Positions 1 through 64,000 of a DNA stretch of 64,000 bases are shown here, one piece after another (position 1 is the stretch's first letter; the number at the start of each line of letters is the position of its first letter). The translations under genes were made by a program, and so were the position numbers. Origin of the DNA: Primorskyibacter flagellatus (GTDB taxonomy: Bacteria > Pseudomonadota > Alphaproteobacteria > Rhodobacterales > Rhodobacteraceae); the NCBI RefSeq assembly GCF_014638275.1, contig NZ_BMFJ01000001.1, forward strand, positions 2,096,338 through 2,160,337, read 5' to 3'. The notes below the pieces were generated by a model. It saw only the letters and a list, made by a program, of their open reading frames with translations, made no database searches and was not told where the DNA came from.

Positions 1-51
1 CAGCGCCAGAAGCGCGAGGACGATCAGAAGGGTAATGATTTCAATGCCCAC
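1..51 (-). CDS. dctM: TRAP transporter large permease DctM, N-terminal fragment
   Basis: The first 17 codons of a gene that runs off the left edge of the window. It begins with GTG and reads MGIEIITLLIVLALLAL, the hydrophobic start typical of TRAP large permeases (DctM, 12-13 TM ion-coupled channel subunit). The GTG overlaps the end of the small permease gene by 11 bases, as expected for translational coupling inside a dctPQM operon. The assignment rests mainly on position behind dctP and dctQ; too little protein is present to judge substrate. Confidence 0.75.
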   Translation of the reverse strand, partial: MGIEIITLLIVLALLAL

Positions 52-562
52 TGGACGAAGCCTTTTCGGTGCGCTGGAACCAGCGGATGATGTTGGCGAT
101 CAGTTGTGCGAGATAAAGCACGCAGCCGACGACGATCAGCACCTTGAAAATCGTGGGCTGGATCGAATTGAAGGCGGTGCCGGAATACTCGGTGCGTGAC
201 AGCACTTTCATGGCCGGTTTCCATAGGGCCATCGTCAGCACAAGCACCGCACCGAAGGCGATGACCAGCTGGGCCAGACGAAAGATCCGCCAGATGCGCT
301 CTCCGACAACCAGCTCAAGCATGGTGATCGAGATGTGGCGGTTGCGTTCAGTGACGAAACCGACCGACAGGACCCAGGCGGCGGCGCAGAGCGTCATCGC
401 CGTTTCGGTCGACCATACAGTCGGCGCATCGAAGCCGTAACGCATGACGACCTCGGCCGCCGAGATCGCGATGCAGGCGAAGAAAAGGATGGAACAGCCC
501 TGGCCGATGAAGACGCTGAAACGGTCCATCCCTTCGGCATAGCGGGCCAGAAGGTTCTTCAT
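41..562 (-). CDS. dctQ: TRAP transporter small permease DctQ
   Basis: About 173 residues with four hydrophobic segments (roughly residues 13-35, 45-65, 85-105 and 128-150), the usual size and topology of the DctQ inner-membrane subunit that joins the substrate-binding protein system to DctM. The start chosen is the ATG giving MKNLLARYAEG, preceded by GGGGG at good spacing. An ATG 36 bases upstream lies inside a perfect stem-loop and has no ribosome binding site. The gene sits between dctP (22 bases or more upstream, depending on start) and dctM, with which it overlaps. Confidence 0.88.
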   Translation of the reverse strand: MKNLLARYAEGMDRFSVFIGQGCSILFFACIAISAAEVVMRYGFDAPTVWSTETAMTLCAAAWVLSVGFVTERNRHISITMLELVVGERIWRIFRLAQLVIAFGAVLVLTMALWKPAMKVLSRTEYSGTAFNSIQPTIFKVLIVVGCVLYLAQLIANIIRWFQRTEKASSSGH

Positions 563-585
563 GATACCCCCGGACAGCAGAAGAA

Positions 586-613
586 GCCGCCGCGCCATGA
601 TCGGCGCGGCGGC
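586..613 (-). terminator. Stem-loop between dctP and dctQ (attenuator or mRNA stabiliser)
   Basis: An 11-bp perfect inverted repeat (GCCGCCGCGCC and its complement) with a 6-base loop lies just after the dctP stop and before the dctQ ribosome binding site. On the transcribed strand it is followed by a T-rich TTCTTCT. In a dctPQM operon such a hairpin would let more binding protein than permease be made; this function is inferred. The second TRAP operon has a comparable hairpin at the same place. Confidence 0.7.
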
Positions 614-619
614 AGTGGG

Positions 620-1645
620 TCAGTTCTTGAACAGACCAATTTCCGTCATGTACTTGATGTTCGCATCAAGCGCTTCCTGGGCAAGTTCCGACTTGGTTGC
701 GTATTCCTGCCACTGTTCCCGCGCCACTTCGCGCAGCTTGTCGCGGCTTTCCTGCGGCCAGTCGATGACCTCGATCTTGCCGGCTGCGGCGTCGCGTGCT
801 GCCAGTTCCTTGTCCAGCTTGGTGACTTCGGCGGCCATGGCGTACATGGCGTCGTACCACCAGGTTTTCAGGGCGGTCTGGTCCTCGGCGGACATCGCCT
901 CCCAATTCTCCTTGTTGATGGTGAACTGCATCGACGGCATCGAGTGGATGCCGGGATAGAGCGGGTACGGCGCGACGTCATGCAGACCGGTCGCGTCGTT
1001 GTTCACGTAGGCCGAGGCGTCAGCCGCATCGACGATGCCCTTTTCCAGCGCACCGAACACCTCGGAGAACGGGATCGAAACGGGCGACGCGCCAGCCGCC
1101 TGGAAAACCGCTGCGGCGAGACCTTCAGGTGAGCGGATCTTCTTTCCGGCCAGTTCTTCGAAGCTGCGGATCGGGGTGCGGGCGGGCAGTGCCTCGCGGG
1201 AATAGGGGCCGCAGGCCACGACCTGCACCTCGCCGCCGGTCACGGAATCCGCAGCTTTCTGCATCATCGCCTCACCGCCGCCGTCCTTGCAGAAGCCGAT
1301 CATCTGTTCGGGCGTGTCGTATCCCGAGATCAGGTCGCCCATGATGGCATAGGCTGGTTCCAGGCCTGCGAAGTAGTTCACCGAGGTGAAGTCGCCGTCC
1401 AGAACGCCGGCAGCGACCGCTTCGGGCGTTTCGCGGGCGGGCACAACCGAACCGTTCGGCGTCAGCACGATCTCGATCCGACCGTCGGTCATTTCCTTGA
1501 TCTTCGGCAGCCAGCTCTCGGTCAGGTACTGGGTCGAAAAGTCGCCCGCGTTGAACGAGGTCTGGATGTTGAGCGTCTCGGCATGCGCGATCGTCGCAAT
1601 CACGGATGCGCATCCGCCGATAAGGGCGGCTTTTGCGAAATTCAT
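620..1645 (-). CDS. dctP: TRAP transporter substrate-binding protein DctP
   Basis: A 341-residue periplasmic solute receptor of the DctP family. A signal peptide occupies about residues 1-22 (cleavage after AHA). The conserved GKKIRSPEG stretch near residue 170 carries the arginine that binds the substrate carboxylate in this family, followed by the VFGALEKGIVDAAD segment characteristic of DctP. AGGAG precedes the ATG. First gene of a dctPQM operon divergent from a GntR-type regulator. Substrate is unknown; an organic acid or sugar acid is likely from family knowledge and the FCD-type regulator. Confidence 0.92.
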   Translation of the reverse strand: MNFAKAALIGGCASVIATIAHAETLNIQTSFNAGDFSTQYLTESWLPKIKEMTDGRIEIVLTPNGSVVPARETPEAVAAGVLDGDFTSVNYFAGLEPAYAIMGDLISGYDTPEQMIGFCKDGGGEAMMQKAADSVTGGEVQVVACGPYSREALPARTPIRSFEELAGKKIRSPEGLAAAVFQAAGASPVSIPFSEVFGALEKGIVDAADASAYVNNDATGLHDVAPYPLYPGIHSMPSMQFTINKENWEAMSAEDQTALKTWWYDAMYAMAAEVTKLDKELAARDAAAGKIEVIDWPQESRDKLREVAREQWQEYATKSELAQEALDANIKYMTEIGLFKN

Positions 1646-1699
1646 TGGGTCTCCTCCCGTAACCTGCCGGGAGGTTATCCGCCCGGGCCAAGTAATGTG

Positions 1700-1711
1700 C
1701 TAATATATTAG
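1700..1711. promoter_or_regulatory. 12-bp perfect palindrome, candidate operator for the GntR regulator
   Basis: CTAATATATTAG is perfectly self-complementary and is the most AT-rich stretch of the divergent region between dctP and the GntR gene. FCD-type GntR regulators usually bind short palindromes in the divergent promoter and respond to the transported substrate. The site could equally be a promoter -10 region; assignment as operator is inference from position and symmetry. Confidence 0.5.
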
Positions 1712-1776
1712 TTCCCACTCGGCAAGAGTTCTTTATAGTCCCCAGCAAATCCAAGTGACGAAGTGCGGTTACGCCC

Positions 1777-2484
1777 ATGCCGAACGACATGACCAGGACC
1801 CAACAGCGCCGCCGGCAGCCTCTCCGGCGCGGCTCGGCCAGTTCTGCCCTGCATGATTCCCTGCGCGATCGTATCCTGAACCTCGACCTTGTCCCGGGGC
1901 AGAGTATTTCCCGCTCCGCAATCGCTGCGGAGTATCAGGTCAGTCTTACACCGGTCCGTGACGCGCTCATCAAGCTGGAGGAAGAGGGGCTCATCGACAC
2001 CTTTCCGCAGTCGAAGACCGAGGTGTCGAGGATCGATGTGCATCACGCTCAGGAAACCCATTTCCTGAGGCTCGCGCTGGAACTCGAAATCGTCAGACGC
2101 CTGGCGATGAACGCCCCCGGCGCGACCTTTCATGAGGCACGCTCTGTCCTCGCACAGCAGGTCGCGGCGCGCGAGGTCAACGACCTGTCAGCCTTCGTCC
2201 GACTCGACAGCAACTTTCACTATGCTCTTTACGAGGCCGCCGGCGTCGACAGTCTCTTTACCCTGATCCAGTCGCGATCGGGGCACATCGACCGCCTGAG
2301 GAAGCTCAACCTGCCCGACCCGGGCAAGTCCCAGTCCATACTGGATTGCCACAGCCGCATTCTCGACGCGCTTGAGGCCGGAGACGCAGATACGGCCTGC
2401 GCGGTCCTGCGCGAGCATCTCTCGGGAACGCTTGCGATGGTCGACGAAATACGTGCCCGCACGCCGGGATACTTCGTCGCCTGA
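1777..2484 (+). CDS. GntR family transcriptional regulator (FadR/FCD type)
   Basis: 235 residues. An N-terminal winged helix (about residues 25-90) contains SISRSAIAAEYQVSLTPVRDAL, matching the GntR helix-turn-helix with its ..TPVRDAL recognition helix. The rest is an all-alpha FCD ligand domain with the spaced Asp/His pattern (LDSNFHYALYEA; later DCHSRILDALEAGD) that binds a metal and a small organic acid. Transcribed away from a TRAP operon, which it most likely controls. No strong ribosome binding site is visible; the first ATG was used, and an ATG four codons later is possible. Confidence 0.9.
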   Translation: MPNDMTRTQQRRRQPLRRGSASSALHDSLRDRILNLDLVPGQSISRSAIAAEYQVSLTPVRDALIKLEEEGLIDTFPQSKTEVSRIDVHHAQETHFLRLALELEIVRRLAMNAPGATFHEARSVLAQQVAAREVNDLSAFVRLDSNFHYALYEAAGVDSLFTLIQSRSGHIDRLRKLNLPDPGKSQSILDCHSRILDALEAGDADTACAVLREHLSGTLAMVDEIRARTPGYFVA

Positions 2485-2618
2485 AACGGTTCGGATCGGG
2501 CCAGGCCGCGTTGGGCGGTGCCGACCTGCCGGGCGGGTTGCCTGACGTGGCCTGTCGGGGGATCCGTTTTGATGCGCAGGGGAGCCGGGCCCGGACCGCG
2601 GGATTAATTATAGGTTGT

Positions 2619-2708
2619 TGGCGGAGGAGGTGGGATTCGAACCCACGGTAGACTTTCACCTACGTCGGTTTTCAAGACCGGTGCATTAAACCACTCTGCC
2701 ACTCCTCC
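2619..2708 (-). tRNA. tRNA-Ser (anticodon UGA)
   Basis: A complete class II tRNA of 90 bases including an encoded CCA. The acceptor stem GGAGGAG pairs with CTCCTCC, the anticodon loop reads CTTGAAA giving anticodon TGA for UCA codons, a long variable arm is present as in serine tRNAs, and the T arm contains GGTTCGAATCC. Discriminator base is G, as in tRNA-Ser. Confidence 0.97.
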
Positions 2709-2901
2709 GCGTCGGGGTGGTCTAGCGGGGGGCGGGCGATTCGGGAAGCGGGGGCGTCCAATGGGTGTGGCCGGGAATCTTTGCCGATCCGGAGCGGCGG
2801 ACTTTTCACGCGGGCCCGCAGGCTGTAGAGTGCGCCAAAACAACGGGCAGGGCCGGAAACCGGCCGCGCGGCCATGTGCCGTGCCGACATAGGGGCGAAG
2901 A

Positions 2902-4005
2902 ATGGCGATCGGACTCGGGACAACCTGCGGACCAGTGGTGCGGCTGGCGGCCGCCCTGGGCGTGCTGACACTGGCTGCGGGCTGCACGGAAACCGGGGGA
3001 AACCTGTTCAAGGCCACGCCCGGGGCGTCGGAAAGTTCCTCGGGCGGATCGACCCGGCTGGTCGAGCGCGACGTGGAGGCGCCGGAGGTGTTCCAGGCGA
3101 CGGAAGCGGGTCTCTGGGACGGGCGGCCGTCGCTTGGCGGGGTCTGGGTGGCGCATCCGGATGTGACGGAACCCGAACGGGCATTGATCCGTAACACGGC
3201 CAACGCGAAATTCGTTATCGGGGCGCTGTTCAAGCCGTCTCTGGAACGCTCGGGGCCGCGGTTCCAGGTATCCTCGGACGCGGCGGAGGCGCTTGGCCTT
3301 CTCGCCGGACAGCCGGTGAACCTGTCGGTCACGGCCCTGCGGCGCGAAGAGGTGCCGACGGCGACAGCAGAACCCGAGACCACCGAAACGGTGGAGGGCA
3401 GCCCGGTGATCGCCGCCGCGCCCGCCGCCTCTGCCGCGACCGCAGACCAGATGCCGGCACCGGCCGAGGTGGCGACGGCAACGCTGGACCCGGTTGCCGG
3501 AGCGAGCGCCGCACTGGACCGGGCTGAGAGCACAGGCGCAGCCGAAGAGGTCAGGGAGTCGGCAGCGGTCGCCGAACCAACCCCGAAAAAGCGCCGGTTC
3601 TTCTGGCAGAAGAAAGAGCCCGCGAGCGCGGAAGTCGTGGCGGAGGCACCCGCAGTGGAAGCGCTTGCGTCGGCTGAGACGGTCGCCTCGCCCGCGCCGG
3701 TATCCGCCCCCGCGCCTGCGCCCGTGGCAAGCGCCCCGCTGCCGAAAGCGGCGGCGAAACCGGCCTCCACCCTTGACAAACCCTACCTGCAGATCGGCAT
3801 TTTCAGTGTCGAGCAGAACGCAAAGAACACCGCCGTCGCGATGCGCCAGTCGGGGATCATTCCCTCGGTGCTGAAGCAGACGTCGAAGGGCAAGACATTC
3901 TGGCGGGTCGTCGTCGGCCCGGCCACCACCACGGCTGAACGCGCGGAGCTGCTGACCAAGATCAAGGCTGCGGGCTTCACCGACGCATATGCGGTGACGA
4001 ACTGA
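2902..4005 (+). CDS. SPOR domain-containing lipoprotein
   Basis: 367 residues. Signal sequence with lipobox LAAGC, so Cys about residue 28 is the predicted lipidated residue. A long Ala/Pro/Glu-rich linker (about 125-285) with a basic KKRRFFWQKKE patch leads to a C-terminal SPOR domain (about 290-367, DKPYLQIGIFS...FWRVVVGP...AYAVTN). SPOR domains bind denuded peptidoglycan glycan strands at division sites. It lies 45 bases upstream of a D,D-carboxypeptidase gene, so both probably act on the cell wall. The start was taken at the ATG after GGGGCGAAG. Confidence 0.88.
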   Translation: MAIGLGTTCGPVVRLAAALGVLTLAAGCTETGGNLFKATPGASESSSGGSTRLVERDVEAPEVFQATEAGLWDGRPSLGGVWVAHPDVTEPERALIRNTANAKFVIGALFKPSLERSGPRFQVSSDAAEALGLLAGQPVNLSVTALRREEVPTATAEPETTETVEGSPVIAAAPAASAATADQMPAPAEVATATLDPVAGASAALDRAESTGAAEEVRESAAVAEPTPKKRRFFWQKKEPASAEVVAEAPAVEALASAETVASPAPVSAPAPAPVASAPLPKAAAKPASTLDKPYLQIGIFSVEQNAKNTAVAMRQSGIIPSVLKQTSKGKTFWRVVVGPATTTAERAELLTKIKAAGFTDAYAVTN

Positions 4006-4050
4006 CCGGCCCTTCAGGGGCAGTCAGGCGCACCGCCTGAAGGAGGACGG

Positions 4051-5286
4051 ATGACCCGTTTCACTCACGCAGGTGCCCGCGCGGGCCGCCGCATCATCGC
4101 CGGGCTGAAGGCCGCCGGTCTGGGGCTGGTCCTTTTCACGGGCAGTATGGCGCAGGCCTTCGACACACAGGCCACTGCCGCCTACATCGTCGACCTGACG
4201 ACGAAGACGGTTCTTCTCAACAAGAATGCCGACACCCCCCTGCCCCCGGCGTCGATGTCCAAGCTGATGACGCTTTACATCGCGTTCGAGGCGCTGCGCG
4301 ACGGCCGGCTGCGGCTGGACGAGGAACTGCCGGTGTCCTCCCACGCGATGAGCTATGGCGGGTCGACCATGTTCCTCGACACCACCGACCGGGTGAAGGT
4401 GGAGGATCTGCTGCGCGGCGTCATCGTGCTGTCGGGCAACGATGCCTGCGTCGTGCTGGCAGAGGCGCTGTCGCCGGACGGGACGGAGGCCGGGTTCGCG
4501 CGGTTCATGACGCAGCGGGCGCAGACCATGGGCATGACCAATTCGACTTTCGCCAATTCCAACGGCTGGCCCGCCGCCGGGCACCGGATGTCGATGCGGG
4601 ATCTGGCCCTGCTGGCGACCCGGCTGATCGAGGATTTCCCGAACTTCTATCCGCTGTTCTCGGAAGAGACCTTCGCCTTCGACGGGCGCGCGCCGACCAA
4701 CAATTCCAACCGCAACCCATTGCTTGGGCTCGGTGTCGGGGCGGACGGGCTGAAGACGGGACATACCACCGAGGCGGGGTACGGGCTGGTCGGCTCGGCC
4801 AAGCAGGGCGACCGGCGGATCGTCTTCGTGCTGTCGGGCCTGCCGTCGCAGGCGGCGCGGGCGCAGGAGAGCGAGGCGGTCGTCAACTGGGCTTTCCGGC
4901 AGTTCACCCAGAAATCCCTGATCAAGGCCGGAGAGACCGTGATGCGGGCGGAGGTCCACATGGGCGCGGCCCCGACCGTCGCCCTGACCACGGCGGAGGA
5001 TCTGAGCGCGCTTGTGCCGGTGCTTTCGGCAAGGGAGCTTGAGGGCGAGGTGATCTACAACGGCCCGATCTCAGCCCCGGTGAAGAAGGGCGACACATTG
5101 GCAGAGCTGGTCTTTGCGCCCGAAGGCCTGCCCGAGACACGGGTGCCGCTGATCGCGGGGGAAGACGTGCGCAAGGGCGGGTTTGTCGTGACTGTAACCA
5201 ACGCGCTGGACCATCTGCTGAGCGAAATCGGCGGCGGTCGTCCCGAGGCGGAGGCGGAAGTCGCGGAAGAAGAGGCCTCCTCTTGA
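4051..5286 (+). CDS. D-alanyl-D-alanine carboxypeptidase (PBP5/DacC type)
   Basis: 411 residues. Signal peptide to about residue 36 (MAQA-F). All three serine-peptidase S11 motifs are intact: SMSK at 68-71, SGN at 128-130 and KTG at 235-237. A C-terminal PBP5-like beta domain (about 280-375) follows, then an acidic tail. The enzyme removes the terminal D-Ala of peptidoglycan pentapeptides in the periplasm. AAGGAGG precedes the ATG. Its stop codon overlaps the TTG start of tmk. Confidence 0.95.
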   Translation: MTRFTHAGARAGRRIIAGLKAAGLGLVLFTGSMAQAFDTQATAAYIVDLTTKTVLLNKNADTPLPPASMSKLMTLYIAFEALRDGRLRLDEELPVSSHAMSYGGSTMFLDTTDRVKVEDLLRGVIVLSGNDACVVLAEALSPDGTEAGFARFMTQRAQTMGMTNSTFANSNGWPAAGHRMSMRDLALLATRLIEDFPNFYPLFSEETFAFDGRAPTNNSNRNPLLGLGVGADGLKTGHTTEAGYGLVGSAKQGDRRIVFVLSGLPSQAARAQESEAVVNWAFRQFTQKSLIKAGETVMRAEVHMGAAPTVALTTAEDLSALVPVLSARELEGEVIYNGPISAPVKKGDTLAELVFAPEGLPETRVPLIAGEDVRKGGFVVTVTNALDHLLSEIGGGRPEAEAEVAEEEASS

Positions 5287-5924
5287 GCGATCCGACCGGG
5301 CGCGGGGTGTTCCTGAGTTTCGAGGGAATCGACGGGTCCGGCAAGTCGACGCAGGCGCGGCTGCTGGCGGAGGCGCTGCGCGCAACCGGGCGGGAGGTCG
5401 TGCTGACGCGCGAACCCGGCGGGTCCCCGGGGGCGGAGGAGATACGCGCGCTGGTGCTGCAGGGCGATCCCGACCGCTGGTCGGCAGAGACGGAGATCCT
5501 GCTGTTCACCGCCGCCCGCCGCGATCATCTGGAACGCACCATCCGCCCGGCGCTGGCGCGCGGTGCCGTGGTCATCTGCGACCGTTTCGCGGACAGCACC
5601 CGGATGTATCAGGGCCTGTCGCGCGGGAACCTGCGCGGGGTCGTGGACCAGTTGCATGCGTTGATGATCGGGGTGGAGCCGGACCTGACGGTGCTGATCG
5701 ACATGGACCCGGAGGTTGGCCTCGCAAGGGCCAAGGGGCGGCAGGGCGTGGAGGAACGGTTCGAGGATTTCGGCGCGGATCTGCAGCGCCGCATGCGGGC
5801 TGGATTCCTGTCGCTGGCCGGGGAGTTCCCGGAGCGGTTTCGTGTGATTGACGGGGCGCGGTCGCCGGAGGCGGTGGCCGGCGACGTGCTGGCCGTGGTC
5901 GGGGGCGCGCTGGCGTCGGTGTGA
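5283..5924 (+). CDS. tmk: Thymidylate kinase
   Basis: 213 residues. Walker A is GIDGSGKST near residue 14-22; DRFADS near residue 97 is the dTMP-binding DR(F/Y) motif, and a lid region with R-x-G-x-E follows (KGRQGVEERFED). Converts dTMP to dTDP for DNA synthesis. It starts with TTG inside the TTGA overlap with the preceding carboxypeptidase gene, implying coupled translation. holB follows, the usual tmk-holB pairing. Confidence 0.95.
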   Translation: MSDPTGRGVFLSFEGIDGSGKSTQARLLAEALRATGREVVLTREPGGSPGAEEIRALVLQGDPDRWSAETEILLFTAARRDHLERTIRPALARGAVVICDRFADSTRMYQGLSRGNLRGVVDQLHALMIGVEPDLTVLIDMDPEVGLARAKGRQGVEERFEDFGADLQRRMRAGFLSLAGEFPERFRVIDGARSPEAVAGDVLAVVGGALASV

Positions 5925-5981
5925 CGGGTGCGGGGGGGCGCGGACGCAGTGCCCGGGCCTCTGCCAACAGCGCCCACGATG

Positions 5982-6051
5982 CTGTCATCCTCGGACTTGT
6001 TCCGAGGATCTCCCCGGTCAGAGAACCTCGGAACAAGTCCGAGGATGACAG
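5982..6051. repeat. Dispersed palindromic element, family P copy 1
   Basis: Two perfect 26-base inverted arms (5982-6007 and 6026-6051) separated by 18 bases. Each arm begins CTGTCATCCTCGG and itself contains a smaller palindrome CCTCGGA-N5-TCCGAGG. It lies between tmk and the likely holB start. Related elements occur at 22428, 26043 and 61164. As RNA it would form a strong hairpin in the tmk-holB transcript. Confidence 0.9.
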
Positions 6052-6119
6052 ACCTCAACGCACGGCCTCGGACCACCCCGCCCTTCCCCCTGCCCGCATT
6101 CCCCGCCATAGTCCCGGCC

Positions 6120-7274
6120 ATGAGCGACCAGCCCGAACCAGACCGCATCGAAGGTGCCCCGCATCCCCGTGCCGCCGCCCGCCTCTTTGGCCACGACGCG
6201 GCAGAGAGGGTGCTGCTCGACGCCTTCAACTCCGGCCGGATGCATCACGGCTGGCTGATCTCTGGTCCGCGGGGGGTGGGCAAGGCGACCCTCGCCTGGC
6301 GGTTCGCGCGGTTTCTGATCGCCACGCCCGATCCCGATGACGGCGGGCTGTTCGGCGCGCCGGAGCCGCCTGCGACGCTGGACATTCCCGAAGACCACCC
6401 TGTCGCGCGGCGCGTGGCTGCCGGGTCCGAACCGTTGTTGCAGGTCATCCGGCGCGGGGGGGCCGGATCCACCGACAATGACCGGGAGAGGAATTTCGCC
6501 GCCGGGAAGTTCTCCAAGGTGATCCGGGTCGAGGACGCGCGGCCGCTCAAGAAGTTCTTCGCGCTCTCCTCAGCCGACGGCGGGCGGCGGGTGGTCATCA
6601 TCGACGCGGCGGACGAGATGAACCCGAACGCCGCCAACGCCATCCTCAAGCTGCTGGAGGAACCGCCCGCGCGGACCGTGCTTCTGCTGGTGTCGCATCA
6701 GCCGTCGTCGCTGCTGCCGACGATCCGGTCGCGCTGCCGCGAGCTTCGGCTTGGCGCGGTGCCGCCGGAGGAGATAGCCGCCGCGCTGGCGCAGGCCGAG
6801 ATCGACATGCCGGGTCATGCCGCGGCGCTGGCGGAACTGTCGGGCGGGTCGGTTGGAGAGGCGGTGCGGCTGGTTACTCTGGACGGGCTGAAACTTTACG
6901 CAGACCTGATCGGGCTGATCGGCACCCTGCCCCGGCTCGATGCCACGCGGGCGCAGGCGCTTGCGGACACGGCAGCGGCGCGCGGCGGAGAGGAGCGGCG
7001 CGCACTGCTGATCCACCTTGTGGACCTGGCGCTGTCGCGACTGGCCCGCACCGGAGCAACCGGGCACGCCCCGGCAGTCGAGGCCGCGCCCGGAGAGGCC
7101 GAGGTCATGGCGCGGCTCGCGCCCTCCGCTGCCTCGGGCCGGGTCTGGGCGCAGGCGGCGGAAGAGATCGGCCAGAGGCTGCGCCATGGCGAGGCGGTCA
7201 ACCTTGACCCTGCCGCGCTGATCCTTGATACCGTCTTCAAACTCCAGAGCATCGCGGGTGGCGTGGCCACCTGA
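6120..7274 (+). CDS. holB: DNA polymerase III subunit delta prime
   Basis: 384 residues from the ATG giving MSDQPEPDR; an upstream extension in frame would cross the palindromic repeat and is rejected. The clamp-loader AAA+ fold is clear: a Walker A-like GPRGVGKATLAW, then DAADEMNPNAANAILKLLEEPP, the SRC motif (PTIRSRCREL) and a C-terminal helical domain. The usual Walker A Thr/Ser is Ala here, as is common in delta prime, which is not an active ATPase. The zinc module seen in some homologues is not evident. Confidence 0.92.
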   Translation: MSDQPEPDRIEGAPHPRAAARLFGHDAAERVLLDAFNSGRMHHGWLISGPRGVGKATLAWRFARFLIATPDPDDGGLFGAPEPPATLDIPEDHPVARRVAAGSEPLLQVIRRGGAGSTDNDRERNFAAGKFSKVIRVEDARPLKKFFALSSADGGRRVVIIDAADEMNPNAANAILKLLEEPPARTVLLLVSHQPSSLLPTIRSRCRELRLGAVPPEEIAAALAQAEIDMPGHAAALAELSGGSVGEAVRLVTLDGLKLYADLIGLIGTLPRLDATRAQALADTAAARGGEERRALLIHLVDLALSRLARTGATGHAPAVEAAPGEAEVMARLAPSAASGRVWAQAAEEIGQRLRHGEAVNLDPAALILDTVFKLQSIAGGVAT

Positions 7275-7286
7275 CGTCAGGGCCGT

Positions 7287-8102
7287 ATGACTTCCGCCAC
7301 CGTCCAGATCACCGACAGCCACTGTCACCTCGACTTCCCCGATTTCGACGCGGAGCGGGACGACGTGATCGCCCGCGCGGTGGCCGCCGGAGTAACGCGG
7401 ATGGTGACGATCTGCACGAAGCTGCACAATCTCGGGAAGGTGCAGGCGATCTCCGAGGCGCATCCCCAGGTCTTCCACACCTTCGGCGTGCATCCGATGT
7501 CGGCGCATGAGCATACGCCGGTGACGGCGGAACAACTGGTGAGGCTGTCCGGGCATCCCAAATTTGTCGCGATCGGGGAGACGGGGCTCGATTACCACTA
7601 CACGGCGGAGTCGGCGGAGATCCAGAAGGCCTCCCTCCGCGTGCATTGCGCCGCGGCGGCGGAGGCCGGCCTGCCGCTCATCATCCACGCCCGCGCGGCG
7701 GACGAAGACATGGCCGCGATCCTTGCCGAAGAACATGCCAACGCGCCTTTCGACTGCGTGATGCACTGCTTTTCCTCGGGCGCTGATCTGGCGAAAGCGG
7801 CGCTCGACCTCGGATTCTACCTGTCCATGTCGGGCATCGCGGCTTTCCCCAAGAGCCAGGAACTGCGGGACATCTTCGCCACCGCGCCGCTCGACCGGGT
7901 GCTGGTGGAGACGGACAGCCCCTACCTCGCCCCGCCGCCCTACCGCGGCAAGCGCAACGAACCGGGTTACACGGTGCATACGGCCAAGGTCGGGGCGGAG
8001 GTCTTCGGGCTGAGCTACGAGGCCTTCGCCGCCGCCACACAGGAGAATTTCGACCGGCTCTTCGCCAAGGCCGCGCGCTGGCAGAAGGCGCAGGCGGCGT
8101 GA
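7287..8102 (+). CDS. TatD family hydrolase (metal-dependent DNase)
   Basis: 271 residues of the TatD/YcfH family. The metal ligands are visible: DSHCHLDF near the N-terminus, GETGLDY (about 93-99), IIHARAADED (about 133), MHCFSSG (about 156) and VETDSPYLAP (about 210). These enzymes are TIM-barrel 3'-5' exonucleases or related phosphoesterases. Twelve bases after holB and overlapping the next gene by one base, so part of the tmk-holB operon. Confidence 0.93.
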   Translation: MTSATVQITDSHCHLDFPDFDAERDDVIARAVAAGVTRMVTICTKLHNLGKVQAISEAHPQVFHTFGVHPMSAHEHTPVTAEQLVRLSGHPKFVAIGETGLDYHYTAESAEIQKASLRVHCAAAAEAGLPLIIHARAADEDMAAILAEEHANAPFDCVMHCFSSGADLAKAALDLGFYLSMSGIAAFPKSQELRDIFATAPLDRVLVETDSPYLAPPPYRGKRNEPGYTVHTAKVGAEVFGLSYEAFAAATQENFDRLFAKAARWQKAQAA

Positions 8103-8899
8103 TGGGAGAGCTTCGGTTCACGATCCTCGGCTGCGGGTCGTCGGGCGGTGTCCCGCGCCTTGGCGGGCACTGGGGCGCCTGCGATCCGGCCAATCCGAAG
8201 AACACCCGCCGCCGCTGCGCGATGCTGGTGGAACAGGACGGGCCCGAGGGCACGACCCGCGTGCTGATCGACACCGGGCCGGATCTGCGCTCGCAGTTGC
8301 TGGATGCGGGCGTCGGGGTGCTGGACGCGGTGATCTACACGCATTCGCATGCGGACCATGTGCACGGGCTGGACGACCTGCGGATGATCGTCTTCAACAC
8401 GCGCAAACGGCTCACGGTCTGGGCGGACGGGGACACGCAGGCAGCGCTGCTCGACCGGTTCGCCTATGCCTTCGTGCAGCCCGAGGGGTCGCCCTATCCG
8501 CCGATCCTGAAGATGAAGACCATCGACGGGCCGTTCACGATCGACGGACCCGGCGGGTCGATCACCTTCACGCCGTTCCGGGTCAATCACGGGTCCATCG
8601 ACGCGCTCGGCTTCCGGGTGCGGGACCTTGCCTACCTGCCCGACGTGGCGGAGATGACCGGCGAGGCCTGGGAGGCGGTTGCGGATCTCGACTGCTGGAT
8701 CGTGGACGCGCTGCGCCGCGACCCGCATCCGACCCATTCGCACCTTGAGCAGACGCTCGACTGGATCCGCCGCGCCGCGCCGAAGCGGGCGGTGCTGACC
8801 AACATGCATATCGACCTGGATTACGTCACGGTGAACGAGGAGACGCCGGAACACATCCATCCCGCCTTTGACGGGATGCAGATCGTGTACCCCCTCTGA
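8102..8899 (+). CDS. MBL-fold metallohydrolase, PhnP-like phosphodiesterase
   Basis: 265 residues. The metallo-beta-lactamase motif THSHADHVHGLDD is near residue 80; further ligands come from FRVNHGS and NMHIDLDY. The N-terminus ILGCGSSGGVPRLGGHWGACDPANPKN is typical of the PhnP subgroup, which includes a cyclic phosphodiesterase of phosphonate catabolism. No phn genes are nearby, so the role here is probably a general phosphodiesterase. ATG overlaps the preceding stop (TGATG). Confidence 0.88.
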   Translation: MGELRFTILGCGSSGGVPRLGGHWGACDPANPKNTRRRCAMLVEQDGPEGTTRVLIDTGPDLRSQLLDAGVGVLDAVIYTHSHADHVHGLDDLRMIVFNTRKRLTVWADGDTQAALLDRFAYAFVQPEGSPYPPILKMKTIDGPFTIDGPGGSITFTPFRVNHGSIDALGFRVRDLAYLPDVAEMTGEAWEAVADLDCWIVDALRRDPHPTHSHLEQTLDWIRRAAPKRAVLTNMHIDLDYVTVNEETPEHIHPAFDGMQIVYPL

Positions 8900-9834
8900 T
8901 GGCGTTCCTCGTCACGGTCATCCTGCCGGTCTTCCTGCTGATCGGCGCGGGCTACGCGGCGACCCGGTCGGGGGCATTCCCGCAGGTGGCGGTGGACGGG
9001 CTGATGAAGTTCACCCAGTCCTACGCCTTTCCCTGCCTGCTGTTTCGCGCGGTCGCGACCTTCGACATCGGCGAACAGTTCCATGCGCCGCTGTTGCTGA
9101 CCTATTACGTGGCCGCGACGCTCTGCTTCATCCTCGGGTTCCTGGCGGCGCTGCTGATCTTCCGGAGGGAGCTTGAGGACTGCGTGGTCATCGGCTTCTG
9201 CTGCCTGTTTTCCAACACCCTGATGCTCGGCATCCCGATCACCGAACGGGCCTTCGGTGCGGACGCGCTGGAGGCAAACTTTGCCATCATCGCGATTCAC
9301 GCGCCGTTCTGCTACACGCTCGGCATCGCGGTGATGGAAACGGTGCGGGCGCGTGGCACGGGTCTGAACGTGCTGGGCATCGCCGGGCAGATCGGGCGGC
9401 AGATGATGCGCAACCCGCTGGTGATCGCTCTGATCCTCGGGTTTGTCGTGAACCTCGGCAACATCACCGTGCCTCTGCCGGTGATGGATGCTGTGCGGAT
9501 GATGCAGGCGGCTTCCGTTCCGGCGGCGTTGTTCGCGGTTGGAGGCGTGCTGGTGCAGTACAAGATCGAAGGCGACTGGCGCGTCGTCATCGTGATCTGC
9601 ATCATCACCCTGCTGATCCATCCGGCCTTGGTCTGGGTCTTCGGGTCCATGGCGCATCTGTCGACGGAACAGTTCCGCTCGGCGCTCATCACCGCCGCCG
9701 TGGCGCCGGGGATCAACACCTATGTCTTCGCCAATATCTACGACCGGGCGAAACGTGTGGCGGCGTCCTCGGTCCTGGTGACGACCTCGGTAGCGCTGTT
9801 CACCGTGTGGTTCTGGCTGTCGGTGCTGCCTTAG
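8899..9834 (+). CDS. AEC family transporter (auxin efflux carrier-like)
   Basis: 311 residues, about ten hydrophobic segments split into two halves, with the family signatures GYAATRSGAFP near the N-terminus and NTYVFANIYDRAKRVAASSVLVTT near the C-terminus. AEC proteins export or import organic acids such as malate or malonate; the substrate is unknown here. Its ATG overlaps the stop of the preceding hydrolase by one base, making it the last gene of the tmk-holB-TatD-MBL run. Confidence 0.88.
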   Translation: MAFLVTVILPVFLLIGAGYAATRSGAFPQVAVDGLMKFTQSYAFPCLLFRAVATFDIGEQFHAPLLLTYYVAATLCFILGFLAALLIFRRELEDCVVIGFCCLFSNTLMLGIPITERAFGADALEANFAIIAIHAPFCYTLGIAVMETVRARGTGLNVLGIAGQIGRQMMRNPLVIALILGFVVNLGNITVPLPVMDAVRMMQAASVPAALFAVGGVLVQYKIEGDWRVVIVICIITLLIHPALVWVFGSMAHLSTEQFRSALITAAVAPGINTYVFANIYDRAKRVAASSVLVTTSVALFTVWFWLSVLP

Positions 9835-9854
9835 GCTCTCTGGACAGTCCTTCC

Positions 9855-9881
9855 GAACTGCGGAAGAGTGTTCCGCAATTC
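9855..9881. promoter_or_regulatory. Inverted repeat upstream of the enoyl-CoA hydratase gene
   Basis: GAACTGCGGAA and TTCCGCAATTC form 11-base arms with one mismatch around the 5-base spacer GAGTG. It ends 12 bases before the start codon, just upstream of the GGGAGG ribosome binding site. It could be an operator, or a hairpin ending the AEC transcript (no T tract follows). No cognate regulator gene is adjacent. Confidence 0.5.
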
Positions 9882-9893
9882 AGGGAGGATATC

Positions 9894-10688
9894 ATGAGCG
9901 ACTTTCTTTTGACCGAACGCCGGGGCGCGGTGCTGATCCTGACGATGAACCGTCCGGAACGGCGCAACGCCTTCACCCGTCCGATGTTGGCGACCATGCA
10001 GGAGGTGCTGGAGCAGGCGGCGGAGGATCCGGAGGTGCGTGTGGTCGTGCTGACCGGCGCGGGCGGAGCCTTTTGCGCGGGCGGTGACGTCAAGGCGATG
10101 AACGAGGGGGCGAACCAGGACCTGTCCTTCTACGAACAGCGCAAGAGCCTCAGGACCCGGATGGAAGTCTCGCGCCTGCTGCACGAGATGCCCAAGCCGA
10201 CCATAGCCGCGATCGAGGGCGCGGCCGCCGGGGCGGGCCTGTCGATCGCGCTGGCCTGCGATTTCCGGATCGCGGCGGACACGGCCAAGATCACCACGGC
10301 CTTTGCAAAGGTCGGGCTGTCGGGGGATTTCGGCGGCACCTACTTCCTGACGCAGATCGTCGGGACCGCGAAGGCCAAGGAACTGTACCTGTTCTCTCCG
10401 GTCATCTCGGGGAAGGAGGCAGAGCGGATCGGGCTGGTCAACCGCGCTGTGGACGAGGGGCGCGCGCTGGAAGAGGCGATGGACTTCGCCGGGCCGCTGG
10501 CCGAGGGCGCGCCACTTGCGCTTGGCCGGATGAAGGGCAACCTCAACCTCGCCGCCGGGGGCGGATCGCTGGTGGAGGTGATGGACCTGGAGGCGGACAA
10601 CCATACGAATTCCTCCGCTACCGCGGATCACCGGGAAGCGGCCTCGGCTTTTGTCGAGAAGCGAAAGCCCGTGTTCAAGGGGGTTTGA
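9894..10688 (+). CDS. Enoyl-CoA hydratase/isomerase family protein
   Basis: 264 residues of the crotonase superfamily. CoA-binding and oxyanion-hole segments are GAGGAFCAGGDVKAM (about 65-80) and IEGAAAGAGLSIALACDFRIA (about 107-127); position 1 catalytic region reads FAKVGLSGDFGGTYFL, where a Gly/Asp replaces one of the two catalytic Glu of true hydratases, so isomerase or another crotonase activity is possible. Good GGGAGG ribosome binding site. Stands alone between repeats. Confidence 0.85.
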   Translation: MSDFLLTERRGAVLILTMNRPERRNAFTRPMLATMQEVLEQAAEDPEVRVVVLTGAGGAFCAGGDVKAMNEGANQDLSFYEQRKSLRTRMEVSRLLHEMPKPTIAAIEGAAAGAGLSIALACDFRIAADTAKITTAFAKVGLSGDFGGTYFLTQIVGTAKAKELYLFSPVISGKEAERIGLVNRAVDEGRALEEAMDFAGPLAEGAPLALGRMKGNLNLAAGGGSLVEVMDLEADNHTNSSATADHREAASAFVEKRKPVFKGV

Positions 10689-10708
10689 GCGGGCGGACGG
10701 CGCAGGCT

Positions 10709-10837
10709 CCCCCTCACCCCGACCCTCTCCCCCGCGGGGGAGAGGGAGATGCGTTGCACGGATTACAGGTGCTGCGTTCGATTTCCGCACGACGAGACTC
10801 TCTCTCCCCTCCGGGGGAGAGGGTTGGGGTGAGGGGG
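10709..10837. repeat. Large inverted repeat of CT-rich arms (family A)
   Basis: Two 25-base arms (10709-10733 and 10813-10837) are complementary with a single mismatch; the left starts CCCCCTCACCCCGACC. Each arm also forms its own short hairpin with the bases beside it (CTCTCCCCC-GC-GGGGGAGAG on the left). A half-element of the same kind lies near 61071. It fills most of the gap between two convergent genes and may terminate both transcripts. Confidence 0.85.
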
Positions 10838-10922
10838 TCTGCCCTCGCTGCGTCCTCCAGCCCCGGTATAGTGCCCTGCCCTCCCCGGAACAGCCCGAAG
10901 GCCAGGGAGGCGGCTTCCCTGC

Positions 10923-12062
10923 TCAGTACATCCGCGCCAGCAGGTCCCCCGCCTCCGCTTCCGTTTCCAGCCGCCGGGGGTTCTGGGACACATGCCTCAA
11001 TTCCATGACCAGTGGCGCCAGCGCGGCGAGTTCCTCGGGTGTGCGATCCGACACCTCCGACAGGCGGCGCGGCAGGCCGAGCCCCCGGATCAGCGCATCC
11101 ACCGCCTCTGCCCCGGCGCGGCCGGTCAGGTGACGGAGAACGCGGTCGGCCTTGTTTCCTGCCGCCCCGTTCCAGTCCATCACATGCGGCAGGGTGATGC
11201 AGGAACAGTGGCCATGCGCCACCCCGAAATGGGCACCGAACAGGTAGCCGATGCCGTGGCTCAGCCCGGTGTGCGCCCCGGTACAGGCGGTCCCGGCCAG
11301 CCAGGTCGCGGACTGGACATCCGCGATGGCGTCCAAGTCCTCCGGGTCGGCGTGACAACGTGGCAGGGCATCAAACAGCAGAGCCAGAGCCTTCTCTGCG
11401 AGCGCGTCGGTATAGGGAGTTGCGGCATCGCCGCCAAGCGCCTCAACCGCGTGATCGACGGAACGGATGGCGGAGGAGAGCCAGAGGCCCGGCGGCGTAT
11501 GCTGTGCCAGCGCGGGGTCGAGCACGACAAGATCGGGGACCAGCGCGGGGTTGTTCAGGCCGGTCTTCTGTTGCCGCTCCGCATCGTGAACCCCTGCCCC
11601 GGTGGTGAACTCGGCGGCAGAGGCGGTCGTGGGCAGGCAGAGGTGCACCGGCAGTCCGGGGATCGGCCCGCGGTCGCGCGCCACGATCCTTGCGCGCAGG
11701 TCGTCGCGGGTCCGCACGTCCCAGGCGAGGCAGGCACAGGCGATCTTGCCCGCGTCGATCACGCTGCCCCCGCCGAGGGAGAGGATGGCATCCGCCCTGT
11801 CGGCGCGGGCCTGCGCAACGGCTTCGATCAGGGCGGGCATGGGCGTGTGCGCCCCTATTCCCGCGAAGCTTCCGGCGTGGCGGGGGCCGAGCGCCGCGGT
11901 CAGGTCGTCCAGCAGCGGGGTGCGCGTCGCAACGCTGGTCCCGGTCAGGACAAAGGCCCGAGTCACGCCAAGCCGGTCGAGACGCGCGTCAAGCCGGGCC
12001 AGTGCGCCAGCGCCCCGCAGGACGGTCAGGGATTTCGTGGTGGTGAAGGCGGTGATGGTCAT
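10923..12062 (-). CDS. Iron-containing alcohol dehydrogenase family protein
   Basis: 379 residues of the Fe-ADH/maleylacetate reductase family. NAD-binding GGGSVIDAGK is near residue 95. Metal ligands appear in RSVDHAVEA (about 190), GLSHGIGYLFG and GVAHGHCSCITLPH (about 255-275). The start giving MTITAFTTTK has GGGGAGA upstream. Family members reduce aldehydes or act on maleylacetate or hydroxycarboxylates; the substrate cannot be told from sequence. Transcribed leftward, divergent from speD. Confidence 0.88.
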   Translation of the reverse strand: MTITAFTTTKSLTVLRGAGALARLDARLDRLGVTRAFVLTGTSVATRTPLLDDLTAALGPRHAGSFAGIGAHTPMPALIEAVAQARADRADAILSLGGGSVIDAGKIACACLAWDVRTRDDLRARIVARDRGPIPGLPVHLCLPTTASAAEFTTGAGVHDAERQQKTGLNNPALVPDLVVLDPALAQHTPPGLWLSSAIRSVDHAVEALGGDAATPYTDALAEKALALLFDALPRCHADPEDLDAIADVQSATWLAGTACTGAHTGLSHGIGYLFGAHFGVAHGHCSCITLPHVMDWNGAAGNKADRVLRHLTGRAGAEAVDALIRGLGLPRRLSEVSDRTPEELAALAPLVMELRHVSQNPRRLETEAEAGDLLARMY

Positions 12063-12179
12063 GCTGGTCTCTCCCCGCAAACGATAAGGCCACGCGGCGC
12101 GCGGGTTGTCGAGCGGAACCGGTCGGGCGGGTCGCGCCAGCTATTCCCTCCCTGCCCGCGCGGATGTAGAACCGCCGGC

Positions 12180-12542
12180 ATGGACCAGTTCATCCCCGGC
12201 ACCCATCTTCTGATCGACCATCGCGGCGGCAAGGGCATGACCGATGCCGCCTTGCTTGAGAAGGTCATGCGTGGCGCGGCTGAGGCGGCGGGCGCGACCG
12301 TGCTGTCGGCGCATTTCCATAGCTTCCCGGACCGCGCGGGCGTGACCGGCGTGCTGCTGCTGGCGGAGAGCCATATCTCGGTCCACACTTGGCCGGAGCA
12401 TGACTACGCGGCCTTCGACATCTTTGTCTGCGGCGAGGGCACGGGGAAGAAGGCGGCGGATTACCTGGCGCGCGCGCTGTTGCCGGACTGGACGCAGATC
12501 CGGGCGGTTCAGCGGAACCACTTCTCCCATCCCGTTTCGTAA
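12180..12542 (+). CDS. speD: S-adenosylmethionine decarboxylase proenzyme
   Basis: 120 residues, the short SpeH-type class. The self-cleavage motif LAESHISVHTWPE is intact: cleavage before Ser64 would give the pyruvoyl group, with His69 and Cys84 as the other processing/catalytic residues. It makes decarboxylated SAM, the aminopropyl donor for spermidine synthase. No ribosome binding site is evident. The 3' end overlaps the 3' end of the spermidine synthase gene on the other strand by 34 bases. Confidence 0.94.
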   Translation: MDQFIPGTHLLIDHRGGKGMTDAALLEKVMRGAAEAAGATVLSAHFHSFPDRAGVTGVLLLAESHISVHTWPEHDYAAFDIFVCGEGTGKKAADYLARALLPDWTQIRAVQRNHFSHPVS

Positions 12543-14083
12543 TAGCGCACCAGAGCGTGGTCGCGGAGGGAGTTGACCTCGGCCTCGATCCGGGCGGTGT
12601 CGGCTTCGAAGACCTGCGCCTTTTCCCACGTGGTCTGCGTCAGGTAGCGCAGGCCGTCGGGCAGGGTCAGGGGGCGCGGGGCGGGGTCTTCGGGCGTGGC
12701 GAGCACGAAGCCCCAGTCGCCGAAGGACGGAACAAGCGTGTGGTAGGGGATGACTGTCAGGCCTGCGCCGGGGGCGTAGGGGTTGCGGGTGGTTTCCCAC
12801 GTGGCGGCGACGGACCAGAAGGCTTCTCGCGCGTAGAAGGGCGATCCGGCCTGGGTGACGATGACGCCGCCGGAGGCGAGGCGGTCGGTCAGGATGGCGT
12901 AGAATTCACGGCTGTAAAGCTTTGACAGGGAAAGGGATTTCGGGTCCGGCAAGTCGAGGATGATGGTGTCGTAGGACTGGTCCGAGGTTTCGGTGAAGGT
13001 CCAGGCGTCCTGGTTCCTGACGGTCACGCGGGGGTCGGCGAAGCTGTTGCCGTTCAGCGCGGTGAGGTCGGGGTGGGTGGCGAAAAGTGCGGTCATGCGC
13101 GGATCGAGGTCCACCAGCGTGACCGTTTTGACCTTGTGGCGCAGCACCTCGCGCAGGGCCATGCCGTCGCCGCCGCCGAGTATCAGGACGTTGTGCGGCG
13201 CGGGGGTGAGGGCCATGGCGGGGTGCACCAGCGCCTCGTGGTAACGGTATTCGTCGTAGCTGTCGAACTGGATGGAATGGTCGAGGAAGAGGCGCGTCCG
13301 GTCGCGGAACCGGGTCAGGGTGATGTGCTGGTAGGGCGTATCCTCGGACAGGATCACGTCGTCCTCGTAAAGCGCGGCCTCGGTCAGGGAGACGAGGCGT
13401 TCGGCCTGCCAGAGGCCGAGGCCGGTGGCGAGGGCGGCGACGGTCCAGAGCGCCAGCGGGGCAAGCGAAAGGTGCGCGCGGAAGATCCAGAGCGAGAGGC
13501 CGGCGACGGCGAGGTTCAGCGCCCCGAAGGTAAGGGAGGCGGACATGAGCCCGAGGTGCGGGACGATCAGCACCGGAAAGGCGAGCGAGGCGGCGAGCGC
13601 GCCGAGGTAGTCGAAAGAAAGCACATTTTCAAAGCGGAACTGCGGGGCCCCGATCGCGGCGAGGGTGCGGGCGATGAGCGGGATCTCCATCCCCGAGAGG
13701 GCACCGACGGCGATGAGCATGGTATAAAGCGGCAGCTCGACCTCTCCGGTCCAGGCGTAGAGGGCGAAAATGACCGGGGCGAGGAAGCCGCCGATCACTC
13801 CAAGCAGGATCTGCACCCAGACAAAGCCCGGCAGCGCGTCGCGGACATAGCGGCTGGCCCAGGCGCCCAGACCCATGGAGGCGAGGAAGATACCGATGAC
13901 GAAAGAGAACTGGCGGACGGAATCGCCGAGCAGGTAGCTCGACAGCGTCGCGGCGATGAGTTCGTAGATCAGCCCGGCGACGGCGACGAGGAAGGTGGCG
14001 GTCAGCAGCCAGACCTCGCGCGGGGAGACGCGCGGGCCTGTCCCGTCCGGCGCGGGGCCGCTGTCCTTCGGCGTGTCGCTCAC
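12509..14083 (-). CDS. speE: Membrane-embedded polyamine aminopropyltransferase (spermidine synthase)
   Basis: 524 residues. About seven hydrophobic segments occupy residues 20-235; the cytosolic spermidine synthase domain follows (about 240-524). Its motifs are TPYQHI, the substrate-binding region LFLDHSIQFDSYDEYRYHE, the dcSAM-binding GGGDG (about 308) and LDLPDP near 385, the form seen in membrane-fused SpeE. Last gene of a leftward run behind DUF350 and DUF4178 genes, and convergent with speD, which supplies its co-substrate. Confidence 0.92.
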   Translation of the reverse strand: MSDTPKDSGPAPDGTGPRVSPREVWLLTATFLVAVAGLIYELIAATLSSYLLGDSVRQFSFVIGIFLASMGLGAWASRYVRDALPGFVWVQILLGVIGGFLAPVIFALYAWTGEVELPLYTMLIAVGALSGMEIPLIARTLAAIGAPQFRFENVLSFDYLGALAASLAFPVLIVPHLGLMSASLTFGALNLAVAGLSLWIFRAHLSLAPLALWTVAALATGLGLWQAERLVSLTEAALYEDDVILSEDTPYQHITLTRFRDRTRLFLDHSIQFDSYDEYRYHEALVHPAMALTPAPHNVLILGGGDGMALREVLRHKVKTVTLVDLDPRMTALFATHPDLTALNGNSFADPRVTVRNQDAWTFTETSDQSYDTIILDLPDPKSLSLSKLYSREFYAILTDRLASGGVIVTQAGSPFYAREAFWSVAATWETTRNPYAPGAGLTVIPYHTLVPSFGDWGFVLATPEDPAPRPLTLPDGLRYLTQTTWEKAQVFEADTARIEAEVNSLRDHALVRYYETGWEKWFR

Positions 14084-14095
14084 GTCAGGTTGGGA

Positions 14096-14314
14096 TCACG
14101 ACAGGATCACGGCCGCAATGATGATCGCCATGCCAAGGAAGATCGCGCCCATGAGGATGGCGAGGGCGATGTTCTGATCCTCCTCTATCTCCTTCACCAC
14201 CGGGAATGGGGCGATCCATGTGATCGCGTACCAGACCACGGCCATGAGGCCGAGCCCGAGGAGGGAATAGAAGATGGTCGAGACGAACTCGGCCAGAATG
14301 ATCGCGTCGAACAT
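14096..14314 (-). CDS. DUF350 family small membrane protein
   Basis: 72 residues with two transmembrane segments (about 10-33 and 48-71) joined by an acidic loop VKEIEEDQN, matching one repeat unit of DUF350 (YjfL-like). Function unknown; the family repeatedly occurs beside spermidine or glutathionylspermidine synthase genes and DUF4178/PspA-type proteins. It lies 12 bases before speE and 11 bases after a 54-codon gene, consistent with one operon. AAGGG precedes the ATG. Confidence 0.85.
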   Translation of the reverse strand: MFDAIILAEFVSTIFYSLLGLGLMAVVWYAITWIAPFPVVKEIEEDQNIALAILMGAIFLGMAIIIAAVILS

Positions 14315-14325
14315 GGTGTCCCTTT

Positions 14326-14490
14326 CTACTTGATTTGCCCGCCGGAGCCGATGACCCGCCCCGCCGATCCCGCCCGGACAGAGCGGTCGAGGTCCGAACT
14401 GTCGCGCCCGATCCCGTAATAACCCAGCCAGGTCGCCCCGGCGATGGCGGAGAGGCCGACGATCAGGAAGAGGATGCGGAAGGGGGTCAT
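14326..14490 (-). CDS. Small membrane protein of 54 residues
   Basis: Reads MTPFRILFLIVGLSAIAGAT at the N-terminus: one transmembrane segment of about 20 residues, then a short soluble tail rich in Arg, Ser and Gly that ends GQIK. It fits exactly between the DUF4178 gene (9 bases after) and DUF350 (11 bases before), in the same orientation, which supports it being real. No family recognised. It could be a small subunit of the membrane complex implied by its neighbours. Confidence 0.65.
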   Translation of the reverse strand: MTPFRILFLIVGLSAIAGATWLGYYGIGRDSSDLDRSVRAGSAGRVIGSGGQIK

Positions 14491-14499
14491 CGGGCTGCC

Positions 14500-15798
14500 T
14501 CAGTCATCGTCGTCCTCGTCGGTCCAGTCGCTACCGCTCCACCGTCTTGTATTGGCCAGGCCGGCGCGCAGGAAGACCAGCAGCGGGATGGCCAGGAAGA
14601 CGGCTGTGAGCAGGAAAAGCCACCAGCCCGTCGACAGCCCTTCGGTCACCGTCACCGTCACGCGGGAGGCCAGCGCGCCGCCCGGCGTGTCGCGTTCGCT
14701 TTCCGCCAGGGCGAGGTCGAGAACGTGATCGCCGGGCGTTTCGGGGTGGAAACGGATGCGGGTGCGGCGGGAGCCTTCGGTCCAGGCGCCTTCGTTGTCG
14801 CGTCCGGAATAGAAGCCGACCTCGCGCCCGGCCTCGAACACCGGCGAGTCGTCGGGATCCGTCAGGCCGACCTCGAACCAGGCCCAGGCGTTTGTCACGT
14901 CGGTCCAGACCTCGATCTGCGCGAGGCGGGCGGTGTCGGAGACGGTGAAATGCAGTTCAAGCGGCAGTCCGGACACGGGCAGGTCCGCGACCCGCGCCAC
15001 CTGCGTGCCCTTCGCCGCGCCGAACAGGATGCCGAGAAACAGGGACAGGGCAGCGAGCAGCAGCGGCACCGTCATGTAGAATTTCGGCATGTGGCGCTGC
15101 GGGTAGGGCATCAGCGGGTGGTTGCGGCTGGCATGGCGCGGGGCTTCGGCCCCGAAAGCGGCGTAGGTCTCGGGCGGCAGCCAGGTCGAGACCTCCACCT
15201 CCCGCTCGGTCGCGCTTTCCTCGAAACTCAGCATCGTGTCTGGTCCGAGGCAGGACACCACGGTGGCGCGGTCGCCGACCTTCGGGGTCCAGTTGAATTC
15301 GCCTTCGGCATAGGTGATTTCGGCGGTACTGGTTTCGTAATAGCGGAAGGTCTCGCCCTCCGACGTGACGTCGGGCCGGGTTTCGGCGCGTTCGACGGTG
15401 GCGGAGGTGATGAAATCCGGAAAGCAGGGCTTTCGATAGCGGCGGGAGAAGATCAGGTGCCCGTCCTCGACCGTCAGCCAGGCGTAACCGTGGGTGGGGG
15501 AAAAGACCTGATGATCGACCCAGGTCCAGGTGCGGCCGCCGTAGCGCTCTTCCCAGCCCAGAGTGCCGATGACGGTGAAGGCCACGCCGTCGATCTGCCC
15601 GCTCATGCCGGGGCGGAGAGGAGAGGACGGGCGGATGATGCCGCTGTATTTCGCGATAACCCTGTAATCCGCCTGCGCGTCGAGCGCAGTGCCACAGTAG
15701 GGGCAGATGTGGGTCGCGACCCGGCCTCCGCCAAGCACGTCCAGCCCCGCCCCGCAGGCGGTACAGTTGATCGCGCGAAGATCGGGGCTGCGGGTCAT
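14500..15798 (-). CDS. Zinc-ribbon DUF4178 protein with two membrane segments
   Basis: 432 residues. An N-terminal zinc ribbon (CTAC at 12-15, CPYC at 32-35) precedes a DUF4178 domain (about 60-170), then a transmembrane helix at about 240-260, an extracytoplasmic beta-rich region (about 270-385), a second helix at 391-411 and an acidic tail ending DEDDDD. Its ATG overlaps the end of the previous DUF4178 gene by 4 bases. Function unknown; the layout suggests a membrane sensor or scaffold working with DUF350 and the membrane SpeE. Confidence 0.8.
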   Translation of the reverse strand: MTRSPDLRAINCTACGAGLDVLGGGRVATHICPYCGTALDAQADYRVIAKYSGIIRPSSPLRPGMSGQIDGVAFTVIGTLGWEERYGGRTWTWVDHQVFSPTHGYAWLTVEDGHLIFSRRYRKPCFPDFITSATVERAETRPDVTSEGETFRYYETSTAEITYAEGEFNWTPKVGDRATVVSCLGPDTMLSFEESATEREVEVSTWLPPETYAAFGAEAPRHASRNHPLMPYPQRHMPKFYMTVPLLLAALSLFLGILFGAAKGTQVARVADLPVSGLPLELHFTVSDTARLAQIEVWTDVTNAWAWFEVGLTDPDDSPVFEAGREVGFYSGRDNEGAWTEGSRRTRIRFHPETPGDHVLDLALAESERDTPGGALASRVTVTVTEGLSTGWWLFLLTAVFLAIPLLVFLRAGLANTRRWSGSDWTDEDDDD

Positions 15799-16406
15799 GG
15801 GCGACGCTCCACCACGATCTCGAACGGGTCGATCCAGTGGCCTTCGAACCAGAGGGTCGGGCCGTCCTGGAATTCGCCTGACAGAAGCTTGCCATTGCCA
15901 GAGAGCGCGTTGAGGAAGGTGTAGGTTTCCCCGACGCTCAGGGCTTCGTCGAATTCGCCGCGCAGGGCGATGCAGGTGGCGCGGTCGATCTCGGTCACGC
16001 GGTAGTTCGTGCCGTGGTGGGTGAAGGCGTCGCCGGGGCGCATGGTGTCGCCGGCCTTTGGCCCGCCGGAGCCGCGGATGGACCGCTGCACCGCCACGTC
16101 GCCTTCGTCGATCGAGAGCCATGCGGACTGGCCTTTGGTGTCGAGTGCCCAGAATTCGTCCCACCAGCCGCGACCGTAGCTGAAGCGCGCGTGACCGAGG
16201 ATGTCGAAGGTGCCGGGGGCGCAGGCGACACGGTCGCCGATCCCGAAGAGCAGCGGAGCGTCGTGCATGACCCCGGCGTCGCCCGCCTGTTTCACCACCG
16301 CATCGTCGTAGAGCAGCGTTGTCCCGCAGGAGGGACAGGTCAGCATGCGCACGCCTGCGTGCAGGTCGATGTGGTCGCCGCAGTTCGGGCAGGCGATCTG
16401 GACCAT
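15795..16406 (-). CDS. Zinc-ribbon DUF4178 protein, soluble
   Basis: 203 residues. The zinc ribbon CPNC (6-9) and CPSC (24-27) is followed by a DUF4178 domain arranged twice, seen in the paired repeats around FGIGDRVACAPGTFDILGHARFSY and MRPGDAFTHHGTNYRVTEIDRAT. No signal peptide or membrane segment. First gene of the leftward five-gene cluster, with a 170-base divergent gap upstream. Paralogous to the next gene but without its membrane part. Confidence 0.78.
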   Translation of the reverse strand: MVQIACPNCGDHIDLHAGVRMLTCPSCGTTLLYDDAVVKQAGDAGVMHDAPLLFGIGDRVACAPGTFDILGHARFSYGRGWWDEFWALDTKGQSAWLSIDEGDVAVQRSIRGSGGPKAGDTMRPGDAFTHHGTNYRVTEIDRATCIALRGEFDEALSVGETYTFLNALSGNGKLLSGEFQDGPTLWFEGHWIDPFEIVVERRP

Positions 16407-16576
16407 GACTGACGCACCCCCTCCCCTGCCCGTGCCGGTTCGGCGCCAGATTGCCCTGCCCTCTTCGATGGCGCAACCGTCGCGGACGGAGGGCGCGCTT
16501 GTCAGGTGACGGAATTAACCGTACCAATCCACAACACGCCGCGCGGGCCGGTTGCCGCGCGCGAGGGGACCGGGCG

Positions 16577-17347
16577 ATGAACTTCACGGCGAACTACTTC
16601 CGCGGCGACGAGGATCCGAAAAGCGGTCCGGTCCGTGTCGGCTGGCTTCTGGGTGACACCGACAGCCCGGTGATCTACGACCCGCCGCGTCGGGTGAATT
16701 CGCGCACCGCCCGGAAAGAGCACGCCAAAAGCGCCTCGCGCTGCCCCGCCGTTCTGAACCTGGAAAGCCGGTATTTCGAGATCCCCTGCCCGTTTGACCT
16801 GAACGTCGGCTTCGGGCGCGACAAGGAGGGACGCCCGACGCTGCACAACCTGTCCGGCGCGGCGAGCGCGATCCGCGGATCGACCCTGGGCAAGAAGCTG
16901 TCGATCACCAATGAATCGGAGTGGCGCTTTCCCGACCGGCCGATGATCCAGCTCAAGCTGCCGTACTACTTCATCGCGGACGAACCGGTCTACCTGACAC
17001 AGCTCGACGCCTACATGCACTACCGCAAGGTGCCGCTGCCCGGCACGATCTTTGGTGGGCGCTTCCCGATCGACGTCTGGCCGCGTCCGCTCATGTGGGC
17101 GTTCGAGTGGCATGAACCCGAGAAGCCGATCGTGGTGAAGCGGGGCGATCCGCTATTCTACTGCCAGTTCGAATTCGACAGCCCCGAGCGCAACGTGCAG
17201 ATGGTCGAGGCGGAGATGACGCCGGAACTCAGGACCTACATGGACCATATCTCCGGCGCGGTGAACTATGTCAGCCAGACCTTTTCGCTGTTCGAGGCGG
17301 CAGAGCGGGTGCGCCCGGCAACCCTGCTGACCCCGCGCAAGACGTGA
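16577..17347 (+). CDS. Conserved protein of unknown function, paired with a sulfotransferase fusion
   Basis: 256 residues, no signal peptide or membrane segment. Visible features are a C-terminal half rich in aromatic residues (YMHYRKVPLPGTIFGGRFPIDVWPRPLMWAFEWHE and KRGDPLFYCQFEF taken as separate patches). No family recognised with confidence; some resemblance in style to DUF6065-type proteins that accompany glycan or peptide modification enzymes. The next gene starts with GTG inside its stop, so the two are translationally coupled. Confidence 0.75.
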   Translation: MNFTANYFRGDEDPKSGPVRVGWLLGDTDSPVIYDPPRRVNSRTARKEHAKSASRCPAVLNLESRYFEIPCPFDLNVGFGRDKEGRPTLHNLSGAASAIRGSTLGKKLSITNESEWRFPDRPMIQLKLPYYFIADEPVYLTQLDAYMHYRKVPLPGTIFGGRFPIDVWPRPLMWAFEWHEPEKPIVVKRGDPLFYCQFEFDSPERNVQMVEAEMTPELRTYMDHISGAVNYVSQTFSLFEAAERVRPATLLTPRKT

Positions 17348-19311
17348 ACGGCGCACCGGACAGGGCCCCCGCGCAGGAGGCGGCGGCGGAGGATCGCAGC
17401 GCATCGGTTCTTGCTGCCGCGCAGGATGCTTTCAACGAGGGGCGGGTTTCGGACGCCTACGCGCTGATCCGCCCGCTGCTGGACCAGCCGCCCCCCGATG
17501 CGCAGGGGCGCAGCCGTCTGGCCTATCTGCAACTGGGGTGCGCGCTCTACTACACCGGGGATCTGGAGGAGGCGCGGCGGCTGAACGCGGCCCTGCCGAC
17601 CCGGCACTGGCGGCCCCTGCGCTACCGGCTGTCCCTTCGGCTGCGCGATCCGGCGACGGCAAAGCGGCTGCGCATGGACCCCGAGGTGACGGAGAAAGAG
17701 CGCGACGACTTCCGCACGACGGCCGGTCTGCACATGCTCTGGGCAAGGCGCTACCGGACAGGCTTTCCGCTGTATGCGGCACGGCACAACGCGATCCTGT
17801 TTCCGCGCACCGTGCCGGGGCGGCTGCGACATGCGCCGCTGCCCGCCGATCCGGTGCAGGATGAAGAAACGATCATCCTGGAACAGGGGCTGGGCGACGT
17901 GCTGTTTCACCTGGCCCATGTCCGGGCCGAGGGGCGGCATGAGGCGTCGCATTTCGTCGGTCTGCGCAAGTACGGGTCGATCATCCGGCGCTATTTCCCC
18001 AAGGCGCGGTTCACCGCCCATGATGCGCTGCCCGATCTGCCCGATCCGCCGCGCGCACATCTGGTCGCTGATTTCGTCGGACGCGGTTTCGCGCGCACGG
18101 GACGGGTGGCTGCGCCCGTAACCTTCGACACTCCGCTCCGCCACGGCGGGGAGCCGCCGGTCTGGGGCATCTGCTGGCGCGGCGGGTCCGGCCAGAACCG
18201 GCGGGAGGAGCGGCATATCCAGTTGCGCCTGTTCCTCGATCTCCTGCCGCGGGACGCGCGATTCCTCGCGTTGCAGTTCGACCTGACGGAGGAGGAGCGC
18301 GCGATCCTGCTGGCGGATGCCCGCTGCATGATCCCGCTGTCCGACATCACGGAGGATCCTGTCCAGACCATCGACATGATCCGCCCTCTGGCCGGGGTGA
18401 TTTCGGTCGACAGCGCGAACTGGCACATGGCGGGGCTATGCAACGTGCCGCTGCTGGCGATCATGAACCGCACAGCGCACTGGTTCTGGGGGCCGGAGGG
18501 ACGGGCCGAAAGCGCCTATCCGTCGGCCACCACCGTGGCGAAGGAGACGCTGCGCGCCGACCGGGTGCAGGACTGGATCACCGCGACGCGCGACGCCTTC
18601 CACGCCCGCCCCGTCGCGGCGCGGGTCGAAGCGCGCGAGATGTCGCAGAAACCGGTCTTCGTCACCGGGCTGCCGCGGTCGGCGACTTCCATGACCATGC
18701 GGGTGCTCAAGGCCCAGGGGCTGTGGCTGGGCGAGACGATTCCGGGCAATCCGGAAAATCCGCAGGGGTATTTCGAAAGCCGGGCAATGCGCGACGGCAT
18801 CGTGAAGACGCTGCTGGCGGGGATGGGGGCCGATCCGCTTGGCGTGCGCAGCTTGCCGTCCTGGGACGTGCAGCCGCCCTGCCCCTCCCTGAACCGACAG
18901 ATCGCGGCGGTGCTGAAATCCGAAGGCTATGATGGCACCGCGCCCTGGGGGTTCAAGGATCCGAAGCTCACCCTGCTTTGGCCGCTGTTCGACCGGGCGT
19001 TTCCGGATGCCACATGGGTCATCGTGCGCCGCGACCGGAATCAGGTGATCGACAGCCTGTGCCGCACTTCGTTCATGGCACGCCATTCCACCAGTCCGGA
19101 CTACTGGGCGCCGTTCTGCGCGGCCTACGACCACCGGCTCTCCCTGCTGGAGCGCAGCGGGGCGCGGGTGATCGGTGTCGATTCCGGGGCCCTGTCCCGC
19201 GGGGACCTGACCCAGATCGGCGAGGTGCTGGAGGCAGCCGGGCTGCCCTTCGATCCGGGCCGGATCCTGGCCGAGGTCGGGGCGCGGCCGGACCGGGTCG
19301 CCGCGAATTGA
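17344..19311 (+). CDS. TPR/GT-B glycosyltransferase-like protein fused to a sulfotransferase
   Basis: 655 residues. Residues about 10-110 look like TPR helices (QDAFNEGRVSDAYALIRPLL). Residues about 170-425 resemble the GT-B fold of TPR-linked glycosyltransferases: EQGLGDVLFHLAH, WGICWRGG, and VISVDSANWHMAGLCNVP near 360-378. From residue 433 a sulfotransferase begins: PAPS loop TGLPRSATSM (441-450) and 3'-phosphate motif IVRRDRNQVIDS. One uninterrupted frame; an internal ATG at the junction has no clear ribosome binding site. Likely target: a surface glycan or peptide, by inference. Confidence 0.78.
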   Translation: MNGAPDRAPAQEAAAEDRSASVLAAAQDAFNEGRVSDAYALIRPLLDQPPPDAQGRSRLAYLQLGCALYYTGDLEEARRLNAALPTRHWRPLRYRLSLRLRDPATAKRLRMDPEVTEKERDDFRTTAGLHMLWARRYRTGFPLYAARHNAILFPRTVPGRLRHAPLPADPVQDEETIILEQGLGDVLFHLAHVRAEGRHEASHFVGLRKYGSIIRRYFPKARFTAHDALPDLPDPPRAHLVADFVGRGFARTGRVAAPVTFDTPLRHGGEPPVWGICWRGGSGQNRREERHIQLRLFLDLLPRDARFLALQFDLTEEERAILLADARCMIPLSDITEDPVQTIDMIRPLAGVISVDSANWHMAGLCNVPLLAIMNRTAHWFWGPEGRAESAYPSATTVAKETLRADRVQDWITATRDAFHARPVAARVEAREMSQKPVFVTGLPRSATSMTMRVLKAQGLWLGETIPGNPENPQGYFESRAMRDGIVKTLLAGMGADPLGVRSLPSWDVQPPCPSLNRQIAAVLKSEGYDGTAPWGFKDPKLTLLWPLFDRAFPDATWVIVRRDRNQVIDSLCRTSFMARHSTSPDYWAPFCAAYDHRLSLLERSGARVIGVDSGALSRGDLTQIGEVLEAAGLPFDPGRILAEVGARPDRVAAN

Positions 19312-19372
19312 TAAAGCGGCGTATCAATTTTCCGTTCTCTGAGGTATCATCGGGTCCAGGGAGGACCATGCG

Positions 19373-20005
19373 ATGCCTCAGTCCGCAGCGCCTGGCAAGG
19401 TCATGAAACGCCGCAAGGCCGAGATCATCGAAGCGGCGGCCGAATGCTTCATGGAGCGGGGATATCACGCGACCACGGTGGACGATGTCGCAGCGAGGCT
19501 CGGCGCCACCAAGGGGCGGGTCTATCACCACTACGCCACCAAAACCGATCTGTTCTTTGATGTGCACCGCGAAGGAATGCAACGCCTGTTCAACGCGCAG
19601 GAAGAGGCGAAGGCGGTCGAAGGCAATGCGCGCGACCGGCTGATCGCGATGCTGCACGCCCATGCCGTCGCGATGCTGGAACATCACACCTATGAGACGG
19701 TGGTCGCGCAGGGCGTACAGGTCCACCGGTTCGACCAGGTGACGCCCGATCAGCGGCAGACCATGCAGGAGCTGATCTCCTCTCGCGACGAATTCGAAAC
19801 GCTGTTCAAGACCGTCCTGTCCGACGCCATCGCCGAAGGCAGCGTGCCGCCCGTGGATGTGTCGGTGGCGGTGAAGGTGATGCTGGGCGGGCTGCAGTGG
19901 TCGATCTTCTGGTATCGCCCGAAGAAGGGGGAGACTCCGGGCCAGCGTTCGGAGCTTGCGTCGCGGATGGTGGCCCCTCTCGTGGCGGGTTTCGGCACCG
20001 CTTGA
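19373..20005 (+). CDS. TetR family transcriptional regulator
   Basis: 210 residues. N-terminal helix-turn-helix (about 13-60): RKAEIIEAAAECFMERGYHATTVDDVAARLGATKGRVYHHYATK in three adjoining helices, a textbook TetR DNA-binding domain; the ligand domain is the unassigned helical remainder. GGGAGG precedes the ATG. Its stop codon lies inside the -35 box of the downstream SDR promoter, so it most likely represses the SDR-monooxygenase pair through the palindrome found there. Confidence 0.92.
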   Translation: MPQSAAPGKVMKRRKAEIIEAAAECFMERGYHATTVDDVAARLGATKGRVYHHYATKTDLFFDVHREGMQRLFNAQEEAKAVEGNARDRLIAMLHAHAVAMLEHHTYETVVAQGVQVHRFDQVTPDQRQTMQELISSRDEFETLFKTVLSDAIAEGSVPPVDVSVAVKVMLGGLQWSIFWYRPKKGETPGQRSELASRMVAPLVAGFGTA

Positions 20006-20034
20006 CAGCCTGAAACATACTTGCAAGTATGTTT
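20002..20034 (+). promoter_or_regulatory. Promoter with TetR-type operator, upstream of SDR-monooxygenase genes
   Basis: A consensus -35 TTGACA (20002-20007) overlaps the stop of the tetR gene. A perfect 22-bp palindrome (20013-20034), each half reading AAACATACTTG towards the centre, covers the spacer and the likely -10 region. Size and symmetry match TetR operators, and occupation would block RNA polymerase. The -10 hexamer itself is not clear (AAGTAT with a 17-base spacer). Confidence 0.82.
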
Positions 20035-20127
20035 TTTGCGTGACGCCCGCCGCCGCTCGGATCGGCCTGTGCCAACGGTCCGCGAGGTTGGCCCCAAGCC
20101 CGGCGCCGCGTCACGAGGAGGACAGCG

Positions 20128-21090
20128 ATGCGCATCACCATTACCGGAGCGGCAGGGTTTCTTGGCCGCCGCCTGACCGCCGCCCTGCTGGCGCGCGGGC
20201 GCCTGACGGGCCCCTCCGGCGCGCCGGAGCGGATCACACGGCTGACCCTCGCCGACATCGGCGATGTTCCCGTGCCGGAAGGATCCGACCTTCCAGAAAT
20301 CCGCGTTGTACGCGGGGACCTGTCGGACCCGGCGGTGCTGACGCAGCTGTGCGCCGAACCCTTCGACACGCTGTTTCACCTGGCCTCCCAACTGACCTTC
20401 CATGCGGAAAAGGACCCGGATCAGGCCTGGGACGTCAACGTCGCGCCCCTGCGCGCGCTGATCGCGGCGGCGGAGGGGACGCCGCGGGTTGTCTTCGCCT
20501 CCTCTATCGCGGTGTTCGGGGGCGTGCTGCCGGATTCGGTATACGACGACCTCGCTCCATTGCCCGAAACCACATACGGCATGCACAAGGCGGTGAACGA
20601 GTTGCTGATCGCCGATGCCTCGCGCCACGGGCGGATCGACGGGCGGTCGCTGCGCCTGCCGATCGTTCTGATCCGGCCGGGGGTGACGCAGCCGGTGGTG
20701 TCGGACCGGGTCGCCGCCATCGCCCGCGAGCCGCTGGAAGGCCGCGACATTGACGCGCCTCTTTCGCCGGAGACGGAAGTGCCCGTTGTGTCCGCCGGGA
20801 CGGTCATCGCCGGGCTGATCGCGCTGCACGAGGCGGGGGCGGAGGCGCTGCCGCCAAAGCGTGCGCTGAATCTGCCCGCGTTGACCGTGACGGTTGCGGA
20901 CATGATCGCCGCCGCCAAGCGTGCCGGGGCGACGGGCCGGGTCGGCAGCGCGCAGGACGCGGCGATGGAAAAGGTGGTACAGGGATGGCCCACGCGGTTC
21001 CTGTCGCGCCATGCGGCGGGGCTTGGCATCGCGCCGGATGCGGATTTCGACGCGATCATCGCCGACTATCTCGCGCACAGGGAGATCTGA
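20128..21090 (+). CDS. NAD-dependent epimerase/dehydratase (extended SDR, DenD-like)
   Basis: 320 residues. Rossmann motif TGAAGFLG at 6-13, acidic LADIG at the end of beta-2, and the catalytic YGMHK (about 151-155) with an upstream FASSIAVFG serine. Resembles D-erythronate dehydrogenase-like proteins of the extended SDR family. AGGAGG precedes the ATG. Followed after one base by the flavin monooxygenase gene; the pair may oxidise the same compound in succession, but the substrate is unknown. Confidence 0.85.
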   Translation: MRITITGAAGFLGRRLTAALLARGRLTGPSGAPERITRLTLADIGDVPVPEGSDLPEIRVVRGDLSDPAVLTQLCAEPFDTLFHLASQLTFHAEKDPDQAWDVNVAPLRALIAAAEGTPRVVFASSIAVFGGVLPDSVYDDLAPLPETTYGMHKAVNELLIADASRHGRIDGRSLRLPIVLIRPGVTQPVVSDRVAAIAREPLEGRDIDAPLSPETEVPVVSAGTVIAGLIALHEAGAEALPPKRALNLPALTVTVADMIAAAKRAGATGRVGSAQDAAMEKVVQGWPTRFLSRHAAGLGIAPDADFDAIIADYLAHREI

Positions 21091-21091
21091 G

Positions 21092-22381
21092 ATGGGCAGG
21101 ACCTGTATCATCGGCGCCGGGTCCTCCGGCGTGACCGTGGCGAAGGCGCTGAAGGAGGCCGGGCAGGCGTTCGACATCTTCGAGATCGGCAGCCAGATCG
21201 GCGGGATGTGGCGCTATGGGAACGACAACGGGCGCTCCTCCTGCTATGCGTCTCTGCATATCGACACCAGCCGACCGAACCTGGGCTATTCGGACTTTCC
21301 GATTGATCCCAAGCTGCCGGATTTCCTGAGCCACAGGCAGTTCCTCGAACATCTGGAGGCCTATGCTGCGGCGCATGGAATCCCTGAAAAGGTGACGTTC
21401 AATACCCGTGTCGAGTCGGTCGTTCCGGAAGAGGGCGGGTATCGTGTCACGCTCGGTTCCGGCGAAGTGCGGGACTATGACCGGGTGGTCATCGCGACCG
21501 GGCACCTGACCGACACGCGCCAGCCGGACTTCCCGGGCACCTTCAACGGGGAGAGCCTGCATTCGCACCACTACCGCACCGCCGATCCCTTCATCGGCAA
21601 GCGGGTCCTGGTGGTGGGGATCGGCAACTCGGCCGTGGACATCGCCGTGGACCTGTGCCGGAGGGCGGAGCATGTAACGCTGTCGACCCGGCGGTCGGCC
21701 TGGGTCATGCCGAAGTACCTCATGGGGGTGCCGATCGACCAGTGGTCGGGTTTCCTTGGCCGCCGGCTTCGTCTGCCGTCGCCGATGGTGCGGCGGATCA
21801 TGGCGCAGCTTATCAAGCTTGGCGTCGGGGACCAGCGGCGGTTCGGTCTGCCCCGGCCCGAGCATCCGATGTACCGCGAACACGCGACCCTGAGCCAGGA
21901 GCTGCTGCCGATGATCGGGCACGGCTATATCGACGTGAAGCCGAATGTGGCGGAGCTACGAGGGGACGGCGTGGCCTTCGTCGACGGGTCGGAGGCAGAG
22001 TATGACGCGGTGATCTACGCGACGGGCTACGAGGTTACGTTCCCCTTCCTGGACCGGTGGGTGTTCGATCCGGACCTGCAACTGGGCGAACTGTACCGAC
22101 GCATGGTCGTGCCTGCCCATCCCGGCCTGATCCACGCCGGGCTGGTGCAACCCGTGGGACCGACGATCCCGCTGGTGGAGGTACAGGGGAAATGGATTGC
22201 GGCACTCGCCTCTGGCGCAATGACCCTGCCCTCGCGGGAAGGGATGGATGCAGAGATCCGGGCGCATCGGGATTACCAGCGGCGGGTCTATGTCGACTCG
22301 CCCCGGTACGTGCTTGAGGTGGACGGGAAGCTGTACTCCGGTCAGATGAAGGCGGATATGGCATCGGGGGTCGCGGGGTGA
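21092..22381 (+). CDS. Flavin-containing monooxygenase
   Basis: 429 residues. FAD motif IGAGSSG near the N-terminus, the FMO signature FPGTFNGESLHSHHY (about 148-162), a second nucleotide motif VVGIGNSAVDIA (about 172-183) for NADPH, and ATGYEVTFPF near 312. Class B monooxygenases of this type oxygenate nitrogen or sulfur atoms or do Baeyer-Villiger oxidation. Start chosen at the ATG one base after the SDR stop, with a GGGAGAT ribosome binding site inside that gene. Confidence 0.9.
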   Translation: MGRTCIIGAGSSGVTVAKALKEAGQAFDIFEIGSQIGGMWRYGNDNGRSSCYASLHIDTSRPNLGYSDFPIDPKLPDFLSHRQFLEHLEAYAAAHGIPEKVTFNTRVESVVPEEGGYRVTLGSGEVRDYDRVVIATGHLTDTRQPDFPGTFNGESLHSHHYRTADPFIGKRVLVVGIGNSAVDIAVDLCRRAEHVTLSTRRSAWVMPKYLMGVPIDQWSGFLGRRLRLPSPMVRRIMAQLIKLGVGDQRRFGLPRPEHPMYREHATLSQELLPMIGHGYIDVKPNVAELRGDGVAFVDGSEAEYDAVIYATGYEVTFPFLDRWVFDPDLQLGELYRRMVVPAHPGLIHAGLVQPVGPTIPLVEVQGKWIAALASGAMTLPSREGMDAEIRAHRDYQRRVYVDSPRYVLEVDGKLYSGQMKADMASGVAG

Positions 22382-22497
22382 CGGCTGCGGAGCAGCCATC
22401 CTACGGAGGCTGACCCCTTTGCCGACGCGTCATCCTCGGGCTCGACCTGAGGATCTCCATGGTTGAGAAAATTTTCGGTCAAGCCGGACGATGACGG
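22382..22497. repeat. Degenerate palindromic repeats (family C hairpin and family P copy 4)
   Basis: Directly after the monooxygenase stop, GGCTGC-GGA-GCAGCC followed by ATCCTACGG resembles the hairpin repeat near 25975. Then CGTCATCCTCGGGC at 22428 starts a worn copy of the family P palindrome; its right arm (about 22475-22497, ending GATGACGGG) has lost much of its pairing. It fills the gap between two convergent genes. Confidence 0.7.
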
Positions 22498-22550
22498 GAA
22501 GGGGCGCGCGGCGTCACGGGTGGGTGGTCGAACCCATCCAACGCAGGGTA

Positions 22551-23129
22551 TCAGAGCGCGCGCATCCAGAACTGCAGATCGTGATCCGTCTCGCCGGGCT
22601 GATCGATGTCGCGCCAGCGGAAGGTGGCGACAACGCCGGGAAGGGGCGCGTAGCCCCTGCCCCGCCAGAAGGCATCGTGGCTGCGCGCACCGGGCGGTTT
22701 CAGCGGGTGATCGTCGGGGCGGACCACGGAGCAGAAGGCGGAATACCGGCGTCCGAGCGCACGGGCGTGAGCCTCGCGCGCATCGAAAAAGGCATGACCG
22801 AAGCCCCGGCCCCGGTAGTCGGGCAGAAGCACGGACTCAGCGCAGTAGAAGATCTGGTCGAGCGGCTCGGGCCGATGCCCAAACGGGGCGGCAAAGTCGT
22901 CGGCGTGGATTTCCAGCGCCATGCCGGTGGCCGCGCCGACGATTCGAGAACCGTCAAAGGCGGCGACGACCACCGCCGTGGGATGGGTGTAGTCCTTCAG
23001 GTATTCGCGTTCGTAGGCGAGATCACCGTCGTAGAGATAGGGCCAGTCGCGGAAGACCACGATACGCAGGCGGGCGATGTCGTCGATGGCGGCGCCAAGC
23101 GCCTCACCTGTCAGGACGCGGGTGGTCAC
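22551..23129 (-). CDS. GNAT family N-acetyltransferase
   Basis: 192 residues with the GNAT core: acidic beta strand region VAAFDGSRIVGAATG (about 55-70) and the acetyl-CoA loop LPDYRGRGFGHAFFDAREAHAR (about 100-121, Q/RxxGxG/A form RGRGFG). Acceptor substrate unknown. Overlaps the preceding NTF2-like gene by 4 bases, so co-transcribed with it. Confidence 0.85.
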   Translation of the reverse strand: MTTRVLTGEALGAAIDDIARLRIVVFRDWPYLYDGDLAYEREYLKDYTHPTAVVVAAFDGSRIVGAATGMALEIHADDFAAPFGHRPEPLDQIFYCAESVLLPDYRGRGFGHAFFDAREAHARALGRRYSAFCSVVRPDDHPLKPPGARSHDAFWRGRGYAPLPGVVATFRWRDIDQPGETDHDLQFWMRAL

Positions 23130-23515
23130 GAGACCTGCGCGATCCAGTCGGCGAGGTTGTAATAGGTCGTCACGCGGGCGATCCTGCCGTCCCTCAGCGT
23201 GAAGAAGGACCCGGCAGGCAGGCGGTAGGTCTGTCCCTTCGCCTCGGGCAGGCCTTCGTCGGTGGCCAGGTAGGTGCCGTTCACGATGAATTCAGCGGCA
23301 GCGCGCGTTTCATCCAGGTTCACGAAGACCACCATGTCGGTCAGCGTTTCGCGGTAGCAACGGCTCATGTGGGCGTTGAATTCGGCAAACAGCGCCTTGC
23401 CGGTGCGGATTTTGCCTTCGTTCACATGGTGCGCGACGTCAGCTGTCAGGCAGTCCATCATGGCGTTCGTGTCGCCGGCATTGAAGGCGTCGAAATAGGT
23501 CTGGATGATGGACAT
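23126..23515 (-). CDS. Nuclear transport factor 2 (SnoaL/ketosteroid isomerase-like) family protein
   Basis: 129 residues. The N-terminal helix pattern SIIQTYFDAFNAGDTNAMMDCLTADVAHH and the C-terminal strands DGRIARVTTYYNLADWIAQV are typical of the NTF2-like cone fold. This fold hosts diverse isomerases, hydratases and binding proteins; no catalytic assignment is possible. ATG overlap of 4 bases with the GNAT gene downstream. Confidence 0.85.
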   Translation of the reverse strand: MSIIQTYFDAFNAGDTNAMMDCLTADVAHHVNEGKIRTGKALFAEFNAHMSRCYRETLTDMVVFVNLDETRAAAEFIVNGTYLATDEGLPEAKGQTYRLPAGSFFTLRDGRIARVTTYYNLADWIAQVS

Positions 23516-23521
23516 GGGGCC

Positions 23522-23983
23522 TCAGGGAGTGATGACGGGCGGACCGAAGCGGCGCGTCAGGTTTTCGATGATCTGGTCGCGACACTGACGGTAGGCGTTC
23601 AGCTTCTGCTCGCGCGTTTCGCCGATGGCGGTCGGGTCCATGATCGGCCAGTAATCGACCGTCAGGTGGTAGAACTTCGTCAGGTCAAGCGCGCGGCGCT
23701 GGCTGGTCTGGGACAGCGCGACGATCATGTCAAAGCTCGACAGGTCGTCGCCGAAGCGCGCCATTTCGTCGAAGGAGCGGGAGCGGTGGCGGGAGAGGCT
23801 GACGCCGATCTCCTCGCACACCGCGATGGCGAAACCGTCGATTTCAAGGTCGTTATGGCACCCCGCCGACTGGACATAGGTCGCGGTGCCGTAGAACTTC
23901 TTCATGATCCCCTCTGCCATGGGGGACCGGACAGCATTGTGGTCGCAGCAGAACAGAATGGATTGCGGTCGTTCTGCTGCCAA
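23522..23983 (-). CDS. Low-molecular-weight protein-tyrosine phosphatase family protein
   Basis: 153 residues. The P-loop Cx5R is present as C13-DHNAVR-S (R19, then Ser20), and a DP acid motif occurs in YWPIMDPTAIGE (about 118). This is the LMW-PTP/arsenate reductase fold. The two extra Cys needed for thioredoxin-linked ArsC are not evident, so a phosphatase is favoured. It follows UPF0262 by three bases, the usual order hisD-UPF0262-LMW-PTP in Rhodobacteraceae. Confidence 0.88.
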   Translation of the reverse strand: MAAERPQSILFCCDHNAVRSPMAEGIMKKFYGTATYVQSAGCHNDLEIDGFAIAVCEEIGVSLSRHRSRSFDEMARFGDDLSSFDMIVALSQTSQRRALDLTKFYHLTVDYWPIMDPTAIGETREQKLNAYRQCRDQIIENLTRRFGPPVITP

Positions 23984-23986
23984 GAC

Positions 23987-24466
23987 TCAGCCCCCGAAGT
24001 GCAGCACGCAGATCAGGGTGAACAGACGGCGGGCGGTGTCGTGGTCCACGTCCGCCTTGCCTTCCAGCCGTTCAATCAGCACGCGCGCGCCTTCATCATG
24101 GATGCCGCGGCGGGCCATGTCGATGGTTTCGATTTGCGCGGGGGGCAGATTCTTCACCGCGTCGAAATAGCTTTTGCAGATGGCAAAATAGTCCTTCACC
24201 ACCTGCCGGAACGGCCCGAGCGACATGAGGAACTGGGCCGCGGGCTGGGCGTCGGCGGTCTGGACGTCGAAGACCAGGCGCTTGTCCTGGATCGACAGGC
24301 CGACCTTGTAGGGGCCGTCCGGCGTGACGCGGTCGTCCCGCTTGGGCAGGCTGAAGCTGTTCTCTTCCAGCAGATCGAACATGGCGACGCGGCGCTCCTG
24401 TTCGATTTCCGGAGTGGGCGGCGGCAGATTGCGGTCGTCCAGCTCGATTTGGGCAATGTAGGACAT
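23987..24466 (-). CDS. UPF0262 family protein
   Basis: 159 residues, soluble, matching the alphaproteobacterial UPF0262 family (N-terminus SYIAQIELDD; central KRDDRVTPDGPYKVGLSIQDKRL; C-terminus FTLICVLHF). Function unknown. It sits between hisD and the LMW phosphatase, a conserved arrangement in this group. Confidence 0.9.
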   Translation of the reverse strand: MSYIAQIELDDRNLPPPTPEIEQERRVAMFDLLEENSFSLPKRDDRVTPDGPYKVGLSIQDKRLVFDVQTADAQPAAQFLMSLGPFRQVVKDYFAICKSYFDAVKNLPPAQIETIDMARRGIHDEGARVLIERLEGKADVDHDTARRLFTLICVLHFGG

Positions 24467-24573
24467 CGGTCCGGTTCCCTCTGATCGGTGGCGGGTCTCC
24501 CCGCCATCAATCTATGCTGCGGCGCAGCAAAATTCTACAACTTCGCGAAATTAGGTTAAATTTGCCGCAGTTG

Positions 24574-25893
24574 TCACCCCGTTTTCTTCGGACTGTCATT
24601 CAGGCGTTGCAGACGGGCCGAGACGGAAAGGCCATGCGCTTCAAGGCTTTCGGCGGAGGCGAGGGCTTCGGCGGCGGGTCCGATGGCGGCGAGCGCCGCG
24701 GGGGTCATGCGCGCCATGGTGGTCCGCTTGAGGAAATCCATGACGGAGAGACCTGAGGAGAATCGGGCGGAGCGGGCTGTCGGCAGAACGTGGTTGGGTC
24801 CGCCGACATAGTCTCCGATCGCCTCTGGCGTCCACTGGCCGAGGAAGATGGCGCCCGCGTGGATGCAGTCCTTCGCCAGCGCTTCGGGGTCGGCAACGCA
24901 GAGTTCGAGGTGTTCCGGGGCGATGCGGTTGGAGAGCGCGGCGGCCTCGGTCAGGTCGCGGGTGGTGATGATCGCGCCGTTCACCTGCCACGATTTCCCG
25001 GCAATCTCGCGCCGGTCAAGGGTTTGGAGGCGTTTGTTGATGGCCTCTTGCACCGCCGTGCCGAATGCGGCGTCGGTGGTGATGAGGATGGACTGGGCGC
25101 TTTCGTCATGTTCCGCCTGGGAGAGCAGGTCGAGCGCGATCCAGTCGGGATCGTTGTCGGCATCGGCGATCACGAGGATCTCGGACGGGCCGGCGATCAT
25201 GTCGATGCCAACCTTGCCGAAGACGCGACGCTTGGCGGCGGCGACAAAGGCGTTGCCGGGGCCGGTGATCTTGTCGACCGGCGCGATGGTCTGCGTTCCG
25301 TAGGCGAGCGCGGCGATGGCCTGGGCACCGCCGATGCGGTAGACCTCGTCCACCCCGGCGATGCGGGCGGCCATGAGGACCAGCGGGTTGGCCTGCCCGT
25401 TCGGCGTCGGCACGCAGATGGCGAGGCGGGGCACACCGGCGACCTTGGCCGGGATGGCATTCATCAGCACCGAGGACGGGTAGGACGCGAGGCCGCCGGG
25501 GACGTAGAGACCCGCCGCGGAAACCGGCGTCCAACGCCAGCCAAGCGTCGCGCCCTCCGGGTCGGTCCACTTCGCATCCTGCGGCATCTGGCGGACGTGA
25601 TAGGCGCGGATGCGTTCGGCGGCGAGGTCGAGAGCGGCGCGTTCCTCTGCCGTGACGAGGGCGCAAAGCGCGTCGATCTCACTGGCGGAGAAGGCAAGAC
25701 GCTCCGGGGCGAGGTCGAGCTTGTCGAATTTGGCGGTGAGGTCGATGACGGCGGCGTCCCCCCGCTCGCGCACGTCGGCGATAATCTGCGCGACGGCGGC
25801 GTCGACGTCGGGGGAATCCTCGCGCTTCATGGACAGAAGATCGGCGAAGCGGGTTTCGAAATCGGCGTCGGTGGTGGCGAGGATCTGGGGCAT
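24574..25893 (-). CDS. hisD: Histidinol dehydrogenase
   Basis: 439 residues, normal length. Conserved segments include LYVPGGLASYPSSVLMNAIPAKVAGV split over about 128-153, DKITGPGNAFVAAAKR, GIDMIAGPSEILV, and DLLSQAEHDE(S) with the zinc ligands, then the catalytic ..NRIAPEHLEL.. and VGGPNHVLPT regions. Catalyses the last two oxidation steps of histidine synthesis. The ATG at 25893 has GGGAG upstream; a much longer open frame continues 5' through the palindromic repeats and is not used. Confidence 0.96.
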   Translation of the reverse strand: MPQILATTDADFETRFADLLSMKREDSPDVDAAVAQIIADVRERGDAAVIDLTAKFDKLDLAPERLAFSASEIDALCALVTAEERAALDLAAERIRAYHVRQMPQDAKWTDPEGATLGWRWTPVSAAGLYVPGGLASYPSSVLMNAIPAKVAGVPRLAICVPTPNGQANPLVLMAARIAGVDEVYRIGGAQAIAALAYGTQTIAPVDKITGPGNAFVAAAKRRVFGKVGIDMIAGPSEILVIADADNDPDWIALDLLSQAEHDESAQSILITTDAAFGTAVQEAINKRLQTLDRREIAGKSWQVNGAIITTRDLTEAAALSNRIAPEHLELCVADPEALAKDCIHAGAIFLGQWTPEAIGDYVGGPNHVLPTARSARFSSGLSVMDFLKRTTMARMTPAALAAIGPAAEALASAESLEAHGLSVSARLQRLNDSPKKTG

Positions 25894-25974
25894 GGCGGCT
25901 CTCCCGGCGGTTCGGGGTTTGTTAGCGGGGGGGCGGGTACGGGGCAAGTGCGGTGAGTGGGCGATTGGGGAGGT

Positions 25975-26010
25975 GATGGGTGCGAGCACCCATCCTACGG
26001 GGGGCGTAGG
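25975..26010. repeat. Tandem small hairpins (family C)
   Basis: GATGGGTGC-GA-GCACCCATC is a perfect 9-bp hairpin, followed at once by CCTACG-GGGGG-CGTAGG. The sequence CATCCTACGG is shared with the degenerate copy after the monooxygenase gene near 22398, so this is a repeated element rather than a chance hairpin. Confidence 0.75.
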
Positions 26011-26042
26011 ACAGCGCATGTCCGGGGGCGGACGCAGCGCGG

Positions 26043-26110
26043 CGTCATCCTCGGGCTTGACCCGAGGATCTTCCCGGCCAGAGATCCTCGGGTCAAGCCC
26101 GAGGATGACG
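26043..26110. repeat. Dispersed palindromic element, family P copy 2
   Basis: Perfect 28-base inverted arms (26043-26070 and 26083-26110) around a 12-base spacer. The arm starts CGTCATCCTCGGGCTTGACC. Compared with copy 1 near 5982 the inner bases differ (GCTTGACCCG versus ACTTGTTCCG) yet both arms of each copy match perfectly, so the changes are compensated. Confidence 0.92.
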
Positions 26111-26207
26111 GTGCCAGAGGGCGGCGGATCGGGCTGGAGCGCAACCCAATCGGATTTGCTTTGCGACTGATGGAAAGAGCCGAACCAACCGCGACTCCCG
26201 GCGGCGA

Positions 26208-26408
26208 TCAGTGCCGGGTCGGTTCGTCGTCCCTGCCGGTCTCGCCGCGTTCGATGGCGTCTATGGCCTTTTCGATATCCTCGGGGTCGGTCGACGGCAC
26301 CGAATAAGACCCCTTGAACCAGCGGGCGAGGTCCACATCGGCGCAATGTTTCGAACAGAAGGGCCGGTACTTCGTATCCGAGGGTTTCTGGCAGATCGGG
26401 CAGCTCAT
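26208..26408 (-). CDS. yacG: DNA gyrase inhibitor YacG
   Basis: 66 residues. The zinc-binding pattern CPIC near residue 3-6 and CSKHC near 18-22, followed by DLARWFKGSYSVP, is diagnostic of YacG, which binds GyrB and inhibits gyrase. Overlaps the RNase E/G gene by 4 bases (ATGA), forming the end of the infA-maf-RNase-yacG block. Confidence 0.95.
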   Translation of the reverse strand: MSCPICQKPSDTKYRPFCSKHCADVDLARWFKGSYSVPSTDPEDIEKAIDAIERGETGRDDEPTRH

Positions 26409-27463
26409 GCGATCATCCCTTCCGTCACGAGGACGCTCAGTGGCAAGCGGGCGCGCTTGCGCTGAAGCTCGTAGTTGCCAAGCGGGGTCCAGCCGGCGAG
26501 CACGGTGTCGGTATCGTCAGACCGCAGGGCGGATCGCAGCGTTCCCTCGAACACCGGGCGATCCTTCTTGGGCATGGGGGCGAGGTCGAGCACGATCTGG
26601 CCTCCGATCCCGCGCAGGCGCAGCTGGCGCGGCAGGTCGCGGGCCATGGCGAGGTTGGCCTTCAGACCCGCCGCCAGCGAGGTGTCGGTGCCGGTATTCA
26701 CGTCTACGGCGGTCAAGGCGCGGGTCGGTTCAATGTAGATCGTGGTCTCGCCGATGCGGACCTCGGGACGAAAGAGCGCGGCGATCTTGGTGTGGATGTC
26801 GTGGTGGTCGAAGCAACCCGGCTCCGTCTCGATCTGCGCGTCCATCGCCCAGTCCCGCCAGGCGAGGGCATGGGGGCCGTCGCCCTCGGTCAGTTTCTCC
26901 TCCGGTCCGGTGGCGTCGGCGAGGACGGCCGCGGCGAGCGCGGACATGGCGGCAATATCCTCGGCCACCTCGGCCTCATCTCCGGTCTCGCAGGAGGAGC
27001 GGAGGATCAGGCCTGCGTCCTCGGGCAGGGGCGCGTCGGAGAGCGCGTCATGGGCGCGTTCGGTCAGATCGTCGCGGGTGTCGTCGTCCTTGATCGCGCG
27101 GGAGACGTTGATGCCGGGCGCGCCGGGGGTGACAATCGCATAGCGGGACTTGAACAGCAGGCGCGTGGTGACGGGGATCGCCTTGCCCGGTTCGGCGTAG
27201 CCCGTGACCTGCACCAACAGCGGTTCCCCCGGCGAAAGGCCCTTGATCTGCTTGAGGAAGGCGGGCCCGTCGGGGGTGGTCAGGAACATACCCCCCTGCC
27301 CCTTCACCGGGCGGTCGGCGCGGGCGCGGTAGATGGTACCGGGGCGCGGAGCGTCGGAATCGATCAGCAGGTCCTCGAGCTTTCCGTCGCGCAGCAGTGC
27401 CGCCGATTCGACCGGACCCTCGGGGCCGGTCAGGTGGTCGAGAAGGATCAGGTGGCCTTTCAT
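26405..27463 (-). CDS. Ribonuclease E/G family protein, short form
   Basis: 352 residues, shorter than E. coli RNase G (about 489). A degenerate S1-like region lies at about 40-105. The RNase E/G core is recognisable: [19 protein letters not shown], and the catalytic aspartates in TAVDVNTGT (about 263) and [16 protein letters not shown] (about 305). The zinc-link CPxCxG motif and the C-terminal small domain of RNase E/G are absent, so it may be monomeric or altered. Start at the ATG overlapping maf by 4 bases. Confidence 0.88.
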
Positions 27464-28035
27464 GCGGTGCTCCAGACCGGGTAGCCGGCGGCGGTCAGCA
27501 GCGCGGCGGTTTCGGCAACGGGCAGGCCCATGACGGCGGTGTAGCTGCCCTGAATCCACGGGATGAAAGCGCCCGCGGGGCCCTGGATACCGTAAGCGCC
27601 GGCCTTACCCTTCCAGTCATCCGTCGCGAGATAGGCGTTAAGCTCAGTATCCGAAAGCCGCTTCATCTTCACATCTGTCACGACGGCGCGTTCCCATATC
27701 TGCGCGCCACGCCGAACGGCGAGCGCGGTGATGACCCGGTGGCGGCGGCCCGACATGGCGAGCAGGAATTCGGCCGCCTGACCGGCATCGGCAGGCTTGC
27801 CCATGATGCGACGTCCAAGCGCGACGGTCGTGTCGGCGCAGAGCACGATGTCATCGTCATCCGCCTGAACCGCCAGCACTTTCTCCCGCGTGATGCGGGC
27901 GCAATAGGGACGCGGCAGTTCGCCTTTCGCCGGGTCTTCGTCGATGTCGGGGGGGCGGACGGCGTCGGGTTTCACCCCGAGCGTCGCCAGCAGTTCCAGA
28001 CGGCGGGGGCTGCCGGATCCGAGGATCAGTCGCAT
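27460..28035 (-). CDS. maf: Maf family nucleotide pyrophosphatase
   Basis: 191 residues. Opens with [14 protein letters not shown], the Maf signature, then [11 protein letters not shown], the catalytic [16 protein letters not shown] (about 66-81) and [13 protein letters not shown]. Hydrolyses non-canonical or canonical NTPs/dTTP/UTP (house-cleaning). Sits between infA and the RNase E/G gene. Confidence 0.95.
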
Positions 28036-28058
28036 TGCGTCCCGCGCCGCCCCGGCGC

Positions 28059-28277
28059 TTACTTGAAGCGGTAGTTGATCCGACCCTTGGTCAGATCGTA
28101 GGGGGTCATTTCGACCTGCACCTTGTCGCCGGCCAGAACCCGGATGCGGTTCTTGCGCATCTTGCCTGCCGTATGTGCGATGATTTCATGGCCGTTCTCG
28201 AGTTCGACCCGGAATGTCGCATTGGGCAGGAGTTCCTTCACGACGCCGGGGAATTCGAGAATGTCTTCCTTGGCCAT
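28059..28277 (-). CDS. infA: Translation initiation factor IF-1
   Basis: 72 residues, exactly the usual size, single S1/OB fold: [18 protein letters not shown] at the start and [23 protein letters not shown]-type ending. Essential factor that occupies the ribosomal A site at initiation. First gene of the leftward infA-maf-RNase E/G-yacG group. Confidence 0.98.
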
Positions 28278-28434
28278 GTAGTCTCCATTGCTGCGTTGCC
28301 CGCCGCGAAAACGGGTTTCGCGCGAGTGCGCGTTAAATGGGGGCAAACGAGGCGATTATCAAGCGGAATATGCGTGATCACGAAGGGAAGCGCCGGCGTC
28401 GGGGCGCCGCCCCCTTGACCCTGCGGCTCAATTA

Positions 28435-28460
28435 CCCCGGAGTATTTTCGGCAAGATGAA
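28435..28460 (-). repeat. Dispersed intergenic motif, family M copy 1
   Basis: On the minus strand reads TTCATCTTGCCGAAAATACT followed by CCGGGG. Similar sequences occur near 33148, 40532, 50333 and 58909, each just outside genes. The role is unknown. Here it lies about 60 bases upstream of xseA. Confidence 0.8.
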
Positions 28461-28520
28461 GCCTCTGGGGTGGAATTGACGCGGGGCGCAGCATAGGGTC
28501 CGGCCCGGACGGAGGTGAGC

Positions 28521-30122
28521 ATGGATCTGTTTGAGGACGACGCGCCCGGCCCCGGCGGACAGCCGGGCGGCAATGCGCCGGAATTCACGGTGAGCGAACT
28601 GTCGGGCGCGGTGAAACGCACGATCGAGGGCGAATTCGGCCATGTCCGGGTGCGGGCCGAGGTCGGGCGGGTGTCGCGGCCCCGGTCGGGACATCTCTAC
28701 TTCGATCTGAAGGACGACCGGTCGGTGCTGGCCGCAGTGTCCTGGAAGGGTCAGGTCGCGCGGATGCAGGTTCAGCCGGAGGAGGGGATGGAGGTCATTG
28801 CCACGGGGCGGATGACCACCTTCCCGGGACAGTCGAAATACCAGCTCATCGTCGACAACGTTGAACCCGCAGGGGCCGGGGCGCTGATGGCGCTTCTCGA
28901 GAAACGCAAGGCGATGCTGCAGGCGGAGGGGCTGTTCGCGTCGGAGCGCAAGCGACCCCTGCCCTATCTGCCGCGGGTGATCGGGGTGGTGACCTCTCCC
29001 TCCGGGGCGGTGATCCGCGACATCCTGCACCGGCTGCGCGACCGGTTCCCGGTGCACGTGCTGATCTGGCCGGTGGCCGTGCAGGGACAGGCCTGCGCAC
29101 CGGAGGTCGCGCGGGCGATTGCGGGGTTCAACCGGCTGAAACCGGGCGGCGCTGTGCCGCGACCAGACCTGCTGATCGTGGCGCGGGGCGGCGGGTCGAT
29201 CGAGGATCTCTGGGGATTCAACGAAGAGATCGTCGCACGGGCGGCGGCGGGGTCTGAGATCCCGCTGATTTCTGCAGTGGGGCACGAAACGGACACCACT
29301 CTCATCGACTTCGTCTCGGACCGGCGCGCGCCGACACCGACTGCGGCGGCGGAGCTCGCTGTGCCGGTCCGCTCGGAGCTTCTTGCATGGGCCTCCGACA
29401 TGCAGGCGCGGCTGATCCGGGGACAGGGCCAGGCGGTGCGGGTGCGGCGGCAGCGGCTGGAGGATCTGTCACGCGCCCTGCCCCGCCCGGAGCGGCTGAC
29501 CGAGGTGGCACGCCAGCGGCTCGACGCCTGGGCGGAGCGGCTGCCGAACGCGCTACGGCGCGGCGTATCGGCACGGCGGGTTGCCCTGTCAGAGGCGTCG
29601 GGATCGCTGCGGCCCGCGATGCTGCGCGGGCGGATCGGGCAGGAGCGGCAGCGGTTCACGGACCTCTCGGCGCGTCTGCCGGGCGGGCTGGGACGCGGGG
29701 TGGCACAGCATCGACGGCAGGTGGATCAACTTGCCGCTCGCCTCTCCGTCCAGCCGTTCGCCTTCCGGCGCGGGGTCGACCGCCAGCGGGCGGAGTTCGA
29801 CCGCCTGGCCGCGCGGTTCGGCGAGGCGGCGCAGCGCAGTGTGTCAGCCCGGCGCGACCGGCTGGCGGCGCTGGACCGGCTGCGCGAAACGCTCGGATAC
29901 CGGCAGACGCTGGCGCGCGGCTATGCAGTGGTGCGCGACGGCGGCGGGCAGGTTTTGACCCGGCTGGCGCAGGCGGAAACGGCGGACACGCTCAGGGTCG
30001 AATTCGCGGACGGCGTGCTGGAAACCGGCGGACGCGGCGAAAAGCCTGCGGGTGCCGCCCCCGCCCCGCGCCCAAAAGCGGGCAAGAAGGACACGCCGCC
30101 GGAACAGGGCAGTCTGTTCTGA
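28521..30122 (+). CDS. xseA: Exodeoxyribonuclease VII large subunit
   Basis: 533 residues, longer than the E. coli protein (456). An N-terminal OB domain (about 22-115) includes SRPRSGHLYFDLKD and ..SKYQLIVDNVEPAG. The catalytic domain has GVVTSPSGAVIRDILHRL, VARGGGSIEDLWGFNEE (about 218-234) and SAVGHETDTTLIDFVSD (about 253-269). A long helical arm with repeated arginine-rich segments follows. Start at the ATG with GGAGG five bases upstream. The small subunit XseB is not in the window next to it. Confidence 0.95.
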   Translation: MDLFEDDAPGPGGQPGGNAPEFTVSELSGAVKRTIEGEFGHVRVRAEVGRVSRPRSGHLYFDLKDDRSVLAAVSWKGQVARMQVQPEEGMEVIATGRMTTFPGQSKYQLIVDNVEPAGAGALMALLEKRKAMLQAEGLFASERKRPLPYLPRVIGVVTSPSGAVIRDILHRLRDRFPVHVLIWPVAVQGQACAPEVARAIAGFNRLKPGGAVPRPDLLIVARGGGSIEDLWGFNEEIVARAAAGSEIPLISAVGHETDTTLIDFVSDRRAPTPTAAAELAVPVRSELLAWASDMQARLIRGQGQAVRVRRQRLEDLSRALPRPERLTEVARQRLDAWAERLPNALRRGVSARRVALSEASGSLRPAMLRGRIGQERQRFTDLSARLPGGLGRGVAQHRRQVDQLAARLSVQPFAFRRGVDRQRAEFDRLAARFGEAAQRSVSARRDRLAALDRLRETLGYRQTLARGYAVVRDGGGQVLTRLAQAETADTLRVEFADGVLETGGRGEKPAGAAPAPRPKAGKKDTPPEQGSLF

Positions 30123-30126
30123 TCGC

Positions 30127-30525
30127 TCAGACTCCGACCTCCGGCCCGAGGCAGGTCATGGGTTCGTCGGCGTTCTGCACTTCGTAAAGGGTCGTCTGCG
30201 ACGGGTCGCCCTGAAACTGGGCGACAAGGCCGCCGGCCCCTTGGAAAAAGGTCCAGCACTGGGGGCCCGGATCGGGTGAGGCTTCGTATTCGAAGCAGAT
30301 CATGCCGTTTTTTTCGTACCAGTGCCCGTCAACGCACTGCCCGTCGAGGAAGGACCAGCGCACCCGGCGATCGTCGAGATACTGTTCCACGCCGTAGGGT
30401 TCGCCCATGGAGCCGAAATAAAAGGTCTTCCCGCGTGAATAGCTGTCGAACTGATCCGCCGTCATCGGGGTTTCGGCGCCAACAGAGGTGGCCAGAAGAA
30501 GCAGGGCTAAGGCAAGGCGTTTCAT
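30127..30525 (-). CDS. Secreted protein of unknown function
   Basis: 132 residues. Signal peptide about 1-17 (MKRLALALLLLATSVGA). The mature part has four cysteines (GQCVDGHWY, MICFEYE, PQCWTFF, MTCLGP) that could form two disulfides, and many aromatic residues. No family recognised. Convergent with xseA, four bases apart. Confidence 0.8.
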   Translation of the reverse strand: MKRLALALLLLATSVGAETPMTADQFDSYSRGKTFYFGSMGEPYGVEQYLDDRRVRWSFLDGQCVDGHWYEKNGMICFEYEASPDPGPQCWTFFQGAGGLVAQFQGDPSQTTLYEVQNADEPMTCLGPEVGV

Positions 30526-30596
30526 ATCCGCACCCTGTCAGAGCGCGCCGCGTCGTGCCACACGCGATCGCGTGATCGGCAGCGGGCTGCCATGGC

Positions 30597-31622
30597 TCAG
30601 ACCCGTCCCTGCCATTTCAGCAGGCGCGGGTGCATCACCCGCCGCCACCAGGGCGGCAACAGCGCCACTACCGCCATCACCGGGAGGGAGCGGGGCAGCA
30701 TCGGCATCGTTTCGCGGTCGATCTGCAGACCCGGATAGATCCGGCCCGGATGCATATGGTGATCGGAATGGCGCGGCGCGTTCAGCATCATGGCAGAAGT
30801 CACGCGGTGCGGGCTGTTCCAGCTGTGTTCGGCGCGCACCGGTTCCAGTTTGCCGTTCTCGAACTCTCCGCGTTCCAGACCGTAGTGCTGCACGTAGTCC
30901 GACAGCAGGATCTGCACCTGGGCAAAGCCGGATATGGCCAGCAGCACCAGCACGCCGCCGGTCCCCGCCAGCAGCGCGGCCAGCAGAACAAAGCCGAGCC
31001 CGCCCAGCACGTAACCGATATAGGGATGCGCGGTCCAGGAGCGCCCGGCGCGCTTGAGGTCATGGCTTTCAATTCGCAGCCCTTCGCGGAAGGACCCCAT
31101 CCAGGCGCGCGCAAAGAAGCTGTAAAACCCCTCGCCCAGAAGCGCGGTGTTGGGATCGTAGGGCGTGGCGACGTAGACGTGGTGCACCTTGGGATGGGCG
31201 GAGGCATGGTGGCCGAACATCATGGAGGTGTAGACGATCTTGCCAAGCTGCACGGCCTCGCGACCGGAACGATGGATCAGCTCATGCGCATTGGGGTGAC
31301 TGACCTGGCCGAAATAGACGCCGTAGGCGAGGATCGCGGGCAGCACGTCCCAGCCCTCCGCCCCGCCGGGTCCGCCAAGGTAGCGCACGGCGATCACCGT
31401 CAGGAACAGATGCGCGACGCCAAGCGCGATGGACAGGCCGTGGGCCGGCTTGAACTCCTGCGCGGCGTCGACGTTGCGCCAGCTGTAGGGCAGGATGTGG
31501 TCCAGCAGCGCCGTGAACAGGGTGAGATAGGCCAGGACGACCCATGCCACGGGTCCGCCCATTGCGGTGGCCAGCACCAGCAAGGGGATCGGCACAAGCG
31601 TGGCGACAAGAAATCCCAACAT
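30597..31622 (-). CDS. alkB: Alkane 1-monooxygenase (AlkB-type membrane hydroxylase)
   Basis: 341 residues. About six transmembrane segments and the histidine boxes of the membrane fatty-acid desaturase/hydroxylase family: HELIH (near 135), HHASAHPKVHHVYVATP (near 155-171) and RHSDHHMHPGRIYP (near 300). These bind the diiron centre that hydroxylates terminal alkane carbons. Start at the ATG giving MLGFLVATLVP. Needs a rubredoxin or ferredoxin donor, not encoded adjacent. It could hydroxylate another hydrophobic substrate. Confidence 0.9.
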   Translation of the reverse strand: MLGFLVATLVPIPLLVLATAMGGPVAWVVLAYLTLFTALLDHILPYSWRNVDAAQEFKPAHGLSIALGVAHLFLTVIAVRYLGGPGGAEGWDVLPAILAYGVYFGQVSHPNAHELIHRSGREAVQLGKIVYTSMMFGHHASAHPKVHHVYVATPYDPNTALLGEGFYSFFARAWMGSFREGLRIESHDLKRAGRSWTAHPYIGYVLGGLGFVLLAALLAGTGGVLVLLAISGFAQVQILLSDYVQHYGLERGEFENGKLEPVRAEHSWNSPHRVTSAMMLNAPRHSDHHMHPGRIYPGLQIDRETMPMLPRSLPVMAVVALLPPWWRRVMHPRLLKWQGRV

Positions 31623-31804
31623 GACTGCTCTACCTCTGACCTTGGACGGTTCTTCGCGCTTTGACCTCTCTCTACCGCATTCCGTGGCGTGGCGCATAGG
31701 ACAAATCCGGCGCGGGTCCGGATCAGGCACGGCGTTGCGCCGGTCCCCCTTTCCCTTCCGGGGTCATGGCATTAGGTGATGGGCATCCGAACGGCGGAGG
31801 ATGC

Positions 31805-33139
<1,335 letters not shown>

Positions 33140-33147
33140 TCCCCCCT

Positions 33148-33193
33148 TTCATCTTGCCCGAAATATCCCGGGGGTGCGGGGGCAGAGCCCCCG
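33148..33193 (+). repeat. Family M copy 2 with attached GC hairpin
   Basis: Reads TTCATCTTGCCCGAAATATC then CCGGGGGTG, followed by the hairpin CGGGGGC-AGA-GCCCCCG (33177-33193). It lies just after ftsY and ends 11 bases before the next start codon. The hairpin lacks a T tract, so it may not be a classic terminator. Confidence 0.82.
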
Positions 33194-33203
33194 TGACCGG
33201 CCC

Positions 33204-34106
33204 ATGAGCGAATGGATCACCTCCATCGAGGGCACCGAGGCCGGCCATACCGCGGCCATGGTGCTTGCCCTGCTGGCGGCTTTCCTGCACGCGGTCTTCG
33301 GGTCACTTCAGAAGGGGCGGATCGACCCGTGGATTTCACGCGGGGCCATCGATACCGCGCAGGTCGTGACCGCCCTGCCCATTGCGCTGTTCCTGGTGCC
33401 CTGGCCCGTCGGGCACGAATGGCTGCTTATCCTCGGGGCGCTGCCGATCCACTTCGTCTACAAGCTCGGCATGGCGTTGGCCTATTCGCGCGGGGCCTTC
33501 ACCGTGGTCTACCCGGTGGTGCGCGGCATGGGGCCGGTGTTTACCGTCTTCGGGGCCTGGATCGTCTTCGGCGAAACCTTCACGCCCGTACAATGGCTGG
33601 GGGTTCTCGTGCTGCTGTCGGGGATCTTCGGACTGGCGCTCTACAACCTGCGTACCATCGAGGTGGCGCGGGACACTTTGGTGCCCGCGCTCGGGCTTGC
33701 GGCGGGGACCGGCGGGCTGGTGGCGCTCTACACGACCTATGACGCCTATGCGATCCGCGCGATCCCCGATCCCTTCACCTTCCTCGCGTGGTTCTTCGTG
33801 ATCTGCTCCGTCGACATGCCGGTGCTGGCAGCGCTGCGCTGGCGTCGGATGACCGAACGGCCCGACATTGGCCATGTCGTGCGGATCGGCTTTACCGGCG
33901 CGATCATCGCCTTCGGTTCCTTCGGGGCGGTGATGCTTGCGACCCGGCTCGACAAGGTCGGAGAGGCGGCGATCCTGCGCGAAACCTCAACCGTCTTTGC
34001 CGCCGTGATCGGTTGGCTGGTGCTGAAGGAAACCGTCGGGCCGAGGCGGATCACGCTGATGACGCTCATTGCACTCGGCGCCGTGATCGTGGAACTTGCG
34101 GGCTGA
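33204..34106 (+). CDS. EamA/DMT family transporter
   Basis: 300 residues with about ten transmembrane segments in two EamA repeats; the end of each half carries the usual Glu/Gly pattern (IVFGETFTPVQWLGVLVLLSGIFGLAL and VLKETVGPRRITLMTLIALGAVIVEL). Substrate unknown. Start at MSEWITSIEG, an ATG 11 bases after the family M hairpin. yciB follows after 13 bases. Confidence 0.85.
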   Translation: MSEWITSIEGTEAGHTAAMVLALLAAFLHAVFGSLQKGRIDPWISRGAIDTAQVVTALPIALFLVPWPVGHEWLLILGALPIHFVYKLGMALAYSRGAFTVVYPVVRGMGPVFTVFGAWIVFGETFTPVQWLGVLVLLSGIFGLALYNLRTIEVARDTLVPALGLAAGTGGLVALYTTYDAYAIRAIPDPFTFLAWFFVICSVDMPVLAALRWRRMTERPDIGHVVRIGFTGAIIAFGSFGAVMLATRLDKVGEAAILRETSTVFAAVIGWLVLKETVGPRRITLMTLIALGAVIVELAG

Positions 34107-34119
34107 CACCGGAGAGAGA

Positions 34120-34731
34120 ATGACCGAGAAACGCACCATCAGCCCATGGCTCAAGACCGGACTGGAGCTTGGTCCGGTCATCCTGTTCTTCATCGCCTAC
34201 GTGAAGCTCAAGGATCGCAGCTTCACCATCGGCGGCAGCGACTATGACGGGTTCATCCTTGTCACCGCCTGCTTCATCCCGCTGATCCTTCTGTCGACGG
34301 CGGTCCTGTGGAAGCTTACCGGACACTTGTCCAGGATGCAGATCGTGACGGCGGTTCTGGTCACGGTCTTCGGCGGGCTGTCGGTCTGGCTGAACGACGA
34401 CCGGTTCTTCAAGATGAAGCCGACGCTGATCTACCTGCTGTTCGGCACGGTGCTCGGGATCGGGCTGCTGCGCGGGGAAAGCTGGCTCAGGCAGGTGATG
34501 GAGGAGCTCATGCCGCTGGACGACGCGGGCTGGATGAAGCTGACGCGGCGCCTCTGCGCCTTCTTCTTCGGGCTGGCGGCGGCGAACGAACTGATCTGGC
34601 GCACCCAGTCCACGGAGACCTGGGTTTATTTCAAGACCTTCGGGCTGACGGCGGCACTGTTTGTCTTCTTCATCTCCCAGGCCGGGCTGTTCCGCGATCA
34701 CGCGCTGCCGGACGACGGGGACAACACGTGA
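34120..34731 (+). CDS. yciB: Inner membrane septation protein A family (YciB/IspZ)
   Basis: 203 residues with about five hydrophobic segments. Signatures LELGPVILFFIAY at the N-terminus, GGLSVWLNDDRFFKMKPTLIYLLFG in the middle and FFFGLAAANELIWR near 150 are diagnostic of the YciB/IspZ family, linked to cell envelope integrity and septation. GGAGAGAG precedes the ATG. The next gene starts with GTG inside its stop. Confidence 0.93.
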   Translation: MTEKRTISPWLKTGLELGPVILFFIAYVKLKDRSFTIGGSDYDGFILVTACFIPLILLSTAVLWKLTGHLSRMQIVTAVLVTVFGGLSVWLNDDRFFKMKPTLIYLLFGTVLGIGLLRGESWLRQVMEELMPLDDAGWMKLTRRLCAFFFGLAAANELIWRTQSTETWVYFKTFGLTAALFVFFISQAGLFRDHALPDDGDNT

Positions 34732-35600
34732 TCCGGGTTGCGGCGGCCGCCTACCCTCTCGACTGGTTCGAGGACTGGGACGGGTATGCCGCCAAGATGG
34801 AATCGTGGGTCGGAGAGGCCGCCGGGACGGGCGCGCAGATCCTTCTTTTCCCGGAATATGGCGCGATGGAGCTGGTGTCGCTTGGCAATGGCGACGGGCG
34901 CGATCTGGCGCTCGCGACGGAGAGCGTTATCGCGCTCATGCCGCGCGCGACGGAGGTCCTGTCGGGCCTGGCCGTCAAACATGGCGTACACATTGTCGCG
35001 CCCTCGGGCCCGGTGCGCGACGGCGACCGGGTGGTCAACCGGGCGTTCCTGCTGTCGCCCACGGGTGGCGTCGATCATCAGGACAAGCTGATGATGACCC
35101 CGTGGGAGCGTGAGCCCTGGTGGATCACCGGGAACGGACCGCTGAAGGTCTTTGACACGGCGCTTGGCCGGCTGGCGATCCTGATCTGCTATGACTGCGA
35201 ATTCCCCCTGCTGGCCCGTCAGGCGGTGGAGGCCGGAGCGGACCTGATCCTTATCCCCTCCGCCACCGAAACCGTGGCCGGATACAACCGGGTGAAGATC
35301 GGTGCCATGGCGCGGGCGCTGGAGGGGCAGTGCTTTACCGTCATGTCCTCCATCACCGGACCCTACCCGGTGGATGTGGTCGATGTCAGTCACGGGGCGG
35401 GCGGGGTCTTCTGCCCGCCGGACAAGGGATTGCCGCCGGACGGGGTGATCGCGGTCGGCGCGCTGGACGTTGCGGGCTGGACCTATGGCGATCTCGACCC
35501 GGGCCTGCTGGCGGCGGTGCGCACCGGTGGCGGCACGCGCAACCGGGATCACTGGCCGGAGCAGGTCTCCTATACCGTTACCCGTGAAGAACTGACCTGA
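34728..35600 (+). CDS. Carbon-nitrogen hydrolase (nitrilase superfamily)
   Basis: 290 residues from a GTG start overlapping the yciB stop by 4 bases. The catalytic triad is Glu43 (FPEYG), Lys120 (HQDKLMM) and Cys154 (ILICYDCEFP). This set defines nitrilase-family amidases, including omega-amidases and carbamoyl-amino acid hydrolases; substrate uncertain. The short N-terminal and usual C-terminal regions suggest the stand-alone amidase branch. Confidence 0.9.
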   Translation: MIRVAAAAYPLDWFEDWDGYAAKMESWVGEAAGTGAQILLFPEYGAMELVSLGNGDGRDLALATESVIALMPRATEVLSGLAVKHGVHIVAPSGPVRDGDRVVNRAFLLSPTGGVDHQDKLMMTPWEREPWWITGNGPLKVFDTALGRLAILICYDCEFPLLARQAVEAGADLILIPSATETVAGYNRVKIGAMARALEGQCFTVMSSITGPYPVDVVDVSHGAGGVFCPPDKGLPPDGVIAVGALDVAGWTYGDLDPGLLAAVRTGGGTRNRDHWPEQVSYTVTREELT

Positions 35601-35773
35601 ACCGCACCTCATTTCTGTCCGGCCGGTGATCCATGTCCGATGACCTCATACGCAAAACGCTGACATTTTGTTGACATAATGACGGTAGCCGAGTCACGCT
35701 TCCCCTGTCCGGGACGACAGCGGCCCGCGCCGGACCACCCGAAAGGCCGCGCGAAAAACAACAGGGAACCCCA

Positions 35774-36748
35774 ATGACCGTATCGTTCAAGATGCCCCTT
35801 CTGGCCGGTGTCCTCACCGCCATGGCGCTGCCCGCATGGGCCGAAAAGTGGGATATGCCAACGCCCTACGGCGACAGCGTCTTCCACACGATGAACATCA
35901 TGGACTTTGCCAAGGACGTGGCCGAGAAGTCCGGCGGCGCTCTCGAGATCACCGTGCATTCCGCCGGTTCGCTCTTCGGCCATCCCGAGATCAAGGATTC
36001 GGTCCGTCGTGGACTCGCCCCGATCGGAGAGATCCTGATGTCGCGCCTCGCCAACGAGGACCCGGTGTTCGGGGTGGATTCGATCCCCTTCCTCGCCGCC
36101 TCCTACGACGATGCCGAAAAGCTCTGGGAGGCCTCCCGCCCGATGGTGGAAGAAAAGCTGGCCGAGCAGGGACTGACGCTGCTGTTCGCCGTGCCGTGGC
36201 CGGGGCAGAGCATCTACACCAAGGAACCGGTTGAAAGCGCCAAGGACCTCGAAGGTCAGGCCTTCCGCGCCTACAACACCGCGACCGAACGGCTGGCGCA
36301 GCTCATGGGTGCCGTGCCGACGCAGATCGAGACGGGCGACATTCCGACCGCCTTCTCCACGGGACGGGTCGCGGCGATGATCACCTCGCCCTCCACCGGC
36401 GTGTCGTCGCAGGCCTGGGACTACACCTCGGTCTATACAGACGTTCAGGCCTGGCTGCCGAAGAACATGGTCTTCGTGAACACTGCCGCCTTCGAAGCGC
36501 TTCCGGCCGAGGTGCAGAGCGCCGTGAAGGAGGCTGCCGCCGCCGCCGAGACACGGGGCTGGGAAATGTCCGCCGCCGAGACGGACGAGAAGATCGCCAC
36601 GCTGAAGGAAAAGGGCATGACGGTCGTTGCCGCCTCCGACACGCTGTCGGGTGAACTGCAGGCCATCGGCGCGACCATGACCGAGGAATGGCTGGCCGAG
36701 GCGGGTGACGGCGGCAAGGCCGTGATCGACGCCTACAAGGGCATGTAA
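35774..36748 (+). CDS. dctP: TRAP transporter substrate-binding protein DctP (second system)
   Basis: 324 residues. Signal peptide about 1-23 (LPAWA). Family features: AEKSGGALEITVHSAGSLFGHPE near 45-67, and GQAFRAYN (about 158) with the carboxylate-binding arginine, then SPSTGVSSQAWDY and WLPKNMVFVN. First gene of a dctPQM operon preceded by a 173-base gap. That gap contains TTGACA at 35671 but no clear -10. Substrate unknown. Confidence 0.92.
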   Translation: MTVSFKMPLLAGVLTAMALPAWAEKWDMPTPYGDSVFHTMNIMDFAKDVAEKSGGALEITVHSAGSLFGHPEIKDSVRRGLAPIGEILMSRLANEDPVFGVDSIPFLAASYDDAEKLWEASRPMVEEKLAEQGLTLLFAVPWPGQSIYTKEPVESAKDLEGQAFRAYNTATERLAQLMGAVPTQIETGDIPTAFSTGRVAAMITSPSTGVSSQAWDYTSVYTDVQAWLPKNMVFVNTAAFEALPAEVQSAVKEAAAAAETRGWEMSAAETDEKIATLKEKGMTVVAASDTLSGELQAIGATMTEEWLAEAGDGGKAVIDAYKGM

Positions 36749-36755
36749 GTCCCCT

Positions 36756-36780
36756 ACGGGGCCGGGATTTCCGGCCCCGT
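36756..36780 (+). terminator. Stem-loop between dctP and dctQ of the second TRAP operon
   Basis: A 10-bp perfect stem (ACGGGGCCGG and its complement) around a 5-base loop GATTT, followed by TCCTTTT. This looks like an intrinsic terminator, yet dctQ starts only 21 bases later. It most likely ends or protects a share of transcripts after dctP, so more binding protein than permease is made. Confidence 0.8.
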
Positions 36781-36801
36781 TCCTTTTCGAGGAGAGAGTT
36801 C

Positions 36802-37344
36802 ATGCGCGCCTTTCTCGACCGGCTCTATGCCGCGGCCCTCTGGCTGGCCGCCGCGAGTTTCGCCGTCATCGCCGTTCTGGTGCTGGTCCAGGTGCTGGGC
36901 CGGATGGCCGACCGGATCGCGCGGGCGATCGGTGCGCCGCCGCCGGGGATCACGATCCCCTCTATTGCCGAGATCGGCGGGTTTCTTTTCCTCGGCGGTG
37001 TCTTCCTTGGCCTCGCCGGGACCTTTGCCGCCGGAGGGCATGTGCGGGTGACGCTGCTGACGGGCACGCTGCCGGAACGCGCGGGCCGTGCCCTGGCAAC
37101 ACTGGTGGCCGGAGGTGCCGCTGCGCTGGCCCTGTTCGCCAGCTGGTCCAGCTGGACGCAGTTCATCGACTCCATCAAGTTCGACGCGGTCAGCTACGGC
37201 ATGGTCAAGGTGCCGCTGGCGATCCCGCAGGGCGTCATGACCTTCGGGCTGGTGCTGCTGGCGGTGGCACTGATCGACGCGATGGTCACGCTGACGCGGG
37301 GCGGTGAGCCGACCTATGCCGCCAACGAAGGGGGAGAGGGCTGA
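36802..37344 (+). CDS. dctQ: TRAP transporter small permease DctQ (second system)
   Basis: 180 residues with four hydrophobic segments (about 10-35, 57-77, 95-115, 133-155). The IPSIAEIGGFLFLGGVFLGLAG stretch resembles the conserved DctQ core. GAGGAGAGAG lies before the ATG. Its stop overlaps the dctM start by one base. Confidence 0.88.
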   Translation: MRAFLDRLYAAALWLAAASFAVIAVLVLVQVLGRMADRIARAIGAPPPGITIPSIAEIGGFLFLGGVFLGLAGTFAAGGHVRVTLLTGTLPERAGRALATLVAGGAAALALFASWSSWTQFIDSIKFDAVSYGMVKVPLAIPQGVMTFGLVLLAVALIDAMVTLTRGGEPTYAANEGGEG

Positions 37345-38645
37345 TGGAAATCGCCACGCTCGCCCCCCTGCTGGTGGTCGTCCTGTTTGCGGTTCTGGCG
37401 GCGGGGCTATGGATCGGCTTCGCGCTGATCGCGGTCGGGCTGGTCGCCATGATGGCGGCGTCTTCGGCCCCGGTGAGCCTTGTCTTCGCCACCAAGGTCT
37501 GGGGCGGGCTGACGATCTGGGACCTGACATCCTTGCCGATGTTCATCTGGATGGGAGAGATCCTTGTCCGGTCGCGCCTGTCCTCGGACATGTTCGAAGG
37601 GCTCGCCCCCTTTACCCGCCGCCTGCCCGGGCGGCTTCTGCATGTGAACGTGCTGGGCTGCGCGCTGTTTGCGGCCGTGTCAGGGTCTTCGGCCGCGACC
37701 ACGGCGACCATCGGGCGGATGTCGGTGCCGGAACTGACCGCGCGGGGCTACAACGCACGCATGGCCATCGGCACGCTGGCTGGATCGGGCACCTTCGGCT
37801 TCCTGATCCCGCCGTCGATCATCCTGATCGTCTACGGCGCGGCGACAGAGCAATCCATCGCGCGGCTGTTCCTTGCCGGCCTTGTACCGGGACTGATGCT
37901 GGCCCTTCTGTTTTCCGGCTATATCGCGATCTGGACGCTGCTGAACCCGTCGAAGATGCCGGCGGAGGAACCCGTGGATGACGGCAAGGGTTTCGCCGCG
38001 CTGCTGCGGCTCCTGCCGGTCGTCGGGCTGATCGTGGCGGTGATCGGGTCGATCTATGCCGGTGTCGCCTCTCCGACCGAGGCGGCAGTGATCGGGGTGG
38101 CGGGGGCGCTGATCCTCGCCTCGGCCACCGGGGCGATGAGCCGGGCGGCGTTCTTCGATGCCCTCCGGGCGGCGACGATCACGACCTGCATGATCTCGTT
38201 CATCCTCGCGGGCGCATCCTTCCTGACGGTCGCCATGGGCTACACGGGCATTCCGCGCGCGCTCGCCGGGTGGATCGGCGGGATGGGGCTGTCGCCTTAC
38301 GCCCTGCTCGCAGCGCTGACGGTGTTTTTCATCGTCATGGGGATGTTCCTTGACGGGATCTCCATCGTGGTGCTGACCGTGTCGATCATCCTGCCGATGG
38401 TCACGGCGGTCGGGATCGACCCGATCTGGTTCGGCGTCTTCCTCGTTCTGGTCGTGGAGATGAGCCAGATCACACCGCCGGTCGGGTTCAACCTGTTCGT
38501 GCTTCAGAAGATCACCGGGCGGGACATCCTGACGCTGGCGGGCTATGCCGCGCCCTTCTTCGCGCTGCTGGTGGTGGCGGTGGCGATCCTGTCGGTCTTC
38601 CCGCAAATCGCGCTCTGGCTGCCCGGGACGATGTTGTCGAAATGA
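37344..38645 (+). CDS. dctM: TRAP transporter large permease DctM (second system)
   Basis: 433 residues with about 12 hydrophobic segments. Recognised by VSGSSAATTATIGRMSVPELTARGYNARMAIGTLAGSGTFGFLIPPSIILIVYG (in pieces, about 112-165), GVASPTEAAVIGVAGAL and FLDGISIVVLTVSIILP (about 335). Ion-driven channel subunit of the TRAP carrier. Its stop overlaps the following regulator gene by 4 bases. Confidence 0.95.
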   Translation: MEIATLAPLLVVVLFAVLAAGLWIGFALIAVGLVAMMAASSAPVSLVFATKVWGGLTIWDLTSLPMFIWMGEILVRSRLSSDMFEGLAPFTRRLPGRLLHVNVLGCALFAAVSGSSAATTATIGRMSVPELTARGYNARMAIGTLAGSGTFGFLIPPSIILIVYGAATEQSIARLFLAGLVPGLMLALLFSGYIAIWTLLNPSKMPAEEPVDDGKGFAALLRLLPVVGLIVAVIGSIYAGVASPTEAAVIGVAGALILASATGAMSRAAFFDALRAATITTCMISFILAGASFLTVAMGYTGIPRALAGWIGGMGLSPYALLAALTVFFIVMGMFLDGISIVVLTVSIILPMVTAVGIDPIWFGVFLVLVVEMSQITPPVGFNLFVLQKITGRDILTLAGYAAPFFALLVVAVAILSVFPQIALWLPGTMLSK

Positions 38646-39163
38646 GCCGGGAGCGCATGACGATAGGCCCCGTGGTCAGTTCCGCCCATCTTGCCCGCTC
38701 GGCCCTGCCCGAGAGTTCGGAGATGGAGTTTGCGCTCACCATGGCGAACCACGCCTTCCATCGCTGGATGACCCGGTGCATGGCCGCCGCCGGAGAGCCG
38801 GGGATGGCGCCGCTGGAGATCCTGATCCTGCATCTGGTACATCACCGCGAGAGGCCGAAGACACTGGCCGACATCTGCCTTGTGCTGAACGTGGAGGACA
38901 CGCATCTGGTCACCTACGCCCTGCGCAAACTGGGAGAGCGCGAACTGGTCGAGACCGGGCGCAAGGGCAAGGAGAAGACGGTCGCGATCACGCCGAAGGG
39001 GGCCGAGCTGTGCACCCGTTACGGAGAGGTGCGCGAGGCTCTGCTGATCCGGGGGCTTAAGGCGACCGGCGTGGACCCGGAAGAGATGTCGCGGCTGGCG
39101 GCGTTGCTGCGGGCGATTTCGGGAAGCTACGATCAGGCGGCGCGGGCGGCGGCGAGCCTCTAG
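38642..39163 (+). CDS. MarR-like winged helix regulator
   Basis: 173 residues. A winged helix at about 55-125 with MAPLEILILHLVHHRERPKTLADICLVLNVEDTHLVTYALRKL and a wing ELVETGRKGKEKTVAITPKG, as in MarR or related winged-helix regulators. Coupled to dctM by an ATGA overlap, so it is made with the TRAP transporter and may control that operon or a catabolic pathway for its substrate. Confidence 0.82.
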   Translation: MSRERMTIGPVVSSAHLARSALPESSEMEFALTMANHAFHRWMTRCMAAAGEPGMAPLEILILHLVHHRERPKTLADICLVLNVEDTHLVTYALRKLGERELVETGRKGKEKTVAITPKGAELCTRYGEVREALLIRGLKATGVDPEEMSRLAALLRAISGSYDQAARAAASL

Positions 39164-39219
39164 TTGCCAAGCGCGGCGGGCGTGCCTAGAACCGCGTCTG
39201 ATCCAACCGGGGGCCCCTG

Positions 39220-40485
39220 ATGAACATCCTGATCCTTGGCGGCGGCGGCCGCGAACATGCGCTGGCCTGGGCCGTGCTGCAGAACCCGAAATGCGACAAG
39301 CTGATCGTGGCGCCGGGCAATGCCGGGATCGCCGGGATCGCGGAATGTGCGGATCTGGATATCCTCGACGGGGGTGCGGTGGCGGTGTTTTGCGAGGACA
39401 ACTCGATAGATTTCATCATCGTCGGCCCCGAAGCTCCGCTGGCCGCGGGGGTCGCGGATCACCTGCGAAAAGGCGGGTTTCTGGTTTTCGGTCCCTCGCG
39501 GGAGGCCGCGCGGCTGGAGGCGTCCAAGGCCTTCACCAAGGAGATCTGCGACGCCTCGGGCGCGCCGACCGCCGGATATGCGCGCTTCACCGAGGCAGGA
39601 CCGGCGAAGGATCATATCCGGGCCCAGGGCGCTCCGATTGTCGTCAAGGCCGACGGTCTGGCCGCGGGCAAGGGTGTGATCGTCGCGATGACCGAGGACG
39701 AGGCGCTGGCGGCCATCGACGACATGTTTGGCGGCGAATTCGGTGCGGCCGGGGCCGAGGTGGTGATCGAGGAGTTCATGGAGGGCGAGGAGGCCTCGTT
39801 CTTCGTGCTCTGCGACGGAACGGATGCGCTGCCCATCGGCACGGCGCAGGACCACAAGCGGGCTTATGACGGCGACCGGGGGCCGAATACCGGGGGGATG
39901 GGGGCGTACTCCCCTGCCCCGGTGCTGACACAGGCGCTGCAGGACCAGGTGATGGAACGGATCGTGCGCCCGACCCTGGCCGAGATGGCGAAGCGGGCGA
40001 TGCCCTATGAGGGCGTGCTCTACGTTGGGCTGATGATCAAGGACGGCGAAGCGCGGCTGGTGGAATACAACTGCCGCTTCGGCGATCCCGAGTGCCAGGT
40101 GCTGATGCTGCGGCTTGGCGCACAGGCGCTGGACCTGATGCATGCGGCGGCGGAACACCGGCTGGCCGAGGCGCGTGTCAACTGGGCGGACGACCATGCG
40201 ATGACCGTGGTTCTGGCCGCCCAGGGCTATCCGGGTGCTTATGCCAAGGGAACGGAAATCCGGGGGCTGGACGCCCTGCCGGTCACGTCATGGGAGGTCT
40301 GCTTCCACGCGGGGACAAGGGCCGAGGGCGGACGCGTGCTGGCCAATGGCGGGCGCGTGCTGAACGCGACGGCGCGGGGCGCCACCCTCGCCGAGGCACG
40401 GGAGCGGGCCTATGCGATGGTCGCGGCGGTGGACTGGCCGGAGGGGTTCTCGCGGTCAGACATCGGATGGCGCGTTCTGGGCTGA
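39220..40485 (+). CDS. purD: Phosphoribosylamine-glycine ligase
   Basis: 421 residues, normal length. Starts MNILILGGGGREHALAWAV; ATP-grasp core contains IVKADGLAAGKGV (about 139-151), the glycine/ATP region DHKRAYDGDRGPNTGGMGAYSP (in part, about 213-232) and EYNCRFGDPECQ (about 283-294). Second step of purine synthesis. GGGGG precedes the ATG. Confidence 0.97.
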   Translation: MNILILGGGGREHALAWAVLQNPKCDKLIVAPGNAGIAGIAECADLDILDGGAVAVFCEDNSIDFIIVGPEAPLAAGVADHLRKGGFLVFGPSREAARLEASKAFTKEICDASGAPTAGYARFTEAGPAKDHIRAQGAPIVVKADGLAAGKGVIVAMTEDEALAAIDDMFGGEFGAAGAEVVIEEFMEGEEASFFVLCDGTDALPIGTAQDHKRAYDGDRGPNTGGMGAYSPAPVLTQALQDQVMERIVRPTLAEMAKRAMPYEGVLYVGLMIKDGEARLVEYNCRFGDPECQVLMLRLGAQALDLMHAAAEHRLAEARVNWADDHAMTVVLAAQGYPGAYAKGTEIRGLDALPVTSWEVCFHAGTRAEGGRVLANGGRVLNATARGATLAEARERAYAMVAAVDWPEGFSRSDIGWRVLG

Positions 40486-40491
40486 GGGCAA

Positions 40492-40527
40492 AGGGGGCTG
40501 TCCGCCCCCTCCTGGCCTGTCGGCCAG
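40492..40527 (+). terminator. Tandem hairpins after purD
   Basis: AGGGGGC-TGTCC-GCCCCCT is followed directly by CTGGCC-TGTC-GGCCAG. No T tract follows either stem on the plus strand. Together with family M copy 3 just downstream they fill the space between convergent purD and the FG-GAP gene, and probably end purD transcripts. Confidence 0.6.
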
Positions 40528-40531
40528 TTCA

Positions 40532-40560
40532 CCCCCGAGGATACTTCCGGCAAGATGAAA
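40532..40560 (-). repeat. Family M copy 3
   Basis: On the minus strand reads TTTCATCTTGCCGGAAGTAT then CCTCGGGGG. It matches the other copies at most positions. It touches the 3' end of the FG-GAP gene. Confidence 0.8.
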
Positions 40561-40566
40561 GCCGGT

Positions 40567-41328
40567 TCAGCCTTCGCAGTGCAGGAGTTTGTCCATGCTC
40601 GCGGCGCCGGTAAAGCGCCCCTCTGCGCGGGTGTCGAGCCGGGACTGGTCCGGACGCCAATAGACCGAAAGGTTCGTGCTCCAGTCCCCGGTGGCGAGGA
40701 TGATCTCGGGGCGGGTGGTGCAGGTGCGGACGCCACCGACAATGTAATTCCAGCCGATGCGGTGGTTGGTGACACCGCGCAGGGCCGCGATTTCGCGCAG
40801 CTCCCGGCCTTCGAGCCGGACGAGGCGCAGGGTTTCAAGGAGATGGGGGCGGTCGACATAGGCGATCTCGATCCGGCCGTCGCCGTCGAAATCCGCTGCG
40901 CCGACCGGGGCGAGCCAGCGGTGCGGCTGGCCGATGAAGGCGGTGGCGACGAAGCGGCCGTCGGCGGTGTAGATCGCAAGGCGCGCCCCTTCGGTGAGGG
41001 AGCTTTCGACGGCGATGACCTCGGGCGTGCCGTCGCCCGTGATATCGGCGAGACGGGGGGCCGTGTCTTCGAAGACCATCGTGTCGGGAAGGGAGAAGCG
41101 GCGCTCGCTGCCGTCCTCCAGCGTCAGGACAAGCGTGGCGTGCTCGATGCTGTCGCCCAGCACACCGTGGTCGTAGCGGTCGGTCGGGTCGGCATAGGCG
41201 GCGGCGGTGATGAGCGGGGCGGCCAGGGCCGGGGTCAGCGCCAACAGCCAGATGCCTGCCGCCAGCCCGGCACTGCGGGCGTGACCGGACCACAGGCGGA
41301 TAGCGCCGCGCCGCGCCCTGCCCGGCAC
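40567..41328 (-). CDS. FG-GAP repeat (VCBS-type) secreted protein
   Basis: 253 residues. A hydrophobic signal segment at about 20-38 (LAAGIWLLALTPALA-A). Two calcium-binding-like FG-GAP motifs are visible: LADITGDGTPEVIAVES (about 92-108) and AADFDGDGRIEIAYVD (about 143-158), suggesting a partial beta-propeller. Function unknown; probably periplasmic. An alternative start inside the N-terminus is possible. Confidence 0.82.
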   Translation of the reverse strand: MPGRARRGAIRLWSGHARSAGLAAGIWLLALTPALAAPLITAAAYADPTDRYDHGVLGDSIEHATLVLTLEDGSERRFSLPDTMVFEDTAPRLADITGDGTPEVIAVESSLTEGARLAIYTADGRFVATAFIGQPHRWLAPVGAADFDGDGRIEIAYVDRPHLLETLRLVRLEGRELREIAALRGVTNHRIGWNYIVGGVRTCTTRPEIILATGDWSTNLSVYWRPDQSRLDTRAEGRFTGAASMDKLLHCEG

Positions 41329-41332
41329 GCGA

Positions 41333-41778
<446 letters not shown>

Positions 41779-42195
41779 ATGAGCGAAGAGACGCCCCCGC
41801 CCTTTCCCGATCCCCGCCAGCCCGACCCCTATCCCTGGCCGCGTCCGCCTGCCTGCCTGCCCGCCGACATGTTGGACCTGCCACCGCAGGGGGCGCGGGT
41901 CACGGTGGCGGGGCTGGTGATCCTGCGGCAGAGACCCGGCACCGCGAAGGGCGTGATCTTTGTCACGCTGGAGGACGAAACCGGCGTGGTGAACGTCATT
42001 GTCTGGCGCAAGCTCTACGAACAGTTCCGCCGGGCGGTGATCGCAGGGCGGATGCTGCGGGTGACCGGGCGGCTTCAGCGGGAGAACGAGGTGACCCATA
42101 TCATCGCGGAGCATGTGGAGGACATCTCGGCCATGCTGGACGACCTGCTGCGCGCCGGCGGACCGGGAGAGGTGGACCCTCTGGCTCTTCCTTGA
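41779..42195 (+). CDS. Stand-alone OB-fold protein resembling the C-terminus of DnaE2 (ImuC)
   Basis: 138 residues. After a proline-rich N-terminus (PPPFPDPRQPDPYPWPRPP), residues about 38-120 read as the tRNA_anti/OB domain found at the C-terminus of error-prone polymerase DnaE2: VTVAGLVILRQRPGTAKGVI, FVTLEDETGVVNVIVW, GRMLRVTGRLQRENEVTHII, AEHVEDIS. The polymerase and PHP domains are absent and no frameshifted remnant is seen upstream. Either a fragment of a lost dnaE2 or a separate SOS protein. An in-frame ATG seven codons earlier would put the LexA box inside the gene. Confidence 0.8.
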   Translation: MSEETPPPFPDPRQPDPYPWPRPPACLPADMLDLPPQGARVTVAGLVILRQRPGTAKGVIFVTLEDETGVVNVIVWRKLYEQFRRAVIAGRMLRVTGRLQRENEVTHIIAEHVEDISAMLDDLLRAGGPGEVDPLALP

Positions 42196-42261
42196 CAGGG
42201 CAAAACGGGGTATCATGCGCGAAACGGGCCCAAGACCCGGGCGAGCAGAAAAGGCATCCCG

Positions 42262-42813
42262 ATGAACAGACGCAGCCGGTCCGCGCGTGCCGGAGCCGTG
42301 GCCCTTGTCGTTCTGCCTCTTCTTGCGGGATGTGGCATGCCCCTGCCCGTGCCCGGCGTTGGTGAGCCCGAGATCATCCAGATAAGATCCGCCCCGCCGC
42401 CCGGCTCCCCGCCCGGCGCCTGCTGGGGCCGCGAGGCGACGCCCGCGGTGATCGAGACGGTGACGGAGCAGATCCTGCTGCAGCCGGCGCAGGTCCGTTC
42501 GGACGGGACGGTGGAAATGCCCGCGGTCTACAAGACCGAAACCCGGCAAAGCATTGTCAAGGAACGGCGGGAGCTGTGGTTCCGCACCCCCTGCCAGCAT
42601 GAGCTGACCCCGGACCTCGTCGCCTCTCTCCAACGGGCGCTGGCGGCGCGGGGGCTTTATGGCGGACAGATCAACGGGATGATGGACCGGCCGACGCGGC
42701 ATGCGGTGCGCGGCTATCAGGCGCCGCTCGGGCTGGACAGCGGGATCCTGTCGCTGGCGGCGGCCCGGAAGCTGGGACTGGCCGTCGTCGATGTGAAACC
42801 CGGCGACGCATAG
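42262..42813 (+). CDS. Peptidoglycan-binding lipoprotein
   Basis: 183 residues. Signal sequence with lipobox LLAGC (Cys about 24). The C-terminal part (about 113-178) is a PG_binding_1-like domain: LTPDLVASLQRALAARGLYGGQINGMMDRPTRHAVRGYQ. The middle region VIETVTEQILLQPAQV...YKTETRQSIVKERRE recurs in alphaproteobacterial envelope proteins. Likely anchored to a membrane and touching the cell wall. Confidence 0.85.
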   Translation: MNRRSRSARAGAVALVVLPLLAGCGMPLPVPGVGEPEIIQIRSAPPPGSPPGACWGREATPAVIETVTEQILLQPAQVRSDGTVEMPAVYKTETRQSIVKERRELWFRTPCQHELTPDLVASLQRALAARGLYGGQINGMMDRPTRHAVRGYQAPLGLDSGILSLAAARKLGLAVVDVKPGDA

Positions 42814-42828
42814 TTCGCGCCGCCGGGT
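42798..42828. terminator. Hairpin at the convergent end of two genes
   Basis: ACCCGGCG and CGCCGGGT form an 8-bp perfect stem with a 15-base loop. It spans the stop codon of the lipoprotein gene and faces the 3' end of the leftward gene. No T tract; a termination role is inferred from position. Confidence 0.45.
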
Positions 42829-42848
42829 CCGGGGTCTCAGTTCTTTGC

Positions 42849-43691
42849 TTACTTCACGCTCTCGCGCAGGTCCCGCGCGGCGGCGGCGGCGGTGCGGTCG
42901 ACCATGAAGGGCCCGTCGAGAAGGTCGAGGTCGGTCAGCGCGGCGATCTCCTTGGGCAGGTTGTACTGCAGCGCCGCCAGCATCTCGGGAGCGTGGGCGA
43001 TGATGTCCTCCACGTTGCCGGCGGGCAGACGGGCGAAGGAGGCGACCTGCGCGCCGTTCTCCGGATAGGCCGTCAGCTGGCAATAGGGGTCCGAGTAACT
43101 GCCGGGAACGGTGCACTGGACCTGCGCCAGGACCTTGTCGCCGTCCATGTACCAGAACAGGCGATGTTCCCGCATCGGGTCGATCCCGGCGGCGATGCCT
43201 TGGCAGGCGGTGTAGCGGGCGGGAAGCACGGCGACGTGCGGCCCCTTGGAGGAGGCGGCCATGGCCCCTACCCACTCCGGCAGCCCCTTGTTCAAGGCAT
43301 CGGCGCAGGTCGGTTCGGTCGCGGCGTGGCGCACCGAAAGATCGTTCCAGAGCGGTACAGGAAGCGCACCGGCCAGCGAGTCCGGCATCGGCGTGCGCGC
43401 CTTGTCCGCGTTCGCGGCGAGGATGGCCCAGGCCTGATCGGTGCACTGGCTTCCGCCGTAGTTGTTCTTGCATCCTTCAAGAAGCACGCGCTCGGGCAGT
43501 TCCATGCGGTAGTACAAGTCGTTGGAGGCGAGCGGCGCGCCGGTGCCGCCACTGCTGCCGCTGAAACCGACCATCGAGAAATAGGCGAGCGAGCCCCAGA
43601 GCGCGGTGCCTGCCGCCCCCATGGCCAGCGTTGTTCCAGACCCACCCAACTTGCCCCAGAGGGCCACCAATCCTGTCCCGGAGAGTTGCAT
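42849..43691 (-). CDS. Membrane-anchored protein of unknown function
   Basis: 280 residues. One hydrophobic segment near the N-terminus (about 18-42), then a soluble, presumably periplasmic region with six cysteines (GCKNNYGGSQC, TCADALN, ACQGIAAG, VQCTVPGSYSDPYCQ) able to form disulfides. No family recognised. Preceded by a 182-base gap to the M48 gene; both genes read leftward, so this one probably has its own promoter there. Confidence 0.75.
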   Translation of the reverse strand: MQLSGTGLVALWGKLGGSGTTLAMGAAGTALWGSLAYFSMVGFSGSSGGTGAPLASNDLYYRMELPERVLLEGCKNNYGGSQCTDQAWAILAANADKARTPMPDSLAGALPVPLWNDLSVRHAATEPTCADALNKGLPEWVGAMAASSKGPHVAVLPARYTACQGIAAGIDPMREHRLFWYMDGDKVLAQVQCTVPGSYSDPYCQLTAYPENGAQVASFARLPAGNVEDIIAHAPEMLAALQYNLPKEIAALTDLDLLDGPFMVDRTAAAAARDLRESVK

Positions 43692-43765
43692 GACGTTACC
43701 CGTTTGTTGTGTTTTGACTGCTTTGTGAAACTGGTTAACCGCAAACTGAGTCCGAACTAAGGCAA

Positions 43766-43783
43766 CGAATCGTTTCCGATTCG
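43766..43783. promoter_or_regulatory. Inverted repeat upstream of the unknown membrane-anchored gene
   Basis: CGAATCG-TTTC-CGATTCG is a perfect 7-bp inverted repeat, followed by an AT-rich ACATAATTTTTGTG. It lies about 75 bases before the leftward start codon. It might be an operator or the terminator of the M48 transcript. Low certainty. Confidence 0.4.
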
Positions 43784-43873
43784 GGACATAATTTTTGTGT
43801 CAGATCCGCAACAGTCGCCGGGCGAACGACAATCGGGCAGGTCTGTCAGACAAATCTGGCGGATCGTTGCCGA

Positions 43874-44689
43874 CTATTTGGCGGTGCGCTTCAGCCCGAC
43901 ATTGGCGTTGATCTGATCAACCGTCGCAAGAACGGTTGCGAATCGCTTCTCGTCCGGCGGGTGCGTTCCCCAGAAGGACAGCTGGCCCTGCGTGGTCTGC
44001 GCGGCCTCCGGCCGGGCGAAGAAGCGGGCGCCGACGACCGGATCGTAGCCGGCGGAATGGGCGATGCGGGTGCCGATGGTATCGCTTTCCAGTTCGTAGC
44101 TCTGGGAATAGGCGACCCCGCCGGCGGTGGCTCCGATCTCCACGCCGGCATTCACGAGGTCGCGGTTGTAGCCGCCCCCGCCCTGCGCGCCGACGGCCGC
44201 CGCGAGACCGCCGAGGATAAGCGCTCCGGCGACCATCTGCTGTTGCTGCTTTTCGATGTGGCGGCCGATCAGGTGGCCGTATTCGTGGCTGATGACAAAG
44301 GCGGCCTCGTCGTCGCTGCCGGTGTCCTGCAGGAGCGGCATGGACACGCGGATCACCGGCGCGCCCGACTTGTACGTGAAGTAGGCATTGCGGTCGGTCA
44401 TCTGCCGGTCGATCTGGATGTCGACGTTGCAGTTGAAACCGGGGCGGTCGGCCAGCATCTGTTCGCAGGTGGACCGCCCCACGGGTGCGACCCGCTGCGA
44501 GACCCGGTTGAACCGCGCCTCGGCCGATGAGGTGGACAGCGTGGCGCGGCTGGTGTCGGCGCGGGCCTCGGCGAACATCCGGCTGGCGCGGGCATTCTGG
44601 TCGTCACCGACGGAGGGGAGTTCATAGGTGGTGCCGCAGCCCGTGAGCGCGGCCAGAAACACCGCCGTAAGACCCCAGTTGTGACCCAT
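43874..44689 (-). CDS. M48 family metallopeptidase lipoprotein
   Basis: 271 residues. Lipobox LTGCG (Cys about 18) and the zinc motif HEYGHLIGRH (near 134, HExxH) with a downstream ELESDTIGTRIA providing the third ligand. A glycine-rich membrane-like stretch follows the motif. Family members (BepA/LoiP-like) degrade misassembled outer membrane proteins. The next gene downstream in this direction has its own gap; upstream lies degP's terminator. Confidence 0.92.
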   Translation of the reverse strand: MGHNWGLTAVFLAALTGCGTTYELPSVGDDQNARASRMFAEARADTSRATLSTSSAEARFNRVSQRVAPVGRSTCEQMLADRPGFNCNVDIQIDRQMTDRNAYFTYKSGAPVIRVSMPLLQDTGSDDEAAFVISHEYGHLIGRHIEKQQQQMVAGALILGGLAAAVGAQGGGGYNRDLVNAGVEIGATAGGVAYSQSYELESDTIGTRIAHSAGYDPVVGARFFARPEAAQTTQGQLSFWGTHPPDEKRFATVLATVDQINANVGLKRTAK

Positions 44690-44763
44690 AACCTGCTCCG
44701 ACCCCGTTCAAACGTTGCGGCTACTTGAATCGCGACTTCCGGGCGGTGTCAATTTTCCGTGGG

Positions 44764-44823
44764 GGCGGATAGCGAAGAAATCCGCCGGGCCATGCAAAAG
44801 GGCCGCGCATGCGGCGCGGCCCT
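44764..44823 (-). terminator. Intrinsic terminator of degP plus second hairpin
   Basis: On the minus strand a 10-bp stem (AGGGCCGCGC and complement, 44799-44823) with a 5-base loop is followed by TTTTGC, a good intrinsic terminator 22 bases after degP. A second stem GGCGGAT/ATCCGCC lies at 44764-44786 further on. Confidence 0.85.
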
Positions 44824-44845
44824 CTCTGTCAGTTTGGGGTGCGGA

Positions 44846-46324
<1,479 letters not shown>

Positions 46325-46473
46325 TCCCGTATCTCCTCTTGATAGGTGTGTCATTGACGTGCCGCACGGGGGCGCGTCCTCTGTCCTGTCATGCAATGTA
46401 GGCGCTCTTTCGCGCAACTCAAAGCCAATCGCGTGCGCACAAAGGCGCGTGATGGGGATGTAACCGTGGCCGC

Positions 46474-46671
46474 TCATGCGCCCAGCATCTTGGCGACCCA
46501 GACCAGCAGGACACCCGCGGCCAGTGCGCCGAGTCCAAGCACGCGGCGCTGATCCTCCGCCATCGCCCGCATCGCCTCCAGCAGGCGTTCGACAAGCGAA
46601 GGGGCCAGCGCATAGGCCAGCCCCTCCACAATCAAAACCAGCCCGACGGCCATGGCGGCATGTCCGATCAT
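46474..46671 (-). CDS. DUF2065 family small membrane protein
   Basis: 65 residues, two hydrophobic segments (about 5-25 and 43-62) joined by a basic helix VERLLEAMRAMAEDQRR. Matches DUF2065 proteins that sit between hflC and degP in alphaproteobacteria. Function unknown; probably a companion of HflKC or DegP. Overlaps hflC by 4 bases. Confidence 0.88.
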   Translation of the reverse strand: MIGHAAMAVGLVLIVEGLAYALAPSLVERLLEAMRAMAEDQRRVLGLGALAAGVLLVWVAKMLGA

Positions 46672-47663
46672 TCCGACGCAGGCGCCGGTTGCGGCGTCTG
46701 TTCCGTTGCCGGTTCAGCGGCTTCGCCGGTGGTTTGCTCCTCCGTCTGCTGCGAAGCCCCGGATGCCGGGGCCGCGGCGGGGGCCGCCGCGCCGCCAGCG
46801 CCACCGGTGTTCTTCAGATAGGTGAAGAATTCGCTGTCCGGGTTGATGACCATAGTCGAATTCCCGGCCTGCAGCGCCTTCTGGTATGCGGCGAGGGAGC
46901 GGTAGAAATCGAAAAACTCCGGGTCCTTGCCGAAGGCTTCGGCAAACACGGCGTTGCGGCGGGCATCCGCCTGACCGCGCACGATGTCGGCCTGACGGCG
47001 GGCGTCCGAGACGATCTCGACCTGCGTCCGGTCGGCCTGGGCGCGGATGCGCTGCGCGGCCTCGTTCCCGCGCGCGACTTCGTCCGCCGCCTCGCGTTCC
47101 CGCTCCGCCCGCATTCGGGCAAAGGTGGCGTCGAGGTTTTCGCGCGGCAGGTCGGTACGCTTGAGCCGGACGTCGATGATTTCCAGGCCGAGGTTGCGCG
47201 CCTCGTTCACTGCGCCGTTGCGGATGCGCTGCATCAGCGCGGCCCGGTCGGCCGAGAGGATGTCGTTGGACGCGACGGAGCCGAGCACCTCCCGGATCTG
47301 CGAGCGCAGGATCGAATCCAGCCGGCTTTCCGCCGCACCGATCCCGCCGACACCAACCGCCTGACGGAACTGTTCGACATTGGTGATGCGGTAGCGCGCG
47401 AAGGCGTCGACCACGAGGCGGCGGTCGTCCAGCGGCGTAACCTCGAGCGCAGCGGTATCGCGGCTGAGGATGCGGTCGTCATACCGCACGACTTCCTGGA
47501 TCAGCGGCACCTTGAAGGCGAGCCCCGGCTCCTGCTTCACGTCCACGACGCGGCCGAACTGGAGCACCAGCGCGCGTTCGCGTTCGTCCACGATGAAGAT
47601 GGAGCTGAGGCCGATCACGGCGGCCACGACCAGCACGGGAAGAATGATGGCAGTGCGTTTCAT
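46668..47663 (-). CDS. hflC: Protease modulator HflC
   Basis: 331 residues. N-terminal membrane segment (about 5-22) then FIVDERERALVLQFGRV, an SPFH/Band 7 domain, and a coiled-coil stretch ADEVARGNEAAQRIRAQADRTQVEIVSDARRQA. The C-terminal tail is Ala/Pro/Gln-rich (about 285-331), an extension compared with E. coli. With HflK forms a large membrane cage around FtsH. Confidence 0.96.
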   Translation of the reverse strand: MKRTAIILPVLVVAAVIGLSSIFIVDERERALVLQFGRVVDVKQEPGLAFKVPLIQEVVRYDDRILSRDTAALEVTPLDDRRLVVDAFARYRITNVEQFRQAVGVGGIGAAESRLDSILRSQIREVLGSVASNDILSADRAALMQRIRNGAVNEARNLGLEIIDVRLKRTDLPRENLDATFARMRAEREREAADEVARGNEAAQRIRAQADRTQVEIVSDARRQADIVRGQADARRNAVFAEAFGKDPEFFDFYRSLAAYQKALQAGNSTMVINPDSEFFTYLKNTGGAGGAAAPAAAPASGASQQTEEQTTGEAAEPATEQTPQPAPASE

Positions 47664-47665
47664 GC

Positions 47666-48835
47666 TCAGTTCCCCCCTGCCGAGTTGGTGGCGGCCGGAC
47701 GCTGCGCGTTCCGATTGGTCAGTTCGTTCAGCGGCAGGTAGGGCACCACGCCGTTGCCCGAGGTGTCGTCCAGAATGATCTTGTCGACCCGGCCCAGCAC
47801 CTCTTCCATGGTTTCGAGATAAAGCCGCTTGCGCGTGACCTCGGGCGCCTTGGAGTATTCCTCCAGAACGGCGGAGAAGCGGCTGGCTTCACCCTCGGCC
47901 TCGTTGACGACGCGGGCGCGATAGCCCTCCGCCTCTTCCAGCACCTGCGCGGCTTCACCGCGGGCCCCGGCGAGAACCCGGTTGGCATAGGCGTCGGCCT
48001 GCTTTTCCAGCCGGTCGCGTTCCTGTTCGGCAGCCTGCACTTCGCGGAAGGCGTCGATCACCTGCTGCGGCGGGTCGGCCTTGTCGAAGTTCACACGGAC
48101 CACGTTCATGCCGGAGTCGTAGCTGTCGAGCGTGGACTGGATCAGGTCCTGAAGCCGTCCGGCGATGGCGCCCCGGTCCCGGTTGAGGATCGGCGACAGT
48201 TCGGACTGCGCGATGATCTCGCGCATGGCGGATTCAGACACGGCCCGGATGGTCATGCGGGGATCGCGCAGGTTGAACAGGAACTTGGCCGGATCGGTGA
48301 TGTTCCACACCACCTGGAAGTCGATGTCGACGATGTTCTCGTCCCCGGTCAGCATCAGGCCCGCATCGTCCAGCTGTCCGCCGGTGCCGATGTCTTCGGT
48401 CTGTTCGCGGGTCACCGGAATGACCTCGTAGGTGATAAGCGGCCAGGGCGCGAAGTTCAGCCCCGGATTGCCGGTGGAGGAATATTCGCCAAGGAAAAGT
48501 TCGACCGATTTTTCTTCGGGCTTGACGGTGTAGAAACTGGCCGCGAGCCAGAGGGCCACGGCGATGCCGAGCCCGATCAGGATCGTGCCGCCGCTGAGCT
48601 TCGGGCCGCCGAAGCCACCGCCGCCGCCGGTGCCGCCAGTTCCGCCGTTGCCGCGCCCGCCCATAAGCACGCGCAGCTGGTCCTGGCCCTTGCGCATCAG
48701 GTCTTCGATGTCCGGGATCTGCGGTTTGTCCCCGTCGGGACGACGTCCGCCCCCTCCCCCTCCGGAAGGCGGCTGCTGCCGCCCGCCGCCGGAATTGCCG
48801 CCGCCCCCCCAGGGGCCGCCCGAATTACCAGCCAT
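47666..48835 (-). CDS. hflK: FtsH protease activity modulator HflK
   Basis: 389 residues. A glycine-rich N-terminal cytoplasmic region (about 1-80, GGPWGGGGNSGGG), a membrane segment (about 85-105), then the SPFH domain beginning SFYTVKPEEKSVELFLGEY, with the coiled coil AEQERDRLEKQADAYANRVLAGARGEA. Partner of HflC, whose gene starts two bases after this stop. Confidence 0.96.
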   Translation of the reverse strand: MAGNSGGPWGGGGNSGGGRQQPPSGGGGGGRRPDGDKPQIPDIEDLMRKGQDQLRVLMGGRGNGGTGGTGGGGGFGGPKLSGGTILIGLGIAVALWLAASFYTVKPEEKSVELFLGEYSSTGNPGLNFAPWPLITYEVIPVTREQTEDIGTGGQLDDAGLMLTGDENIVDIDFQVVWNITDPAKFLFNLRDPRMTIRAVSESAMREIIAQSELSPILNRDRGAIAGRLQDLIQSTLDSYDSGMNVVRVNFDKADPPQQVIDAFREVQAAEQERDRLEKQADAYANRVLAGARGEAAQVLEEAEGYRARVVNEAEGEASRFSAVLEEYSKAPEVTRKRLYLETMEEVLGRVDKIILDDTSGNGVVPYLPLNELTNRNAQRPAATNSAGGN

Positions 48836-48900
48836 GTCAGTCCTTTTCGTTACTCTTGTCGTCTTACCTATGCCCCAAACTGGTCATCCGGGGCCGAAAA

Positions 48901-50262
48901 TCAAGTTGTGCGGGTCGGCTTGCGCATCGTCACGATCTCTTCCGCCATGGTCGGATGCACCGCCACGGTCCGGTCGAAATCCTCTTTCGTCGCGCCCATC
49001 TTCACCGCGATCCCGGCGAGCTGAATCATCTCTCCGGCCTGCGGGGCGACGATGTGGCAGCCAAGGACCTTGCGGGTTTCCTTGCTGACGATGAGCTTCA
49101 TCATTACCCGGTCGGTGCGCTCCGCGAACGCCGTCTGCATGGGCCGGAAGGAGGTTGCATAAACCTCGACCGGTTCCTGGTCGCGCGCGGCCTCTTCCGA
49201 CAGGCCGACAGTGCCCATCTCGGGCTGGGTGAAGATCGCCGTCGGGATCAGGTCGTGATCCACCGGGGTCGGATTGCCCCGGAAGACGGTTTCGACAAAG
49301 GCCATGCCCTCGCGGATGGCCACGGGGGTCAGGTTCACCCGGTCGGTCACGTCGCCGATGGCGTAGATCGACGGCACGGAGGTCTGGGAGTAGTCGTCCA
49401 CGACGATCTCTCCCTTGCGGCCCAGCTTCACGCCGGCCTCTTCCAGCCCCATGTCGTCGGTGTTGGGGCGGCGGCCGGTGGCGAAAAGCACCTGGTCGAA
49501 AACCTTTTCCGAACCGTTGGTCGCCTTGACGCGGATGCCCTTGCCGTCCTTGTTCATCTCGATGATGTCGGTGCCGCAGTGCAGGTCGATGCCCTGGGAT
49601 TTCATTTCCTCGGCCACCAGCCCGCGCGCCTCGTCGTCGAAGCCGCGCAGGACCTGCGCACCCCGGTAGTATTGCGTGACCTCGACACCCATGCCGTTGA
49701 GGACGCCGGCGAATTCGCAGGCGATATAGCCGCCGCCGACGATGAGCATGGACTTCGGCAGTTCGGGCAGGTGGAAGATGTCGTCGCTGACAATGCCGAG
49801 GTCGGCGTTCTCCAGATCGGGGCGCACGGGGCGGCCGCCGGTGGCGACGAGGATGTGCTTCGCGGTCTTGCGGGTGCCGTCGGCCAGTTCGACGGTATGA
49901 GCGTCCGCCACCCGGGCGCGCTGATCGAAGCGGTCCACGCCCGACCCATCGAGCAGGCGCTGGTAAACACCTTCCAGGCGGTCTAGCTCGGACTCCAGTT
50001 TCGGGCGGAAGCTGTCCCACTTGAACGCGGCCTCGCCGATCTCCCAGCCATAGGCGCGCGCATCCTCGACCATGCCGCCGTATCCGGAGGCGAAGACCAT
50101 CAGCTTCTTGGGCACGCAGCCACGGATGACGCAGGTGCCGCCATAGCGACTCTCCTCCGTGATGGCGACCTTCGCGCCGGTCTCCCCGGCTGCGACCCTC
50201 GCCGCGCGCACGCCGCCGGATCCGCCGCCGATCACAAACAAGTCGTAGTCGAAATCGCTCAT
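48901..50262 (-). CDS. gor: Glutathione-disulfide reductase
   Basis: 453 residues. FAD motif IGGGSGGVRAAR, the redox-active pair Cys44/Cys49 in GGTCVIRGCVPKK, NADPH-binding VGGGYIACEFAG (about 175), AIGDVTDR and the C-terminal interface VHPTMAEE with the catalytic His-Glu. Reduces GSSG with NADPH. A 110-base gap with a family M repeat separates it from rpiA upstream. Confidence 0.95.
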   Translation of the reverse strand: MSDFDYDLFVIGGGSGGVRAARVAAGETGAKVAITEESRYGGTCVIRGCVPKKLMVFASGYGGMVEDARAYGWEIGEAAFKWDSFRPKLESELDRLEGVYQRLLDGSGVDRFDQRARVADAHTVELADGTRKTAKHILVATGGRPVRPDLENADLGIVSDDIFHLPELPKSMLIVGGGYIACEFAGVLNGMGVEVTQYYRGAQVLRGFDDEARGLVAEEMKSQGIDLHCGTDIIEMNKDGKGIRVKATNGSEKVFDQVLFATGRRPNTDDMGLEEAGVKLGRKGEIVVDDYSQTSVPSIYAIGDVTDRVNLTPVAIREGMAFVETVFRGNPTPVDHDLIPTAIFTQPEMGTVGLSEEAARDQEPVEVYATSFRPMQTAFAERTDRVMMKLIVSKETRKVLGCHIVAPQAGEMIQLAGIAVKMGATKEDFDRTVAVHPTMAEEIVTMRKPTRTT

Positions 50263-50332
50263 CGCTGCCTCATCTTGCCGTCGGATGTCCTATCCCACAT
50301 GGGGAGAGGTAAGGCCAGCGCAAGCGACCTGC

Positions 50333-50362
50333 TTCATCTTACCCGAAATACTCCCGAGCGGG
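50333..50362 (+). repeat. Family M copy 4
   Basis: Reads TTCATCTTACCCGAAATACT then CCCGAGCGGG on the plus strand. It lies between rpiA and gor, both leftward genes, adjoining the rpiA stop. Confidence 0.8.
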
Positions 50363-50372
50363 CGCCGCCGCC

Positions 50373-51161
50373 TCAGTCGCTGAGATCGGAGAACAGGTTG
50401 TCGTCCTCGAGGAAATCCAGACGGCTTTCCTCCACCGTGCCGGCGTTGATATCACGCACCTCCACCCGGCCGTCGCCATAACCGACGATGACGGAGTCGC
50501 AGATGTCGATGAACAGCCCGTTCTCCACCACGCCCGGCATCTGGTTCAGAACCATGGCCAGCTGGCGCGCCTCTCCGATACGGTTGAGGTGCAGGTCGAG
50601 GATGTAGTTGCCCTCGTCCGTCACGAAGGGCCGCGCGCCGTTCATGCGCAGGGTCGAATTGCGTCCGAGCACGTCCATGGAGATCAGCGTCTCCTCCACC
50701 AGCGCCTGTGTCGTCTGCCAGCCGAAGGGGATGACCTCTACAGGAAGCGGGAAGGCGCCAAGGTGGTCGACCTGCTTGCCGATGTCCGCGATCACGATCA
50801 TCTGGTCGCTGGCCGTCGCGACGATTTTTTCCTGCAGCAGCGCACCGCCGCCGCCCTTGATCAGGTTCAGGTCGCCGTCGAATTCGTCCGCGCCGTCGAT
50901 GGTGAGGTCCAGCCACTTCGCCTCGTCGAGCGAGATCACCTCGATCCCCACCTCGCGCGCGAGTTGCGCGGTGCGGGTCGACGTCGGCACGCCCTTGATC
51001 TTGAGTCCGTCCTCGCGAACCATCTCTCCGAGGCAGCGCACCATCCAGGCGGCCGTCGACCCGGTGCCGAGCCCGACGCGCATCCCGTGTTCGACAAAGT
51101 CGACGGAGCGCTTGGCCGCCACGAACTTGGCCTTGTCGATCGGGGACAGTTCTCCGGACAT
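50373..51161 (-). CDS. rpiA: Ribose-5-phosphate isomerase A
   Basis: 262 residues. VGLGTGSTAAWMV (about 29-41), the catalytic TIDGADEFDGDLNLIKGGGGALLQEKIV region (in part, about 88-115) and PVEVIPFGW are intact. Interconverts ribose-5-phosphate and ribulose-5-phosphate. Start at MSGELSPIDKAK, with GAGGAGA upstream. Confidence 0.96.
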   Translation of the reverse strand: MSGELSPIDKAKFVAAKRSVDFVEHGMRVGLGTGSTAAWMVRCLGEMVREDGLKIKGVPTSTRTAQLAREVGIEVISLDEAKWLDLTIDGADEFDGDLNLIKGGGGALLQEKIVATASDQMIVIADIGKQVDHLGAFPLPVEVIPFGWQTTQALVEETLISMDVLGRNSTLRMNGARPFVTDEGNYILDLHLNRIGEARQLAMVLNQMPGVVENGLFIDICDSVIVGYGDGRVEVRDINAGTVEESRLDFLEDDNLFSDLSD

Positions 51162-51363
51162 CGTCAATCTCCTCGGTCGGATGTTGCGTGGGCTTATAGG
51201 GTGCACCCGGCCCGGAGGCGAGCGTGAATCGCCCCCTTTTCCCGCCCCTGTCCCGTTTCGCCGTCATGCAGGGCCGTTTCGCCGCGATCTTACGTCGTTT
51301 CCGGTGGCGCGGGCGCGTGGCGATGCGGCAGGGTCGGGGAAATACTCCTGAAGGACCCTGCCC

Positions 51364-52734
51364 ATGTTTCTGTCTGTCTTCGAGGTCTTCAAGATCGGTG
51401 TCGGCCCGTCGTCCTCGCATACCATGGGGCCGATGATCGCTGCCGGGCGGTTCCTCGACCGGCTGCGCGGGGCGCCGTTCACGGCCCATGGCGTGCGCGC
51501 GACCCTGCACGGATCGCTGGCCTTTACGGGCAAGGGGCATGCGACGGACCGGGCGGTGATCCTTGGCCTCGCCGGGTTCCTGCCCGCCACGTTCGACGCG
51601 GACGCCGCAGAGGCGACGCTGCTGTCGATCGCCAAGACGAAGACGGTTGCGCCGAGGGACCTGTCTCCGCTGGCCTTCGATCCCTACAAGGACCTGCGCT
51701 TTGACTATGAACGGTCCCTGCCCGGCCACGCGAACGGCATGGTGATCGACGCGCTGGACCGGCAGGGCGACGTGATCCTGTCCGAAACCTACTACTCCAT
51801 CGGCGGCGGCTTTGTCCTGACCGCAGCGGAACTTGAGTCCGGCAAGGCGGAGGCCGAAGGAAGCGCCGTCCCCTACCCCTTCAAGACGGCGGCGGAGATG
51901 CTCGATATGGCGAAGGCCTCCGGTCTGACCATCGCACAGATGAAGGAGCGGAACGAGGCGGCGCGGAGCACCGGCGCGCTGAAACAGGGGACGCACCGGA
52001 TCTGGAAGGTCATGAAGGACTGCATGGACCGGGGGCTGGCCAGCGAAGGGATCCTGCCCGGCGGGCTGAATGTGCGGCGGCGTGCGCCGGGGATCCTCGC
52101 CAAGCTGAAGGAGGAGCGCGGGCGCAACCTGACCGCGCCGCACGTCATCAACGACTGGATCGGCGTCTATGCCATGGCGGTGAACGAGGAGAATGCAGCC
52201 GGAGGGCAAGTGGTGACCTCCCCCACCAACGGGGCGGCGGGGGTGGTGCCCGCAGTAATACGTTACTACCTCGACCATGTGCCGGGCTCATCCGAAACAC
52301 GGGTGCCGGAGTTCCTGCTGACGGCGGCGGCGATAGCAGGGCTGGTGAAGTTCAACGCCTCGATCTCCGGCGCGGAGGCCGGGTGCCAGGCCGAGGTCGG
52401 GTCGGCGGCGGCGATGGCTGCGGCGGGGCTCTGCGCGGTGCTGGGTGGTACGCCGGAGCAGATCGAGAATGCGGCGGAAATCGCGCTGGAGCATCACCTC
52501 GGCATGACCTGCGATCCGGTCGCGGGTCTGGTTCAGGTGCCTTGTATCGAACGGAACTCGCTTGGCGCGATCAAGGCGGTGAGCGCGGCCTCTCTGGCGC
52601 TGCGCGGGGACGGGTCGCATCTGGTGCCGCTGGATGCGGCGATCGAGACGATGCGCCAGACCGGGGCGGACATGCACGAGAAATACAAGGAGACCTCGCT
52701 CGGCGGGCTCGCCGTCAACGTCCCGAACTGCTGA
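51364..52734 (+). CDS. sdaA: L-serine ammonia-lyase (L-serine dehydratase)
   Basis: 456 residues, single-chain type with beta and alpha domains. Starts [24 protein letters not shown]. The 4Fe-4S cysteines are in EAGCQAEVG (about 340), [18 protein letters not shown] (about 381-398). Converts serine to pyruvate and ammonia. AAGGACC is a modest ribosome binding site before the ATG. Confidence 0.95.
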
Positions 52735-52761
52735 CGCGCCCGCGGGGTCCGGGGCGCGTCA
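52732..52761. terminator. Bidirectional hairpin between sdaA and the PLPA-CTERM gene
   Basis: TGACGCGCCC and its complement GGGCGCGTCA form a 10-bp perfect stem with a 10-base loop. The stem starts on the sdaA stop codon and lies 11 bases from the stop of the convergent gene. No T run; termination is inferred. Confidence 0.6.
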
Positions 52762-52771
52762 GCCCTTGCAT

Positions 52772-53392
52772 TCAGCTGCGGCGGCGGAAAGCGGCAAAAC
52801 CGCCGAGCGCGCCAAGCAGCGCCAGCCCGGTGGCGGGCAGCGGGATTGCAGAAAGTTCGAAAGTGGTCACGTTCGCCTCGGCATACTCGCCGGAGAGGCG
52901 GAAGAAGACCTTGGCCGAATTGGCCGCGGCCAGGTTGAAGGGTTCGCCGAATTCCAGCGTATCCGTCACCGTCGTATCACCCGCATTGTTGAGCACGTTG
53001 ATCTGGACGAAGGTCGACACGTTGGAATCGGGGTTGGCGCGGACAAACATTCCGTCCTGCCGGGACGTGTAGGGGTAGGAGTAGTAGACATAGTTGTCAT
53101 AGGTGGACGCGAAGGATTCCCCCGAGATGGCGATTGTTCCGAGGCTCGACACATAGAAGTCCAGGATAGCGGGGGCGTTGTATCGTTGCCAGTTCGACGT
53201 GGGCGCCGCCTTGCCCAGATCGCTGTCGAGCGTCACGTAGCCGCTGATCATGTCGCCGACCAGCATGCCGGAGGCCGAGGTCGTCACGCTGGTGAGCGTG
53301 GCGGTCCAGTTGTAGGTGACGGGGGCGGCGGCGGCAGAGGTTGCGGCAAAAGCGAGCGCCAGCGCGGCGACCATGGAGCGAATGTATTTCAT
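52772..53392 (-). CDS. PLPA-CTERM sorting domain-containing protein
   Basis: 206 residues. Signal peptide about 1-22 (SAAAA-P). The C-terminus reads AIPLPATGLALLGALGGFAAFRRRS: the [V/I]PLPA motif, a hydrophobic helix and an arginine cluster, the tripartite sorting signal handled by exosortase in Rhodobacteraceae (VPLPA-CTERM). The body is Thr/Ser/Tyr-rich and likely an exported matrix or surface protein. No exosortase gene lies in this window. Confidence 0.88.
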   Translation of the reverse strand: MKYIRSMVAALALAFAATSAAAAPVTYNWTATLTSVTTSASGMLVGDMISGYVTLDSDLGKAAPTSNWQRYNAPAILDFYVSSLGTIAISGESFASTYDNYVYYSYPYTSRQDGMFVRANPDSNVSTFVQINVLNNAGDTTVTDTLEFGEPFNLAAANSAKVFFRLSGEYAEANVTTFELSAIPLPATGLALLGALGGFAAFRRRS

Positions 53393-53693
53393 CTTGAATT
53401 CCGGTAGTTAAATTCGACTGTACACGTCAGTATGCAATCGAACGGGGCGAGGCCAAGCAAAAAGGCCATCACGTGACGCAAAGGCAGCTTTTGGTGCAGC
53501 GGACACGGGACGCGCCCGGCCCAATCCCTGCAAATCCCTGAAACTGTTCGCCTTCGGGCAACAGCCACGCGGGTCCTTGACCTGCCCATGCAGCCCCGCA
53601 ATTGCGCTGCACACCGCCCCGAGCGCCTTGCCCGCGGCGGTCATCGCATGGTTCTGTCCGCCGATCCCAGGCGTAGAGGTTAACGAGGGGCCG
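53393..53693. other. Intergenic region between divergent genes
   Basis: It holds the promoters of the leftward PLPA-CTERM gene and the rightward EamA gene. A leftward TTGCAT (minus strand, near 53433) could be a -35, but I see no matching -10. The direct repeat AATCCCTG occurs twice near 53522-53541. No coding frame here has a ribosome binding site; an in-frame 5' extension of the EamA gene is judged non-coding. Confidence 0.5.
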
Positions 53694-54644
53694 ATGACTG
53701 CCGACAAGCCGCTGCTTGGCATTGCCCTGATGCTGGGTTTCTGCGTGACCGCACCGCTTGGCGATGCCTCTGCCAAGCTGCTTGGTCATCCGGAGCTCGG
53801 CCAGCCCGTCGTGCAGGTGCTGTTCCTGCGCTTTGTCATGCAGGCGCTTTTCCTGATACCGCTGGCGCTCGCCACCGGCCGGACGCTGTCGATGAGCCGG
53901 GAGCTGACCTTCTTCGTCTTCCTGCGCTCGGTCCTGCACGTCACCGGGGTCGGGCTGATGTTCACCTCGCTCAGGTTCCTGCCGCTGGCGGAGACGGTGG
54001 CGATCGCCTTTGTCATGCCGTTCATTCTACTGCTGCTCGGCTGGCTGCTGATGGACGAGGAGGTCGGCTGGCGGCGACTGGCGGCCTGCGCGGTCGGCTT
54101 CTGCGGTACGCTGCTGGTGATCCAGCCCACGTTTGCCGATGTCGGCTGGCCCGCGCTATTGCCGCTCGGGGTGGCGCTGAACTTTGCGCTGTTCATGCTG
54201 GTGACGCGTCGGATCGCCAAGGCGACCGACCCGATTGCCATGCAGGGGGTCAGCGGGGTCATGGCGGTTGCCCTATTGCTGCCTCTCATGGCCTACGGGT
54301 TCTTCACCGGGGCGGAGGGCATCGGGCCTGTGCCCGTACCGGGCGCGGCCATCTGGATTTACCTCATGCTCGGCGTGCTCGGCTCTTTCGGGCACCTGCT
54401 GATGACCTGGTCGTTGCGCTATGCGCCCTCGGCCACGCTGGCGCCGATGCAGTACCTCGAGATCCCGGTGGCCACGCTGATCGGATGGGCCATCTTCGGC
54501 AACCTTCCGAACGGGCTGGCGGCTGTCGGCATCGCGATCACCGTGGCCGCCGGGCTCTACATCATCCTGCGGGAGAGGGCCATTGCGCAGCAGACCGTGA
54601 CAGCGCCTCAAGCAGCGGGCGGAGGGCCGGGCGCGGCAGTATGA
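53694..54644 (+). CDS. EamA/DMT family transporter
   Basis: 316 residues, about ten transmembrane segments in two EamA repeats (LRFLPLAETVAIAFVMPFILLLLGWLLMDEEVGWRR in the first half; LRYAPSATLAPMQYLEIPVATLIGWAIFGNLP in the second, both quoted in part). Resembles S-adenosylmethionine/SAM-type or riboflavin DMT carriers of alphaproteobacteria, but substrate is unknown. GAGGGG precedes the ATG. Its 3' end overlaps the thiamine kinase gene on the other strand by 83 bases. Confidence 0.85.
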   Translation: MTADKPLLGIALMLGFCVTAPLGDASAKLLGHPELGQPVVQVLFLRFVMQALFLIPLALATGRTLSMSRELTFFVFLRSVLHVTGVGLMFTSLRFLPLAETVAIAFVMPFILLLLGWLLMDEEVGWRRLAACAVGFCGTLLVIQPTFADVGWPALLPLGVALNFALFMLVTRRIAKATDPIAMQGVSGVMAVALLLPLMAYGFFTGAEGIGPVPVPGAAIWIYLMLGVLGSFGHLLMTWSLRYAPSATLAPMQYLEIPVATLIGWAIFGNLPNGLAAVGIAITVAAGLYIILRERAIAQQTVTAPQAAGGGPGAAV

Positions 54645-55305
54645 GCAGCATCCCCGGCGTCTCGATCCGCAGCCGCACCGGGCCGGAGGTGACGCGGTTG
54701 GAGGTGCCGGTGCGGTCGTCCGGGCGCAGGGTCAGCCCGTCGATCGGCCAGTCGATGCCTTCGGAGCGGCCCCGAACCTCGGCCAGCGGGTAGAGCGACA
54801 GCCGGTCCCCGGCGGTCAGTTGCAGGGTGAGGTCGGGCGGACAGAGACAGAGCACGTCCTCCGCCCCCGCCAGCACGCAACGCCGGTCCGGGTGTCGCGC
54901 CAACACCGTCAGCGCGGCCAGCTGGTGGTCGATCCGCCCGCCAAGGAAGCCCGCGCCAACGACAACCGGCGCGCGCGTCATCCTCAGCGCCTTGTCGAAA
55001 TCGGTGGTTTCCTGTTCGGTCACGTGGTGCAGTGTGGCGGGGTCCAGCCGGGCGCGGTCGGCCCCTTTCAGACTGTCGAAGTCACCGATCACCGCATCCG
55101 GGGTCAGACCCGCCGCCAGCGCAAGCCCCGCGCCACCGTCCGCGGCCACCACCGGCGCGCCCTGCAAGGCAGGCTCCGCACGCAGGAAGGACAGGACCTC
55201 TGCCGCCTCCGCTCCCGCGCCGCCGACCATCAGGACCGGGCGGTCGGCGTTCACCACATGTTCAGGGCCGTTGCGGCATAATTCGGTCAGATCGGAGCGC
55301 TGCAT
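54562..55305 (-). CDS. Thiamine diphosphokinase
   Basis: 247 residues. VAADGGAGLALAAGLTPDAVIGDFDSL (about 51-77) is the ATP/thiamine-binding signature, followed by QETTDFDKAL (about 95) and GFLGGRIDHQLAAL (about 117). Makes thiamine diphosphate from thiamine. The start at MQRSDLTELC is chosen because earlier in-frame codons read into the promoter region. Tail-to-tail overlap of 83 bases with the EamA gene is unusual, and the end of one of them may be extended. Confidence 0.88.
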   Translation of the reverse strand: MQRSDLTELCRNGPEHVVNADRPVLMVGGAGAEAAEVLSFLRAEPALQGAPVVAADGGAGLALAAGLTPDAVIGDFDSLKGADRARLDPATLHHVTEQETTDFDKALRMTRAPVVVGAGFLGGRIDHQLAALTVLARHPDRRCVLAGAEDVLCLCPPDLTLQLTAGDRLSLYPLAEVRGRSEGIDWPIDGLTLRPDDRTGTSNRVTSGPVRLRIETPGMLLILPRPALRPLLEALSRSAAQWPSPAG

Positions 55306-55470
55306 TGTCGTCAATCCGGGGTCAAAGTGGACAGCTACCATGAAATTGTCACAAAATGAGACGACCCATTCCTTAGATTCGAACCTGTTGGGTCGCATGG
55401 TCTGGTCGCAAGAGGTGGCAAATACGAGCAGTCCCACCCAAGTGGCGCATGACAAGAAGCGAGTATCAAC

Positions 55471-57906
55471 GTGGCTGAGTCAAACAAAATCCTGACCGTG
55501 TCCTACGGGACCTTCTCCTGCACGCTGGAGGGGTTCGATGACGCCTTCACCACCATGAAGGCGATTGCGGAATACTTCCGCGATCTCGCTGCGGACGACC
55601 GCTACTTCGGTGCCGAACCGCCGACCCCCGATCCCGAACTGCTGGCCCAGCTTGCCAGCCGCGCCGCCGCCCGCCGGGTCGAGGCACGCCGGAGCGACGA
55701 CGGGATCGTGCTGCGCCAGGACAAGACCGCCCTGCCGGTCGAGGACGCCGTGACGGATGAAGCCGCGCCGGCGGCCGATGCGCCCGTTGCGGAAGCTCCG
55801 GTCGCAGCCGCGCCCGTTTCCGAACCCGTCGCCGAGACCCCCGCGCCCGAAGCCGTGACCTCTCCTGCCCCCGCGCCGGAAGAGATCAGCGCGCCTGTCG
55901 CCACTGATGAAGATACCGAGGCTGATGCCTTCGAGGATGTCGTGGAAGAAGAGGTTGCGCCGGTCGAAGCCGTTGCGGACGAAACCGTTTCCGCGCCCGA
56001 GACAGAGGCATCCGCCACGCCGAAGGGCCTTGCCCGCCCCGCGCGCCATGTGGTGGTGACCGCACCGCGCACCGCCCCTGCCCGCCCGCGTGTCCGTGTG
56101 ACCGCAACAACCCAGCCGGCCCGCCCCGCTGCGCCGCGCCCGGCGCCGCATCCGGATGCCAATTCTGTCGCAGCCAAGCTGCAGCGGATCCGCGACGTGG
56201 TCTCCCGCGATCAGGCGGCGATGACGGCTGCCGGGTTCAGCGAAGATCAGCACGCCGACGACACCGGTGCCCGCGCCTATGCCGAGGAATTCGAAACCGA
56301 AGCCGACATGATCGAACCGGCCGCCGCCCTGATGCCGGACGTGGCCGACGACGCGGGTTCCGAAGATGACGCCGACGTGGGGGAAGCCCCGGTCGTTGCC
56401 GAAGAACAGACGGAAGACGCCGACGACGCGGTAGAGATGGATTTCTCCTTCCTCGACGACGATGTCGCCGAAGAACTCGAACCCGAGGTCGCGGAAGAGT
56501 CCGACGACATCGACCTCAGCGCCGCAATGGCCATCGCCAACACCCCCGACGCCGATGAGGCGGAGGCGGAGGACATCGCCGACGCGGACGAGGCCGCCGC
56601 GCCCGAGGTGGCCGAAACCGCCCCTATGCCCCAGCCCCGCCCGGTGGCCCGTGTCGTCAAGGTCAAGCGCAGCGACTTCGAAGCTGCCGTCCGCGACGGC
56701 GTGATCGAGGCCGAGGATGAGGATCAGGACGAAACGTCCGCGGCCATTGCCGGGGTCGAATTCGGCGAAAGCTCCCTTAGCCCCGAGGATGAGGCGGAAC
56801 TGCAGAGTGAACTGAAGGCCCTCGAAGCCGAGATCGCACGCGACTCCGCCGGACGCAGCTCCGATGTTGCGGACGTGGTGGCCGAGGACGAGGGTGACGA
56901 GGACACGGACTTCTGGGCCGAGGAGGACGATGTCCTGGCCGGTGACGCCTCCGACGACTTTGCGGATGACGCGGAAGAGGATGACGCGGACGAGGCATGG
57001 GCCGACGACTTCGCCGCAGACGAGGACGGCGAAGACGATTTCGACCGGGGAGAGGCGGAGTATGACGCCGAGGCCGCCGATGCAGAGTTCGACGATGTCG
57101 AGATGGACGACGAAGAGGACGACGCGCCCGCCGCGCCAGTGAATCCGCGCAGCCGCCTGCTGCGTCGCGCCGATGACGACATGGACCGCATCCTCGCCGA
57201 AACCAACAACCAGCTTGGCGACACTGACGGGACACGCCGCCGCAGCGCAATCGCGCATCTGCGCGCCGCCGTGGCCGCGACCAAGGCCGAAAAGCAGGCC
57301 GGGACCGATCTGGACGACGATGCGGACGAGGAAACCGACGCCTATCGCGACGACCTGGCGCAGGTCGTGCGCCCCCGCCGCCCGGTGGTGCGCAGCGAAG
57401 GTCAGGCCCGCCGGGCCGAGGATCGCCCCGCCCCGCTGAAACTGGTGGCGGAGCAGCGGGTCGACCGCGAAACCGTGACGGAGGGCCGCCCCGTGCGCCC
57501 GCGCCGGGTCCGTGTCTCCGACCTCGCCGCGAAGGCCGAGGCGCAGGAGAACGCTGTCGCCGCCCGCGACGACATGGACCACGAAGCAGAGGCGCACGCA
57601 CGCGCCGCCGCCGCCCATGCCGCATCGTTCAACGAATTCGCTGACCGCGTCGGCGCGGTGGACCTGCCCGACATCCTCGAAGCGGCAGCATCCTACCTGG
57701 CCTTCGTGGAAGGGCGCGACCAGTTCACCCGCCCGCAGCTGATGTTCAAGGCACGGCAGGCACTGGACGAGGAATTCTCGCGTGAGGACGGGCTGCGCTA
57801 CTTTGGCCGCCTGCTGCGCGAGGGCAAGCTGCGCAAGGTTGCGGCGGGGCATTTCGCGGTCTCTGACCGGATCAACTTCCGGCCCGAGGAACGCGCCGCC
57901 GGCTGA
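55471..57906 (+). CDS. Large acidic protein of unknown function, conserved termini
   Basis: 811 residues from a GTG start. The N-terminus (about 1-75, NKILTVSYGTFSCTLEGFDD and DDRYFGAEPPTPD) and C-terminus (about 715-811, DILEAAASYLAFVEGRDQFT and EDGLRYFGRLLREGKLRKV) look folded. Between them is a low-complexity region rich in Asp, Glu and Ala, with basic patches. No signal peptide, membrane segment or known domain. Similar termini occur in Rhodobacteraceae hypothetical proteins, from memory. The ribosome binding site is weak. Confidence 0.82.
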   Translation: MAESNKILTVSYGTFSCTLEGFDDAFTTMKAIAEYFRDLAADDRYFGAEPPTPDPELLAQLASRAAARRVEARRSDDGIVLRQDKTALPVEDAVTDEAAPAADAPVAEAPVAAAPVSEPVAETPAPEAVTSPAPAPEEISAPVATDEDTEADAFEDVVEEEVAPVEAVADETVSAPETEASATPKGLARPARHVVVTAPRTAPARPRVRVTATTQPARPAAPRPAPHPDANSVAAKLQRIRDVVSRDQAAMTAAGFSEDQHADDTGARAYAEEFETEADMIEPAAALMPDVADDAGSEDDADVGEAPVVAEEQTEDADDAVEMDFSFLDDDVAEELEPEVAEESDDIDLSAAMAIANTPDADEAEAEDIADADEAAAPEVAETAPMPQPRPVARVVKVKRSDFEAAVRDGVIEAEDEDQDETSAAIAGVEFGESSLSPEDEAELQSELKALEAEIARDSAGRSSDVADVVAEDEGDEDTDFWAEEDDVLAGDASDDFADDAEEDDADEAWADDFAADEDGEDDFDRGEAEYDAEAADAEFDDVEMDDEEDDAPAAPVNPRSRLLRRADDDMDRILAETNNQLGDTDGTRRRSAIAHLRAAVAATKAEKQAGTDLDDDADEETDAYRDDLAQVVRPRRPVVRSEGQARRAEDRPAPLKLVAEQRVDRETVTEGRPVRPRRVRVSDLAAKAEAQENAVAARDDMDHEAEAHARAAAAHAASFNEFADRVGAVDLPDILEAAASYLAFVEGRDQFTRPQLMFKARQALDEEFSREDGLRYFGRLLREGKLRKVAAGHFAVSDRINFRPEERAAG

Positions 57907-57929
57907 CCGGGGCCGACCTTTCAGACATG

Positions 57930-57959
57930 GAAACAGCCGGTCTCAGCGCCGGCTGTTTC
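57930..57959 (+). terminator. Intrinsic terminator after the acidic protein gene
   Basis: GAAACAGCCGG and CCGGCTGTTTC form an 11-bp perfect stem with an 8-base loop, followed by GCATTTCG. The TTT inside the stem base acts as a short T tract. It lies 24 bases after the stop codon. Confidence 0.8.
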
Positions 57960-58038
57960 GCATTTCGGGGGGACAAAGCTTGCCAGCAGACACGCCGCCG
58001 GGCAATCTGAATCCACGAACAAACAGGGAACGATCGAG

Positions 58039-58902
58039 ATGGGCAATATCGCCGTTCTGGGCGCCACCGGCGTCTACGCCCGCCACCTGATACCCCGCCT
58101 CGCGGAGGATGGGCATGTCGTCACCGCCCTCGTCCGGTCCGCCGATCGCGCGGCAACGGCGCGCGCGCTCGGGGCAGAGGTCCGCATCGCAGACATCTTC
58201 GATGCGGACAGCCTGACGCTCGGGCTGGCGGGAGCGGAGCTTTGCATCAACCTCGCAACCGCACTGCCCGGGCCATCGGGACGCGGCTCCTTCGCCGATA
58301 ACGACCGGCTGCGGCGCGACGGGGTTCCGGTGCTGCTCATGGCGCTCGAACAGGCCGGGGTGCCGCGGCTGATCCAGCAGAGCATCGCGATGATCGCCTC
58401 CTCCGCCACCCCGACCGACGGCACGATCAGCCCGGACCCGCAGGGCGACGGGCCCGCCGCCAGCGCCTTTCGCGCAGCGCTTGAAATGGAGCGGGCGGTT
58501 CAGGCGAGCGCGACGGACTGGATGATCCTGCGCGGCGGGCTGTTCTACGGCCCCGGCACCGGGTTCGACGAAACGTGGTTCGCCCAGGCGGCGACGGGCA
58601 AGCTGACCCTGCCCGGCGACGGGTCGGAGATTGTCAGCCTGATCCACATCTCCGACATGGCTGCCGCGACCGCCCGCGCGGTGACCCGCTGGCACAGCCG
58701 CAGCACGATTGCGATCACCGACGACGCCCCGGTCAGCTGGCACGACCTTTTCACGCACATCGCCACGCTTGCCGGTGGCCCCACACCACAGGTCGGCGGG
58801 CCACCCCGCTTCCCGTCCTTCCCGGTCTCCAACGCCCGCGCGAGGGACCTGCTCGGCTGGAGGCCGCACTTTGCGAGCTACCGTAGCGGGCTGGCGCGCT
58901 GA
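58039..58902 (+). CDS. NAD(P)-binding (atypical SDR) protein
   Basis: 287 residues. Rossmann motif VLGATGVYARHL (GxxGxxA/G form) at 6-17, then VRSADR and a VRIADIFD strand. QQSIAMIAS corresponds to the catalytic serine region, but the Tyr-x3-Lys pair of active SDRs is not clear; the segment ALEMERAVQASATDWMILRGGLFYGPGTG resembles NmrA-like or atypical SDRs. Substrate unknown. A well-spaced purine-rich GGGAACGATCGAG lies before the ATG. Confidence 0.82.
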   Translation: MGNIAVLGATGVYARHLIPRLAEDGHVVTALVRSADRAATARALGAEVRIADIFDADSLTLGLAGAELCINLATALPGPSGRGSFADNDRLRRDGVPVLLMALEQAGVPRLIQQSIAMIASSATPTDGTISPDPQGDGPAASAFRAALEMERAVQASATDWMILRGGLFYGPGTGFDETWFAQAATGKLTLPGDGSEIVSLIHISDMAAATARAVTRWHSRSTIAITDDAPVSWHDLFTHIATLAGGPTPQVGGPPRFPSFPVSNARARDLLGWRPHFASYRSGLAR

Positions 58903-58908
58903 AACCTC

Positions 58909-58971
58909 TTTGGCCTTGAAAATACTCCGAGGGATCTGAGCCCGAACGAGCTCAAAGGGGGCAAGGCCCCC
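58909..58971 (+). repeat. Family M copy 5 (divergent) with GC hairpin
   Basis: Reads TTTGGCCTTGAAAATACTCC then GAGGG, followed by TGAGC/GCTCA and the hairpin GGGGGC-AAG-GCCCCC (58957-58971). The hairpin corresponds to the one in copy 2. It lies between two convergent genes. Confidence 0.65.
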
Positions 58972-58993
58972 GTATCGCCGCCGGCCACCCGTA

Positions 58994-59782
58994 TCAGAAG
59001 ACCGGCTTGCGCCCCGCCATGTTGGCAGCGACGATTTCCTTCTGATGCGCGCCGCCGATCAGCTTGGCCTGTTCGACCGATTCCGCCATCAGAACCTCCG
59101 CTTCGGAGGCACCGCTTTCCGCCTGCGCAATCAGCGACTTGGCGAGCCGGGTGGCCGAAGGCGACTTCTCCGCGATCAGCGTCACGATCTCCAGTGCGCG
59201 GGCGTGCGGATCATCGGCGATCTCGGTCACGAAACCCCAATCGAGCCCCTTCTCCGCCGCGACAGGTTCGGCCGTGTAGGTCATCAGCCGGATCACGTCC
59301 GACCGCATCAGCGTCGGCATAAGCACCATGCCCCCCATGTCGGGGACGAGGCCCCATTTGGCCTCCATCACCGCGAATTTCGTGCCCGGCGCGGCGATGC
59401 GCACATCCGCGCCAAGCGCCAACTGGAAGCCCGCGCCAAACGCGACACCCTGCACGGCGGCTATCACCGGGACCGGCACCTTGCGCCAGATCATCGCGAC
59501 TTCCTGCATGAGGTTGGAGTCTCCGTGCGTGCGCTTCACGATCCGGTCGGTCTGGTCCCCGCCCGAGGCGTGCTTGCCGAAGCTCGCCACGTCGAGTCCG
59601 GCGCAGAAGGCGCGGCCCTCGCCCGACAACAGCACTGCGCGGATCTCGTCATTGCCGACCAGCGCCTCCCCGGCGGCGACGATGGCCTCGGCCATGTCGG
59701 GGTCGACCGCGTTCATCTTGTCGGCGCGGGTCAGGGTGACGTGGGCGACGTGGTCGCGGATTTCGGTGATAACTCGGGTCAT
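58994..59782 (-). CDS. Crotonase/enoyl-CoA hydratase family protein
   Basis: 262 residues. LLSGEGRAFCAGLDVASF (about 57-74) and AVQGVAFGAGFQLALGADVRIA (about 104-125) form the CoA and oxyanion sites; catalytic region EAKWGLVPDMGGMVLMP has Asp where hydratases have the second Glu, a pattern seen in isomerases and other crotonases. GGGAGGACC precedes the ATG. Paralogue of the gene at 9.9 kb. Confidence 0.87.
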   Translation of the reverse strand: MTRVITEIRDHVAHVTLTRADKMNAVDPDMAEAIVAAGEALVGNDEIRAVLLSGEGRAFCAGLDVASFGKHASGGDQTDRIVKRTHGDSNLMQEVAMIWRKVPVPVIAAVQGVAFGAGFQLALGADVRIAAPGTKFAVMEAKWGLVPDMGGMVLMPTLMRSDVIRLMTYTAEPVAAEKGLDWGFVTEIADDPHARALEIVTLIAEKSPSATRLAKSLIAQAESGASEAEVLMAESVEQAKLIGGAHQKEIVAANMAGRKPVF

Positions 59783-59932
59783 GGCGGTCCTCCCTCGGCC
59801 GGTTCCGGGCGATCCTGCCCGCGCGCGCGGCGAAGCGCCAGCCCCCGGCACGCGGAACTGCGCTCTTGCCCCCTGCCCTGCCGCAGGGTTATCTGCACCA
59901 CCCGCCCCGGCGGGCGAAGAGGAGGATCCGAC

Positions 59933-61054
59933 ATGCCGCCGCGCTACACCCGACTGGTCGACAGCCTGCCTGCCACCGTGCCCTTCGTCGGGCCCGAAAC
60001 GATGGAGCGCGACCGCGGCGCGCCCTTCGACGCCCGGCTTGGCGCCAACGAGAACGTCTTCGGCCCCAGCCCGAAGGCGCTGGAGGCGATGCGCGCGGCG
60101 GATGCGGAGATCTGGAAATACGGGGATTCCACCAGCCACGACCTGCGCCACGCGCTCGCCGCGCATCACGGGGTTGCCGCCACGAACATCGTCGTGGGCG
60201 AGGGGATCGACGGGCTGCTTGGCTACCTCGTCCGGCTGGTGGTGGAGCCGGGCGACACCGTCGTCACCTCTGCCGGGGCCTATCCGACCTTCAACTACCA
60301 TGTGGCAGGTTATGGCGGTGTGCTCACCTCCCTGCCCTTCCGCGACGACCGCGAGGATCTGCCAGCCCTGATCGCCCGCGCGACGGAAACGGGCGCGAAG
60401 CTGGTCTACCTCGCCAATCCCGACAATCCCATGGGCACCTGCTGGAGCGGCGCGGAGATCGCGGCGGCGCTGGACGGGCTGGGTCACGGCTGCCTGCTGG
60501 TGCTGGACGAGGCCTATGCGGAATTCGCGCCCGATGGTTGTGCTGTCGGGCTGCCGGTGGAGGATGAGCGGCTGATCCGGATGCGCACCTTCTCAAAGGC
60601 CTACGGCATGGCGGGGGCGCGGGTCGGATATGCCATCGGGGCGGAACCGCTGATCCGGTCGTTCGAGAAAATCCGCAACCATTTCGGCATGAACCGGTCG
60701 GCGCAGGCGGCAGCGCTCGCGGCGCTGGCGGATCAGGCGTATCTGGCGGATGTGGTCGCGCAGGTCATCGGCTCCCGCGCAGAGATCGCACGGATCGCCG
60801 GAGCATGTGGTCTGCCGGTGATCCCCTCGGCGACGAATTTCGTGACCGTGGACTGCGGCGGAAACGGCGATCTCGCGCGGGCGATGGTCGGAACCCTGGG
60901 TGCACGCGGGATATTCGTGCGCATGCCCTTCGTGGCGCCTCAGGACCGGTGCATCCGGGTCAGCTGCGGGACGGCGGCGGACATGGCAGCGCTAGAGGCG
61001 GCATTCGCCGGGGCGCTGGCCGAGGCACGGGACAAGGTCGGGGCGACGGTCTGA
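59933..61054 (+). CDS. Histidinol-phosphate aminotransferase-like PLP enzyme
   Basis: 373 residues, fold-type I aminotransferase of the HisC branch: ARLGANENVFGPSPKALEAM (about 34-53), YLANPDNPMGT (about 157), LDEAYAEF (about 190) and the PLP lysine in RTFSKAYGMAGARVGY (about 215-230). C-terminal RVSCGT binds the substrate. hisD lies far away and in another operon, so it may be HisC or a general aromatic aminotransferase. Start at the ATG after GGAGG. Confidence 0.88.
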   Translation: MPPRYTRLVDSLPATVPFVGPETMERDRGAPFDARLGANENVFGPSPKALEAMRAADAEIWKYGDSTSHDLRHALAAHHGVAATNIVVGEGIDGLLGYLVRLVVEPGDTVVTSAGAYPTFNYHVAGYGGVLTSLPFRDDREDLPALIARATETGAKLVYLANPDNPMGTCWSGAEIAAALDGLGHGCLLVLDEAYAEFAPDGCAVGLPVEDERLIRMRTFSKAYGMAGARVGYAIGAEPLIRSFEKIRNHFGMNRSAQAAALAALADQAYLADVVAQVIGSRAEIARIAGACGLPVIPSATNFVTVDCGGNGDLARAMVGTLGARGIFVRMPFVAPQDRCIRVSCGTAADMAALEAAFAGALAEARDKVGATV

Positions 61055-61070
61055 GCGGCGGAGGGGCCGC

Positions 61071-61107
61071 CCCCTCACCCTGCCCCTCTCCCCGCGGGGG
61101 GAGAGGG
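61071..61107. repeat. Family A half element
   Basis: CCCCCTCACCC followed by CCCCTCTCCCC-GC-GGGGGGAGAGGG, matching the left arm and its hairpin at 10709-10746. The opposite arm seen there is absent. Confidence 0.75.
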
Positions 61108-61163
61108 AATGGGCCTGTGGCGGGAGGTGCCTGTTCGTTCGGGGCGTCCTCCTGTGGTCAGTC

Positions 61164-61233
61164 CTGTCATCCTCGGGCCTGACCCAAGGATCTCATGCCG
61201 GGAAGATCCTCGGGTCAGGCCCGAGGGTGACAG
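61164..61233. repeat. Dispersed palindromic element, family P copy 3
   Basis: Two 30-base arms (61164-61193 and 61204-61233) with two mismatches around a 10-base spacer. The left arm starts CTGTCATCCTCGGGCCTGAC. The inner bases differ from copies 1 and 2. Confidence 0.88.
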
Positions 61234-61369
61234 TTGCGCCCGAGGATGACGGCGCGCCCGGGACGCGCCGGCAATGCCCCCGAAATCATGCTGCTGAAAT
61301 AGATGATGACCTCGCAGCACACCGCGCTACACTGATCCGAGGGAGGATCCCGACAAGGACCGCTGCACC

Positions 61370-61540
61370 GTGAACGATCACCGCATGGCCTCCGCCCCGG
61401 ACTATACCACCGCCGTCCTCTGGATGGCGCTTCTCAACCTGCTCTGGATGCTGGGTGTGGTCTGGGCGCTGTTCGGGCTGCCCGCCGTGATGGCGGCGGG
61501 CTACGTGCTGAACCTCGGGATCGACCGGCTGCGCCGCTAG
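61370..61540 (+). CDS. Small membrane protein of 56 residues
   Basis: Reads MNDHRMASAPDYTTAVLWMA at the start, then LLNLLWMLGVVWALFGLPAVMAAGYVLNLG in two hydrophobic stretches with a Pro-containing turn, and ends IDRLRR. GTG start with AAGGA ten bases upstream; an ATG five codons later is an alternative. Its stop overlaps the convergent aminotransferase gene by 4 bases. No family recognised. Confidence 0.6.
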   Translation: MNDHRMASAPDYTTAVLWMALLNLLWMLGVVWALFGLPAVMAAGYVLNLGIDRLRR

Positions 61541-62736
61541 GCCGCCGCGATCACCTTGGCCGCCGCACCAAGGGCTCCGGGACCGTGGTGAACGCCGATG
61601 GCCTGCATCCCGGCTTCAAGCGTGCCGAGCATGCCCAGGACCATATGCGCGTTCAGGTGGCCCATGTGGCCGATGCGGAAGAACCCCTCGCCGCGCGGGT
61701 CTTCCTTCGTCTCCATGCCAAGACCGATGCCAAGGGTTACACCCGCGTTGTTTGCGACCCACTGCCGCAGCGCCGACCCGTTGCGTTCGCCAAGGCCAAG
61801 CGCGGTGACGGCGTGGCTGCGCAAGGCGCGGTCGGCGACGTTGAGGCGCAGCGCCCCATTGTCAGAAGACCAGGCTTCGCAGGCAGCCCAGATGGCCTCT
61901 GCCAGTGTGACATGGCGTTTCCAGACCTGCTCCATCCCCTCGTCGTGCAGCAGGGTGAGCGAGGCACGCAGGCCGAAGAGGTGGTGGGTCGGCGCCGTGC
62001 CACCGAAGAACTGGTAAAAGAAATCCGGGTCGATACGCGGCGTCCAGTCCCAGTAGCGGGAGACGCGGGGCATGGCTTTGCGCACTTGCTCCGCGCGCGG
62101 ACCGACGAAGACGAAGGACAGGCCCGGCGGGACCATCAGGCCTTTCTGCGATCCGGTGACGGCGATATCGACGCCCCAGGCGTCCATCTGGAATTCCTCG
62201 CATCCCATGGAGGCGATGCAGTCCGCCATCAGCAGCGCCGGGTGTCCGGCGGCATCCATGGCGGCGCGCAGCGGTCGCGGGTCGTTCAGCAACGACGTCG
62301 CGGTGTCGACATGACTGAACAGGACGGCCTTGTATTCGTGGGATGTGTCGGCCTTCAACGCCTCCTCCAGCCGGGTGGCGTCGATGCCGGTCTTGGTGCC
62401 GAAGTCGATCTTGTCGGCGGTGATGCCCAGCCCTTCGGCCATGTCGGCCCAGCCATGGCCGAACCGCCCGGTGACGCAGACCAGCACCTTGTCGCCGGGG
62501 CCGGCGATATTGGTCAGCGAGGCCTCCCACGCGCCGTGGCCGTTGGCGATGTAGATTGCCACTTTGCCGTCGGTGCGCGCGACCTTCTTGAGGTCCGGCA
62601 CCATGCCCTGCACCATGGTCACGATATCGCCTTCGTAGATGTTCGGCGCGGGCTGGTGCATCGCCTGCAACACCGCGTCGGGCATGACGGAGGGACCGGG
62701 AATGGCAAGGTAGGGGCGGCCTGCGGCAAGGGACAT
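61537..62736 (-). CDS. Alanine-glyoxylate/serine-glyoxylate aminotransferase family protein
   Basis: 399 residues, class V aminotransferase. IPGPSVMPDAVLQAM at the start, GHGAWEASLTNIAGPGD (about 65-81), LLMADCIASMG (about 168) and the PLP lysine in AVTGSQKGLMVPPGL (about 192-206). C-terminal RIGHMGHLN binds the carboxylate. Could act in the serine cycle, photorespiration-like glyoxylate use, or on a taurine-type substrate; not decidable here. Confidence 0.9.
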   Translation of the reverse strand: MSLAAGRPYLAIPGPSVMPDAVLQAMHQPAPNIYEGDIVTMVQGMVPDLKKVARTDGKVAIYIANGHGAWEASLTNIAGPGDKVLVCVTGRFGHGWADMAEGLGITADKIDFGTKTGIDATRLEEALKADTSHEYKAVLFSHVDTATSLLNDPRPLRAAMDAAGHPALLMADCIASMGCEEFQMDAWGVDIAVTGSQKGLMVPPGLSFVFVGPRAEQVRKAMPRVSRYWDWTPRIDPDFFYQFFGGTAPTHHLFGLRASLTLLHDEGMEQVWKRHVTLAEAIWAACEAWSSDNGALRLNVADRALRSHAVTALGLGERNGSALRQWVANNAGVTLGIGLGMETKEDPRGEGFFRIGHMGHLNAHMVLGMLGTLEAGMQAIGVHHGPGALGAAAKVIAAA

Positions 62737-62945
62737 CTGGCACCTGTGGAATTTTCAACCGCGCCAGTGTTAGCGAGGCTTTTCACAGGGTCAATCGCAG
62801 GGGGATGATATTTGGTGATGGTCAACCTAACGCAAACCGTGGGACCGGATTGCAGGCAGCGCAGGGCCCGCTTTGCTTGCCTGCGACGGCTCTGTCGCCT
62901 ACATGGGCCCCTACATGGCAAAGACCGGGACGGACCGGGCAGGAT

Positions 62946-63647
62946 ATGGACGGCAACCGGGGACGCATGGGCCTGATTTCGCGGATACAGGACTGGGAAC
63001 GGGGGCTGCGCGCCTCTCTCAACGTCGACCTGTCGACGCCGGAGAACCGGCGGCGCGCGGCAATCTATAACCTGTTCTTTGACCACGCGGTCCTGCGCAT
63101 CCTCTGGACCAACTTCTTCGAGATCGCACCGGGGGTCTACCGGTCCAACCACCCGACCCATGCGCGGTTCGCAAAGATGAAAGCGCTTGGCATCCGCACC
63201 GTGCTGAACCTGCGCGGGGCCGGAGGGGCGGCGCATTACCTTGTGGAACAGGAAAGCTGCGCGGCACTGGGCCTTGGTCTGGTGGACGTGACCCTGCAGG
63301 CGCGTTCCGCTGCCCCGGCGGAGGATATCCTTTCGGTGATCGCCGCGTTCCGGACAATCGAGAAACCCTTCGTCATGCATTGCAAGTCCGGCGCGGACCG
63401 GGCCGGGTTCGCCAGCACGATCTACCTGATGGTGAACGAGGGGGAGCCGCTGGAGAAGGCCCGGCGGATGCTGTCGCCGCGCTACCTGCATTTCCGATTT
63501 ACCAAGACGGGGATACTCGACCACATCCTCGACAGCTACGGCTTGGCCGAGGCACGCACCGGCATCGGGTTCGAGGACTGGGTGCGCACCGCCTATGATC
63601 CGGCCGTCCTTCAGGCGGAGTTCGACGCCGGGCGGCGCGCGACATGA
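62946..63647 (+). CDS. Protein-tyrosine phosphatase family protein
   Basis: 233 residues. The phosphatase loop HCKSGADRAG (Cx5R, about 140-149) is intact, with an upstream VYRSNHPTHARFAKMKALGIRTVLNLRG region like that of bacterial dual-specificity/Siw14-type phosphatases. Located before an MsbA-like ABC exporter, with ATGA overlap, so it may act on a lipid or phosphate group of the envelope. Start at the ATG with GGGCAGG nearby; another ATG is seven codons later. Confidence 0.85.
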   Translation: MDGNRGRMGLISRIQDWERGLRASLNVDLSTPENRRRAAIYNLFFDHAVLRILWTNFFEIAPGVYRSNHPTHARFAKMKALGIRTVLNLRGAGGAAHYLVEQESCAALGLGLVDVTLQARSAAPAEDILSVIAAFRTIEKPFVMHCKSGADRAGFASTIYLMVNEGEPLEKARRMLSPRYLHFRFTKTGILDHILDSYGLAEARTGIGFEDWVRTAYDPAVLQAEFDAGRRAT

Positions 63648-64000
63648 CCGGCCTTCCCGCACCGGTCAGCGACCATACCAAGGGCCTGCTGCGCTGGCTC
63701 TGGTCCGGTTATCTGCGGCGTCACGCGGGGCTGCTGGTGCTCGCCGTGCTGTTCATGGCGCTGGAAGGGTCGATGCTGGGCGCGCTCAGCTGGATGATGA
63801 AGCCGATGTTCGACGACGTCTTCATCAAGGGCAATACCGGCGCGCTCGGATGGGTCGCGGGCGCGTTCCTGGCGATCTTCCTTGGCCGGGCGGTGGCGTC
63901 GATTGCGCAGAAGGTGCTGCTTGCGCGGATCTCTCAGCGCAGTTCGGCGCGGATTCGGACCGACCTGCTGGCGCGTCTGATGACGCAGGACGGGGTGTTT
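63644..64000 (+). CDS. ABC exporter (MsbA-like), N-terminal fragment
   Basis: First 119 residues of a gene that runs off the right edge. Two transmembrane segments (about 24-46 and 67-90) and the sequence GALSWMMKPMFDDVFIKGN and RISQRSSARIRTDLLARLMTQD match the start of MsbA-type ABC transporter membrane domains. The nucleotide-binding domain is outside the window. Overlaps the phosphatase gene by 4 bases. Confidence 0.85.
   Translation, partial: MTGLPAPVSDHTKGLLRWLWSGYLRRHAGLLVLAVLFMALEGSMLGALSWMMKPMFDDVFIKGNTGALGWVAGAFLAIFLGRAVASIAQKVLLARISQRSSARIRTDLLARLMTQDGVF

What the first reader, a model, noticed from the sequence alone, without database searches (positions are those of the whole stretch)
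12180..16406. Polyamine-linked membrane cluster: DUF4178 pair, 54-residue peptide, DUF350 and membrane SpeE, convergent with speD
Five leftward genes spaced 4-16 bases apart join two zinc-ribbon DUF4178 proteins, two very small membrane proteins and a spermidine synthase fused to seven membrane segments. SpeD, which supplies its co-substrate, is encoded tail-to-tail with a 34-base overlap. DUF350 and DUF4178 have no known biochemical role but are repeatedly found near polyamine genes (from memory). The layout suggests an aminopropyl transfer to, or through, the membrane rather than ordinary spermidine synthesis. Whether the organism has another soluble SpeE is decisive and unseen.
Basis: partly seen in the sequence, partly recalled or inferred. 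Interest (0 to 1): 0.85.

Follow-up and report, generated by a model that had tools for sequence, protein, structure and literature searches.

The report
Lysine-tailed partner of membrane aminopropyltransferase
A bacterial gene cluster pairs a membrane-bound relative of the spermidine-making enzyme with a tiny membrane peptide that ends in the amino acid lysine, as its counterparts elsewhere do, which suggests that the enzyme decorates that lysine rather than making ordinary spermidine.

Summary
In detail: five co-directional genes (two DUF4178, a 54-residue peptide, a half-length DUF350, a membrane-fused spermidine synthase) converge on class-1b speD with a 34-bp overlap. This operon type is published (Ravi 2024). 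No second SpeE was found in the genome.

New is the 54-residue peptide's ending. Of 125 loci (window + 124), 117 carry a protein with a mostly Gly/Ser-rich tail ending in C-terminal Lys: 90 stand-alone, 27 fused to DUF4178. K is last in 114 of 114 distinct tails (50 clusters); no other of the 12 end positions examined is invariant. Of the 8 remaining loci, 7 genomes have the tail beside or on a DUF4178 gene outside the fetched stretch; one is cut by a contig end. Carriers differ widely, and 4 genomes with the tail lack DUF4178, so the core looks like SpeD + TM-SpeE + Lys tail. Six loci fetched afterwards also had it.

Best reading: TM-SpeE moves aminopropyl from decarboxylated SAM onto that lysine, possibly on the periplasmic face. 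It parallels E. coli peptide-spermidine ligases YgiC/YjfC, whose DUF1190 neighbours end in -GG (surveyed DUF1190: 10 of 14 -GG, none K). The chemistry is inferred, not shown.

The parts
15795..16406 (-). DUF4178 protein a (203 aa), N-terminal CxxC..CxxC zinc ribbon plus one DUF4178 domain; likely cytosolic (inference)
   Evidence: 63.4 bits; same first position in 20 of 20 family loci
14500..15798 (-). DUF4178 protein b (432 aa): zinc ribbon, DUF4178 beta domain, TM helix 238-261, beta-sandwich 265-388, TM helix 392-420, acidic end. In other lineages this protein can carry the Lys tail itself
14326..14490 (-). 54-aa Lys-tailed membrane peptide: one TM helix, then a tail with S-V-R-x-G-S ending in -Q-I-K; proposed aminopropyl acceptor
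   Evidence: homologues in 22 of 22 family-type loci, all ending in K; Lys-terminated counterparts in 117 of 125 loci
14329..14382 (-). the last 18 codons of the peptide (tail), ending in the Lys codon 14329-14331
   Evidence: sequence
14096..14314 (-). half-length DUF350 membrane protein (72 aa, about two TM helices)
   Evidence: PF03994 45.5 bits, profile 3-65 of 133; DUF350 in 70 of 80 named loci
12509..14083 (-). TM-SpeE (524 aa): membrane helices (about residues 21-239, probably seven) fused to an aminopropyltransferase domain (about 240-524) with GGGDG and DLPDP acids intact
13163..13177 (-). GGGDG motif of TM-SpeE (residues 303-307): keeps the acid that goes with decarboxylated SAM
   Evidence: invariant in 56 aligned sequences, window included; distinction from methyltransferases as in PMC10349129 (passages)
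12180..12542 (+). speD, class 1b S-adenosylmethionine decarboxylase (120 aa), convergent with TM-SpeE, 34-bp overlap; supplies decarboxylated SAM
   Evidence: the only PF02675 match in the held genome

Best explanation
SpeD makes decarboxylated SAM. The membrane enzyme TM-SpeE uses it to add one (or more) 3-aminopropyl groups to the side chain of the C-terminal lysine of a dedicated, membrane-anchored or exported, mostly Gly/Ser-rich tail: here the 54-residue peptide, elsewhere a lipoprotein or the end of DUF4178. A terminal lysine side chain resembles one end of cadaverine, the kind of primary amine this enzyme family uses as acceptor. The product is a membrane-tethered polyamine tip. If TM-SpeE has seven helices, its catalytic domain is periplasmic, meets the tail there, and the helices perhaps pass the cationic donor through the membrane; if it has six, the domain is cytosolic and the tail would have to be modified before export. 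DUF4178 and DUF350 are probably scaffold or control parts, and in many lineages a flavin amine oxidase with an export-like N-terminus may process the product. SHOWN by computation: the conserved cluster, intact donor-binding and catalytic acids, the recurrent terminal lysine, no other SpeE detected here. INFERRED: the acceptor identity, the side of the membrane, donor passage, and the physiological role (envelope or membrane stabilisation).
For: (1) Terminal Lys: in 117 of 125 loci; K at -1 in 114 of 114 distinct last-22 strings in 50 greedy clusters, while the next best position (-2) is H in 57 of 114. Background: 366 of 8578 (4.3%) closed ORFs of 30-120 aa not matched by my profiles in the 80 named loci end in K, some of them the tails themselves. 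Picking the most hydrophobic gap ORF without regard to its end gave K in 67 of 75. (2) Rosetta-stone behaviour: in 27 loci DUF4178 itself ends in a Lys tail, mostly ..GGGHK or ..GGSHK. (3) Predictions tested: of 8 genomes whose TM-SpeE locus had no tail, 7 have one beside or on a DUF4178 gene outside the fetched stretch; G632 has one directly upstream of TM-SpeE; 5 of 5 plasmid loci read have one, including a 511-aa-class Alteromonas protein where TM-SpeE is only 32.5% identical. (4) The tail follows TM-SpeE, not DUF4178: 4 of 5 rhomboid-type genomes lack DUF4178 but have the tail. (5) TM-SpeE matches (in three genomes as two pieces) in 20 of 20 genomes with DUF4178 and in 0 of 14 with DUF1190, where only catalytic-domain matches or none were seen. 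(6) Enzyme: GGGDG and DxxDP acids invariant in 56 sequences; nearest structures are triamine/agmatine and thermospermine aminopropyltransferases. (7) Side: loops 2-3, 4-5, 6-7 carry the most conserved K/R; N-flank more positive in 55 of 81 separate peptides; two large tail carriers have a lipobox by eye; an amine-oxidase profile matches in 59 of 80 named loci, in 57 of them at or within 700 bp of the TM-SpeE end, many with Tat- or lipoprotein-like starts by eye. (8) Parallel: E. coli YgiC and YjfC are annotated peptide-spermidine ligases next to DUF1190 proteins that end in -GG, one of them in an operon with PspA and DUF350.
Against: No modification has been observed; no enzymology. In this genome TM-SpeE is the only aminopropyltransferase found, and neither nspC nor a deoxyhypusine-synthase-type SpeY was detected, so it might simply be the cell's spermidine synthase (homospermidine synthase was not tested). 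The sidedness argument needs seven helices, but the DSSP line of the model shows residues 151-200 as one helix; the loops before TM4 and TM6 also hold some K/R (0.61 and 0.80 at positions 116 and 181). A periplasmic catalytic domain needs decarboxylated SAM outside the cytosol, for which there is no direct evidence. Tail sidedness is not unanimous: 7 of 81 peptides have the more positive C-flank and 19 are equal. One locus (L090) has two Lys-ended candidates. The terminal Lys could serve binding rather than catalysis. The tails were partly collected knowing that they should end in K; 8 of 75 blind picks did not (3 in fused-tail loci, 5 where the Lys-ending ORF lies in another frame). Many loci are related, so 117 is not 117 independent events.
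Confidence: 0.58

Rival explanations
1. TM-SpeE is an ordinary spermidine (or other free polyamine) synthase that happens to be membrane-bound, perhaps releasing its product outside; the Lys tail is a regulator that mimics a diamine in the acceptor pocket.
For: It is the only aminopropyltransferase found in this genome, with the only SpeD; no nspC or SpeY match although three ornithine/arginine-decarboxylase-family ORFs exist, so putrescine could be available. Active-site acids are intact. 20 of 25 same-family genomes with TM-SpeE at 40% identity or more show no separate SpeE match.
Against: 5 of those 25 genomes also have a separate SpeE. A free-polyamine enzyme does not explain why a protein ending in Lys so regularly accompanies it, in dissimilar carriers. 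Li et al. 2019 (recalled; not held) reported functional AdoMetDC without spermidine in such genomes.
Confidence: 0.23
2. TM-SpeE modifies a lipid head group or another envelope polymer, and the Lys-ended tail is an anchor, chaperone or sensor that binds anionic lipid.
For: Membrane location, DUF350, Band7 proteins in 35 of 80 named loci, PspA in published relatives; no D/E in the last 16 residues of 107 of 117 tails.
Against: Lipid binding would be expected to tolerate Arg or an internal Lys; here the Lys is exactly terminal in 114 of 114 distinct tails, and 107 of 117 tails have no other Lys in the last 16 residues.
Confidence: 0.1
3. The terminal lysine is used by something other than TM-SpeE (for example as a carboxypeptidase site, a ligation point, or the substrate of the neighbouring amine oxidase, lysyl-oxidase style).
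For: An amine-oxidase profile matches in 59 of 80 named loci, mostly right after TM-SpeE.
Against: The amine-oxidase profile did not match in L109-L116, which keep the Lys; the tail follows TM-SpeE, not the oxidase.
Confidence: 0.09

Closest known systems
PspA-CesT/Tir operon group 2 with 7TM-spermidine-synthase, DUF350, DUF4178 and a Ctha_1186 lipoprotein (Ravi et al. 2024, PMC11237479; passages read)
   Same: Same membrane-SpdSyn fusion, DUF350 and DUF4178; [quoted passage not shown]
   Different: No PspA/CesT among the 8 genes scanned here; the lipoprotein slot is filled by a 54-aa TM peptide. The word 'lysine' does not occur in the paper's main text; its supplements were not seen.
Polyamine-independent AdoMetDC linked to membrane SpdSyn fusions (Li et al. 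2019, doi 10.1042/BCJ20190561; not held; title seen in reference lists; content recalled)
   Same: Class 1b SpeD paired with a membrane-fused SpdSyn-like protein, apparently not for spermidine.
   Different: As recalled, no acceptor was identified; the Lys tail proposes one.
E. coli YgiC and YjfC peptide-spermidine ligases with DUF1190 YgiB and YjfM (Pederick et al. 2023; title seen in reference lists; RefSeq names)
   Same: Polyamine joined to a peptide; the neighbouring DUF1190 protein has a Gly/Ser-rich tail; the yjf operon also has PspA, a DUF2170 protein and DUF350.
   Different: A ligase (ATP-grasp kind, per the passages) instead of an aminopropyltransferase; DUF1190 tails end -GG in E. 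coli (2 of 2) and in 10 of 14 surveyed genomes, none in K (ORF chosen by eye among frames, ligase neighbours not checked in the survey); 0 of 14 such genomes have TM-SpeE. That -GG is the natural ligation site is my inference.
Fungal NHMT, a 7TM SpdSyn-like N-terminal-histidine methyltransferase (PMC10349129; passages)
   Same: Membrane helices plus a SpdSyn-like domain that modifies the end of exported proteins; it co-localises with the endoplasmic reticulum.
   Different: Methyl transfer: the acid of GxG(D/E)G is Ile there, but Asp in all 56 sequences aligned here. The paper finds its 7TM region only in fungi.
Deoxyhypusine (aminobutyl-lysine) on eIF5A; aminopropylated microcin C (recalled; search listings only)
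   Same: Polyamine-type groups added to a protein or peptide.
   Different: Different enzymes, donors and sites (recalled).

Membership tests
Polyamine aminopropyltransferase (NF002956, PRK03612-like membrane SpeE) | Curated score over the cut-off | tested here: met
   618.6 bits against 472
Polyamine aminopropyltransferase (NF002956, PRK03612-like membrane SpeE) | Seven membrane spans before the catalytic domain | tested here: inconclusive
   six long helical stretches in the model, one of 50 residues counted as two; hydropathy dip at 178-181
Spermidine synthase SpeE (TIGR00417), soluble | Curated score over the cut-off | tested here: not met
   127.8 bits against 249.55
Aminopropyltransferase catalysis | Acid in GGG(D/E)G and the two acids of DxxDP | tested here: met
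   D306, D377, D380 invariant in 56 sequences; aligned to solved enzymes; roles of the DxxDP acids recalled
Spermidine synthase activity | Makes spermidine from putrescine | not testable with these tools
   needs enzymology
AdoMet decarboxylase class 1b (SpeD) | TIGR03330 over the cut-off, ESHxSxHTWPE self-cleavage region | tested here: met
   113 bits against 75.65; motif read in the translation, motif and class recalled
DUF350 (PF03994) | Score over the gathering cut-off | tested here: met
   45.5 bits against 26, half of the profile
DUF4178 (PF13785) | Score over the gathering cut-off | tested here: met
   63.4 and 63.4 bits against 25
PspA-CesT/Tir operon group 2 (Ravi 2024) | PspA and CesT/Tir dyad in the operon | tested here: not met
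   none among the 8 genes scanned around the cluster; 1 of 80 named loci has them
PspA-CesT/Tir operon group 2 (Ravi 2024) | Membrane-SpdSyn, DUF350, DUF4178 | tested here: met
Peptide-spermidine ligase systems (YgiC/YjfC with DUF1190) | ATP-grasp ligase and DUF1190 partner | tested here: not met
   no PF06693 match in the own genome; no ATP-grasp hit among the 8 genes scanned; ATP-grasp not searched genome-wide
Lys-tail system (proposed here) | SpeD, TM-SpeE and a membrane or exported protein ending in Lys | tested here: met
   window peptide ends -QIK; 117 of 125 loci have such a tail; SpeD was sought only inside fetched stretches of the relatives (41 of 80 named loci)

The most novel reading that the evidence does not exclude
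A widespread, undescribed extracytoplasmic protein modification: TM-SpeE carries decarboxylated SAM through its membrane domain and builds N6-(3-aminopropyl)lysine (or a longer polyamine chain) on the terminal lysine of a dedicated tail protein, creating membrane-tethered polyamine tips. The DUF1190/YgiC systems would reach an equivalent product by ligating spermidine to a -GG end, so two unrelated enzymes would converge on polyamine-tipped envelope tails.
Probability: 0.37. Interest if true: 0.93.

Novelty: new variant of a known kind. Interest (0 to 1): 0.8.

Why it matters
SpeD proteins paired with membrane-fused SpdSyn but apparently not used for spermidine have, as far as I know, no identified acceptor (Li 2019, recalled; the Ravi 2024 passages speak only of 'other substrates'). 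A recurrent terminal lysine in a co-encoded tail protein names a specific, testable acceptor. It would give DUF350/DUF4178 operons a concrete biochemical setting, add a second route to polyamine-decorated proteins beside peptide-spermidine ligases, and, if the catalytic domain is periplasmic, imply export of a SAM derivative across the inner membrane.

Tried and rejected
Rejected: 'another soluble SpeE exists' (one PF01564 match in a 93.9% complete genome). Rejected: 'the small peptide is a chance ORF' (homologues in 22 of 22 family-type loci; a counterpart is annotated as a hypothetical protein, WP_193828724.1, in Novosphingobium). Rejected: 'the Lys tail is a property of DUF4178'. Rejected: 'methyltransferase like fungal NHMT' (GGGDG acid kept).

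Rows dropped before counts: L102 was left out of the 125 (no TM-SpeE or DUF4178 gene in that stretch by my profiles; its genome G632 was then tested through L231). 36 of 117 tails were skipped in the charge count (fused, longer than 130 aa, or abbreviated). One search used the 20 DUF4178 genomes other than the own genome and the 14 DUF1190 genomes. Of 13 plasmid records in which a match covers at least 80% of TM-SpeE, 5 were fetched.

Full report
OBSERVATION. The window holds five minus-strand genes, DUF4178a (15795-16406), DUF4178b (14500-15798), a 54-aa peptide (14326-14490), a 72-aa DUF350 protein (14096-14314) and a 524-aa membrane-fused spermidine synthase, here called TM-SpeE (12509-14083), with class 1b speD (12180-12542) convergent and overlapping by 34 bp. 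Family scans confirm the named domains; the 54-aa peptide matches nothing at E 0.1. The flanking ORFs are an iron-containing alcohol dehydrogenase family gene (10923-12062) and an ORF without a family on the other strand (16577-17347).

DECISIVE UNKNOWN ANSWERED. The held genome (4.6 Mb, 93.9% complete) has one spermine/spermidine-synthase match and one AdoMet-decarboxylase match, both in this cluster. No nspC and no deoxyhypusine-synthase family member were found; three ornithine/arginine decarboxylase family ORFs exist. In 295 genomes of the same family, 25 (own included) have a TM-SpeE at 40% identity or more, and 5 of those 25 also have a separate SpeE. The one other same-genus genome listed in that search has none.

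CONSERVATION. 20 of 20 fetched family loci with TM-SpeE at 53% identity or more have the same five genes in the same order. A scan of the genome collection with a 20-sequence alignment gave 80 named loci, the best of 572 found, from Proteobacteria, Bacteroidota, Acidobacteriota, Verrucomicrobiota, Myxococcota and others by record title. Among these, DUF4178 is in 71, DUF350 in 70, a flavin amine oxidase in 59, SpeD in 41, a Band7 protein in 35, PspA and CesT in 1 each by my profiles.

THE LYSINE TAIL. The peptides of the window's family share one N-terminal TM and a variable tail that ends in [VI]K in 22 of 22. In other lineages a dissimilar small TM peptide takes a similar place and also ends in K..FYHK..HHK..PTHK..RGGK..YGK. 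Where no separate peptide is found, DUF4178 itself ends in a TM and a Gly/Ser tail such as ..GGGHK or ..GGSHK, while DUF4178 proteins with a separate peptide mostly end in acidic residues (by eye). Overall 117 of 125 loci (window + 124) hold such a tail, 90 separate and 27 fused; the 114 distinct last-22-residue strings fall into 50 greedy clusters, all with K last; the next most conserved of the 12 positions examined is 50% one residue. In the named loci 366 of 8578 small ORFs not matched by my profiles end in K. A pick of the most hydrophobic gap ORF that ignored the last residue gave K in 67 of 75; the 8 others are 3 fused-tail loci and 5 loci where the Lys-ending ORF is in another frame. 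Locus L090 has two candidates. Related loci inflate the count; the 50 clusters and the dissimilar carriers are the better measure.

TESTS OF THE RULE. Eight named loci had TM-SpeE without a tail. All 8 genomes have DUF4178 outside the fetched stretch, and in 7 a Lys-ended tail lies beside it or on it; in the eighth the contig ends. Genome G632, whose first stretch lacked the operon, has a 90-aa ..GPHGGK protein directly upstream of TM-SpeE. Five plasmid loci fetched afterwards all have a tail, among them a 510-aa Alteromonas protein with a lipobox, ending ..GPSSGK, where TM-SpeE is only 32.5% identical. A variant in the window's family with a rhomboid-GNAT protein has a 198-206-aa protein ending ..GK beside TM-SpeE in 5 of 5 loci; 4 of 5 of these genomes have no DUF4178 match, and the fifth, G408, carries both system types, each with its own tail. 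So the constant partners look like SpeD, TM-SpeE and the Lys tail; SpeD was checked only inside fetched stretches.

THE ENZYME. The AlphaFold model has mean pLDDT 91.9 and pTM 0.68. It lists six long helical stretches before the catalytic domain; I count residues 151-200 as two spans because hydropathy dips at 178-181 beside invariant P170 and P175 and a K/R at 181 in 80% of sequences, and Ravi et al. call the domain 7TM. But the DSSP line shows that stretch as one helix, so six spans are not excluded. Foldseek ranks the Thermus triamine/agmatine aminopropyltransferase and Medicago thermospermine synthase first; sequence search ranks a Pyrobaculum aminopropyltransferase, thermospermine synthase and the Thermus enzyme first (organism names). 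GGGDG and both acids of DxxDP are invariant in 56 sequences; fungal NHMT, a methyltransferase, has Ile in place of the GGGDG acid (PMC10349129, passages). The segment after DxxDP differs from the GP-x-x-x-LF of common spermidine synthases (that motif is recalled), so the acceptor site is probably changed.

WHICH SIDE. K/R residues are most conserved in loops 2-3, 4-5 and 6-7; with seven helices this puts the N-terminus inside and the catalytic domain outside, although the loops before TM4 and TM6 also hold K/R. Among 81 scored separate peptides the N-flank is the more positive in 55, the C-flank in 7, equal in 19. Two large tail carriers have a lipobox by eye. An amine oxidase is found in 59 of 80 named loci, in 57 at or within 700 bp of the TM-SpeE end, and many of those printed start with Tat- or lipoprotein-like signals by eye. 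DUF4178b has a beta-sandwich between its two TM helices. All this favours a periplasmic tail; for the catalytic domain it is a weaker inference, and it needs decarboxylated SAM to reach the outside. Conserved acids in or near the helices (E41, D54, E133, D158) are compatible with passage of a cation but prove nothing.

PARALLEL SYSTEM. In E. coli, ygiC and yjfC are annotated as peptide-spermidine ligases, in line with Pederick et al. 2023 (title seen in reference lists). Their neighbours YgiB and YjfM (DUF1190) have Gly/Ser-rich tails that end in -GG, and the yjf operon also has PspA and DUF350. In a survey of 150 genomes, 14 had DUF1190; 10 of these 14 proteins end in -GG and none in K. TM-SpeE occurs in 20 of 20 DUF4178 genomes and 0 of 14 DUF1190 genomes. 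The simplest common idea is that both systems put a polyamine on the end of an exported Gly/Ser-rich tail: one by ligating spermidine to a carboxyl end, the other by growing an aminopropyl chain on a terminal lysine.

KNOWN AND NEW. The operon type is in print (PMC11237479, passages), with the general suggestion of 'aminopropylation of other substrates'. I saw no report of the terminal lysine in the listings, in a library that lacks most subscription papers; 'lysine' does not occur in the main text of the Ravi paper.

VERDICT. The Lys-tail rule is the new result and rests on computation alone. The proposed reaction is more likely than not (0.58) but unproven.

Noticed in passing
L084-L088 (e.g. 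L084:7725-10116): Second type of TM-SpeE cluster in the same family: speD, a rhomboid-GNAT fusion, a 198-206-aa protein ending ..GK, and TM-SpeE at about 40% identity; 4 of 5 genomes have no DUF4178 match. A rhomboid protease beside a TM substrate candidate invites a processing hypothesis.
   Followed up: partly
L118:9469-11151 and similar loci: A flavin amine oxidase, often with a Tat- or lipoprotein-like start, matches in 59 of 80 named loci, in 57 at or within 700 bp of the TM-SpeE end; it may oxidise the aminopropylated product.
   Followed up: partly
L191:745-1416 and L192:2388-3026 (E. coli MG1655): DUF1190 proteins YgiB and YjfM end in -GG next to peptide-spermidine ligases; 10 of 14 surveyed DUF1190 proteins end in -GG. 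The -GG end could be the natural ligation site.
   Followed up: partly
L237:5932-12590 (Alteromonas mediterranea plasmid): TM-SpeE, speD, a toxic-anion-resistance protein, DUF4178, a Lys-ended lipoprotein-like protein and a 289-aa DUF350 protein lie in one run on a 604-kb plasmid.
   Followed up: no
[not shown]
   Followed up: partly
window 10690-10900: GC-rich stretch downstream of the Fe-ADH gene whose frames read PSPRPSPPRGRG and HPDPLPRGGEG, like an intergenic repeat element.
   Followed up: no
window 16577-17347: A 256-aa ORF divergent from the cluster with no Pfam or NCBIfam match at E 0.1.
   Followed up: no
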